NCBI GenBank assembly: GCA_018004645.1
Contig: JAGNBV010000019.1
Span: 1 to 36,278 of the forward strand
Source of the DNA: Bacteroidales bacterium
Lineage (GTDB): Bacteria; Bacteroidota; Bacteroidia; Bacteroidales; CAIWKO01
Length of the DNA stretch: 36,278 bases
Reading direction: 5' to 3'
The position numbers and the translations under genes were made by a program. The notes beneath the pieces were generated by a model that searched no databases, was not told the origin of the DNA, and saw only the letters and a program-made list of their open reading frames with translations. Position 1 is the stretch's first letter. Each line of letters opens with the position of its first letter. Shown in pieces: positions 1 to 36,278 of the stretch.

Positions 1-1
1 T

Positions 2-166
2 AAAGGAGTTTTTAAAACTTTTGCCTCCATTGATCTTCAGAATATGACGATCAGGGGTATTGAAAGTGCTTCGCTTCTTTCGTCTTCTGTTTCGCATTTT
101 AGTGAAGGAGGTGAAATGTTTTATAAGGCTAATGGCAGTACATTGATGATATATAAAGTAAAATAG
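2..166 (+). CDS. C-terminal fragment of an unidentified protein
   Basis: An open frame enters from the left edge and runs 54 codons to a TAG stop. The fragment ends in the residues STLMIYKVK and shows no recognisable motif. It is treated as coding because the frame is open from the edge and a strong terminator follows the stop by about 20 nt. The short, polar, beta-prone sequence would fit the end of a secreted or surface protein, but no family can be named. Its start lies outside the window. Confidence 0.5.
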   Translation, partial: KGVFKTFASIDLQNMTIRGIESASLLSSSVSHFSEGGEMFYKANGSTLMIYKVK

Positions 167-187
167 AGATATTATAAAAGGAATAGG

Positions 188-223
188 AAAATGAGGGAAC
201 AAAACTGTTTCCTCATTTTTTTT
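188..223. terminator. Strong intrinsic terminator between convergent genes
   Basis: A 14-bp stem (188-201 with 206-219, one G-U pair) closes on a 4-nt AAAC loop and is followed on the plus strand by a T-run to 223. On the minus strand the A-rich left arm also supplies a short U-run. It sits between the plus-strand gene ending at 166 and the minus-strand gene ending at 245, so it probably serves both. Confidence 0.85.
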
Positions 224-244
224 GCATTTACCCCGCCGGTTTTT

Positions 245-1663
245 TTACTTCAATTCCAGCAAAACAACATTTTCCACATGATGTGTGTGCGGAAACATGT
301 CAACGGGTTGAATGATTTTTAACTGGTATTGTGTGCACAATAAGGCCAGGTCGCGGGCCTGGGTTGCAGGGTTGCAGCTTACGTAAACAATGCGCTCGGG
401 TTTAATTTGCAGTATCTGCTCAACTACTGCAGGGTGCATTCCGCTTCGCGGCGGATCGGTGATGATAATATCGGGTTTACCGTGCTGTTGGACAAATTCC
501 GTATTCAGGGTTTTTGCAATATCGCCGGCAATAAAAGTAGTGTTAGTAATATTATTGAGTTTCGCGTTGATTTTGGCATCGGCCACAGCCGATTCAATAT
601 ATTCAATGCCAACTACTTTTGAGGATTCCAATGCCACAAAGTTGGCAATGGTGCCGGTGCCGGTGTACAGGTCGTAGATGGTTTTTTTCCTGGTATCTCC
701 GGCAAATTCTTTGATGATATTATACATGTTCAGCGCCTGCCGGCTGTTGGTCTGGAAAAACGAAACCGGCCCGATACGGAAGCGCAGGCTGCCCAGCACT
801 TCTTCAATATAAGGTTTCCCATGATAACATTGTATTTCCAGGTCGTTGATGATATCATTATGCTTAGTATTTACGACATACATCAATGATGTAAGTGCCG
901 GAAAAATTTCCAGGATATAATCCAGTACTTTATTTTGATTTTTTTCATCTTCTTCACCAAAGACTACTATGGCCATAGTTTCGTCGATGGTGGAGTTTCT
1001 TATCAGCAGGTTGCGCATAAAACCGGTATGCTTGCGGGGGTTGTAAAAAGTAAGGCCGTTGGCGATACAAAATTCCTTAAGCCGGTTTCTTATGATATTG
1101 GTTGGCTCGTCCTGCAAATAGCAGGTTTCGATGTCTAGCACGCGGTCGAAATGCCTGGGGATATGAAAACCCAGGGCGTTCATATCCATAGTGTCGCGGC
1201 TGCCCGACTGCATGTCTTCATCGGTGAGCCAGCGGTAATCCGAAAAAGTGTATTCCAGTTTGTTGCGGTAGCAGGTTTGCAGCGGTGAGGCGAGGATAGG
1301 GCGGATATCCGGTATGGTGATATGGCCGATACGGGTAAAATTATCTGCCACCTGTTTTTGTTTATAAAACAACTGGTGTTCGTATTGCATCTGTTGCCAT
1401 TTGCAGCCGCCGCACATTCCAAAATGTTTGCAAAACGGTTCGGTACGTTTTTCGGATAAGCGGTGATATTGCACAACCTTGCTTTCAGCAAAGGATTTCT
1501 TTTTTCTGGTTAGCTGTATGTCCACAATATCGCCTGGAATCGCGTTGTCAACAAAGACTACCAGGTTTTCGGTTTTGCCTATGGCTTTGCCTTCGGCGCC
1601 GGCATCGGTAATCTCTACCTGTTGCAGCACCTGTGGTGTAAAATTTTTTTTCGCTTTTCTCAC
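245..1663 (-). CDS. rlmD: 23S rRNA (uracil-5-)-methyltransferase RlmD
   Basis: SAM-dependent methyltransferase of the RumA/RlmD family, expected to methylate a uridine of 23S rRNA in the cytoplasm. Residues about 7-66 form a TRAM RNA-binding domain. Cys78, Cys84, Cys87 and Cys181 fit the iron-sulfur cluster ligands. The C-terminal Rossmann part holds the DPPRSGMH motif, the nucleophile Cys430 in VSCNP, and a terminal HHVENVVLLE where Glu464 is the likely general base. Length (472 aa) is normal. The longest frame opens with TTG at 1672, inside an AT-rich repeat; I prefer the GTG at 1663, which gives the usual short basic MRKAKK start. The exact target base (U747, U1939 or both) cannot be told from sequence. 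Confidence 0.92.
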   Translation of the reverse strand: MRKAKKNFTPQVLQQVEITDAGAEGKAIGKTENLVVFVDNAIPGDIVDIQLTRKKKSFAESKVVQYHRLSEKRTEPFCKHFGMCGGCKWQQMQYEHQLFYKQKQVADNFTRIGHITIPDIRPILASPLQTCYRNKLEYTFSDYRWLTDEDMQSGSRDTMDMNALGFHIPRHFDRVLDIETCYLQDEPTNIIRNRLKEFCIANGLTFYNPRKHTGFMRNLLIRNSTIDETMAIVVFGEEDEKNQNKVLDYILEIFPALTSLMYVVNTKHNDIINDLEIQCYHGKPYIEEVLGSLRFRIGPVSFFQTNSRQALNMYNIIKEFAGDTRKKTIYDLYTGTGTIANFVALESSKVVGIEYIESAVADAKINAKLNNITNTTFIAGDIAKTLNTEFVQQHGKPDIIITDPPRSGMHPAVVEQILQIKPERIVYVSCNPATQARDLALLCTQYQLKIIQPVDMFPHTHHVENVVLLELK

Positions 1664-1823
1664 TATTATCAATTATCAATTAACAATGAACAATTATCTG
1701 TGAACAACAACCAATGATTTATGATTATGGCCACTTTCCACTTTATACTTTCAACTTTTAACTTTTAACTTTCAACTTGCCACTTTCCACTTTCCACTTT
1801 CCACTTGCTACTTCCCTCTTCCC
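1664..1823. repeat. Low-complexity heptamer repeats between rlmD and the GWxTD gene
   Basis: From about 1664 to 1710 the sequence is an AT-rich degenerate repeat of CAATTAT/CAATTAA units. From 1731 to about 1821 it becomes a pyrimidine-rich array of variants of ACTTTCA, TCAACTT and CACTTTC, the last in several perfect consecutive copies near 1780-1804. Units are contiguous with no spacers, so this is not CRISPR. It begins right after the GWxTD gene stop and ends at the rlmD start. Such arrays are familiar between genes in Bacteroidota; no function is visible. Confidence 0.75.
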
Positions 1824-3077
1824 TTATTTCCTCCAGGCTTCCACCGCACTGTACCACACATCTTTATATTCCGGACTGCGTTCCAGGGTATAGTCGTTTT
1901 CTGTAAAAGGATTTAAGGTCTTATTAAAATCGAGAGTCATGGATAAAATGTTGCGGTCCTCGCCATAATTCCATGTTTCGAGATAGGGTGATCTGTACAC
2001 GCTGTTAGGCTGACCGAAGATGATATAAATCATGCCCCGGTCGGTTTTCCATCCCTCGGTGCCGGACGAAAAAAAACGGTTGGCATCCTGCACCCTGTTA
2101 TAAAAAATTCTGATTAGTTCCTTGGCCCTTTCGGCGTTACCGGCTTTGTCGAGCCAGAAATTATCGATAGCTGATTTGGTATTCTTCATCATCAGCAGGT
2201 CGTTAAACTCGCTTTTGGTTGTGATATAGCGCAACGGCCCGAGCATCTCGCGGGCGCTGGTAATCTGGGGAAACTCATCTGCAAACCTGAAAAGAGTAAA
2301 GCCGTCTTTAATGCTGGTATCTGTTTGAAAATGATAGATGCCTCTTTTCTTCAGGTTCAGAGGCAACGAACAGCCATCGGTCAAATCGATTACAAAAACG
2401 CTGTCGGCTTTAAATGACAATGGCTTAGCGTTGATAACAGTGAAGGGTGGTGCGGCGGCTTCGCCAATTGGTCGGTAATACCTCACAAACAGTTTATAGA
2501 CTTCTTTTTCCCTTAAAAAAATTCTGAAATATTGCTTGCTGCTGAGGTAGTTTTCAAGTAACGGGCAATTGTTTTTGTCACGGATAATAAAATTATTTCT
2601 GTTATAAACATTGTTTTTGTTTATATTCAGATAATTGGTGGTGGAGAATTTTTTATTGATATCGGCAAGGGTGAATGAAAGGATATAATTGTCCGGTTCT
2701 TTTATCATGAGCGTCAGACTATCGGTTATGTCGATATTTTTAGAGTAATTCAACGAGTCGGTAAACACAAATGATGCTGAATCGAGAACCTTTTTAATAT
2801 CGTTGGCATTAAACAGTTTGTAATTTATCAGGTAGTTGGCATAAAAATGGTTTTTCTTCATATCTTTTTGAAAAAACAAGCCTTCGGTGTTGAATTGATA
2901 ATAAATCCGTGTGCTGTCATTGCTGATATGGTTAGCGAAGAGGTTCACATTGAGTTTCCTCGATTCATCCTGGTAATTGGCTGTAATATTGGTAGAGCTC
3001 ATGTTGGAAGGGTTATAGCATCCGCAAATCATCAAGGCCAACAAAAGGAATACTGATTGACAACCTTTTATATTCAT
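1824..3077 (-). CDS. GWxTD-domain lipoprotein
   Basis: A 417-residue putative lipoprotein. The N-terminus has a basic start, a hydrophobic stretch and a lipobox LMICGC, so Cys20 is probably lipidated. The C-terminal region holds the GWxTD motif (GWKTD, residues 342-346) followed by RGMIYIIFGQPN, the hallmark of this Bacteroidota-enriched domain. The middle, about residues 30-270, is rich in beta-forming residues with no named domain. The start ATG overlaps the rmuC stop by 4 bp (ATGA), so the two are translationally coupled, with rmuC first. GWxTD proteins occur in envelope contexts but their biochemical role is not established. Family assignment is secure; function is unknown. Confidence 0.85.
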   Translation of the reverse strand: MNIKGCQSVFLLLALMICGCYNPSNMSSTNITANYQDESRKLNVNLFANHISNDSTRIYYQFNTEGLFFQKDMKKNHFYANYLINYKLFNANDIKKVLDSASFVFTDSLNYSKNIDITDSLTLMIKEPDNYILSFTLADINKKFSTTNYLNINKNNVYNRNNFIIRDKNNCPLLENYLSSKQYFRIFLREKEVYKLFVRYYRPIGEAAAPPFTVINAKPLSFKADSVFVIDLTDGCSLPLNLKKRGIYHFQTDTSIKDGFTLFRFADEFPQITSAREMLGPLRYITTKSEFNDLLMMKNTKSAIDNFWLDKAGNAERAKELIRIFYNRVQDANRFFSSGTEGWKTDRGMIYIIFGQPNSVYRSPYLETWNYGEDRNILSMTLDFNKTLNPFTENDYTLERSPEYKDVWYSAVEAWRK

Positions 3078-4447
3078 AGGATTTCGGTGTTTTCGTTTAG
3101 GAAATTGCCGGGCTTATGGTCCACCGGCAGATTTTTATTGTTTTTTGCACCAAGCAGCCTCAGTTTTTCGACTTTGCTGACCAGGTTTCCGCTGCCGCTA
3201 TAAAGCTTTTTGTTGGCTTCCTGGTATGTTTTCTGAACGGTATCTAATTGTGTTCCCAGTTTCTTAAGGTCTTCAATCAATCCTACAAATTTGTCGTACA
3301 GTTTTCCGCCTTCACTGGCTATTTCTATGGCATTCTGGGTTTGTTTTTCATGCTTCCAGATCGATTCTATGGTGCGCAGGGTGGCAAGCAGGGTAGAAGG
3401 ACTAACCATAACAACTTTTTTGTCCCAGGCAAAATTGAACAGGTCTATATCCTGTTGTATCGCCATACTGAAGGATGATTCAATAGGCAGAAACATCAGC
3501 ACAAAGTCGGGAGTGTTAATGCCGGCGGTGTTGGCATAGCTTTTCTCGCTCAATCCCCTGATATGGTTTTTCAGCGATTCAATATGAAGTTTTGCGTAGC
3601 GGTCTTTTTCATCGGCAGTATCGGCGTTGACAAACTTCTCATAAGCAATCAGGGAAACCTTAGAGTCGATGATGATATGTTTATTGTCCGGAAGTTTTAC
3701 CACCACATCAGGCCTTATCATTTCGCCGTGTTCGTTGCGGTAGGTGGCTTGTGTTTCGTATTCTTCTCCTTTGTTCAGTCCCGAACGTTCCAGGATGCGT
3801 TCCAGGACTATTTCGCCCCAGTTGCCTTGTTTTTTGGTGTCGCCTTTCAGGGCTTTGGTCAGGTTGCGGGCTTCTTCCGATATGTTGATATTCAGATCCT
3901 GCAGTTTTTTCAGCTCGGCTTTCAGGTCGGTCTGGTCGCGCAGGGTGTTTTTATACGTTTCATCCACCTGCCTTTCGAACGTGATAAGTTTTTCTTTCAG
4001 CGGGTTTAGGATGTCGGCAATATTTTTTTGATTGGTGGCTGAAAAATCAAGGGTATTCTTCGTGAGGATTTTGGTGGCGAGGTTTTCAAAGGCATCGGTG
4101 AACTTATTCTGTAAATCTTCTATTTCCGATTTTTGCGATGTTAATTTATCCTGAAGTGTTTTTATTTGTTCTTCCGAGCGGGATAGCTGTGCTGTCAAAC
4201 TTAATTTGCCGGCACGTTCTTCGGCTAGTTCTTTTACCGCTTTGTCAAGGTTTTTGGTAAGGCCCGAAATATTATCGTCAAGACGGCCTGCAAGGCTCGA
4301 CAGTTCTGCTTCTTTTTTTATCAAAGCGGTTTCCATAGCGGACTTTTCCTGTATTACCCTGGAGTATTTTGGGTTGAAAATCAGCCAGGCAAGGCCAAGT
4401 CCGGCAATAAAAGCTATAGCTACAGAAAGTATGATGGTAACAATCAT
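3074..4447 (-). CDS. rmuC: RmuC-family DNA recombination protein
   Basis: A 457-residue RmuC homologue. In E. coli rmuC limits recombination between short inverted repeats; the fold is nuclease-like. Residues 1-24 form one membrane helix ending in LAWLIFNPKYS. Residues about 30-130 are a charged heptad-rich coiled coil, and the RmuC domain covers about 150-430, with recognisable stretches such as KKQGNWGEIVLERILERSG, VKLPDNKHIIIDSKVSL and FLPIESSFSMAI. Length is typical. The stop overlaps the start of the GWxTD lipoprotein by 4 bp, so they are co-transcribed. A 62-bp gap separates it from the upstream metallophosphoesterase. Confidence 0.9.
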   Translation of the reverse strand: MIVTIILSVAIAFIAGLGLAWLIFNPKYSRVIQEKSAMETALIKKEAELSSLAGRLDDNISGLTKNLDKAVKELAEERAGKLSLTAQLSRSEEQIKTLQDKLTSQKSEIEDLQNKFTDAFENLATKILTKNTLDFSATNQKNIADILNPLKEKLITFERQVDETYKNTLRDQTDLKAELKKLQDLNINISEEARNLTKALKGDTKKQGNWGEIVLERILERSGLNKGEEYETQATYRNEHGEMIRPDVVVKLPDNKHIIIDSKVSLIAYEKFVNADTADEKDRYAKLHIESLKNHIRGLSEKSYANTAGINTPDFVLMFLPIESSFSMAIQQDIDLFNFAWDKKVVMVSPSTLLATLRTIESIWKHEKQTQNAIEIASEGGKLYDKFVGLIEDLKKLGTQLDTVQKTYQEANKKLYSGSGNLVSKVEKLRLLGAKNNKNLPVDHKPGNFLNENTEIL

Positions 4448-4509
4448 CCTGAAAAAATATTTACTCTGTAAATTTACTGAATATTTTTTTCATCACATCG
4501 TGGTGGGGC

Positions 4510-5748
4510 TTATTTTGTGCGATGCAACACTATCACGGTAATTTCTGGCCGGCTGCCTATTCTTCCGTGAAAACCGCTGTATCCCAGGCCCGGGTTGACA
4601 TATAATTTCTGGTTAACGGATCCGTAAGCGCCATACCAGTATTTATTGATAAACTGGCTGGGACTGAAACGAAAGAACTTGGTAATAATAGCTATTTGCA
4701 TCGCATGTGTATGGCCCGATAAGGTCATTTGGATGTTTGTTTTATCTTTGACCTCCATACTCCAATGGTTGGGATCGTGTGACAGCAAAATCTTAAAATC
4801 ATTCGGACTGGTATAGGACAGGGCTTTTTTCAGGTTGCCGGTTTTTTTAAAGGGAAACATCCCGAAATTATTGACTCCTATAAGCGTAATAGAGTCGCCA
4901 TTTTTATAAATATGGCAGGCTGAATCAATAAGCACATGAAAACCTGTTTCTTTTTCTCTCCTGATAATGTTAGCGTTGATGGCTTCGAGATTGGGAGGAT
5001 CTTTCATTTTGAAATAATCTCCAATATCATGATTGCCCAATATGGCAAATTTGCCATAGGGTGGATTAATAGCATTAAAATCTTCCTGGTAGGGCAATAA
5101 TTCGGTATCGGTTACATTTATCATATCGCCGGTCATTACCAGCATATCCGGTGAAAGTTCTCTGATAGTTTTCAGGTATTCCTTCACGATAGCATCATCG
5201 GTAAACGTGCCCAGGTGCAAATCCGAAATTTGAACGATTCGGAATCCATCAAAACCTGCCGGTAACTGACTGAAATAAAAATCTTCTTTCTGAATCTTTA
5301 CTCGGGTTTTCTCAAATACAAAACCATCAATGCAAAAAGCCAGCATGATTATCATCAATAGCGATGCGGCGACATATATCGTGCGGCCTTGTTTTTTTGT
5401 CTTGCCAATTGCTTTTTTCCGCCGGAAAAAAGATACGGAATACCGGCTGATATCATAGATCATCAGTACAAGTGCCGCGGCTGCTTTGGGTATATAAACC
5501 AGAATAAACGCACTCAGGGGGAAAAAAAGCTGACGGTATTTCACAGGATCATCCAGCGGAGCTCCAACAATCAAATAACACCCGCCTTCAAACAGGATAA
5601 AAAGTAAAGCAAAACTGATGACAATAAATTTCAGGATTGTCTTTTTCTTTTCATTTTTTATGAAAAGGATTTTAAGCAGCCTGTAAAAATATAATTCGGA
5701 TACGAGAATTACCAGGCTAACAACTAATACTCTGATTAATAAATTCAT
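4510..5748 (-). CDS. Membrane-anchored metallophosphoesterase (YkuE-like)
   Basis: A 412-residue calcineurin-like phosphoesterase with a membrane N-terminus. Four hydrophobic helices lie at about 1-28, 39-63, 73-98 and 123-142. The catalytic domain follows: DLH at 176-178, GD at 207-208, GNHD at 238-241, a SHDP motif, and GHTH at 345-348, which together supply the two-metal site. This arrangement resembles YkuE/YaeI-type enzymes, some of which act on lipid or cell-wall precursors; the substrate here is unknown. The ATG comes immediately after a T-run and hairpin (5752-5780). There is no other in-frame start nearby, so the start is fixed although the leader is unusual. Confidence 0.88.
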   Translation of the reverse strand: MNLLIRVLVVSLVILVSELYFYRLLKILFIKNEKKKTILKFIVISFALLFILFEGGCYLIVGAPLDDPVKYRQLFFPLSAFILVYIPKAAAALVLMIYDISRYSVSFFRRKKAIGKTKKQGRTIYVAASLLMIIMLAFCIDGFVFEKTRVKIQKEDFYFSQLPAGFDGFRIVQISDLHLGTFTDDAIVKEYLKTIRELSPDMLVMTGDMINVTDTELLPYQEDFNAINPPYGKFAILGNHDIGDYFKMKDPPNLEAINANIIRREKETGFHVLIDSACHIYKNGDSITLIGVNNFGMFPFKKTGNLKKALSYTSPNDFKILLSHDPNHWSMEVKDKTNIQMTLSGHTHAMQIAIITKFFRFSPSQFINKYWYGAYGSVNQKLYVNPGLGYSGFHGRIGSRPEITVIVLHRTK

Positions 5749-5751
5749 AAA

Positions 5752-5780
5752 AAAAGCAGTTACTTAAGGTAACTGCTTTT
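5752..5780 (-). terminator. Hairpin terminating the gene at 5800 and abutting the next start codon
   Basis: A perfect 12-bp stem (5752-5763 with 5769-5780) with a 5-nt loop is followed on the minus strand by a U-run that runs straight into the ATG of the metallophosphoesterase at 5748. It is placed to terminate the secreted-protein gene ending at 5800. It could also be the 5' leader of the phosphoesterase, because a perfect TAnnTTTG box lies just upstream of it at 5781-5788. Confidence 0.8.
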
Positions 5781-5788
5781 CAAATGTA
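5781..5788 (-). promoter_or_regulatory. Candidate -7 box for the metallophosphoesterase
   Basis: TACATTTG on the minus strand matches the Bacteroidota -7 consensus TAnnTTTG. Transcription would start at or just inside the hairpin 5752-5780. No good TTTG -33 element is visible at the expected distance, so support is partial. It overlaps a 16-nt AT palindrome (5787-5802) that includes the stop of the upstream gene. Confidence 0.4.
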
Positions 5789-5799
5789 AGAAAAATTTC

Positions 5800-8271
5800 T
5801 TATTTATTCAGAATAATTTTTCGTGAAATGGTATTGTCACTGCTTTGCAGTTTCACAAAGTAGATGCCGTTTTCTTTATCACGCAGATTGAGTGTATAAA
5901 GGTTGTTTCCGGCTTTTAACGAGAGCACATCAGCGAATATTTCCTGACCAACCATATTTACTACACTGAGGTTGATAGTATTATCCGATGTCATAGGTAT
6001 TGCCACGTTGACATGGCCATTGGTTGAAGGATTTGGATAAATGCTTACATTTCCAATGGACGCAACCTGGTCGATGCCTGAGAGGTCTTTGGTGGTAAAT
6101 TTATAAGCAGGGCTCCATGAACTTGTGTCCGCAGAGGTGAGGGCGCGCATACTCCAGTAGTAGGTGGTGTTCTGTTGCAACGAATTGAACATGGTGTCGG
6201 CATAATGGACGATAATAGGGTTGTTGTCTATTGTGTCATCAGGCATATAGTTCCCGTTATATGAAAAGTAAACCGGGTTTGAGAAGGTGGAATCGGTGTC
6301 TAATCTCATGGCATAACTTTCGATATATGTTATTTTTACCCATTCGAATATCGTCATAACATCAACATTCACGGCATTGTTGGCAGGAGCAACCAGTTCT
6401 ACGGTAGCTGCGGTGGTAAAATTCCATACATCCGACCACTGTGAACTTCCGAAACTGTTGACACCTCTTGCTTTCCAGAAATATTCCTGGCCAAATTTCA
6501 GTGTGTCGGGAGCTTTTCTTATCAACGTATCGTAAGGCGAAATAACTTTAATGGTATTGTATGCGGAGTCAATCACCGTATACATAACGTCAGAAAACAG
6601 CGAATCTGTAGCTAAAGCATATTCATAGTGTTTTGATCCGACACTTTGCCATTGCAGGAAAGTAACGGGAGATAAGTCAACGGATGCAGTAGCTGGGGAG
6701 TGGAGACCGATGCTGTCGATGGTGCTGAAATTACGTATCAGTGACCAATCTGAGGTATCAGACTGATGCATGGCCCTCATTCTCATGTGATAATTATTAC
6801 CAAAGTCAAGTTCTTTAGTAAAAGCCTTGGTTTTGTTGCTGGCTACTGTACCTGTAACAAATAACGGGCTATTAAATGCAAGAGTAGTGTCGATTTCATA
6901 TTCATAAGCTGTAATTCCGGTTATGGCACTCCATTCAAAGTACAATTCCACGTTACGATTAGTTATATTATTGGCCGGTTTTGTGATAGTAACGGTTTTT
7001 ATAACATTGAATTTATTAATGTTTGACCATCCCGATGAATCTGTCATACTATAATTGAATGCTTTAACTCTCCAGTAATACCTGGTGTCAAATGACAGTT
7101 GGTCCGCATTGACGGCCGAAAGATTGGAGGTGTAAGTTTTTACAGTACTAAAAAGACTATCAGTGCTCACCTGAACTTTGTAGTGGAAACCTGCGGGAAC
7201 TGCAGTCCATGATAACAGTACATCCGGCATTTTGGAGTTGCTGCTGTTGGCAGGATCGGTGAGAGTAGGTGCAAACATGTTGGTTACATCAACATAAACG
7301 GTTGCGGTGGAAGTTTCGCCATCGATGTCGGAAATAGTATAAGTAAAACTATCGGGGCCAGAATAAGATGATCCGGGTGTATACACGACTTTATCATCCA
7401 CCGGGTTGTTGGGAGTATTGTTGTTATTTATACTGGTGCTCCCGTGAGCTCCGTTAGTAGCAGTAATAGCGCCTGCATAAGGGACATCTCCAAAATTGTC
7501 GTTGTATAATACATTAATGGTTACCGGAGTGTATGAGTTGGTGTAAGCATAATCATTGTTAGTTACAGGCAGGCCGGCATCATTCACCGGGGTAATGGTA
7601 ATATAAACGGATGCTGTGTTAGTTGCTGATGGGAGCGGAGTGCCATCGTCGCCGATGCGGTATGTAAAAGAATCATTACCATAGTAGTTTGCATTGGGGG
7701 TGTAAGTAATTATTCCGGTAAGGATGTCAACTGTTGTGGTTCCGTGTAAGGCAGGGTTGACAACAGCAAGTGTGGACAGGTCAAGGTTGCCGTCTATGTC
7801 GGAATCATTGGATATAACATCAATGGCAACGGGTGTGTCTTCAAGTACTGTAGCGCTGTCAGCCAAAGTCACAGGCTGGTCGTTAACCGCGTTTACTACA
7901 ATATATACGAATGCTGTATCGCAATCGCCGTCGATATCGCACAACTGGTAGGTGAGGGTATCGTTACCTGAAAATTCGGGGTTGGGCGTATATTGCAGAG
8001 CGCCGTTGGAATCTATCGTGGCTATCCCGTTTGCGGGACCGCTAATAAGGCTCCAGAAATTTCCGCCGTCAGCACTGATACTATCATTGGTGCCGACAGA
8101 AGTATTCAATACCATATCTTCGTTTACAGTAAATGAATCGTCAAATGCCTGCGGGGAGTCATTCAACAGCGTAATAGCAACATGTTTTGTGCTAGTTTGG
8201 TAAATGGCTGCCGCCGTAAAAACACTTATTATACAGAGGATGGTGGCAATGGTAAAAAATCCCTTTTTCAT
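5800..8271 (-). CDS. T9SS-exported multidomain adhesin-like protein (Ig-like and FN3 domains)
   Basis: An 823-residue secreted protein. Residues 1-26 are a signal peptide. About 40-335 holds three tandem cadherin/Ig-like modules recognisable from VNEDMVLNTSV, VLEDTPVAIDV and TPVTINVLYNDN, each with an SFTY or TLTY strand. About 340-735 holds four fibronectin-III-like units sharing the pattern YxWRVKA / YFWKARGV / YYWSMRAL. The last 80 residues are a type A T9SS sorting domain starting at VSIYPNPSTNG and ending SRKIILNK. It is expected to cross the outer membrane and be anchored or released at the surface, possibly as an adhesin. No catalytic motif is seen. The terminator at 5752-5780 follows it; another at 8313-8342 separates it from the next T9SS gene. 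Confidence 0.85.
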   Translation of the reverse strand: MKKGFFTIATILCIISVFTAAAIYQTSTKHVAITLLNDSPQAFDDSFTVNEDMVLNTSVGTNDSISADGGNFWSLISGPANGIATIDSNGALQYTPNPEFSGNDTLTYQLCDIDGDCDTAFVYIVVNAVNDQPVTLADSATVLEDTPVAIDVISNDSDIDGNLDLSTLAVVNPALHGTTTVDILTGIITYTPNANYYGNDSFTYRIGDDGTPLPSATNTASVYITITPVNDAGLPVTNNDYAYTNSYTPVTINVLYNDNFGDVPYAGAITATNGAHGSTSINNNNTPNNPVDDKVVYTPGSSYSGPDSFTYTISDIDGETSTATVYVDVTNMFAPTLTDPANSSNSKMPDVLLSWTAVPAGFHYKVQVSTDSLFSTVKTYTSNLSAVNADQLSFDTRYYWRVKAFNYSMTDSSGWSNINKFNVIKTVTITKPANNITNRNVELYFEWSAITGITAYEYEIDTTLAFNSPLFVTGTVASNKTKAFTKELDFGNNYHMRMRAMHQSDTSDWSLIRNFSTIDSIGLHSPATASVDLSPVTFLQWQSVGSKHYEYALATDSLFSDVMYTVIDSAYNTIKVISPYDTLIRKAPDTLKFGQEYFWKARGVNSFGSSQWSDVWNFTTAATVELVAPANNAVNVDVMTIFEWVKITYIESYAMRLDTDSTFSNPVYFSYNGNYMPDDTIDNNPIIVHYADTMFNSLQQNTTYYWSMRALTSADTSSWSPAYKFTTKDLSGIDQVASIGNVSIYPNPSTNGHVNVAIPMTSDNTINLSVVNMVGQEIFADVLSLKAGNNLYTLNLRDKENGIYFVKLQSSDNTISRKIILNK

Positions 8272-8312
8272 TGTTAATTATTTTTTATTTGTAAATGTGT
8301 TTGTTTTAGCAA

Positions 8313-8342
8313 AAAGCCCTGGACCTTACGATCCAAGGCTTT
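8313..8342 (-). terminator. Terminator after the Asp-box T9SS gene
   Basis: An 11-bp stem (8313-8323 with 8332-8342, one U-G pair) with an 8-nt loop is followed on the minus strand by a short U-run ending in GC. It lies 8 bp past the stop of the gene at 8350 and about 40 nt before the start of the gene at 8271, so the two cargo genes are probably separate transcripts or are joined only by read-through. Confidence 0.8.
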
Positions 8343-8349
8343 CAATACT

Positions 8350-11208
8350 TTATTTTGTAACGATAAATTTAGCGGTTCTGCTGCTGTTTCCGGCCAGGAG
8401 CTGAACAATATAAGTTCCTTTTCCGAAATTGCTGCAATCAATGTTTTCTATTTGATTTCCGCTGGCTTTGGCGCCCAGGTTAGCGAGTTTAACCAGTTTA
8501 CCGTTCAGGTCATAGATTTTTATGGTTACCGCCGATTTGACAGGCAGTGAATAAGAAATATTCACATTGTCAATGGCAGGATTGGGATAAATACTCAGGG
8601 TTCCTGATACATTCTCTTTGGCGTTTTGATTGTCGTTGATGCCAAGGTATTGGGTGTTTTTGAAAAAGCCTTTCCCATGGGTTCCAATGTATATTGCACC
8701 ATAGTTAGTAACACCGGGGTAGTTATAAACTTGCTGCCTGATGGCGAATACCGGAACTTTTGCCATGCCGTCATTCTCTTCAGTCCATTCAATAAGGGCC
8801 GCAGTTTTGGTAATATCCTGGGTGGCAAACATTCCATATTCTGTTCCAATAATCACCATGTTGGGGTTATTCATTTCGAATATTGCACTGTAAACCGGCA
8901 TGGCAGGTAATTTTTTACCGTTGGTTGTGCCTTGTTTGGATTCAAAAACAGGAGCAACATCCAGTGCATTTTTACAGAAATATACATAGTTGGTGTTTCC
9001 GTAATTACCCAAGGTAACAAGCAACCTCTGGGGGTTGTTTGGATCTATGGCAATGCTGGTAACTGCCTGGCCGAAATTGTTGATCAGGGCGCGTTCTACC
9101 ACGCAGTAGGGGCTGTTGTACCATCCGCTGAGCGAATCGGAAATAGCTAAGATATTGGAAATACGATAGACTGCTCCGGAAATTGTACCCACAAACAGGT
9201 AGTTTCCATCTTTAGATATCGCGAAAGTATGAGGGTTGGCAATATTGGCGATATTGTACCATTGCGGGGTTTTTCCAAAATCCAGGGCTCCGCGCGTGTA
9301 CCATACGCCTGTTGCCGTACCAACAAAGAAGTGTGAACTGACAATATCCTGCACCCATAGGGTGTCTCCGGCGCTTAAATTGCCGTCAGCAGGAGTAATA
9401 ACATAGTCGAAAGGATACCGGTTGTTCTGACTTTTCACGGTGATATGATCTCCTACCACGTGATCTAAAGTATCGATAAACCAGGTTTGGTCAGCGCTGA
9501 ATGTATTATTAAAACTTTCCCAATGGAGCATGGGGGTGATAAAGGGTCCTGCACCATCCTGGCCGGGAGTGGTTGAGCCTATCATGGTGCCGCTCATAAA
9601 TTCACTGTTGGTGGCTTCCTGATATGTAACACCGCGGTCGGGTGAACGCCAGATGCCGGCATATTGCATAGTGCCGAAAAATACATCGGGATTGATAAAA
9701 GAAAATGCTGACCATCCGCCGTCGCCACCATAAAGTACCCTGGCTTTTTTGGGATACAGGCCGGTGCCACTGACGTAAGGACTGCTGTTATCCTGTGTTC
9801 CCGACATAATACCTGTGCCACCATCCATAGCAACAGAATAAAACTGGGTCACATTGTAATTTTTATTTATTGTCTGGAACGTTTGGCCGTTATTGGTGGT
9901 TTTTGCCACTCCGCCGTCGGAACCTAAATAAAAGGTACCCGGATTTCTTTTGTCAAATACAATAGCGTGCATATCCACATGGGCGTCATATTCTTCCAAT
10001 CCTAAAGTAATTTGCGTAAACTGACTGCCAAGGTGCCATTCCCAAACCCTGATGCCACCCACAAAAACCTGGTTGGCATTGTAAGGATTCACAGCAATAA
10101 CATTATCATAACCTCCCTGCCCGTAGGTGGGGTTTGATGCGTCGTTGCCAAATAAAAAGAAAGAGGTGGAGCCTCCCGGTCCGATCAATGTCCAGTTTTC
10201 GCCCTTGTCGGTGGTGCGGTAAATTCCTTTTAACGCACCACCTGATGTTGCTATACAGGTGTAGATAATATTCGGATCGGATGGAGCAATGGAAATTTCT
10301 GTTCTTCCGGCGCCTGCCACAGGGCTTATTTCAGTGAAGGTATGAGGTTCGCCGTTTCCTGTACCGCCCTGTGAAATCCATACCTTGTTGCCGATGGCAA
10401 CCACAACGGACCGGTCGCTGGCTACTTCAACACAATTGGCGTTGGCAGCATTCAGCAGGGTCGGTGTAAGATAGAGGGGATTAACCCAGGTGGTTGATCC
10501 CAGGTCGCAATATTTTAATCCTTTGTTTGTAGCGGCATAGATCCTGCCGTTTACCGGATCAATAGCGATATCGTTTACAAAAGCCCATTCGGCGCCGATA
10601 CTATTTTGAGCAGTGGGAAAAGCATTGGGATACTGATGCCATGTTTCGCCGCCATCAGTTGATTCGTACATTCCGCTGCCGACAAATCCGGGGGTGCCGC
10701 TGATGCCGTCAACATTGGCAAACGATTCGCCGGTACCGATGTAATAATATCCGGTTATAGGGCTTTGAACAATACAACAAATGTTTACTTCAGGCATGCT
10801 GGGTACAGGCACCCAGGAAGTCCCGCCGGTTGTGGATTTAAACAATCCGCCGGCTACACCGCCTGCAAATAGCAGGTTGCTGTTGTCTTTGTCAATCAAA
10901 ATACCACGGGTACGGCCGCCAACATTGTCGGGACCAGCATCTTCCCATTGTAGGCCTATGGATTTTGCATGGCTTAATTCAGCAATTTCTTTACGGACTT
11001 TCATAATGTCGGCCATGCTGATCTCGCCGGTAACCTGGTTGTTTCTGATCGAAGCAAGCCATTTGTACGCGCCGGCAAATTCCTGATAAAAGACTGATTT
11101 CTTTGGATTATACTTTCTTTCAGCATTGCTGTTGACCACTGTTACAACAACAAAAGCTGCCACTATACTTAACAATCCGATTCCAAATAGTAGTTTTTTG
11201 CTTTTCAT
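8350..11208 (-). CDS. T9SS-exported Asp-box (BNR/sortilin-like) beta-propeller protein
   Basis: A 952-residue secreted protein. The N-terminus is a signal peptide or anchor (about residues 6-28). Repeated Asp-box motifs mark a sortilin/VPS10-like beta-propeller: STTGGTSW at 125-132, STDGGETW at 183-190, then TTDKGENW, TTNNGQTF and SPDRGVTY, many near phrases such as IAIDPVNGRIYAATNKG. The last 75-80 residues are a T9SS sorting domain beginning LSIYPNPAIDN and ending TAKFIVTK. Asp-box propellers occur in sialidases and glycanases, but no catalytic residues could be assigned, so a binding or structural role is as likely. The next gene upstream (lipA) lies 200 bp away in the same direction. Confidence 0.85.
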   Translation of the reverse strand: MKSKKLLFGIGLLSIVAAFVVVTVVNSNAERKYNPKKSVFYQEFAGAYKWLASIRNNQVTGEISMADIMKVRKEIAELSHAKSIGLQWEDAGPDNVGGRTRGILIDKDNSNLLFAGGVAGGLFKSTTGGTSWVPVPSMPEVNICCIVQSPITGYYYIGTGESFANVDGISGTPGFVGSGMYESTDGGETWHQYPNAFPTAQNSIGAEWAFVNDIAIDPVNGRIYAATNKGLKYCDLGSTTWVNPLYLTPTLLNAANANCVEVASDRSVVVAIGNKVWISQGGTGNGEPHTFTEISPVAGAGRTEISIAPSDPNIIYTCIATSGGALKGIYRTTDKGENWTLIGPGGSTSFFLFGNDASNPTYGQGGYDNVIAVNPYNANQVFVGGIRVWEWHLGSQFTQITLGLEEYDAHVDMHAIVFDKRNPGTFYLGSDGGVAKTTNNGQTFQTINKNYNVTQFYSVAMDGGTGIMSGTQDNSSPYVSGTGLYPKKARVLYGGDGGWSAFSFINPDVFFGTMQYAGIWRSPDRGVTYQEATNSEFMSGTMIGSTTPGQDGAGPFITPMLHWESFNNTFSADQTWFIDTLDHVVGDHITVKSQNNRYPFDYVITPADGNLSAGDTLWVQDIVSSHFFVGTATGVWYTRGALDFGKTPQWYNIANIANPHTFAISKDGNYLFVGTISGAVYRISNILAISDSLSGWYNSPYCVVERALINNFGQAVTSIAIDPNNPQRLLVTLGNYGNTNYVYFCKNALDVAPVFESKQGTTNGKKLPAMPVYSAIFEMNNPNMVIIGTEYGMFATQDITKTAALIEWTEENDGMAKVPVFAIRQQVYNYPGVTNYGAIYIGTHGKGFFKNTQYLGINDNQNAKENVSGTLSIYPNPAIDNVNISYSLPVKSAVTIKIYDLNGKLVKLANLGAKASGNQIENIDCSNFGKGTYIVQLLAGNSSRTAKFIVTK

Positions 11209-11409
11209 GAGTCTATCTTGTTTATTATTAATTAATTATAATTATTTATTATTTGAATTTTCAAAAAACGGTGCAAGATACTGCTTTTTATTATACCGAC
11301 AATGAAGTTTTTTCCAAAAAAATCATACATAAATTTAATATTATGATTATCAAAATTAAGGATAAATATTGAAATTTTCAACATCAAATCAGAATCCGGA
11401 TGTTTTTTG

Positions 11410-12279
11410 TCAGTTATCGGTTTTGATATGCTTGCTTGCATGATATGATGAGCGGACCAGCGGGCCGGATTCTGCAAATTCGAACCCTTTTTCCAGTGCT
11501 ATTTTTTTAAGCTGTTCAAATTCGGCAGGGGAATAGTATTTTTTTACGGGAAAATGCTTTTTCGAGGGTTGAAGATATTGCCCTATGGTGATGATACGGC
11601 ATTGAACGTTTAACAGATCGTCCATGGTCTCGTAAATCTCCTCAGGGGTTTCTCCCAGTCCGAGCATGATGCCTGATTTTGTGGTTATTCCTTTGCAGGC
11701 AAGGTAATGTAACACCTCGAGACTGAGCGCGTACCGGGCTTTGATGCGAATCTCAGGAGTGAGTCTGCTGACGGTTTCAAGGTTGTGCGAAATGATATCG
11801 GGTTGTGCTTTTACCAACAGGTCCAGGCTGTCGTGGTTGCCGTTAAAATCAGGTATTAATGCCTCAATGGTGATGCCGGGATTCTTTTGTTTAATGGCTA
11901 TAATGGCGTCGTGCCAGATGCCGGCGCCGCCATCGGGCAGGTCGTCGCGGGTAACTGAGGTGATCACACAATGTTTCAAGCCTATTTTTTTTATGGCTTC
12001 TGCCAGTTTTCTTGGTTCATCAGGGTCGGGGGCCAGGGGTTGTGATTTGCTTACGGCACAAAAACGGCAGGCCCTTGTACAGCTGTTCCCAAGAATCATA
12101 AAAGTGGCAGTTTTTTGTTCCCAGCATTCGGCCATATTGGGACATTTTCCGCTTTCACATATAGTATGAAGTTGAAAATCAGATAAATAATCTTTTATAT
12201 ATGAATAATCATTAACACCTGGCAGTTTAATTCTGAGCCAGTCTGGTTTTCTTTCGGGCTTCACAGGTTTAGTTTCCAT
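11410..12279 (-). CDS. lipA: Lipoyl synthase
   Basis: Radical-SAM enzyme inserting two sulfurs into protein-bound octanoyl groups to make lipoyl cofactor for pyruvate and 2-oxoglutarate dehydrogenases and glycine cleavage. The auxiliary cluster ligands are Cys41, Cys46 and Cys52 (CESGKCPNMAEC). The radical-SAM cluster is Cys67, Cys71, Cys74 in CTRACRFC. The C-terminal RSSYHASK carries the serine that ligates the auxiliary cluster. Length (289 aa) is normal. It starts 5 bp after the stop of the preceding outer-membrane-like gene, so the two share a transcript although no functional link is obvious. Confidence 0.96.
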   Translation of the reverse strand: METKPVKPERKPDWLRIKLPGVNDYSYIKDYLSDFQLHTICESGKCPNMAECWEQKTATFMILGNSCTRACRFCAVSKSQPLAPDPDEPRKLAEAIKKIGLKHCVITSVTRDDLPDGGAGIWHDAIIAIKQKNPGITIEALIPDFNGNHDSLDLLVKAQPDIISHNLETVSRLTPEIRIKARYALSLEVLHYLACKGITTKSGIMLGLGETPEEIYETMDDLLNVQCRIITIGQYLQPSKKHFPVKKYYSPAEFEQLKKIALEKGFEFAESGPLVRSSYHASKHIKTDN

Positions 12280-12284
12280 CGATA

Positions 12285-13034
12285 TTAGTTTTTTCTCACT
12301 CCAAAATGCAGGCTCAGGTAAACATTTGCAAATAAGAACTGATTTTTCTGAAAGGCCATAATGGGCACATTTTTATAAAAACAGTCCGCAAAAACACCGC
12401 ATTCGAGTGCCTTTAAAAAAGTGTCTTCCGCACCGTATTCAAAACTCAATCCAACTTTGGTATAAATTCCCGGATAAACGCCAATTTTGTTAAACCCTTT
12501 GAAAAATGATGCCTTGCCATAGATGTCATAGACACTGTGTATATTGGGATCAAAGCGTTCCAGAGAAAGGTACGACTGGCCTGTCGTTTCGTCGAATTTT
12601 ACTATGTTCAGGTAAATGGGTTTGGTGATTCCGAGCGAAAGGCCGCCAAAATAGAATAGCCTGACTTCGACACCGCCCCAATATGGCTTGCCGTTTAAGA
12701 TGTGCTGCTGTCCTACACCGCCACGGACTGCAAAAAAACTGTTGAGTTTTCCGTAAATAAAATTCTTTGAGTTTTCGTAGTACGATTGGGTCTTATGTTC
12801 TTTGGGGTGCTTGATGTTTAAGCCTTCCACTTCCCACATAAATTTGCGAAAATATGTTTTGTGTTTGCCCGAACGGTAACCCACTCCAAATCCTCCGGAA
12901 TGTACCATGATAAAACCGGAACGTTCCTTACGGTACAGGATTTTATTATCAATATTGGATTCGGATTGCGCGAAAATGACAGGCCCGGATAAAAGCAAAA
13001 TGGATAGAAGCAATATTTTCCGGGAAAAATTCAT
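12285..13034 (-). CDS. Putative outer-membrane beta-barrel protein
   Basis: A 249-residue protein with a clear signal peptide cleaved after about VIFAQ (residue 23). The mature part has alternating polar and aromatic or hydrophobic stretches typical of outer-membrane strands, including GGFGVGYR, VEVRLFYFGGLSLGI and the terminal VYLSLHFGVRKN. No lipobox, catalytic motif or named domain is visible. It lies 5 bp before lipA and about 60 bp after the second small lipoprotein gene, so all four may be one transcript. Presumed envelope protein of unknown function; barrel prediction is by eye. Confidence 0.65.
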   Translation of the reverse strand: MNFSRKILLLSILLLSGPVIFAQSESNIDNKILYRKERSGFIMVHSGGFGVGYRSGKHKTYFRKFMWEVEGLNIKHPKEHKTQSYYENSKNFIYGKLNSFFAVRGGVGQQHILNGKPYWGGVEVRLFYFGGLSLGITKPIYLNIVKFDETTGQSYLSLERFDPNIHSVYDIYGKASFFKGFNKIGVYPGIYTKVGLSFEYGAEDTFLKALECGVFADCFYKNVPIMAFQKNQFLFANVYLSLHFGVRKN

Positions 13035-13094
13035 ACAAACAAATAGTTTTGAATAAGAGCCGCTTATAAAATTGCCGGAAATACTGATGTTGTG

Positions 13095-13226
13095 CTACAC
13101 TCTTTTTTCCGTGGCCGGTTTTTTTATTTCTTTACTGTAGGCGGGGCATAACTCTCTGGTGGCACAGGATGAAATAACCATTGCTACAGCAACTAATAAA
13201 AGTATTACAGACAGTGTTTTTTTCAT
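13095..13226 (-). CDS. Small lipoprotein (43 aa), second of a tandem pair
   Basis: A 43-residue lipoprotein. It starts MKKTLSVILLLV and has a lipobox VISSC, so Cys21 would be the lipidated residue. The mature peptide is only 23 residues, beginning CATRELCPAY and ending in a lysine-rich tail. The upstream small lipoprotein ends 5 bp before this ATG and shares the pattern SSCxTxxxxCxAY, so the pair look like diverged duplicates. Such tiny cysteine-tyrosine lipoproteins are common in Bacteroidota and usually missed by gene callers. Function unknown. Confidence 0.7.
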   Translation of the reverse strand: MKKTLSVILLLVAVAMVISSCATRELCPAYSKEIKKPATEKRV

Positions 13227-13231
13227 TTTGA

Positions 13232-13351
13232 TCAGTATTTTGAATGAGATCTGTGTGATTTATATGCATCGCAGTGTACCTGAGTCTGGCATGAAGAAAG
13301 AACAACTATGATTGTTGCTATCAGAATACAGACTGCAATTATCTTTTTCAT
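13232..13351 (-). CDS. Small lipoprotein (39 aa), first of a tandem pair
   Basis: A 39-residue lipoprotein with MKK start, hydrophobic helix and lipobox LSSC (Cys21). The mature peptide is 19 residues, CQTQVHCDAY followed by a Ser/His/Lys tail. It keeps the same cysteine-six-residue-cysteine-x-Ala-Tyr spacing as its downstream neighbour. A perfect TAnnTTTG promoter box (13378-13385) sits 27 nt upstream, giving a short leader. The tail differs from the partner (His/Ser-rich instead of Lys-rich), arguing for divergence after duplication. Function unknown. Confidence 0.7.
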   Translation of the reverse strand: MKKIIAVCILIATIIVVLSSCQTQVHCDAYKSHRSHSKY

Positions 13352-13377
13352 TGATTATTAATGCTTATATTGTGTAG

Positions 13378-13385
13378 CAAAAATA
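13378..13385 (-). promoter_or_regulatory. Candidate -7 box for the small-lipoprotein operon
   Basis: TATTTTTG on the minus strand is a perfect TAnnTTTG match, 27 nt before the ATG at 13351. It lies in the loop of a small GTGTA...TACAC inverted repeat (13372-13388). No clear TTTG -33 element was found. Confidence 0.5.
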
Positions 13386-13495
13386 CACATTTTTTCCGAC
13401 ATAATGAGATCAGTCTTTTGATTTATTAACAATTTTATGTTGAACAATATTAATATCTACTTTAATAACGTTATTTTTACTGCAAAATTTTTTCG

Positions 13496-14176
13496 ATGGC
13501 TACTATAAATCCACAAATAGAAGAAAGCTGGAAAACCAGGCTGATGCAAGAGTTTACGGCTCAGTATTTCAGCCAGTTGAAAGAACAACTGACAGAAGAA
13601 AAAAAACGATTTGTTATATATCCTCCCGGATCACTTATATTTTCGGCTTTCGACCATACGCCTTTCGATGCCGTGAAAGTGGTGATTATCGGCCAGGATC
13701 CATATCATGGAGCGGGACAGGCCAATGGGTTGTGTTTTTCGGTTTCCAATGGCATCCCGAAGCCGCCTTCGCTTGAAAATATTTTTAAAGAACTTAAAAC
13801 TGACCTCGGAATACCTGTCCCCATGACGGGAAATCTTGAAAAATGGGCCGATCAGGGCGTGCTGCTGTTAAATGCTTCGCTTACCGTCAGAGCCAATACG
13901 GCTAATTCGCACCAAAATCTTGGGTGGCACACTTTTACCGATGCCGTCATCAGGATACTCTCCAACCAAAAACAGGGACTGGTTTTTCTTTTATGGGGAA
14001 AGTTCGCCCAGGGCAAAGAGGCTCTCATTGATATCAGCAAACACCATATATTGAAAGCCGCCCATCCATCGCCTTTGTCGGCTTATAATGGCTTCTTTGG
14101 ATGCCGGCATTTTTCAAAAACTAACGAGTTGCTACGTATGCAAGGCAAGAAAGAGATTGACTGGGCTATAGAATAA
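13496..14176 (+). CDS. ung: Uracil-DNA glycosylase (family 1)
   Basis: Removes uracil from DNA as the first step of base-excision repair. The catalytic water-activating motif GQDPYHG is at residues 66-72 with Asp68 as the key residue, followed by the uracil-binding NGLCFSV segment. The leucine-loop motif HPSPLSA starts at residue 190, with the FFGCRHFSKTN C-terminus typical of the family. Length 226 aa is normal. The ATG follows a T-run with no Shine-Dalgarno sequence. The next gene starts about 30 bp downstream but appears to have its own promoter box. Confidence 0.97.
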   Translation: MATINPQIEESWKTRLMQEFTAQYFSQLKEQLTEEKKRFVIYPPGSLIFSAFDHTPFDAVKVVIIGQDPYHGAGQANGLCFSVSNGIPKPPSLENIFKELKTDLGIPVPMTGNLEKWADQGVLLLNASLTVRANTANSHQNLGWHTFTDAVIRILSNQKQGLVFLLWGKFAQGKEALIDISKHHILKAAHPSPLSAYNGFFGCRHFSKTNELLRMQGKKEIDWAIE

Positions 14177-14182
14177 TTTTTG

Positions 14183-14190
14183 TAAATTTG
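14183..14190 (+). promoter_or_regulatory. Candidate -7 box for the Omp85-family gene
   Basis: TAAATTTG is a perfect TAnnTTTG match, 15 nt upstream of the ATG at 14206. An ATTG about 23 nt further upstream could be a weak -33 element. The box overlaps the TTG at 14188 that opens the longest frame, which is why the ATG is preferred as start. Confidence 0.45.
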
Positions 14191-14205
14191 AGTTTTGTAC
14201 GTATC

Positions 14206-15963
14206 ATGCCAAAAGCCTTTTTGCGATATGGTTTCTTGCTGTTGCTATTATCTGCTTTGAGCGGAAACCGTGCGTTGCAGGCTCAGAAGAACTATACCCT
14301 GACAATTGTTTCTTCCGACAGCTCGGCAAAAGTGCTGAAGAAATCACATACCGCGAAGTCATTTAATACGAAAGAAGATGCAGCCGACGCGGTTAAAGAA
14401 CTGATTGCATCCTTTTTTATGCAGGGTTTTCTGGAGGCAAACATCGACAGTATGTCGGCTGACTCGGCCAGGCTTACGGTTTATGTCACCCCGGGAAAAA
14501 AATATTCATATCGCACACTGCGTCAGGGAAATCTGGATAAAAACCTGCGAAATGAGGTCAATTTTAAGGAACAGTATTTTGCAGGAAAACCTTTCCGGTA
14601 TGAAACGGTGATAAAAATCTCGGATAAATTGCTGGAATATGCCGAAAATAACGGCTATCCTTTTGCAGAATTCAGATTAGACAGCATAACAGTCGGCGAT
14701 GGCACTATCGATGCCAGTATCAATTTTCAGCGAAACAATAAAGTGCTTATAGACAGTGTGATTGTAAAAGGCAGCGCGAAAATGGCCAAAGGTTATCTGT
14801 ATAGTTACCTTTCGGTTAAACCGGGCAATCTATACAATGAATCGCTCATCCGCAAGGTGGACCAGAAGTTGAAAGATCTGCCTTTTGTGAATGTGAGCAA
14901 GCCTATGGAAATTTTGTTTACCGAGGATAAAGCCCGGATTTATGTTTATCCCGACAAGAAAAAAGCCAGCACCTTTTATGGCATCCTGGGGGTGTTGCCC
15001 AGCAGCCAGACCACCGGCAAGCTGATGATAAACGGCGAGCTGAAACTATCACTGTTAAATTCATTTGGAAGGGGAGAGCTTATCGACCTTAACTGGCGCA
15101 GTATTTCAAAAGGTACGCAGGACCTAAAAATCAACCTGGCTTATCCTTACCTGTTCTCAACCCCGTTCGGCATCAATTATAAGTTTATACTTTATAAGCA
15201 GGATACAAGCTACCTGACATTAACACATACTATCGGCCTGCAGTATTATTTTTCAGGCAACAATTATATTAAGGTCTTTGCCGATATTTATAAATCGGAC
15301 CTGCTGAATGTGGCAGGACTGGAGACAGCCACTGTGCTGCCTGATTATGCTGATGTTTCGGCCAACCTTTTCGGCCTGGAGTTTACACGGGAAACCTATG
15401 ATTACCGTGCCAACCCGCGAAAAGGTTACCTGGCTCACTTTTCGTTTGCCGGAGGTCAGAAAAAAATCAGGGAGAACTCATCGGTAAACAGCGCCTTATA
15501 CGACAGCCTTAAACTAAAATCATCCCAATACCGGTTCATTGTCAATGGCCGCCTGTTTGTGCCTTTATTCCGAAAGATGACTTTGTTGTTTGCCACCGAA
15601 AACGGATACCTGATCAACAGTTCCATTTTTGAAAACGAGTTGTTTAAACTCGGCGGCCTCAATTCGTTACGCGGCTTCGACGAGGAATCATTGCGTGCAT
15701 CTTATTTTAATATCCTTGCAGCAGAATACCGGTTTTTGTTCGAACGAAATTCATTTGTCGCGCTTTTTGTCAATGCGGCTTATTATGAGAAAAATACCCG
15801 CAATGCTTTTGTTCATGATATTCCCTATGGCTTTGGCGCCGGTGTTTCTTTTGATACCAAAATCGGTATGTTTTCACTGTACTATGCGCTTGGAAGCCAA
15901 TTTGGGCAAGCCATTGCCTTCAAGCAGTCAAAAATTCACTTTGGGTACAACGCCAGTTTTTAA
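14206..15963 (+). CDS. Omp85-family (BamA/TamA-like) outer-membrane protein
   Basis: A 585-residue outer-membrane protein of the Omp85 superfamily. The ATG at 14206 gives a signal peptide MPKAFLRYGF...ALQAQ. About residues 30-290 form POTRA-like periplasmic domains, and the rest a 16-strand-type barrel ending in FGYNASF. The signature loop motif LRGF is at 488-491, after GGLNS. Family members insert or translocate barrel proteins or assist surface lipoprotein assembly. At 585 aa with few POTRA domains this is shorter than BamA, so it is more likely a TamA-like or accessory paralogue. It converges on the SDR gene and the two stop codons share the palindrome TTAA. Confidence 0.85.
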   Translation: MPKAFLRYGFLLLLLSALSGNRALQAQKNYTLTIVSSDSSAKVLKKSHTAKSFNTKEDAADAVKELIASFFMQGFLEANIDSMSADSARLTVYVTPGKKYSYRTLRQGNLDKNLRNEVNFKEQYFAGKPFRYETVIKISDKLLEYAENNGYPFAEFRLDSITVGDGTIDASINFQRNNKVLIDSVIVKGSAKMAKGYLYSYLSVKPGNLYNESLIRKVDQKLKDLPFVNVSKPMEILFTEDKARIYVYPDKKKASTFYGILGVLPSSQTTGKLMINGELKLSLLNSFGRGELIDLNWRSISKGTQDLKINLAYPYLFSTPFGINYKFILYKQDTSYLTLTHTIGLQYYFSGNNYIKVFADIYKSDLLNVAGLETATVLPDYADVSANLFGLEFTRETYDYRANPRKGYLAHFSFAGGQKKIRENSSVNSALYDSLKLKSSQYRFIVNGRLFVPLFRKMTLLFATENGYLINSSIFENELFKLGGLNSLRGFDEESLRASYFNILAAEYRFLFERNSFVALFVNAAYYEKNTRNAFVHDIPYGFGAGVSFDTKIGMFSLYYALGSQFGQAIAFKQSKIHFGYNASF

Positions 15964-16724
15964 CTTCTGAGGTAGGAGGCTCCGTTGATATCCACAATGC
16001 CGCCTGTGAGAAACTCGGTATGCTCGGAGGCAAGCAAAACTATAGTGTTGGCTACTTCTTCGGGCTTTGCTACGCGGTTCAGCGGGCTTTGTTTTTTTAT
16101 TTCTGCGCCACGTTTGCCTTCCAGGGCATTTTTCGACATTTCTGTTTCAACGAAACCCGGCGCCACCACGTACACAAACACATTATCCGGCGCCATCAGG
16201 TAAGCCAGCGACTGGCTGAACTGATTGAGCGCTGCCTTGCTGGCACCGTAGGCAGGAGCCATAGGCTCTCCCCTGAATGCGCCCCGCGAAGATACATTGA
16301 TAATTTTGCCTCCGCCGTGTGCGGCCATGTGCCTGGCGACAAAATACGACAGGTATGCCGGTGCGTACAAGTTTGTGCGGAAAGTATCGTCGAAGTTTTT
16401 TTGCCATTCGGTAAAGGAACATTCCCGGAGGTCGCACTCCCTGTAAATACCTGCATTGTTGACAAGTACATCAATTTTCCCGGCCTTTCTGAAGGATTTG
16501 GTAACGAGGTTTTCGACCTGCGCCGGATCGGTAAGGTCGGCTTTCATCAAAAAGTGTTTGCCTTCGGCCATGAGCGACAGCGTTTTCAGCGCGCCGCCGC
16601 CGAAGTCTTTATAATGTACAATTACAGTGGCGCCGCATTCGGCAAATCTTACCGCGGTGGCCCTGCCAATGCCTCGCGAGGCGCCTGTAACCAATACCGT
16701 TTTACCGCTGAAATCAATTTTCAT
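15960..16724 (-). CDS. SDR-family NAD(P)-dependent oxidoreductase (FabG-like)
   Basis: A 254-residue short-chain dehydrogenase/reductase. The cofactor loop TGASRGIG is at 13-20, NNAG at 89-92, the catalytic Ser at 145/146 in NVSSRG, and Tyr159/Lys163 in YGASK. The C-terminal VDINGASYLRS matches the common GxxxxVDGG region of 3-oxoacyl-ACP reductases, but the substrate cannot be assigned. Its ATG overlaps the stop of the ThrB-like gene by 4 bp, making it the last gene of a coupled three-gene operon. That context favours a dedicated metabolic step over general fatty-acid synthesis. Confidence 0.88.
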   Translation of the reverse strand: MKIDFSGKTVLVTGASRGIGRATAVRFAECGATVIVHYKDFGGGALKTLSLMAEGKHFLMKADLTDPAQVENLVTKSFRKAGKIDVLVNNAGIYRECDLRECSFTEWQKNFDDTFRTNLYAPAYLSYFVARHMAAHGGGKIINVSSRGAFRGEPMAPAYGASKAALNQFSQSLAYLMAPDNVFVYVVAPGFVETEMSKNALEGKRGAEIKKQSPLNRVAKPEEVANTIVLLASEHTEFLTGGIVDINGASYLRS

Positions 16725-17641
16725 GCTATTTCCGTAACACCTGTATTACTGGTAGTGGTTTTTATCACCCTGTCGAAATTGGGATTTTGTCCCAGACCTT
16801 TTTCCATTATTTCGGCAATTTTGTCTTGTAATGATTTCTCGCAGACAGCAAATACCGAAGAGCCGCCTCCACTGACATTGGTGCCATAAGCGCCGGCTTT
16901 AAGAATGGCTTCCCTGGTTTCATAGTAATTCATAATAGTGGTTGCGCGCACGGGTTCTGCAATATGATCCACCGAAATTGCCTTGCCGAATTCTTTAAGG
17001 TCTTTGGTCATTATGCTGTGAATAACGCTGCAACAGTGTGCCATCTGGTCTTTGAGCTTTTCCTGACCGATTTCATAGGTGATTAAACCACGCGTTGTAC
17101 CTTGCTTTTTTTGTATTACTGCCAGTACCACAGGAAACTCGGGCATTTCAAGTTTTACTACTTCGAGCGGGTTATAATTTTTTACCAGCACAAATCCCCC
17201 GAGCAGCGCCGCAGCCACGTTGTCTGCATGGGGCGAGCCTCCGGAAGCCACTTCGCCAAAACGGGCAATGTCCACCATTTCGTTCGGGGATAAGTTCAGG
17301 TTCAGCAGCTTGTTCATTCCGTAAACAGCTGCTGCCGACGATGCGCCGGTGGTGCCCAGGCCTCCGCCCGAGGTCATAAGTTTTGATATGGTTACTTTTA
17401 CACCGAAATCAAGATGGTATCTTTTTTTTATTTCGAGGATGGCCAGTCCGGCGGTGTTTTTTTCGGGGTTTAAAGGAACTATCTGCTGTGGATTGTTTTC
17501 TACGGCAATGGTAATTTGTTGGTCGTCAGTAAGTTCGAGCGTTACTTCATCGTGGGGCTCCTTCAGGGCCATGGCAAATATATCGTAGCCAGGACCAACG
17601 TTGGCTGTGGTTGCAGGACCTCTCAACCTGATTTTTTTCAT
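16721..17641 (-). CDS. thrB: Homoserine kinase-like GHMP kinase (archaeal type)
   Basis: A 306-residue GHMP-family kinase most like homoserine kinase (ATP-dependent phosphorylation of homoserine in threonine synthesis). Family landmarks are ANVGPGYDIFAMAL near the N-terminus, the phosphate loop GGGLGTTGASSA at 92-103, HADNVAAALLGGFVLV, and IAEPVR. The segments EPHDEVTLEL, EKNTAG and GEVASGGSPHADN resemble archaeal ThrB more than the enterobacterial form. Two features deviate: the usual GLGSSAAS loop is GLGTTGASS, and the C-terminal SGxGPS motif is SGGGSS. Substrate is therefore probable, not certain. It overlaps both neighbours by 4 bp (ATGA), so all three are coupled. Confidence 0.75.
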   Translation of the reverse strand: MKKIRLRGPATTANVGPGYDIFAMALKEPHDEVTLELTDDQQITIAVENNPQQIVPLNPEKNTAGLAILEIKKRYHLDFGVKVTISKLMTSGGGLGTTGASSAAAVYGMNKLLNLNLSPNEMVDIARFGEVASGGSPHADNVAAALLGGFVLVKNYNPLEVVKLEMPEFPVVLAVIQKKQGTTRGLITYEIGQEKLKDQMAHCCSVIHSIMTKDLKEFGKAISVDHIAEPVRATTIMNYYETREAILKAGAYGTNVSGGGSSVFAVCEKSLQDKIAEIMEKGLGQNPNFDRVIKTTTSNTGVTEIA

Positions 17642-18519
17642 AGCAAACCTTTTTTCTGCATAAACATTTTAAGTTTGGCCGTTTTTTCTTCGCTCAGGGG
17701 GGTGAGGGGGCAACGGTGTCCTCCGGCAGGAAGTCCCATCATATTGAGGGCCATTTTGGCCGCCATCGGGTTGGATTCATAGCGGAAGGCTTCAAACAGG
17801 TCGTAGTAGCTGTAGTGTAGTTCAGCCGCTTCTTTCAGGTTTCCTGCCAGGGCATTTTCGGTCAACTTTTTCATCACTTCGGGAATCACGTTGCCGGCCA
17901 CGGTAAAGGTTCCAGCACCGCCAAAAGAAATCAACGGATAGGCTGTAGTGTCTTTTCCGGTAAACACGCAAAAATCTTCCTGCCGGGTAAGGTGCAGGAT
18001 CTTGGCCAGGTGGTCGAGCTTTTTGTTACCATCCTTGATACCGATGATGTTTGGATGTTTTGCCAGCAATCCCGTGGTTTCGGGCAGCAGGTCCACTCCG
18101 GTTCTTTCCGGTGCATTGTGGAGCAGGATGGGAACCGGCGAGAAATCAGCCAGTTTGGTATAAAACTCTATGAGGCCATCCTGTTTGGGTAATACAAAAT
18201 ATGGTGTGAAGACACAGATATAATCAGCGCCAAGATCAACAAAACGTTGCAGGCGTTCTTTGGCCTCCCATAAACTGGTGCTGCAAATGTCAGGGGCTAT
18301 CATGGCTTTTCCTTTAGCCTCTTGTGCAACAATTTCTACCACACGATATACTTCTTCGTTGGTCATCAGGGTGTTTTCGCCGGTAACACCCAGGGGAGCG
18401 ATGCCCTGTATGCCCGAGGCTACCTGCCGCTGAACAAGTACTCTTAGACCTTCTTCATCCAGTGTGAGATCTTCCCTGAACGGGGTGATCAATAATGTAT
18501 ATGCGCCTTTAATCATCAT
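17638..18519 (-). CDS. DapA/NAL-superfamily lyase lacking the DHDPS triad
   Basis: A 293-residue TIM-barrel class I aldolase-like protein of the dihydrodipicolinate synthase / N-acetylneuraminate lyase superfamily. The Schiff-base lysine is kept (Lys162 in GIKDG), as is the arginine in ERTG (Arg139). The triad of E. coli DapA is not: Thr44 aligns with Val45 (GVTGE instead of GTTGE), Tyr107 with Phe108 (TPYF) and Tyr133 with His134 (LLHN instead of ILYN). It is thus unlikely to be DHDPS; the true substrate is unknown. The longest frame starts with TTG at 18618, but the MIKGAYTLLITPF start at 18519 (or the next ATG, 18516) matches the family. First gene of the coupled operon. Confidence 0.85.
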   Translation of the reverse strand: MMIKGAYTLLITPFREDLTLDEEGLRVLVQRQVASGIQGIAPLGVTGENTLMTNEEVYRVVEIVAQEAKGKAMIAPDICSTSLWEAKERLQRFVDLGADYICVFTPYFVLPKQDGLIEFYTKLADFSPVPILLHNAPERTGVDLLPETTGLLAKHPNIIGIKDGNKKLDHLAKILHLTRQEDFCVFTGKDTTAYPLISFGGAGTFTVAGNVIPEVMKKLTENALAGNLKEAAELHYSYYDLFEAFRYESNPMAAKMALNMMGLPAGGHRCPLTPLSEEKTAKLKMFMQKKGLL

Positions 18520-18622
18520 AAAATTAGGTTTTAATAATATTATTTTGCAAACATAGCGAAAATGAACGTTCTTAAAAACCCCGGAGATTTTTTTTCTCAC
18601 ATTCTTTTTAACAAACAATGAT

Positions 18623-18630
18623 TATTTTTG
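18623..18630 (+). promoter_or_regulatory. Candidate -7 box for the HAD phosphatase gene
   Basis: TATTTTTG, a perfect TAnnTTTG match, ends only 10 nt before the ATG at 18641. This implies a nearly leaderless transcript. A T-rich stretch lies where the -33 element should be, without an exact TTTG. Confidence 0.45.
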
Positions 18631-18640
18631 CCGTTCAATT

Positions 18641-19336
18641 ATGAAAAAATACAACCATTTACTGTTTGATCTGGATAAAACCATTTGGGATTTTGCAATA
18701 AATTCTGAAGATACCATCCGGGAGTTGTACGGCGATTTTAGCTTGAAGCATCTGGGCATCAACGATTTCATAACTTTTTTCCGGGAATATGAAAAGATAA
18801 ATCTGGAATTGTGGGAATGTTACCGCCAAAACAAGATTAGCAAGACTGATCTGATGTATATGCGTTTTTATAAGGCGTTTCTGCTATATGGGATTGATGA
18901 TTTTGCCTTGTCGAAAGACTTTTCTGAAAAATATCTGCAGGTGCTGCCTACTAAAAACAAAGTGTTTCCGGGAACCTATGAAACGCTGGATTATCTTGGA
19001 GGCAGGTATTCGCTTCATATTGTGACCAACGGTTTTGAAGAGGTACAGTATCGAAAAATTCACTATGCAGGACTGGAGAAATATTTTGACAGGGTGATTA
19101 CTTCCGAAAAAGCCGGCTACAAGAAACCCGACAGGATGTTTTTTGAATACACCCTGAAAGAAATTAATGCCGAAGCCAGGGACTGCCTGATGATAGGCGA
19201 TGATATGGAAGTGGACCTGGCAGGTTCACGCCGGGCCGGTATCGATCAGGTGTTCTGTAACTTTGAGAACATAAGCCACGTCGAAAGTTTTACCTTTGAA
19301 ATCTCGCAGATCAACGACCTGAGAACTTTCTTATAA
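18641..19336 (+). CDS. YjjG-like HAD phosphatase (pyrimidine 5'-nucleotidase)
   Basis: A 231-residue haloacid dehalogenase-superfamily hydrolase. The nucleophile motif is DLDKT with Asp10 and Asp12, preceded by NHLLF and followed by IWDF. Motif II is IVTNGFEEVQ, motif III lysine lies in SEKAGYKKPD, and motif IV is MIGDDMEVDLAGSRRAG. The helical cap between about residues 20 and 100 fits the YjjG family of non-canonical pyrimidine nucleotidases, which dephosphorylate (d)UMP/TMP and damaged analogues as house-cleaning. Exact substrate is inferred. It is divergent from the DapA-like operon and converges on the membrane protein ending at 19357. Confidence 0.88.
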   Translation: MKKYNHLLFDLDKTIWDFAINSEDTIRELYGDFSLKHLGINDFITFFREYEKINLELWECYRQNKISKTDLMYMRFYKAFLLYGIDDFALSKDFSEKYLQVLPTKNKVFPGTYETLDYLGGRYSLHIVTNGFEEVQYRKIHYAGLEKYFDRVITSEKAGYKKPDRMFFEYTLKEINAEARDCLMIGDDMEVDLAGSRRAGIDQVFCNFENISHVESFTFEISQINDLRTFL

Positions 19337-19356
19337 TCTTCGCTACAAGCTGCTTT

Positions 19357-20151
19357 TTATGCCTCTTTGCAGTCCGAAGTGTCTTTGCGTTTTACCAACA
19401 GGTGCCAGAAATATTTCCAATGCCATAGAATATGAACGATGGATATGGCAGCCATGCTGATGCCAAATTCCACGTGCCAGAAAAGAAGTTTTGAAAACCA
19501 GTCGAATAATACAAGGTAATTGATCTGTATTACCAGGAAAAGGCCGGTGAGGCCGGTATTCAGAAAGGTTATCAATAATATGGTGTTCCAGAATTTTTTG
19601 TGGGTGCTTTTTTTCCAAACATTTTTTTTCGAGAGTATCCATGATATCAGGTAACACAAAATGCTTAATCCGAAGATCAGGAAGATGTCGTATTTTTTTA
19701 TTTCAAAATTCTTGTTTTTATCATCATTCTGCACCTGTTGCCCTTTATCAGTCCCGCTTACATTGGTTTGCTCTACCTGATTCTTTTCACATTCGGGGGT
19801 GTTGGCAAAAGGGCATTTGTGGTCGGAGACAGGTTCAGACAATTTTTTGTTACCGGTATTTTTCTGCGTCCCGACATTGTTGGTGCTTGTTTTGTTTGCT
19901 GTCTGCGGCAGGCTGTCGGTAACATTTGGATTCTTCTGTTGCTGGGCATTTTCGATAGAATCTTTTTTGTGCAAACTTTTTTTTATAATCGCTTCGCTGA
20001 ACGCTGTAAGGTCGCAATAGCCGTCGTTGTCCGAATCGGTGAACCAGCCGCAGGCGCCTTTGCAGTCATATAAATTTCTTGGACAATGTTGTGCTTCAAC
20101 TGAAGTTAACAAGGTGAATGTCAGTAATATAATTGTCAATATGCGAGTCAT
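19357..20151 (-). CDS. Membrane protein with Cys/calcium-loop N-terminus and cytochrome b-like helices
   Basis: A 264-residue protein from the ATG at 20151; the longer frame from TTG at 20262 adds an unconvincing basic extension that overlaps miaA. Residues 1-20 are a signal peptide. The exported start has Cys23, Cys30, Cys34 and a calcium-loop-like DSDNDGYCD at 39-47. An Asn/Gln/Lys-rich linker of about 110 residues contains a second cysteine pair (CPFANTPEC). Three hydrophobic helices follow, the last pair rich in histidine (WHVEFG, VHILWHWKYFWH), resembling DUF4405 or diheme cytochrome b proteins. It probably binds heme in the inner membrane and faces the periplasm, but no redox partner lies nearby. 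Confidence 0.65.
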   Translation of the reverse strand: MTRILTIILLTFTLLTSVEAQHCPRNLYDCKGACGWFTDSDNDGYCDLTAFSEAIIKKSLHKKDSIENAQQQKNPNVTDSLPQTANKTSTNNVGTQKNTGNKKLSEPVSDHKCPFANTPECEKNQVEQTNVSGTDKGQQVQNDDKNKNFEIKKYDIFLIFGLSILCYLISWILSKKNVWKKSTHKKFWNTILLITFLNTGLTGLFLVIQINYLVLFDWFSKLLFWHVEFGISMAAISIVHILWHWKYFWHLLVKRKDTSDCKEA

Positions 20152-20258
20152 AATGCAAAAATTGAAGTTATTTTGTTTTACAAAACGTGAGTCAGGTAAA
20201 ATTCTTATAAACTTTTTGAAAATGGGTGCAAAAATACGAAATAATCTGTCAAAATAAC

Positions 20259-21194
20259 TCAATAAAGGGTATTAGTTTGCTTAGTAAGAAATGTTTTAAT
20301 ACTTTCTGCTTCATCGGGCGAAAACCAATGAATATCTTTATCACGGGCAAACCAGGTCATTTGTTTCTTCGCGTACCTGCGGGTGTTGGTTTTGATTTTT
20401 TCTATGGCCGTTTCCAGTGGATAGCTGCCGTCAAAATGTTCAAAGAGTTCTCTGTATCCTACTGTCTGCAGGCTGTTGTAATCCCGGTAAGGATAAAGGG
20501 TGTGGGCTTCTTCGGCCAGGCCGTTGGCTACCATATCATCCACACGCCGGTTAATTCTGTCGTATAATTCTTTGCGTTCGCGTTTCAGACCAATTTTTAT
20601 GATGTTGAATGGGCGGTCAGGGTTTACATTATTTAAAAATGAAGAGTAGGCTCTTCCTGTAGTTAAACATACTTCCAAAGCCCTGATTATTCTCTTGGGG
20701 TTGGCCAGGTCAATTTTCTGGTATGCTTGGTAATCAAGCAGTTTAAGCCGGTCGCGTAAGGGTTGAATGCCCTGTTGCAGAAAGATTTGGTTGAGTTCGT
20801 TGCGCAAATCCTCATCCGGATCGGGAATGTGGTCAATGCCGTGGCATATTGTATCTATATACAGGCCTGACCCACCGGCCATGATGACTACGTGGTGCAT
20901 GGTGAAAAGATTTTCCAGAAGACTCATTACCTCGGTTTCAAAGCGGAAAACATTGTAGTAGTCCGAAATGGAGAGCATGCCGACCAGATGATGCCTTACG
21001 AGGGCTAATTCTTCAGGCGAAGGTTTGGCGGTGCCAATAGTCATTTCGCGATAAAACTGCCGCGAATCGGCAGAGATTATTTCTGTTTTGAAGTGTTGTG
21101 CCAGGTTAATGGCAAGAGAAGTTTTTCCCACGGCGGTAGGCCCCAGTATGATGATCAGGTGTTTTTGGCCGGGAGAAAGCTGTTGAATACCCAT
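20259..21194 (-). CDS. miaA: tRNA dimethylallyltransferase
   Basis: Transfers a dimethylallyl group to N6 of A37 in tRNAs reading codons that begin with U. The P-loop GPTAVGKT is at 18-25, the catalytic/recognition motif DSRQ at 43-46, and GTAKPS and GGSGLYID follow. The C-terminal half holds KRIIRALEV and KTNTRRYAKKQMTWF, the usual tRNA-binding end. Length 311 aa is normal. It begins 7 bp after the stop of the pRiA4b-like gene, in one transcript with it. Confidence 0.96.
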   Translation of the reverse strand: MGIQQLSPGQKHLIIILGPTAVGKTSLAINLAQHFKTEIISADSRQFYREMTIGTAKPSPEELALVRHHLVGMLSISDYYNVFRFETEVMSLLENLFTMHHVVIMAGGSGLYIDTICHGIDHIPDPDEDLRNELNQIFLQQGIQPLRDRLKLLDYQAYQKIDLANPKRIIRALEVCLTTGRAYSSFLNNVNPDRPFNIIKIGLKRERKELYDRINRRVDDMVANGLAEEAHTLYPYRDYNSLQTVGYRELFEHFDGSYPLETAIEKIKTNTRRYAKKQMTWFARDKDIHWFSPDEAESIKTFLTKQTNTLY

Positions 21195-21201
21195 CTATTA
21201 T

Positions 21202-21789
21202 TTAAAGGTATTTTGAATCATCGAACCCGTCGTTGAGGTCAATACTGCCATCATCAGCAGGGAGGTCGTCGTCATCAAAGAAATTGTCGGCCTCTTCGTC
21301 AATTAACTCTTCCTCTTCTTTTTCAATGATATCAGCAGCTTTGGACGGTGTCTTTTTGGGTCTGACAATGTCGTTGACCGATTTTGTGCAACGGGGATAG
21401 GTATTTTTTTGGTCACCTTCGGTAATTTTCGACAACTCGATATAGAAAGTATGCATTTTCAGGAAGTCGTAAACATAGATCAGGCGCTGGTTGGGGTCGT
21501 TAATGCTTTGTTTCAGCGTAACATCCGCCATTATTTTTACCGGCTTTACATCGTTTGCAGGTTCTTCGCCGGAATCCTGTTCTTCCGATAAGTCACAGAG
21601 CGATATCTCCTGCAGTTTGTTCCACCTGCTGTCGCAAATATAAAAAGAGGCCATTTCGCCCGGTGTAAGGTTAATGCATTCCACCAAAAGCTTATGAAAA
21701 TCCTGGAAAGTATTGCCTGGTTTAATTTCAATCTCCCTGTAAAAATTGTCAACTTCGTCGTTGATAACTTTAAATCTGTATATCAGCAT
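21202..21789 (-). CDS. pRiA4b ORF-3-like (IS1096 TnpR-like) acidic protein
   Basis: A 195-residue protein. Residues 1-130 look like the plasmid pRiA4b ORF-3 / IS1096 TnpR-like domain: YRFKVINDEVDNFYREIEI, TFQDFHKLLVEC, SFYICDSRW and RLIYVYDF. The last 60 residues are a strongly acidic tail (EEEELIDEEADNFFDDDD) likely disordered. Despite the domain's name, similar chromosomal proteins in Bacteroidota are single-copy neighbours of ordinary genes and show no sign of transposition; function is unknown. It precedes miaA by 7 bp. A 13-bp tandem duplication lies directly before its ATG and a TAATTTTG box 43 nt upstream. Confidence 0.75.
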   Translation of the reverse strand: MLIYRFKVINDEVDNFYREIEIKPGNTFQDFHKLLVECINLTPGEMASFYICDSRWNKLQEISLCDLSEEQDSGEEPANDVKPVKIMADVTLKQSINDPNQRLIYVYDFLKMHTFYIELSKITEGDQKNTYPRCTKSVNDIVRPKKTPSKAADIIEKEEEELIDEEADNFFDDDDLPADDGSIDLNDGFDDSKYL

Positions 21790-21820
21790 TTCTCTATTAT
21801 GTTTCTCTATTATGTTTCTA
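21789..21820 (-). repeat. 13-bp tandem duplication upstream of a start codon
   Basis: The 13-mer TTTCTCTATTATG occurs at 21789-21801 and again at 21802-21814, followed by a third partial TTTCTA. Read on the coding (minus) strand, the repeat ends with the A of the ATG start codon at 21789. It occupies the whole 5' leader expected from the box at 21832-21839. Confidence 0.85.
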
Positions 21821-21831
21821 TAAAATTAGTG

Positions 21832-21839
21832 CAAAATTA
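21832..21839 (-). promoter_or_regulatory. Candidate -7 box for the pRiA4b-like/miaA operon
   Basis: TAATTTTG on the minus strand is a perfect TAnnTTTG match, 43 nt upstream of the ATG at 21789. The -33 region is AT-rich with no exact TTTG at the standard distance. Confidence 0.45.
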
Positions 21840-21899
21840 AACAAAAAGCAATAATAATATTGAAAAAATACATATCGTGACTAATCATTTTTTGAGGTG

Positions 21900-22400
21900 T
21901 TGGCGGAGATTATTTCATTGTAAATGATTTAACTTTTGCATTTCAGATAAAAATGAGATTTTAATAAGTTTGTTCATTTTTACTAATGCTAAGACTCGTG
22001 TGTTGCCATTCAGGGAAAGTAGATGTGTATGTAACTTTTTTTCGGAAAAAAAGTTACCAAACCTGCCCGCCAGGCTAAAGCCGGTTATAAGGCGGGAAAC
22101 CTTGTCAAAACGAATGCTTCCGCGCGCTCTCATCAGGTCGGTAAAATCATGCAAACGAGTGCCCGAAATGGCCTTCAAAGGACGGTAACCTGTTGCCTGA
22201 TTTCTTTTGAGAGAAAAAGTGTTTGTGTTAATCAGCGCAAAGTGCAGGCCATTTCAGACAAACATCCCGGTTAGCCGGGCTGCCTTTGCTGATTTTCACC
22301 TTCCTGCTGATTCACGCCAGCGCCACCCCGCCGTTTTGACGGGCCAACGCTCCGCAATTAACAAATATTTGTAATATGCGCATACATTCTAGGGGTTTAA
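21900..22400. other. Non-coding, repeat-like region without a credible gene
   Basis: About 600 bp between the pRiA4b-like gene and the PKD-protein terminator hold no convincing gene. The 87-codon minus frame at 21915-22178 has no domain and runs through the palindrome. The stretch is locally GC-richer than its surroundings (22060-22360) and contains a near-perfect palindrome (22031-22057), a GGTTAGCC-centred CCCGGTTAGCCGGG hairpin near 22267-22280, and a CCGTTTTGACGG hairpin near 22331-22342. Similar GC-rich blocks beside GTTAC...GTAAC palindromes recur between genes in Bacteroidota, so this may be a copy of a dispersed intergenic repeat or a decayed element. That is recollection and inference. 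Confidence 0.5.
22031..22057. repeat. 27-nt near-perfect palindrome (GTAAC...GTTAC)
   Basis: Two 13-nt arms (22031-22043 and 22045-22057) are exact reverse complements around a single central G. Each arm is GTAAC followed by a T-run and C. It could form a cruciform or an RNA hairpin, but there is no adjacent gene end to terminate and the loop is too small for a normal terminator. Confidence 0.85.
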
Positions 22401-22453
22401 AACTACATCCCAAATCGTCCTTAGCAGCGGAAAAAATGCGAAATATTCAAAAG

Positions 22454-22488
22454 CAAAAAAAGAGGTTGTTTCACTAAAACAGCCTCTT
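22454..22488 (-). terminator. Terminator after the PKD/SprB T9SS gene
   Basis: A 12-bp stem with one mismatch (22460-22471 with 22477-22488) and a 5-nt loop is followed on the minus strand by a U-run (22454-22459). It lies 22 bp past the stop of the gene at 22510. Confidence 0.8.
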
Positions 22489-22509
22489 GAGATTTATCAC
22501 TAAGGAGAT

Positions 22510-24663
22510 TTATTTGATGAATTTTCCGGTAAGTACTCCAAAGCTTTCATCAACAATTCTGAGAATGTAAATGCCTGAATTGTAATTACCGACATCAATA
22601 GTCAAAATGTTGGTCTTATCGCTTAGCTTGCCATAGTACAGTTCCTGTCCCGATGAAGAAAATATCTGAATAACAGGCTGTCCGGTGAGTGATGTCCCAA
22701 AATCAATGTTCAGCTTATCGCTGACAGGGTTGGGGTACATGGTCAGCACGGGAACCGGGCCGTTGTCTTCAATGTTCAAAGTGGGGTTGATGTATACATA
22801 ACCCATATAAGTGTTAAGGTTTTTCTGCCCGCTGTCGCAACTGATGGTCAATACAACTATTTGAGGCCCGCTCAGAGTGTATATATAGTTGGCAGCAACC
22901 GGTGTAAGCATCCCGCTGCCTGTAAATGCCCATACTACCGTAATCTGATTGTTTCCCGAGAGGTACATTGTATCAATATAAAAACTATCAACAACATAGC
23001 CAAAGCAGGTATCCAAAGTGTTTGTATATAAGGTGTCTACAATATAATTCAGCGAATCGTAAGGTTCGAATATTTGTGCGGTAAAGGTTATTACAGGGCA
23101 GGAAGGGTTTGCGCTGGTAATATTTACGGTGTAGGTGCCGGCCGATAGGTTATAAATATTTTGAGTGTACTGGTTAACATTTTGCCATGCAAAAGTATAG
23201 GGAGGTGTTCCGCCGGTAATGATCAGTTCAATATAGCCGTCGTGCCCGCCGGCTACTGATACGTGGCCAATGTTCGCGCTGACGCCGGTAATACACCCGG
23301 TGCTATTCTGCGGATACACCGTGTCGCAGAAGGTAGAGGTGCACCCCTGGCTCGTGACTGCCGTGAGGCAAACGGTGTGGGCGGCGGAGTCCTGGAAAAT
23401 ATGCTGTGGATTTTGCACATTGGAAGACGTACCGTCGCCAAAATCCCAATACCACGATATCACATTGGCGGTTGCTCCCGGAGTTACCATGTGTCCGAAA
23501 AATTCAAAGGCATTCAGCCCCGTTTGCGTGTAAGAAAAATATGCGTTGCAATTTACCGTGGGAGTTCCCTGCAGGTATATGGTGTCGCAATAGGTACTGG
23601 TACAGCCCGATGCTGTGGTGATAGTAAGGCACACATAGGCATAGGTCATAGTGGGGCTTAGGGGGAAACTCGGATTGGGCTGCGTGGATGTAAACACAAG
23701 ATTTTGTCCGGTACTCACTGTCCAGTACCAGCTGGAGGTGTTTATTTGTGAACTGTTGCCATTGTAGGACTGGTCGGAAAGGTTGACTGTATTGAGCACA
23801 CTGTCAATAGTATAGGTAAAATACGCCTGGCAGAGTGTGTTGGGTTGCAGCACCTGAAAGGTGTAAGTGGCACCCGGGCAGGCAGGGTTGCTGCTGGTGA
23901 TATGAACCGTGTAGGTTCCCGCCGGTATATTGGTGAGGTTTTGTGTTGTGGCGCCGTTCGACCAGGCAAAGTTGTAAGGAGGCGTTCCGCCGCTAACTGT
24001 CAGCACTATAGCACCATCGCTGCCTCCCGAAACGGAAACATTGGTGATGACAGCGCTTACATTCATGATGCAACCGGTATCCTGCACGATGATGGTATCG
24101 CAGAATGTAGATGTACAGGTGTTGGCGACTGTGGTGGTGTTCAGACAAACGATATAGGTCCCCGGCTGGCTATAGGTATGTGTGGTGTTCTGGGTGTTGG
24201 CAGAATTGCCGTCGCCAAAATTCCATACATAGTTGCTGGATGTTACCAACGAACCGGCGACAAAGGAATACCCATTGAAGCTATAGGTGTAGTTTGTCGT
24301 TGCCGAGTAAGTGAAATGGGTATAACAATTTGTGTTTTGCAAAGTGATAGTGTTGCAGTACGAACTCTGACAAAGGCCGGAGGTGCCGATATTGAGGCAT
24401 ACATTAACAGTACCGGGGAAGTTGTTAAAGGCAATTACCGGATTTTGTGTGTTATAAGTCATGGACATGCCGCTATATTGTACGGTCCAGGTCCATGTGG
24501 TGACATTAATCTGGGTAGAGTCCACATTGTATGAAGCATCATACAGATACAGGGTGTTACTGCCTGGCGTGTAGCTGTAAGTGAAATTAGCCTGGCAAAC
24601 CTGTTGCGAAAATGCACTTGTTGTTATAACAACAAAGAACAGGAGTGATAGAATTTTTTTCAT
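22510..24663 (-). CDS. T9SS-exported surface protein with PKD domains and SprB repeats
   Basis: A 717-residue secreted protein. Signal peptide 1-20. PKD-like domains lie at about 21-110, 111-195 (with WNFGDGNS), 277-370, 372-455 (WDFGDGTS) and 550-630. Two SprB repeats at about 200-272 and 458-530 share GGxDGxIxLxxxGGTPPYxFAW and AGTYTVxITSxNPxCP. The C-terminal 75 residues are a T9SS sorting domain starting LTMYPNPVSDK and ending GVLTGKFIK. SprB repeats are named for the gliding adhesin SprB, but this short protein is not SprB itself. A GGCAACC/TGTTTTTA element upstream resembles one before the ECF sigma gene, so it may be a target of that sigma factor. Likely role: surface adhesion or matrix. 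Confidence 0.85.
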   Translation of the reverse strand: MKKILSLLFFVVITTSAFSQQVCQANFTYSYTPGSNTLYLYDASYNVDSTQINVTTWTWTVQYSGMSMTYNTQNPVIAFNNFPGTVNVCLNIGTSGLCQSSYCNTITLQNTNCYTHFTYSATTNYTYSFNGYSFVAGSLVTSSNYVWNFGDGNSANTQNTTHTYSQPGTYIVCLNTTTVANTCTSTFCDTIIVQDTGCIMNVSAVITNVSVSGGSDGAIVLTVSGGTPPYNFAWSNGATTQNLTNIPAGTYTVHITSSNPACPGATYTFQVLQPNTLCQAYFTYTIDSVLNTVNLSDQSYNGNSSQINTSSWYWTVSTGQNLVFTSTQPNPSFPLSPTMTYAYVCLTITTASGCTSTYCDTIYLQGTPTVNCNAYFSYTQTGLNAFEFFGHMVTPGATANVISWYWDFGDGTSSNVQNPQHIFQDSAAHTVCLTAVTSQGCTSTFCDTVYPQNSTGCITGVSANIGHVSVAGGHDGYIELIITGGTPPYTFAWQNVNQYTQNIYNLSAGTYTVNITSANPSCPVITFTAQIFEPYDSLNYIVDTLYTNTLDTCFGYVVDSFYIDTMYLSGNNQITVVWAFTGSGMLTPVAANYIYTLSGPQIVVLTISCDSGQKNLNTYMGYVYINPTLNIEDNGPVPVLTMYPNPVSDKLNIDFGTSLTGQPVIQIFSSSGQELYYGKLSDKTNILTIDVGNYNSGIYILRIVDESFGVLTGKFIK

Positions 24664-24689
24664 GGTTATGGATTTTTGGGGTTTTATAT

Positions 24690-24719
24690 TAAAAACAATT
24701 TTTAAAAAATTTGGTTGCC
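24690..24719 (-). promoter_or_regulatory. Candidate ECF-type promoter before the PKD/SprB gene
   Basis: On the minus strand GGCAACC (24713-24719) is followed after 15 nt by TGTTTTTA (24690-24697), 27 nt before the ATG. A matching element precedes the sigma-factor gene (26941-26971). GGCAAC resembles ECF -35 elements. The site starts only 7 nt after the stop of the anti-sigma-like gene. Confidence 0.45.
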
Positions 24720-24726
24720 CGGGATG

Positions 24727-26340
24727 TTAAAAAAAATATCTAACGCCCACGGTAATGCCCAGTGAATTATTTTTCATCGCATAACCGGAGGATGTGCTGA
24801 TGCTTTTTAAATTCATCCGGTAGTAAGGTTGGCATTCCAAAAGTATGCGTTCGTTGATTAAGTAACTGACCATCGTAGCAATATGCCACGAAAGTCCCAT
24901 GCTGAATTTTTTAAACTCCGAGTCCAGGGTATTCATATAGGCCTGCTCATTTCGGCCCGATGGCACAAAACCTTTGGTGCCTACGAGCAAACTCATTATT
25001 GGACCTGTCTTAATGCCGACGTTCAGCTTTCCAAAATTATACTGCCAGCCGACCGATAAAGGTAGTTCGATAAAGGTGTATGAATTTCTCCATTCCGGAT
25101 GGTGCAGCGTGTCATAAACCTTTGTGTTGACCGTATCGTATAGGTTGAGGTAGGTAGTGTCTATTTTCCATGTCCAGACAGAATCCAATAATCTTGGAAC
25201 AGAGTCGCAAATCCAGAAATAATGGTAGGATCCGCCTCCGGTATCTACATTCATGGTTTGTCCGGTGAAATTATAAAACTGATGGTTTTGCGGATTAATC
25301 AATACATTATCTGATTTAATATTTTCGGTAAACCGGGCATATTGTACTCCTGCTTCAAAAAACAGATGTCTTTTTTCGGCCCTGATATCAATGCCCGCTG
25401 TGATTGACGGATAATACAGTGTGGATGAATAACTATAAGTATCATCATCCCGGTTTTCGGGGAGCCTTGTCAACGGATATTGCAGCAGCGAATGGCCGAT
25501 GTTCATTCCGACAGACCACGATAACGGCTGACGCATTTTGTTGACAGGTGCCGGAGGGTAAGACACTTTCAGTGAGTTTTCGGTATCAATAAGGCCTGGA
25601 AGTGTGAGCATTTCAGAAATTGCAAATTCCGTTCTTACATTTGGTGAATAGCCAGTGGTTTTGTTTATCTCCTGAACTCCTGAAGCTGCGGCATTTGAAG
25701 TTTCCTGTAATGCTGTGCCAGATTTATTAATTGCAAGGTTGTTGCCCTGGGTATGGTCATTGTTTTCGTATTCGGGAAGTATCTCTGTTGGTGTGCCGGA
25801 GGCTGATGTGGCAAGGTTTGAAGTCAGGTTGTCATCATGTCTTTTTTGGGAATTGTTTATAGCAGGGGCAACAGCAGTTTTTGCAGCGGAATGCTCAGTT
25901 TCAGGTTGGATGTTTTTTTCAGAACCTGTTGTGTTATCTGCTAAATCCTGGGTGTTGTTATTGGTGTTGCTGTTGCTGTTATGAGTGGTGTTTTCGTTGT
26001 GGGTTGCATCTGATTTCTTTTCATCAAAAGTGATATCCTGATTTTTTTGAGCGGCGGTATTATCATTTTCATTGTCAGTTTTGTATGAGCTGCTTTTGTA
26101 TCCATTGTTTTCTTTGGGGTCAGAGCCTGTTTCACGGCTGGCGTTATAGCTGAATATTCCCAGGACGCTAATCATAAGCAGTAGCAAGACGAACAGGCTG
26201 TTCCGTTTGATATATCTGAAGAACGCCAGCATGGCGAGCTTTCCGAACACTTGCTTTTTTAGAGGAGCCGGCGGTTGAATTTCTATATCACTCAACTGTT
26301 GTTTTATCAATTCGTCGAAATTTTTTTCTGGACTTTTCAT
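24727..26340 (-). CDS. Dma-like dual-membrane anti-sigma/outer-membrane barrel protein
   Basis: A 537-residue protein with an unusual layout. Residues 1-46 are a charged cytoplasmic segment (starting MKSPEKNFDELIKQQL) of the kind seen in short anti-sigma domains without zinc ligands. Residues 48-66 are one membrane helix. Residues 67-270 are a low-complexity Asn/Thr/Ser/Glu linker, long enough to cross the periplasm. Residues 271-537 look like an outer-membrane barrel, with strands such as LSWSVGMNIGHSL and the terminal ITVGVRYFF ending in Phe. It overlaps the ECF sigma gene by 4 bp. This matches the Dma family of dual membrane-spanning anti-sigma factors described in Bacteroides thetaiotaomicron. 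Barrel and anti-sigma function are inferred from layout and context. Confidence 0.75.
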   Translation of the reverse strand: MKSPEKNFDELIKQQLSDIEIQPPAPLKKQVFGKLAMLAFFRYIKRNSLFVLLLLMISVLGIFSYNASRETGSDPKENNGYKSSSYKTDNENDNTAAQKNQDITFDEKKSDATHNENTTHNSNSNTNNNTQDLADNTTGSEKNIQPETEHSAAKTAVAPAINNSQKRHDDNLTSNLATSASGTPTEILPEYENNDHTQGNNLAINKSGTALQETSNAAASGVQEINKTTGYSPNVRTEFAISEMLTLPGLIDTENSLKVSYPPAPVNKMRQPLSWSVGMNIGHSLLQYPLTRLPENRDDDTYSYSSTLYYPSITAGIDIRAEKRHLFFEAGVQYARFTENIKSDNVLINPQNHQFYNFTGQTMNVDTGGGSYHYFWICDSVPRLLDSVWTWKIDTTYLNLYDTVNTKVYDTLHHPEWRNSYTFIELPLSVGWQYNFGKLNVGIKTGPIMSLLVGTKGFVPSGRNEQAYMNTLDSEFKKFSMGLSWHIATMVSYLINERILLECQPYYRMNLKSISTSSGYAMKNNSLGITVGVRYFF

Positions 26341-26924
26341 ACTACTTCTTTTAAAGTATTATTCTTGACTATTCCGTTGATTTTTGACATCAGCATTTTG
26401 CGCGCCTTGAACAGCTGTGTCTTGGAGGTGTTTATTGTGATGTCGAGTTGTTCGGCTATCTCTTTATGGCTGAAACCTTCCACCACATAGAGATTAAACA
26501 CCGTGCGGTAACCATCCGGCAACTCGCCGACCATTGTAAACAATGCACGGCTGCCTATGCAGGCTATGATTTCATCATAAACCGAAAAACTTTCTTCGTA
26601 AGTATCGTTGGAGATTTCGTTTTCAAAGTTTTGTATCTCTGTGTTGAGCTTGTTTTTCAGATCTTTACGGAGGTGGTTTAATGCGGTATTCACGGTAATG
26701 CGGTGCATCCAGCAATAAAAAGCCTTGTCGTCGGTAAGAGTAAAAGAACCGATATTTTTATAGATTTTAATCAGGGCTTCTTGCAGTACATCACGGGCCA
26801 GATCTCTATCGGCCACATAGCGCAGGCTCACGGCAAAAAGCCTGGGAGCATATTTGTCGTAAAGCTCGTTTTGGGCTTTTTTATGCCATTTTCTGCATCC
26901 GTCTATGAGTTCTATGATTTCCAT
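26337..26924 (-). CDS. ECF RNA polymerase sigma factor
   Basis: A 195-residue ECF-type sigma-70 protein. Sigma-2 is at about residues 20-85 with RDLARDVLQEALIKIYKNI and FYCWMHRITVNTALNHLRK (core binding and -10 recognition). Sigma-4 is at about 125-185 with the helix-turn-helix FSHKEIAEQLDITINTSKTQLFKARKML (-35 recognition). The longest frame begins at a TTG (26927); the ATG at 26924 is the better start. It overlaps the Dma-like gene by 4 bp, so the sigma factor and its probable membrane anti-sigma are made together. A GGCAACC/TGTTATTA element upstream suggests autoregulation. Confidence 0.92.
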   Translation of the reverse strand: MEIIELIDGCRKWHKKAQNELYDKYAPRLFAVSLRYVADRDLARDVLQEALIKIYKNIGSFTLTDDKAFYCWMHRITVNTALNHLRKDLKNKLNTEIQNFENEISNDTYEESFSVYDEIIACIGSRALFTMVGELPDGYRTVFNLYVVEGFSHKEIAEQLDITINTSKTQLFKARKMLMSKINGIVKNNTLKEVV

Positions 26925-26940
26925 CAAATCACTATTAACA

Positions 26941-26971
26941 TAATAACACTTTTGATGTTAAAAGGGTTGCC
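26941..26971 (-). promoter_or_regulatory. Candidate autoregulated ECF promoter before the sigma gene
   Basis: On the minus strand GGCAACC (26965-26971) is followed after 16 nt by TGTTATTA (26941-26948), 17 nt before the ATG at 26924. The same two boxes with a 15-nt spacer precede the PKD/SprB gene. GGCAACC alone is not rare in the window, so the support is the paired arrangement and position. Confidence 0.45.
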
Positions 26972-27116
26972 TGTAAGATATTAAATTTTGTTATTCTTTG
27001 TACATTGTCTTTCCAAAAATGAGCCAAAAGCCGCCCGGGCAGGATGGCAGACTATCTTTACCTGATTTTGGCAAAATTCTATACAAAAAAGGTAAAAAAA
27101 ATTACTGGTTGAAAAT

Positions 27117-28523
27117 TTACTTTTTTTTCAGATTTAGTTTTTCTCCCTGCTGAAGCATAAATTGGAAAGCTTCATCGAAGTTGTTGCCAATGGTGCCATC
27201 GAGGATGGCTTCACGTATGGCCGTTTTGATGATGCCAACTTCTTTGCAGGCCTGCAGGCCGAATGTTTCCATGATTATCTCGCCTGAGATGGGTGGCTGC
27301 CAGTTGCGCAGGCGGTCTTTTTCCTCTATCTCGGCAAGTTTTTGCCTGACGATTTCGAAGTTTTTCAGGTAACGTTCAACTTTTTTTATGTTTTTCGAGG
27401 TGATGTCGGCTTCGCATAACATCATCAGGTCGTCGATGTTGTCGCCGGCTTCAAAAAGCAGACGCCGCACTGCCGAATCCGTTACGGTTTCCTCTACCAG
27501 CGCGATAGGCCGCAGGTGCAGAAAAACCAGGTTCTGCACGTATTTCATTTTTTCGTTCAGGGGCAGTTTCAACATCTTGAAAATCTCGTACACCATCTGC
27601 GAGCCTTTAGCTTCGTGTCCGTGAAATGTCCAGCCGGTAGCGGGTACATATTTTTTTACCACCGGCTTGGCGATATCGTGCAGCAAAGCAGCCCACCGCA
27701 GCCACAGGTTGTCGGAATTGAGCGAAATTTTGTCCAATACCTCCAGCGTATGGTAAAAATTATCTTTGTGCCCTTTGTTGTCAACTATTTCAACACCTTT
27801 CAGCGCGGCAAACTGCGGAAATATGATTTCGAGCAGTCCGGATTGGTCCAGGAGGTCAAACCCTATGGAAGGCACAGGCGACAGCACAATTTTGTTCAGT
27901 TCGGCGATGATACGTTCTTGGGAAATGATGTGGATACGTTCTTTGTTTTTTGTTATAGCTTCAAAAGTTTCCGGCCAGATACTGAAATTCAGTTGTGCGG
28001 CAAAGCGTATGGCCCGCAACATGCGTAACGGATCGTCCGAAAATGTGATATCGGGGTCTAAAGGTGTTCGCAACAAGCGTTTTTTTATATCACTCATGCC
28101 GCCGAAAGGGTCGATGAGTTCGCCGTAATTGTGCTTCTGCAGGCTGATGGCCAAGGCATTGATGGTGAAATCACGCCGGTTCTGGTCGTCTTCAAGGGTG
28201 CCTTCTTCTACGGCGGGCTTGCGCGAGTCGGCATGGTACGACTCTTTGCGTGCTCCCACAAATTCGATATCATAGTCTTCAAAATGCAACATGGCCGTGC
28301 CAAAGTTTTTGAAGATATTTACCTGGCATCCGGGGCCAATGGCTGCAGCTACCTGTTCTGCCAGGCTTATGCCGCTGCCTTTCACCACAATGTCGATATC
28401 TTTGCTGGGACGTTTGAGAATGCTGTCGCGTACAAACCCGCCTATGGCAAAAACTTCGAGCTGTTGTGCCTGCGCAATATCCGAAATGATAGTGAAAACT
28501 TTATGTTGTAAGTGTTCTCTCAA
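27117..28523 (-). CDS. cca: CCA tRNA nucleotidyltransferase with HD domain
   Basis: A 468-residue class II nucleotidyltransferase that adds or repairs the 3' CCA of tRNA. The catalytic core has GGFVRD at 28-33 and the DxD metal motif at 42-44 (KDIDIVV). RRDFTINA at 117-124 and the SDDPLRMLRAIRFA helix are standard. An HD motif (His282-Asp283 in LLHDIAKP) marks a C-terminal phosphohydrolase-type domain, as in the bacterial CCA/poly(A) polymerase forms. The frame opens with TTG; no ATG lies near and the family start fits, so TTG is taken. It follows the Sua5-type gene by 40 bp but has its own -7 box. Confidence 0.93.
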   Translation of the reverse strand: MREHLQHKVFTIISDIAQAQQLEVFAIGGFVRDSILKRPSKDIDIVVKGSGISLAEQVAAAIGPGCQVNIFKNFGTAMLHFEDYDIEFVGARKESYHADSRKPAVEEGTLEDDQNRRDFTINALAISLQKHNYGELIDPFGGMSDIKKRLLRTPLDPDITFSDDPLRMLRAIRFAAQLNFSIWPETFEAITKNKERIHIISQERIIAELNKIVLSPVPSIGFDLLDQSGLLEIIFPQFAALKGVEIVDNKGHKDNFYHTLEVLDKISLNSDNLWLRWAALLHDIAKPVVKKYVPATGWTFHGHEAKGSQMVYEIFKMLKLPLNEKMKYVQNLVFLHLRPIALVEETVTDSAVRRLLFEAGDNIDDLMMLCEADITSKNIKKVERYLKNFEIVRQKLAEIEEKDRLRNWQPPISGEIIMETFGLQACKEVGIIKTAIREAILDGTIGNNFDEAFQFMLQQGEKLNLKKK

Positions 28524-28542
28524 AATTCCAATCCGTGAGGGG

Positions 28543-28550
28543 CAAAATTA
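28543..28550 (-). promoter_or_regulatory. Candidate -7 box for cca
   Basis: TAATTTTG on the minus strand matches TAnnTTTG and ends 20 nt before the TTG start at 28523. It directly follows the weak terminator at 28552-28573. No clear -33 TTTG is present. Confidence 0.4.
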
Positions 28551-28551
28551 T

Positions 28552-28573
28552 AAAAAAACCGCGTTATGAGCGG
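28552..28573 (-). terminator. Weak terminator at the end of the Sua5-type gene
   Basis: A 4-bp GC stem (28570-28573 with 28559-28562, loop 7 nt) is followed by a seven-T run on the minus strand. The stem begins inside the last sense codons of the Sua5-type gene. The short stem means termination would be partial. Confidence 0.4.
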
Positions 28574-29127
28574 AGAATTTTGTATTCCCCGTCATCGGTA
28601 AATTTGATTACGGTGGAGGATTTCACTTCTTTGATGCGTGTCTTGTTAAGGTCCACCACATAGTCCACCTGGTCGATGATGCCCGGATTAATCTTGCTGT
28701 ATATCAGCGGTGTCGGTTCGCCCGAAAAGTTGGCTGAAGTGGAGACCAGCGGCGCGTTCATCATGTTGATCAGTTTGTTGCAAAACTCATCATGGGTGAT
28801 ACGTATGGCTATGCTGCCATCTTCGGCAATCAGGTTTTTCGGAAGGTTTTTGGCCCTGGGATATATAATGGTTAGCGGAGTAATGATGTTCTTCATAAAA
28901 TCAAAAGCAATTTCAGGAATGTCCTCAACATACTGATAAAGTTTTTCCTGCAAGTCAAGAAGGACGATCATGGCTTTGTTTACGGGACGTTTTTTTATCT
29001 GGGCAATCCGGTCTATCGATTTGCTTACAGTGGCATCACATCCCAGTCCCCACACGGTATCAGTGGGGTAGAGGATCACTCCGCCTTTGCGGACTATTTC
29101 AAAAGTCTTTAACAGCTCTTCTTTCAT
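28564..29127 (-). CDS. L-threonylcarbamoyladenylate synthase (Sua5/YrdC family)
   Basis: A 187-residue YrdC-domain protein that makes threonylcarbamoyl-AMP from threonine, bicarbonate and ATP for the t6A37 modification of tRNAs reading ANN codons. Motifs: GGVILYPTDTVWGLGCDA, KKRPVNKAMIVLL (binding site Lys/Arg), SIAIRI and STSANFSGEPTP. The longer frame begins at 29229 inside the glycosyltransferase gene; the ATG at 29127 overlaps that gene's stop by 4 bp (ATGA) and gives a normal YrdC start MKEELLKTFEIV. The C-terminus ends soon after the YrdC fold, so it lacks the extra Sua5 domain. Confidence 0.92.
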   Translation of the reverse strand: MKEELLKTFEIVRKGGVILYPTDTVWGLGCDATVSKSIDRIAQIKKRPVNKAMIVLLDLQEKLYQYVEDIPEIAFDFMKNIITPLTIIYPRAKNLPKNLIAEDGSIAIRITHDEFCNKLINMMNAPLVSTSANFSGEPTPLIYSKINPGIIDQVDYVVDLNKTRIKEVKSSTVIKFTDDGEYKILRS

Positions 29128-30116
29128 AGGGCTAAACAATCTAATAGTTGTTGGTTGTTGATGGTAACAGCACATTGGTAATGCTTCTCGGGGCAAGCTG
29201 TGTAGCCGTGAATACCACAAGGCCGGCACGCGAGGTTTTCGTGGGTTTCGATAATAAGGGAACGTCCGGATAAGGGCCCAAAGCCAAAGGCAGGCACGGT
29301 GGAGCAGAAAATTGCTGCCACAGGGGCATTCACTGCCGAAGCAAGGTGTTGTGGTGCCGAATCGTTGGTAAAACTCATATGTGCATCTTTTAACAAAGCG
29401 GCAGTCTGAAGAAAACTCAGTTTGCCGGCAAGGTTTTCGATGAGTTTGTGTACGCTTTTTTTAATGATATTGTTACATAAATCATTATCGTTTTTTGATC
29501 CCAAAAGCATAACTGGTATTCCGGAGGGCAGCGAGTTGAGAAATTCCACCCATTTTATTACCGGAAACCTTTTGGTTTCCCACAACGAGGCCGGAGCAAT
29601 ACAGATATAAGGCATGGATTTATATGGGCTCACTTTTTCGAAATCGGCCGGTGAGGGATATAGTTTTATCTGCCTTTTGGGTGCAACAATATTTTCGATG
29701 AGCATAAGGTTGCGGTCAATTTCATGCAGCCGTGTGCCGCTGCCGATGATGTGCCGTACCTTATTTTTGTACAAAAATGAAAAAGGATTTTTATCGAAGC
29801 CGCAGGTGTTCTTTGCTTTTGACAATACGGTCAACAGGCCTGTAGAAGCAAAACGTTGCAGGTTAATCACATGGTCGTATTTTCTTTTTCTGATTTGTTT
29901 CAGCAGATGATAAAGATGTGCATATTTTTTTTTGTTTTTATCCCATATTAAAACCTCGTGAAGGTATGGATGGCCTTCAAAAAGCGTTTCGCATCCCTTT
30001 TTCAGCAGAAAATCAATCTCAACCGGAGGCTGCTGTGCGGCAAAACTCTCTATCAGCGGTGTGGCCAGGATCACATCGCCAATGGAGGCAGTTTGTATGA
30101 TGAGGATACGTTTCAG
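29124..30116 (-). CDS. Glycosyltransferase family 9 (heptosyltransferase-like), probable CTG start
   Basis: A GT9 glycosyltransferase of the lipopolysaccharide heptosyltransferase group, transferring a sugar from a nucleotide donor in LPS core synthesis at the inner membrane. Landmarks are ASIGDVILATPLIES, HVINLQRFASTGLL, ICIAPASLWETKRFP, and FTNDSAPQHLASAVNAPVAAIFCST (donor site). The first ATG/GTG/TTG in frame is the GTG at 30074, which would cut the conserved KRILIIQTASIGD start. Codons for that segment run upstream to a CTG at 30116 and an in-frame stop precedes it, so a CTG (or other rare) start is likely, giving 330 aa. Its stop overlaps the Sua5-type gene by 4 bp. Confidence 0.85.
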   Translation of the reverse strand: MKRILIIQTASIGDVILATPLIESFAAQQPPVEIDFLLKKGCETLFEGHPYLHEVLIWDKNKKKYAHLYHLLKQIRKRKYDHVINLQRFASTGLLTVLSKAKNTCGFDKNPFSFLYKNKVRHIIGSGTRLHEIDRNLMLIENIVAPKRQIKLYPSPADFEKVSPYKSMPYICIAPASLWETKRFPVIKWVEFLNSLPSGIPVMLLGSKNDNDLCNNIIKKSVHKLIENLAGKLSFLQTAALLKDAHMSFTNDSAPQHLASAVNAPVAAIFCSTVPAFGFGPLSGRSLIIETHENLACRPCGIHGYTACPEKHYQCAVTINNQQLLDCLAL

Positions 30117-30189
30117 GGTGGCAAATTTTATGATGCTAAATTATAATTTTTTTTTTAATTCTGCACAGTTTTGGCGGGTTCCTATTAAG

Positions 30190-30219
30190 TTTTATATCCG
30201 GAAAAATTTCTTACATTTG
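30190..30219 (+). promoter_or_regulatory. Candidate promoter of the T9SS propeller gene
   Basis: TACATTTG (30212-30219) is a perfect TAnnTTTG -7 box, 23 nt before the ATG at 30243. A TTTT at 30190-30193 sits 18 nt upstream, a one-mismatch -33 element. Confidence 0.55.
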
Positions 30220-30242
30220 GAATATAAATTATTGAAAAACAC

Positions 30243-32600
30243 ATGAAAAAACAATACTTTGGTTTCATTCTATATGTGATTTTTTTGTTTTCCTGCGGCC
30301 GGTTGTCAGGGCAGGTTGTCTCGCTCAACCGCATAGGTCAAACGCCGGGTAGTGCCGGGTTCCATGTGAACTGGGACAGCACGGCCAAAAGACTGATTGT
30401 TGGCTGTGGCACCAGCATCTGGATATATGATATGGGCGATCCGCAGAATTATTCCATTATTGCAAAACGTCCATTCCTTGGTCTGATAAACGAAACCGAG
30501 GTATACGGCGATGTGCTTTTTGCTGCTGCCACCCACGACGGCGTGTATGCACTCGATTATAATTCGCATGAGCTGGATGTGCTGGCACATTATGATATGC
30601 AGGGCATGGGCGACACAGCAGCTTATGATATGTGGCGAACGAATGATACGCTGTATATTGCCGATAATTTCAGGGTGCGCATGCTGAAATATATACCGGG
30701 GACGGGTTTTGTAAAACTGGGCAGTTTCGGTCCGCCGAATGCATTTTGCGTGGCGCGCAGAGGCGATTACATTGCGGTAGGAGGGCAGGGCGTTTTATAT
30801 TTGACTCCTGATACAGCGGTGCGCGGAAACATACATATTTATCACAAAAACAACCTGAACACCCCGGTAGCTGTATGGCAGAGTGAACTGGTCAGCGTGG
30901 TGCAGGATATACAGTTTGCCGATCGTAACGACAGTATCATCTATGTGTGTGCAGGGCCAGAGGAAATACTGTTTTACAAGTCAAATTTTTTTGCATTGAA
31001 TTTTGCCACGGATACCTTGTTTCCGGCCGATACTTTTTCGCTGAGCGGCGGCATACTGGGTTTTGCACAACTGAATATCATGAACATGGATTCGCAGAAC
31101 GATACTTTGTTTTTGGTTACTACTGCAGCCACGAATACCTCCGTATTTCCTGCGGCATATATGCCAATAATTGATGCGACCGGCTTGCCCGCGGATAGCA
31201 TGCGAAAGATTGGTTATGTCATTCCGGGCCTTTGGCATTTCGACGCAGCACTTATGGACGGAACGCCTTATATTGCCATGTCGTCGGAGTGGTGCGGAGT
31301 ACTGGTGAGCAATATCTCGCAGTTGCAACCCGCCGATACGCTGGGATTTCTGGAAACCGGCGGATGGTGTGTTAACAATCACCTGCAAAACGGTTCTTTA
31401 TGGGCATGTCACGAAGGCTATGGGTTGGTGGCATATAATACGGACAGTCTGAAATATGTCAACGGATTTGATACCCGCGCCCAGCTTATGCACATTTACG
31501 ATGTGAACAACCATTTTTTCTGCAGCGATATAGCATTTCTGAACGATTCCCTGATGATGGTGAATTCATCGGAAGTTTACAATATAAAACCCTGGTTGTC
31601 GGGCGGGACACAGCAACTGGCCTGGGATATGAACAAAAACTATATGACACACATGAACGTGTTGCAGACGAATGCGCGCATACGAATGGTGGCTTCCTAC
31701 GATAACCTCCTGGGTAAACAATGGATAACTCTTTTTGATCCTTTTGATTCTGGAGGCAGTTTTCACGATCTGGCTCTGGATTCGATGAACAGCGATTCGA
31801 GAGGCATAGCCGTTTCGGGAGATACGGTTTACTATGGAAAAACCATTAATAACATACATTACCTGTGTGCACAGCATGTATATAATGACGGATTTATGTT
31901 TCTGGATACCATAAAACTTTCGCTTGGTTTTTTTGGTCTTTTCGATGATGAGATACATTCCATATCCATTGAAAATGGAATCATTGCCGTGGCTTATGGG
32001 GCACAGTTTGCGTGGTTTAACTGGGTCGGAGGCGCCCTGAATGAACTTGCCATGGATTTTAAGTTCGGCCAGCGGGCGATGGGACTGGAACTGAAAAACA
32101 AATACCTCTATGTTGCGGACAGATTTTTCGGATTAAAAGTTTATGATATCTCTTCCATGAACAGCGCTGTGCTTGTGGCTGAATGCCGCGGCACAGGCGG
32201 ATGGAAAAACCTCTATGGAAGCGGTACCGTAACTGTCGGGCCGGACGGGACTATTTATTTGACGGATTTTCACGCGGGCGTAATTATGATTGAGCCTTTT
32301 GATCATACCTTAGGAACATTCAGTGAAAAAGGAATCAGCACGGATGATAAAATGATTGTTTACCCCAATCCTGCGGAAGGTATGCTGAATATTGACTTTG
32401 TCGCCAATGAAAAGGGCAGGGCCGATATTGAAATTTATGATTTATATGGGAAAAAGATAAGTGCTTCTGCAATTATGAATTGCAACAGGGGGAAGAATCA
32501 CAAAACTATAAATTTAAAGGGTTTGCCTGCTGCGACATATGTGCTGGTTGTGAGACAGCTTGCAACAACGCGATCAGCAGTGTTCGGCATATGCAAATAG
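30243..32600 (+). CDS. T9SS-exported LVIVD-like beta-propeller protein
   Basis: A 785-residue secreted protein. The N-terminus MKKQYFGFILYVIFLF...LSGQ is a signal peptide, although FLFSC could read as a weak lipobox. The body, about residues 30-690, has repeats of the kind GNIHIYHKNN, KVYDISSMNSAVLVAECRG, LYIADNFRVRML and PYIAMSSEWCGVLVSNISQL, suggesting an LVIVD-type propeller. The C-terminal 85 residues are a T9SS sorting domain (MIVYPNPAEGM ... AVFGICK). The sorting-domain tail is less typical than in the other cargo genes. No enzymatic motif is visible, so the role is unknown. Confidence 0.78.
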   Translation: MKKQYFGFILYVIFLFSCGRLSGQVVSLNRIGQTPGSAGFHVNWDSTAKRLIVGCGTSIWIYDMGDPQNYSIIAKRPFLGLINETEVYGDVLFAAATHDGVYALDYNSHELDVLAHYDMQGMGDTAAYDMWRTNDTLYIADNFRVRMLKYIPGTGFVKLGSFGPPNAFCVARRGDYIAVGGQGVLYLTPDTAVRGNIHIYHKNNLNTPVAVWQSELVSVVQDIQFADRNDSIIYVCAGPEEILFYKSNFFALNFATDTLFPADTFSLSGGILGFAQLNIMNMDSQNDTLFLVTTAATNTSVFPAAYMPIIDATGLPADSMRKIGYVIPGLWHFDAALMDGTPYIAMSSEWCGVLVSNISQLQPADTLGFLETGGWCVNNHLQNGSLWACHEGYGLVAYNTDSLKYVNGFDTRAQLMHIYDVNNHFFCSDIAFLNDSLMMVNSSEVYNIKPWLSGGTQQLAWDMNKNYMTHMNVLQTNARIRMVASYDNLLGKQWITLFDPFDSGGSFHDLALDSMNSDSRGIAVSGDTVYYGKTINNIHYLCAQHVYNDGFMFLDTIKLSLGFFGLFDDEIHSISIENGIIAVAYGAQFAWFNWVGGALNELAMDFKFGQRAMGLELKNKYLYVADRFFGLKVYDISSMNSAVLVAECRGTGGWKNLYGSGTVTVGPDGTIYLTDFHAGVIMIEPFDHTLGTFSEKGISTDDKMIVYPNPAEGMLNIDFVANEKGRADIEIYDLYGKKISASAIMNCNRGKNHKTINLKGLPAATYVLVVRQLATTRSAVFGICK

Positions 32601-32735
32601 ACAATTTCTTTTGATTTTCTTGCTAAGCATCTATTGTATATGGAAAAGTTCATTTTTGCATGTGCATTACACATAAAATTTATTGTGAATACAATATTAA
32701 ATTATAAAAAATTAACTAAACGGAATGTTTTTGAT

Positions 32736-32743
32736 TATATTTG
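32736..32743 (+). promoter_or_regulatory. Candidate -7 box for the NTF2-like lipoprotein gene
   Basis: TATATTTG matches TAnnTTTG and lies 31 nt before the ATG at 32775. No good TTTG is found at the -33 distance. Confidence 0.5.
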
Positions 32744-32774
32744 CTGTAATTATTTTTTATAAATCCAAAAAATT

Positions 32775-33248
32775 ATGAAATCAACAAAAGTATTAAGTGC
32801 TCTACTCACAGCGATGGTTGTTTTTATGCTAACATCATGTTGTGATAATAACAAATGCAAAAAGCAGGAAACGCTGGTGTCTCCGGATTCGCTGATTGGA
32901 AAGTTCGCTACCGCATGGAATCAAAAAGATACCAATGCTGTTGCTGATATCTTTTCCGACAATGCTCTGTTTTTATACAGAAACTATTCTTTAAAAGGAA
33001 AGGATTCCATCATGATTAAATGGGTTAATCCAACCATTTTTAATATGGCCAACCTGAAGCTGACCAATATTGCCTCCGGAGCATCTGCTGATATGGCTTT
33101 TATCACGGGTTTTTATACTTTTGATTTAACTCAGAATGATTCGGTGGTGGCTTCAACGGATGGTAATTATACCTCCGTATGGAAAAAGCAGTCCGACAAT
33201 CTGTGGACCATGGAATTAATGCATCAGGGTGACCTGCGTCCCGAATAA
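32775..33248 (+). CDS. NTF2-like (DUF4440/SnoaL-type) lipoprotein
   Basis: A 157-residue lipoprotein: residues 1-21 form a signal with lipobox LTSC, Cys22 as anchor (followed by Cys23). Residues about 37-155 fit an NTF2-like cone fold: DSLIGKFATAWNQKDTNAVADIFSDNA is the first helix-and-strand unit, and GKDSIMIKWVNP, DGNYTSVWKKQSDNLWTMELMHQGD the later strands. Members include ketosteroid-isomerase-like enzymes and non-catalytic ligand binders. The canonical acid residues cannot be confirmed here, so function is unknown; it is likely periplasmic or surface-facing. It is monocistronic, with 317 bp to the next gene. Confidence 0.75.
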   Translation: MKSTKVLSALLTAMVVFMLTSCCDNNKCKKQETLVSPDSLIGKFATAWNQKDTNAVADIFSDNALFLYRNYSLKGKDSIMIKWVNPTIFNMANLKLTNIASGASADMAFITGFYTFDLTQNDSVVASTDGNYTSVWKKQSDNLWTMELMHQGDLRPE

Positions 33249-33564
33249 AACAGAAGGCATAACTATAGGTGTTTCTTTATTGAGCTGCCTTGTATCGCGA
33301 GGTTTGAAGGTTATAAATTTGTTGTTACTGATCTTCTAAAAAAAAAGGATAAAAAACCTTTTCTGGCCGGATCTTCTAAAGGTTGGGTATAATCGCAATC
33401 GAACATATTGCCATAATCCTGTTATTGTCAGCACTGGAATAAATAATTCGCTGAGTTTAGCGAATCAAAAGTTTTTTCGTGTGTTTAAGAATTTTATTCT
33501 TTTAAAGTCCCGCTTATATACTAATATTGCAGGAATTTTGTTATTATAAAAAAAACTAAAAGTC
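33249..33564. other. Intergenic region with repeats and hairpins, no gene seen
   Basis: No credible reading frame. An 11-bp direct repeat GATCTTCTAAA occurs at 33330-33340 and 33370-33380. A 7-bp inverted repeat (ATTCGCT at 33446-33452, AGCGAAT at 33459-33465) has a 6-nt loop but is not followed at once by a T-run, so it is at best a weak terminator. A TAATATTG at 33522-33529 is one mismatch from the -7 consensus and may serve the subtilase. Confidence 0.5.
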
Positions 33565-35163
33565 ATGATAAGAATATTAACCTCACTGGCTATACTATTT
33601 TGTGTTTTTTCATCTGCTTTTACTCAAACACAGGACCAGAAGAAACTCAACAACTGGTACAATAAAGACTTGCAACTGGATAAGGTTTTAGGTGTCAGTA
33701 CCGAAAAGGCTTACAAAGAACTGTTGAAGAATAAAAAATCACAAACCGTTATTGTTGCCGTAATTGATGGAGGAACGGATATTATGCATGAAGACCTGAA
33801 AGAAAATATTTGGGTCAACGCGGACGAAATTCCCGGCAACGGTATTGATGATGATAAAAACGGCTATATTGACGATATCCATGGATGGAATTTTATCGGG
33901 AATGCAAAAGGCGAAAATGTGGATAAGGATAACCTGGAGGTGACACGCCTGTATAAGGAACTCGACCCGAAATACAGGGGAAAGGATAAGTCATCCGTGG
34001 CCGATAAAGAGGAATTTGAGCTGTACCAAAAGGTAAAAGAGGTTTATAATGAAAAATCTCAGGAATCGCAGGCTAATATTGGCATGGCACAATCAGGCAG
34101 GGAACTCAAAGTTGCCGACAGTATTGTGAAAGCATACCTGAAAAAGCAGGATTACTCGATCAAAGACCTGAAAAAACTAAATAAGGCGCCGGCGGCTGTG
34201 GCTGAAAGCGCCGAAAAACTCAGGGTATGGCAGTTGTTCGGTATCAGTGCCGATGATCTGATTGCATACGGAGATGAAATAAATAGCGAGCTCACCTATC
34301 ATTATAATCTTGATTTTGATGGACGAGAAATTGTGGGTGATGATTATAAGGATAACAGCAACCGTTTTTATGGCAACAACGATGTTACAGGCCCCGAGCC
34401 TGCACACGGCACTTTTGTTGCCGGCGAGATCGGCGCTGTGCGGAACAACGGCAAAGGTGTTGACGGTATAGCGTCCGATGTTAAACTTATGATTATAAGG
34501 GTTGTTCCCGATGGCGATGAGCGCGACAAGGATGTGGCAAACGGTATTCGCTATGCTATCGAGAACGGCGCCAAAGTCATCAATATGAGCTTCGGGAAAG
34601 CTTTTTCGCCCCAGAAGAAATTTGTGGACGAGGTGTTGCCACTGGCTGATAAATACGATGTGTTGCTGGTTCATGCGGCAGGCAACGATGCAGAAAACAA
34701 CGACTTGGTTGCTAATTATCCGACACACATCGGGGCCGACGGGAAGCCCATCACCAACAACTGGCTTACTGTAGGCGCAAGTTCTATGAAGGTGGATGAC
34801 GACCTGGCTGCCAACTTTTCCAATTATGGCACCAAAACGGTTGACTTATTTGCCCCCGGTGTTGATCTGTGGGGTACTAAACCTGGTAACCGCTATGGAG
34901 CATTCAGCGGGACAAGTATGGCCAGTCCTGTGGTAGCCGGCATGGCTGCCGTCATCAGAAGTTATTATCCTCAATTGTCGGCTTCAGAAGTGAAAGAAGC
35001 CATTATGAAATCGGTAACCAGTGTGGATCAGATGGTGCAGAAGCCAACAGAGGCGGGCAAAGGCGAAAGAGTAAGTTTCAGCACACTGTCGGTTAGCGGC
35101 GGCGTGGCAAATTTATACAATGCGTTGCTCATCGCTGAACAGATAGCTGCTGCGAAAAAGTAA
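33565..35163 (+). CDS. Secreted S8 family subtilisin-like serine peptidase
   Basis: A 532-residue subtilase. Signal peptide about 1-20 (AFTQ). Catalytic Asp68 in AVIDGG (a DGG variant of the usual DTG/DSG), His281 in HGTFVAGEIGA, oxyanion Asn374 in AAGND and Ser451 in GTSMASPVVAGM. Between Asp and His lies an insertion of about 150 residues, rich in Lys/Glu and predicted helical (about 120-250), as in other Bacteroidota subtilases with GNGIDDDKNGYIDDIHGWNF after the Asp motif. No T9SS domain is seen at the C-terminus (ends AEQIAAAKK), so it is probably periplasmic or exported another way. Confidence 0.92.
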   Translation: MIRILTSLAILFCVFSSAFTQTQDQKKLNNWYNKDLQLDKVLGVSTEKAYKELLKNKKSQTVIVAVIDGGTDIMHEDLKENIWVNADEIPGNGIDDDKNGYIDDIHGWNFIGNAKGENVDKDNLEVTRLYKELDPKYRGKDKSSVADKEEFELYQKVKEVYNEKSQESQANIGMAQSGRELKVADSIVKAYLKKQDYSIKDLKKLNKAPAAVAESAEKLRVWQLFGISADDLIAYGDEINSELTYHYNLDFDGREIVGDDYKDNSNRFYGNNDVTGPEPAHGTFVAGEIGAVRNNGKGVDGIASDVKLMIIRVVPDGDERDKDVANGIRYAIENGAKVINMSFGKAFSPQKKFVDEVLPLADKYDVLLVHAAGNDAENNDLVANYPTHIGADGKPITNNWLTVGASSMKVDDDLAANFSNYGTKTVDLFAPGVDLWGTKPGNRYGAFSGTSMASPVVAGMAAVIRSYYPQLSASEVKEAIMKSVTSVDQMVQKPTEAGKGERVSFSTLSVSGGVANLYNALLIAEQIAAAKK

Positions 35164-35171
35164 TTTATTTT

Positions 35172-35188
35172 CTAAAACACGCTTTTAG
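35172..35188. terminator. Weak shared hairpin between convergent genes
   Basis: CTAAAA at 35172-35177 pairs with TTTTAG at 35183-35188 around a 5-nt loop. It lies 9 bp after the subtilase stop and overlaps the trxB stop. The arms are A/T only and no long T-run follows, so it is a weak candidate. Confidence 0.3.
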
Positions 35189-36123
35189 GATACGGAGTTG
35201 AGAAAACGTTCAGCTTCGATGGCTGCCATACAACCCGTGCCGGCTGCTGTGGCGGCTTGTTTATAGTGGGTGTCCTGCACGTCGCCGGCTGCAAACACAC
35301 CTTCCACATTGGTTTTGGTGCTTCCGGGCACCGTTATAATGTAGCCGTTTTCATCCATTTCTATTTGTCCTTTGAAAATCGCGGAGTTCGGCGTATGGCC
35401 AATAGCGACAAAAACACCATCAACAACGATGTTGCTGATTTCCTGTGTTGTTACATTTTTTATTGTCAGGCCGTCAACATTTTTTTCGCCGGTGATTTCT
35501 ACGGGAACATAGCCGAAGAGTCTTTCGATGTTGGGCGTATTGAACACTTTGTTTTGCATGGCTTTGGAAGCTCTCATCTCGGTTCTTCTATGGATGAGGT
35601 ACACTTTTTTGCAGATTTTGGCCAGATACGTAGCTTCTTCGGCAGCGGTATCGCCACCGCCAATTACTGCCACATCTTTGCCTTTGTAAAAAAAACCATC
35701 GCAGGTGGCACAGGCCGATACGCCGTAACCCCGGTATTTTTCTTCGGTTTCCAGGCCGAGCCATCGGGCAGAAGCGCCGGTGGCAATGATGACACTGTCG
35801 GCAAGTATGGTCTTTGTTTCGTCGGCAACCACTTTGAAAGGCCTTTCTGAAAAATCCACACTGGTAATTACTCCCCAACGGATGTCGGCACCAAAGCGTT
35901 CAGCTTGTTTGCGCATATCTTCCATCATCTGATAGCCGCTGATGCCTTCAGGGTATCCCGGGAAGTTTTCCACATCAGTTGTTATGGTCAATTGGCCCCC
36001 CGGCTGCAGTCCCTGATAAAGTATCGGTTTTAGTTCTGCTCTGGAAGTATAGATGGCTGCCGTGTAGCCTGCCGGTCCCGAGCCTATGATAAGCACTCTT
36101 ACTTTTTCAATGTCTTCTGTCAT
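35185..36123 (-). CDS. trxB: Thioredoxin reductase (NADPH)
   Basis: FAD-dependent, NADPH-driven reductase of thioredoxin, 312 aa from the ATG at 36123; the longer frame to 36186 lies within the preceding gene and adds nothing conserved. FAD site GSGPAG at 14-19. Redox-active disulfide Cys138-Ala-Thr-Cys141, followed by DGFFYKGKDVAVIGGGDTA (NADPH site). The C-terminal FAAGDVQD is the second FAD motif. It begins 11 bp after the stop of an unknown gene at the window edge, probably in one operon, and converges on the subtilase. Confidence 0.96.
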   Translation of the reverse strand: MTEDIEKVRVLIIGSGPAGYTAAIYTSRAELKPILYQGLQPGGQLTITTDVENFPGYPEGISGYQMMEDMRKQAERFGADIRWGVITSVDFSERPFKVVADETKTILADSVIIATGASARWLGLETEEKYRGYGVSACATCDGFFYKGKDVAVIGGGDTAAEEATYLAKICKKVYLIHRRTEMRASKAMQNKVFNTPNIERLFGYVPVEITGEKNVDGLTIKNVTTQEISNIVVDGVFVAIGHTPNSAIFKGQIEMDENGYIITVPGSTKTNVEGVFAAGDVQDTHYKQAATAAGTGCMAAIEAERFLNSVS

Positions 36124-36134
36124 ATTTTTTTGTT

Positions 36135-36278
36135 TTATGGATTGCAAATAATGGTGTCGTAAGTGGCGGTGTATCCTGTCCAGCATCCGATAGCTCCGCC
36201 TTCTATGTTGGTAGGGACACTGTTGGTGGTCATAAAGGGATTAGCGCCAAAAGTTATCTCCGATTCAGCAGCCGCCCA
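36135..36278 (-). CDS. C-terminal fragment of an unidentified protein upstream of trxB
   Basis: An open minus frame enters from the right edge and runs 47 residues to TAA. It ends NIEGGAIGCWTGYTATYDTIICNP. The Gly/Thr/Tyr-rich make-up with two cysteines suggests an extracytoplasmic or repeat-bearing protein, but no family is recognised and there is no T9SS ending. It stops 11 bp before trxB, so the two may be co-transcribed. Confidence 0.55.
   Translation of the reverse strand, partial: WAAAESEITFGANPFMTTNSVPTNIEGGAIGCWTGYTATYDTIICNP

Follow-up and report, generated by a model that had tools for sequence, protein, structure and literature searches.

Is the surface protein encoded next to an ECF sigma factor and a membrane-spanning partner the output of a single-chain sensor that reaches from the cytoplasm to the cell surface? 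The question is raised by a 36,278-nucleotide stretch of DNA (hereafter the window) from a Bacteroidales bacterium, in which a sigma gene, its partner gene and a gene for a T9SS surface protein follow each other on the reverse strand. An earlier note, made from the letters of the window, had proposed that the partner has the layout of the Dma anti-sigma factors, and that the T9SS protein could be controlled by it. Dma proteins carry an N-terminal domain, a transmembrane (TM) helix, a tether and a barrel in one chain (PMC13088901), and in the literature we searched they have been studied in gut Bacteroides, with regard to vesicles and glycan use. Here, we examine the layout and homology of the partner protein, the conservation of its gene neighborhood, the promoters of the locus, and the divergence of the protein's parts relative to those of its neighbors.

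Results

The sigma factor and its one-chain partner

The two overlapping genes and the parts of the partner protein are as follows.

26337-26924, minus strand: ECF sigma factor, 195 aa, ATG at 26924 (Pfam Sigma70_r2, 9e-15; Sigma70_r4_2, 1e-16)
24727-26340, minus strand: Dma-like dual-membrane anti-sigma factor, 537 aa, so called from its layout, hhalign matches to Dma1-type proteins and adjoining sigma gene
26197-26340, minus strand: putative cytoplasmic sigma-binding N-terminal segment, residues 1-48 (hhalign to Dma1-type; its divergence tracks sigma)
26140-26196, minus strand: inner-membrane helix, residues 49-67 (hydropathy)
25522-26139, minus strand: disordered periplasmic linker, residues 68-273 (composition)
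24730-25521, minus strand: predicted C-terminal outer-membrane beta-barrel, residues 274-537 (Pfam matches of relatives; C-terminal aromatic residue)

Both sigma domains score well over the Pfam cut-offs. The stop codon of the sigma gene overlaps the ATG of the Dma-like gene by 4 bp (ATGA), as had been described in the earlier note. Its account of a 537-aa partner with one inner-membrane helix and a low-complexity linker of roughly 200 residues also held up on closer analysis: a terminus of about 48 aa precedes the sole hydrophobic segment of the protein (residues 49-67, Kyte-Doolittle mean 2.25), and this is followed by some 206 residues (68-273) rich in N, T, S, A, E, D and K. Among 46 relatives from comparable loci (the cassette relatives, see below), the best hydrophobic segment starts at residues 42-84, and linker length ranges from 116 to 262 aa, versus 102-169 aa in Dma1-type proteins. 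The gene is present in one copy in the window genome. The C-terminal half had been described as barrel-like and ending in Phe; the chain does end in Phe (...VRYFF), and the barrel is supported through relatives, the window protein alone matching no Pfam barrel family.

That assignment draws on two lines of evidence, namely that 23 of the 46 cassette relatives match OMP_b-brl_2 (OMP_b-brl is matched by 9 of them), and that the family profile matches the barrel of Dma1-type proteins. Searches of the profile against the PDB gave chance-level matches only, and a structure model of residues 269-537, built from the single sequence, was of unusable quality (pLDDT 31.6).

Homology to Dma proteins

Profile comparison of the cassette relatives (A4) with gut Dma1-type proteins (A5) by hhalign gave a probability of 99.6% (E = 1.7e-23) over the C-terminal half, and the first ~70 aa alone matched the Dma1-type group at 98.3% (E = 1.2e-14). 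The proposed resemblance to Dma proteins is thus supported by the published layout and by homology to the Dma1-type at both ends of the chain. The gut group was called Dma1-type from context: a NigD-like gene, read by eye, lies divergently beside the sigma gene, which fits the NigD1 regulon described for Dma1 (PMC13088901), and the gut genome reached for this comparison was Bacteroides sp. GM023 rather than B. thetaiotaomicron itself. A match to the profile was present in 299 of 393 sampled Bacteroidales genomes. We conclude that the product of 24727-26340 is a relative of the Dma proteins, alike in layout, homology and sigma adjacency, that it appears to reach in one chain from the cytoplasm to the outer membrane, and that it probably holds the sigma factor in check.

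The window family also matches a second group (A2) at 98% (E = 2.5e-13), which is probably the ortholog group of the EcfO-type partners, a label given on the grounds that most Bacteroides relatives examined contain it. Among the loci collected, two encode natural fusions of a sigma factor to a barrel, as in Dma3 (L094:4261-5916 and L130:4263-5906). In both, the TM helix comes almost directly after sigma region 4; in the L094 fusion, region 4 ends at residue 167 and the helix spans residues 174-192. From this position of the helix, the anti-sigma N-terminus seems to be missing, and the sigma factor itself to be tethered.

A three-gene cassette across Bacteroidales

The third gene of the locus lies downstream of the Dma-like gene.

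22510-24663, minus strand: T9SS-secreted surface protein (PKD_4, 5e-22; SprB, 2e-14; Por_Secre_tail, 4e-16; TIGR04183)
22513-22740, minus strand: T9SS C-terminal sorting domain of this product (Por_Secre_tail)

Its product combines a signal-peptide-like N-terminus (MKKILSLLFFVVITTSAFSQQ, by eye) with PKD domains, SprB repeats and a type A sorting domain, and the window genome encodes the SprA translocon as well as at least 150 sorting-domain (CTD) proteins, so that a signal-peptide-like start, the sorting domain and the secretion system of a type A T9SS cargo are all present. Elsewhere in the window, at least three more genes encode T9SS sorting-domain proteins (5800-8271, 8350-11208 and 30243-32600), and a subtilase-family protein (Peptidase_S8) is encoded at 33565-35163, near the last of these.

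Relatives were gathered by their similarity to the window Dma-like protein and not by their neighboring genes; the loci counted as Bacteroidales are those of the window's order, which was recognized through gut-type fusion loci classed in it. A sigma gene lies directly upstream in 55 of 57 Bacteroidales loci, a conservation that marks the Dma-like gene as no chance open reading frame. Directly downstream, a T9SS-CTD gene was found in 46 of 56 assessable Bacteroidales loci, as compared with 19 of 216 other genes of these loci (Fisher p = 6e-27). Since the loci were picked among the best matches, this fraction holds for that part of the family to which the window protein belongs. One FecR-like locus (L020) still counts in these tallies, its CTD gene, 366 bp away, not being scored as downstream cargo; it was excluded from the alignments of the cargos (A3) and of the barrel family (A4). 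The remaining 10 of the 56 loci have no T9SS neighbor. The cargos of the 46 complete cassettes resemble each other in their domains, with Por_Secre_tail in 46/46, PKD_4 in 42/46 and CarboxypepD_reg in 34/46, and 5 label changes suffice for the main cargo-linked group in a tree of the sigma factors, versus a mean of 35 after shuffling, with modest inner support. None of the 26 gut Dma1-type loci has a T9SS gene beside it.

Taken by family, 36 of the 45 Bacteroidales families sampled contain the complete set of sigma, Dma-like and T9SS-CTD genes, frequently with gaps of less than 20 bp, which rules out the T9SS gene as a chance neighbor. In six loci (L019, L190, L191, L195, L198 and L199), two cassettes stand in tandem, and here barrel type and cargo type pair consistently across genomes (15/15 genome pairs).

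A promoter shared by the sigma and T9SS genes

Two sites on the reverse strand of the window resemble each other closely.

26945-26971, minus strand: GGCAACC-N15-GTGTT, a putative ECF promoter for the sigma operon, some 20 bp upstream of the sigma start codon
24692-24719, minus strand: GGCAACC-N16-GTTTT, a putative second promoter copy, within the 63 bp that separate the Dma-like gene from the T9SS gene

The motif shared before sigma genes reads GGCAACC(N)TTT-N-GT(G/C)TT, and its dyad precedes the sigma gene in 29 of 46 cargo-linked cassettes, versus a mean of 0.78 and a maximum of 4 in 200 shuffles; about a third of the cassettes are without a recognizable motif upstream. A looser pattern has exactly two matches in the window, where 0.10 would be expected. 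Exact matches were found before the sigma genes of four genomes (G000-G003), in all of which the promoter also precedes the cargo gene; the three same-genus genomes (G001, G002 and G003) carry exact copies in both places. Further copies within the genus precede a protein of 425 aa that combines PSII_BNR with Por_Secre_tail (orthologs in two genomes) and a DUF7619 protein of 586 aa that also has a sorting domain (one genome).

Across 36 other genomes, an unbiased search with a stricter pattern returned 27 rows (26 distinct sites) versus 14 for a reversed control, and because these totals are only about twice the control, support rests on the positions of the sites. By our hand assignment from their contexts, 6 of the 26 sites lie before cassette sigma genes and 8 before other T9SS sorting-domain genes, the latter being first after the site in seven instances and second in one; the remaining sites are intragenic, sit at the ends of contigs or precede genes of other kinds. 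The loose pattern, applied to the whole window genome, gave mostly intragenic matches in control-level counts, and a pattern search of the window showed GGCAACC promoters to be absent before the three other sorting-domain genes at 5800-8271, 8350-11208 and 30243-32600. Gut Dma1-type sigma genes (L092, L093 and L139-L157) have a conserved element of their own immediately upstream, TGCAGTATTT-N-TTGCATTT, which may be the promoter of the Das1 regulon.

The conserved cassette and the shared promoter before the sigma and T9SS genes strongly support the earlier suggestion of the T9SS neighbor as an output of the sensor. A functional unit made up of the sigma/Dma-like pair alone, with an unrelated T9SS gene beside it, is very improbable: beyond Bacteroidales, at the level of the class, the pair does persist in other orders mostly without a T9SS gene (neighbor in only 3 of 40 loci), but within Bacteroidales the gene is kept in most families, often at close range, and in the window's genus it has a promoter copy of its own.

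Divergence of the barrel follows that of the cargo

In 43 cassettes, similarity of the barrel and similarity of the T9SS passenger were correlated after removal of sigma and GC effects (partial r = 0.56; 0 of 1000 permutations reached this value), and the correlation recurred in two sub-branches (0.76 and 0.43). The N-terminus showed no such link with the passenger (partial r = 0.03), while it was correlated with sigma (0.47), with the exception of one sub-branch of 15 cassettes (0.07). As the barrel tracks the passenger and the N-terminus tracks sigma, the barrel may recognize its own cargo; an arrangement in which the N-terminus binds sigma and the barrel meets the cargo would fit this co-divergence, which we regard as a lead only.

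On this basis, the T9SS protein could be the input of the system as well as its output, with the barrel recognizing its own secreted cargo in a closed loop that measures export or attachment. We consider such a loop possible but rather doubtful. It would account for the co-divergence of barrel and passenger and the different allegiance of the N-terminus, and it has a parallel in PorA, a T9SS CTD protein that acts upstream of SigP in Porphyromonas gingivalis (PMC7712824). Against it, matrix correlations of this kind may arise when two fast-evolving parts reflect a shared phylogeny more closely than a slow part does, the comparison of the short N-terminal segment covers 73 columns and is noisy, and the link between sigma and N-terminus vanishes in the sub-branch of 15 cassettes. 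Somewhat less likely again is the broader form, in which each one-chain regulator of environmental Bacteroidales watches one T9SS protein, the barrel reading the cargo and the sigma factor adjusting its production; if true, this would amount to a closed inventory loop for the surface that operates without a separate inner-membrane sensor.

Discussion

Taken together, the cassette and its shared promoter most plausibly represent a branch of the Dma kind that is dedicated to the T9SS. From the layout, homology, cassette and promoter pairs documented in the sequences, we propose, with a probability of roughly 75%, an autoregulated Dma-type dual-membrane anti-sigma cassette dedicated to T9SS cargo, with the following steps from sensing to promoter use. 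At the inner membrane, the N-terminus would bind the ECF sigma factor; via the disordered linker, it would be coupled to the outer-membrane barrel. When the barrel senses an event at the surface, the sigma factor would be released, probably because the chain is cleaved by a protease or because the linker transmits a pull. The freed sigma factor would then read GGCAACC-N-GT(G/C/T)T promoters before its own operon, the neighboring T9SS gene and a few further T9SS genes, and is thereby expected to raise its own operon together with a small set of T9SS cargos.

What the barrel senses could be more general than a surface protein. The cassette might serve as a general envelope-stress sensor: the barrel, or the process of its assembly, would register damage to the outer membrane, and the T9SS proteins would form one part of a protective response. 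A like pair is induced by BcpT, probably via envelope stress (PMC9308784), and Dma1 and Dma2 mutants hypervesiculate (PMC13088901). We nevertheless hold this to be unlikely, given that the predicted targets are T9SS cargos and not lipopolysaccharide or chaperone genes, and that the co-divergence of barrel and passenger would be left unexplained.

Several known systems share features with the proposed T9SS-dedicated cassette. In Dma1/Das1, Dma2/Das2 and Dma3 of B. thetaiotaomicron (PMC13088901), a sigma gene likewise adjoins a protein with a sigma-binding N-terminus, a TM helix, a tether and a barrel. The Dma1-type loci of gut genomes differ in being free of T9SS genes and in their upstream element, whereas the window cassette has a T9SS cargo and GGCAACC-N-GTxTT; the window sigma factor also lies apart from the Dma1-type sigmas, in another part of the sigma tree, with modest support. 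The EcfO-type pairs of Bacteroides and Phocaeicola, including the one induced by BcpT (PMC9308784), resemble the cassette in having a periplasm-spanning anti-sigma factor with a C-terminal barrel and an adjacent sigma gene, but are followed by genes for a lipoprotein and a small exported protein instead of a T9SS cargo. The PorA-PorXY-SigP pathway of P. gingivalis (PMC7712824) is similar in that a T9SS-linked ECF sigma factor receives a signal from a CTD protein at the surface; SigP, however, controls the T9SS machinery via a two-component system, and no Dma-like protein has been described there. Lastly, the SM6 promoters of Flavobacterium psychrophilum (PMC9723704) are of an ECF type and are associated with T9SS genes and with a single sigma/anti-sigma pair, but their targets are T9SS components and their -10 element is a CGT box.

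Relative to known Dma systems, three features set the cassette apart, as judged from sequence comparison: the T9SS cargo gene that completes it, its promoter, and its wide distribution in Bacteroidales. No earlier description of a sigma/Dma-like/T9SS cassette, or of individual regulation of T9SS cargos, was found in the literature searched, which covered few subscription papers. The occurrence of this gene set in dozens of Bacteroidales families suggests that control of surface display by such cassettes is common. The cassette and its predicted promoter offer a concrete handle on the regulation of individual T9SS cargos, making both signal and ligand directly testable.
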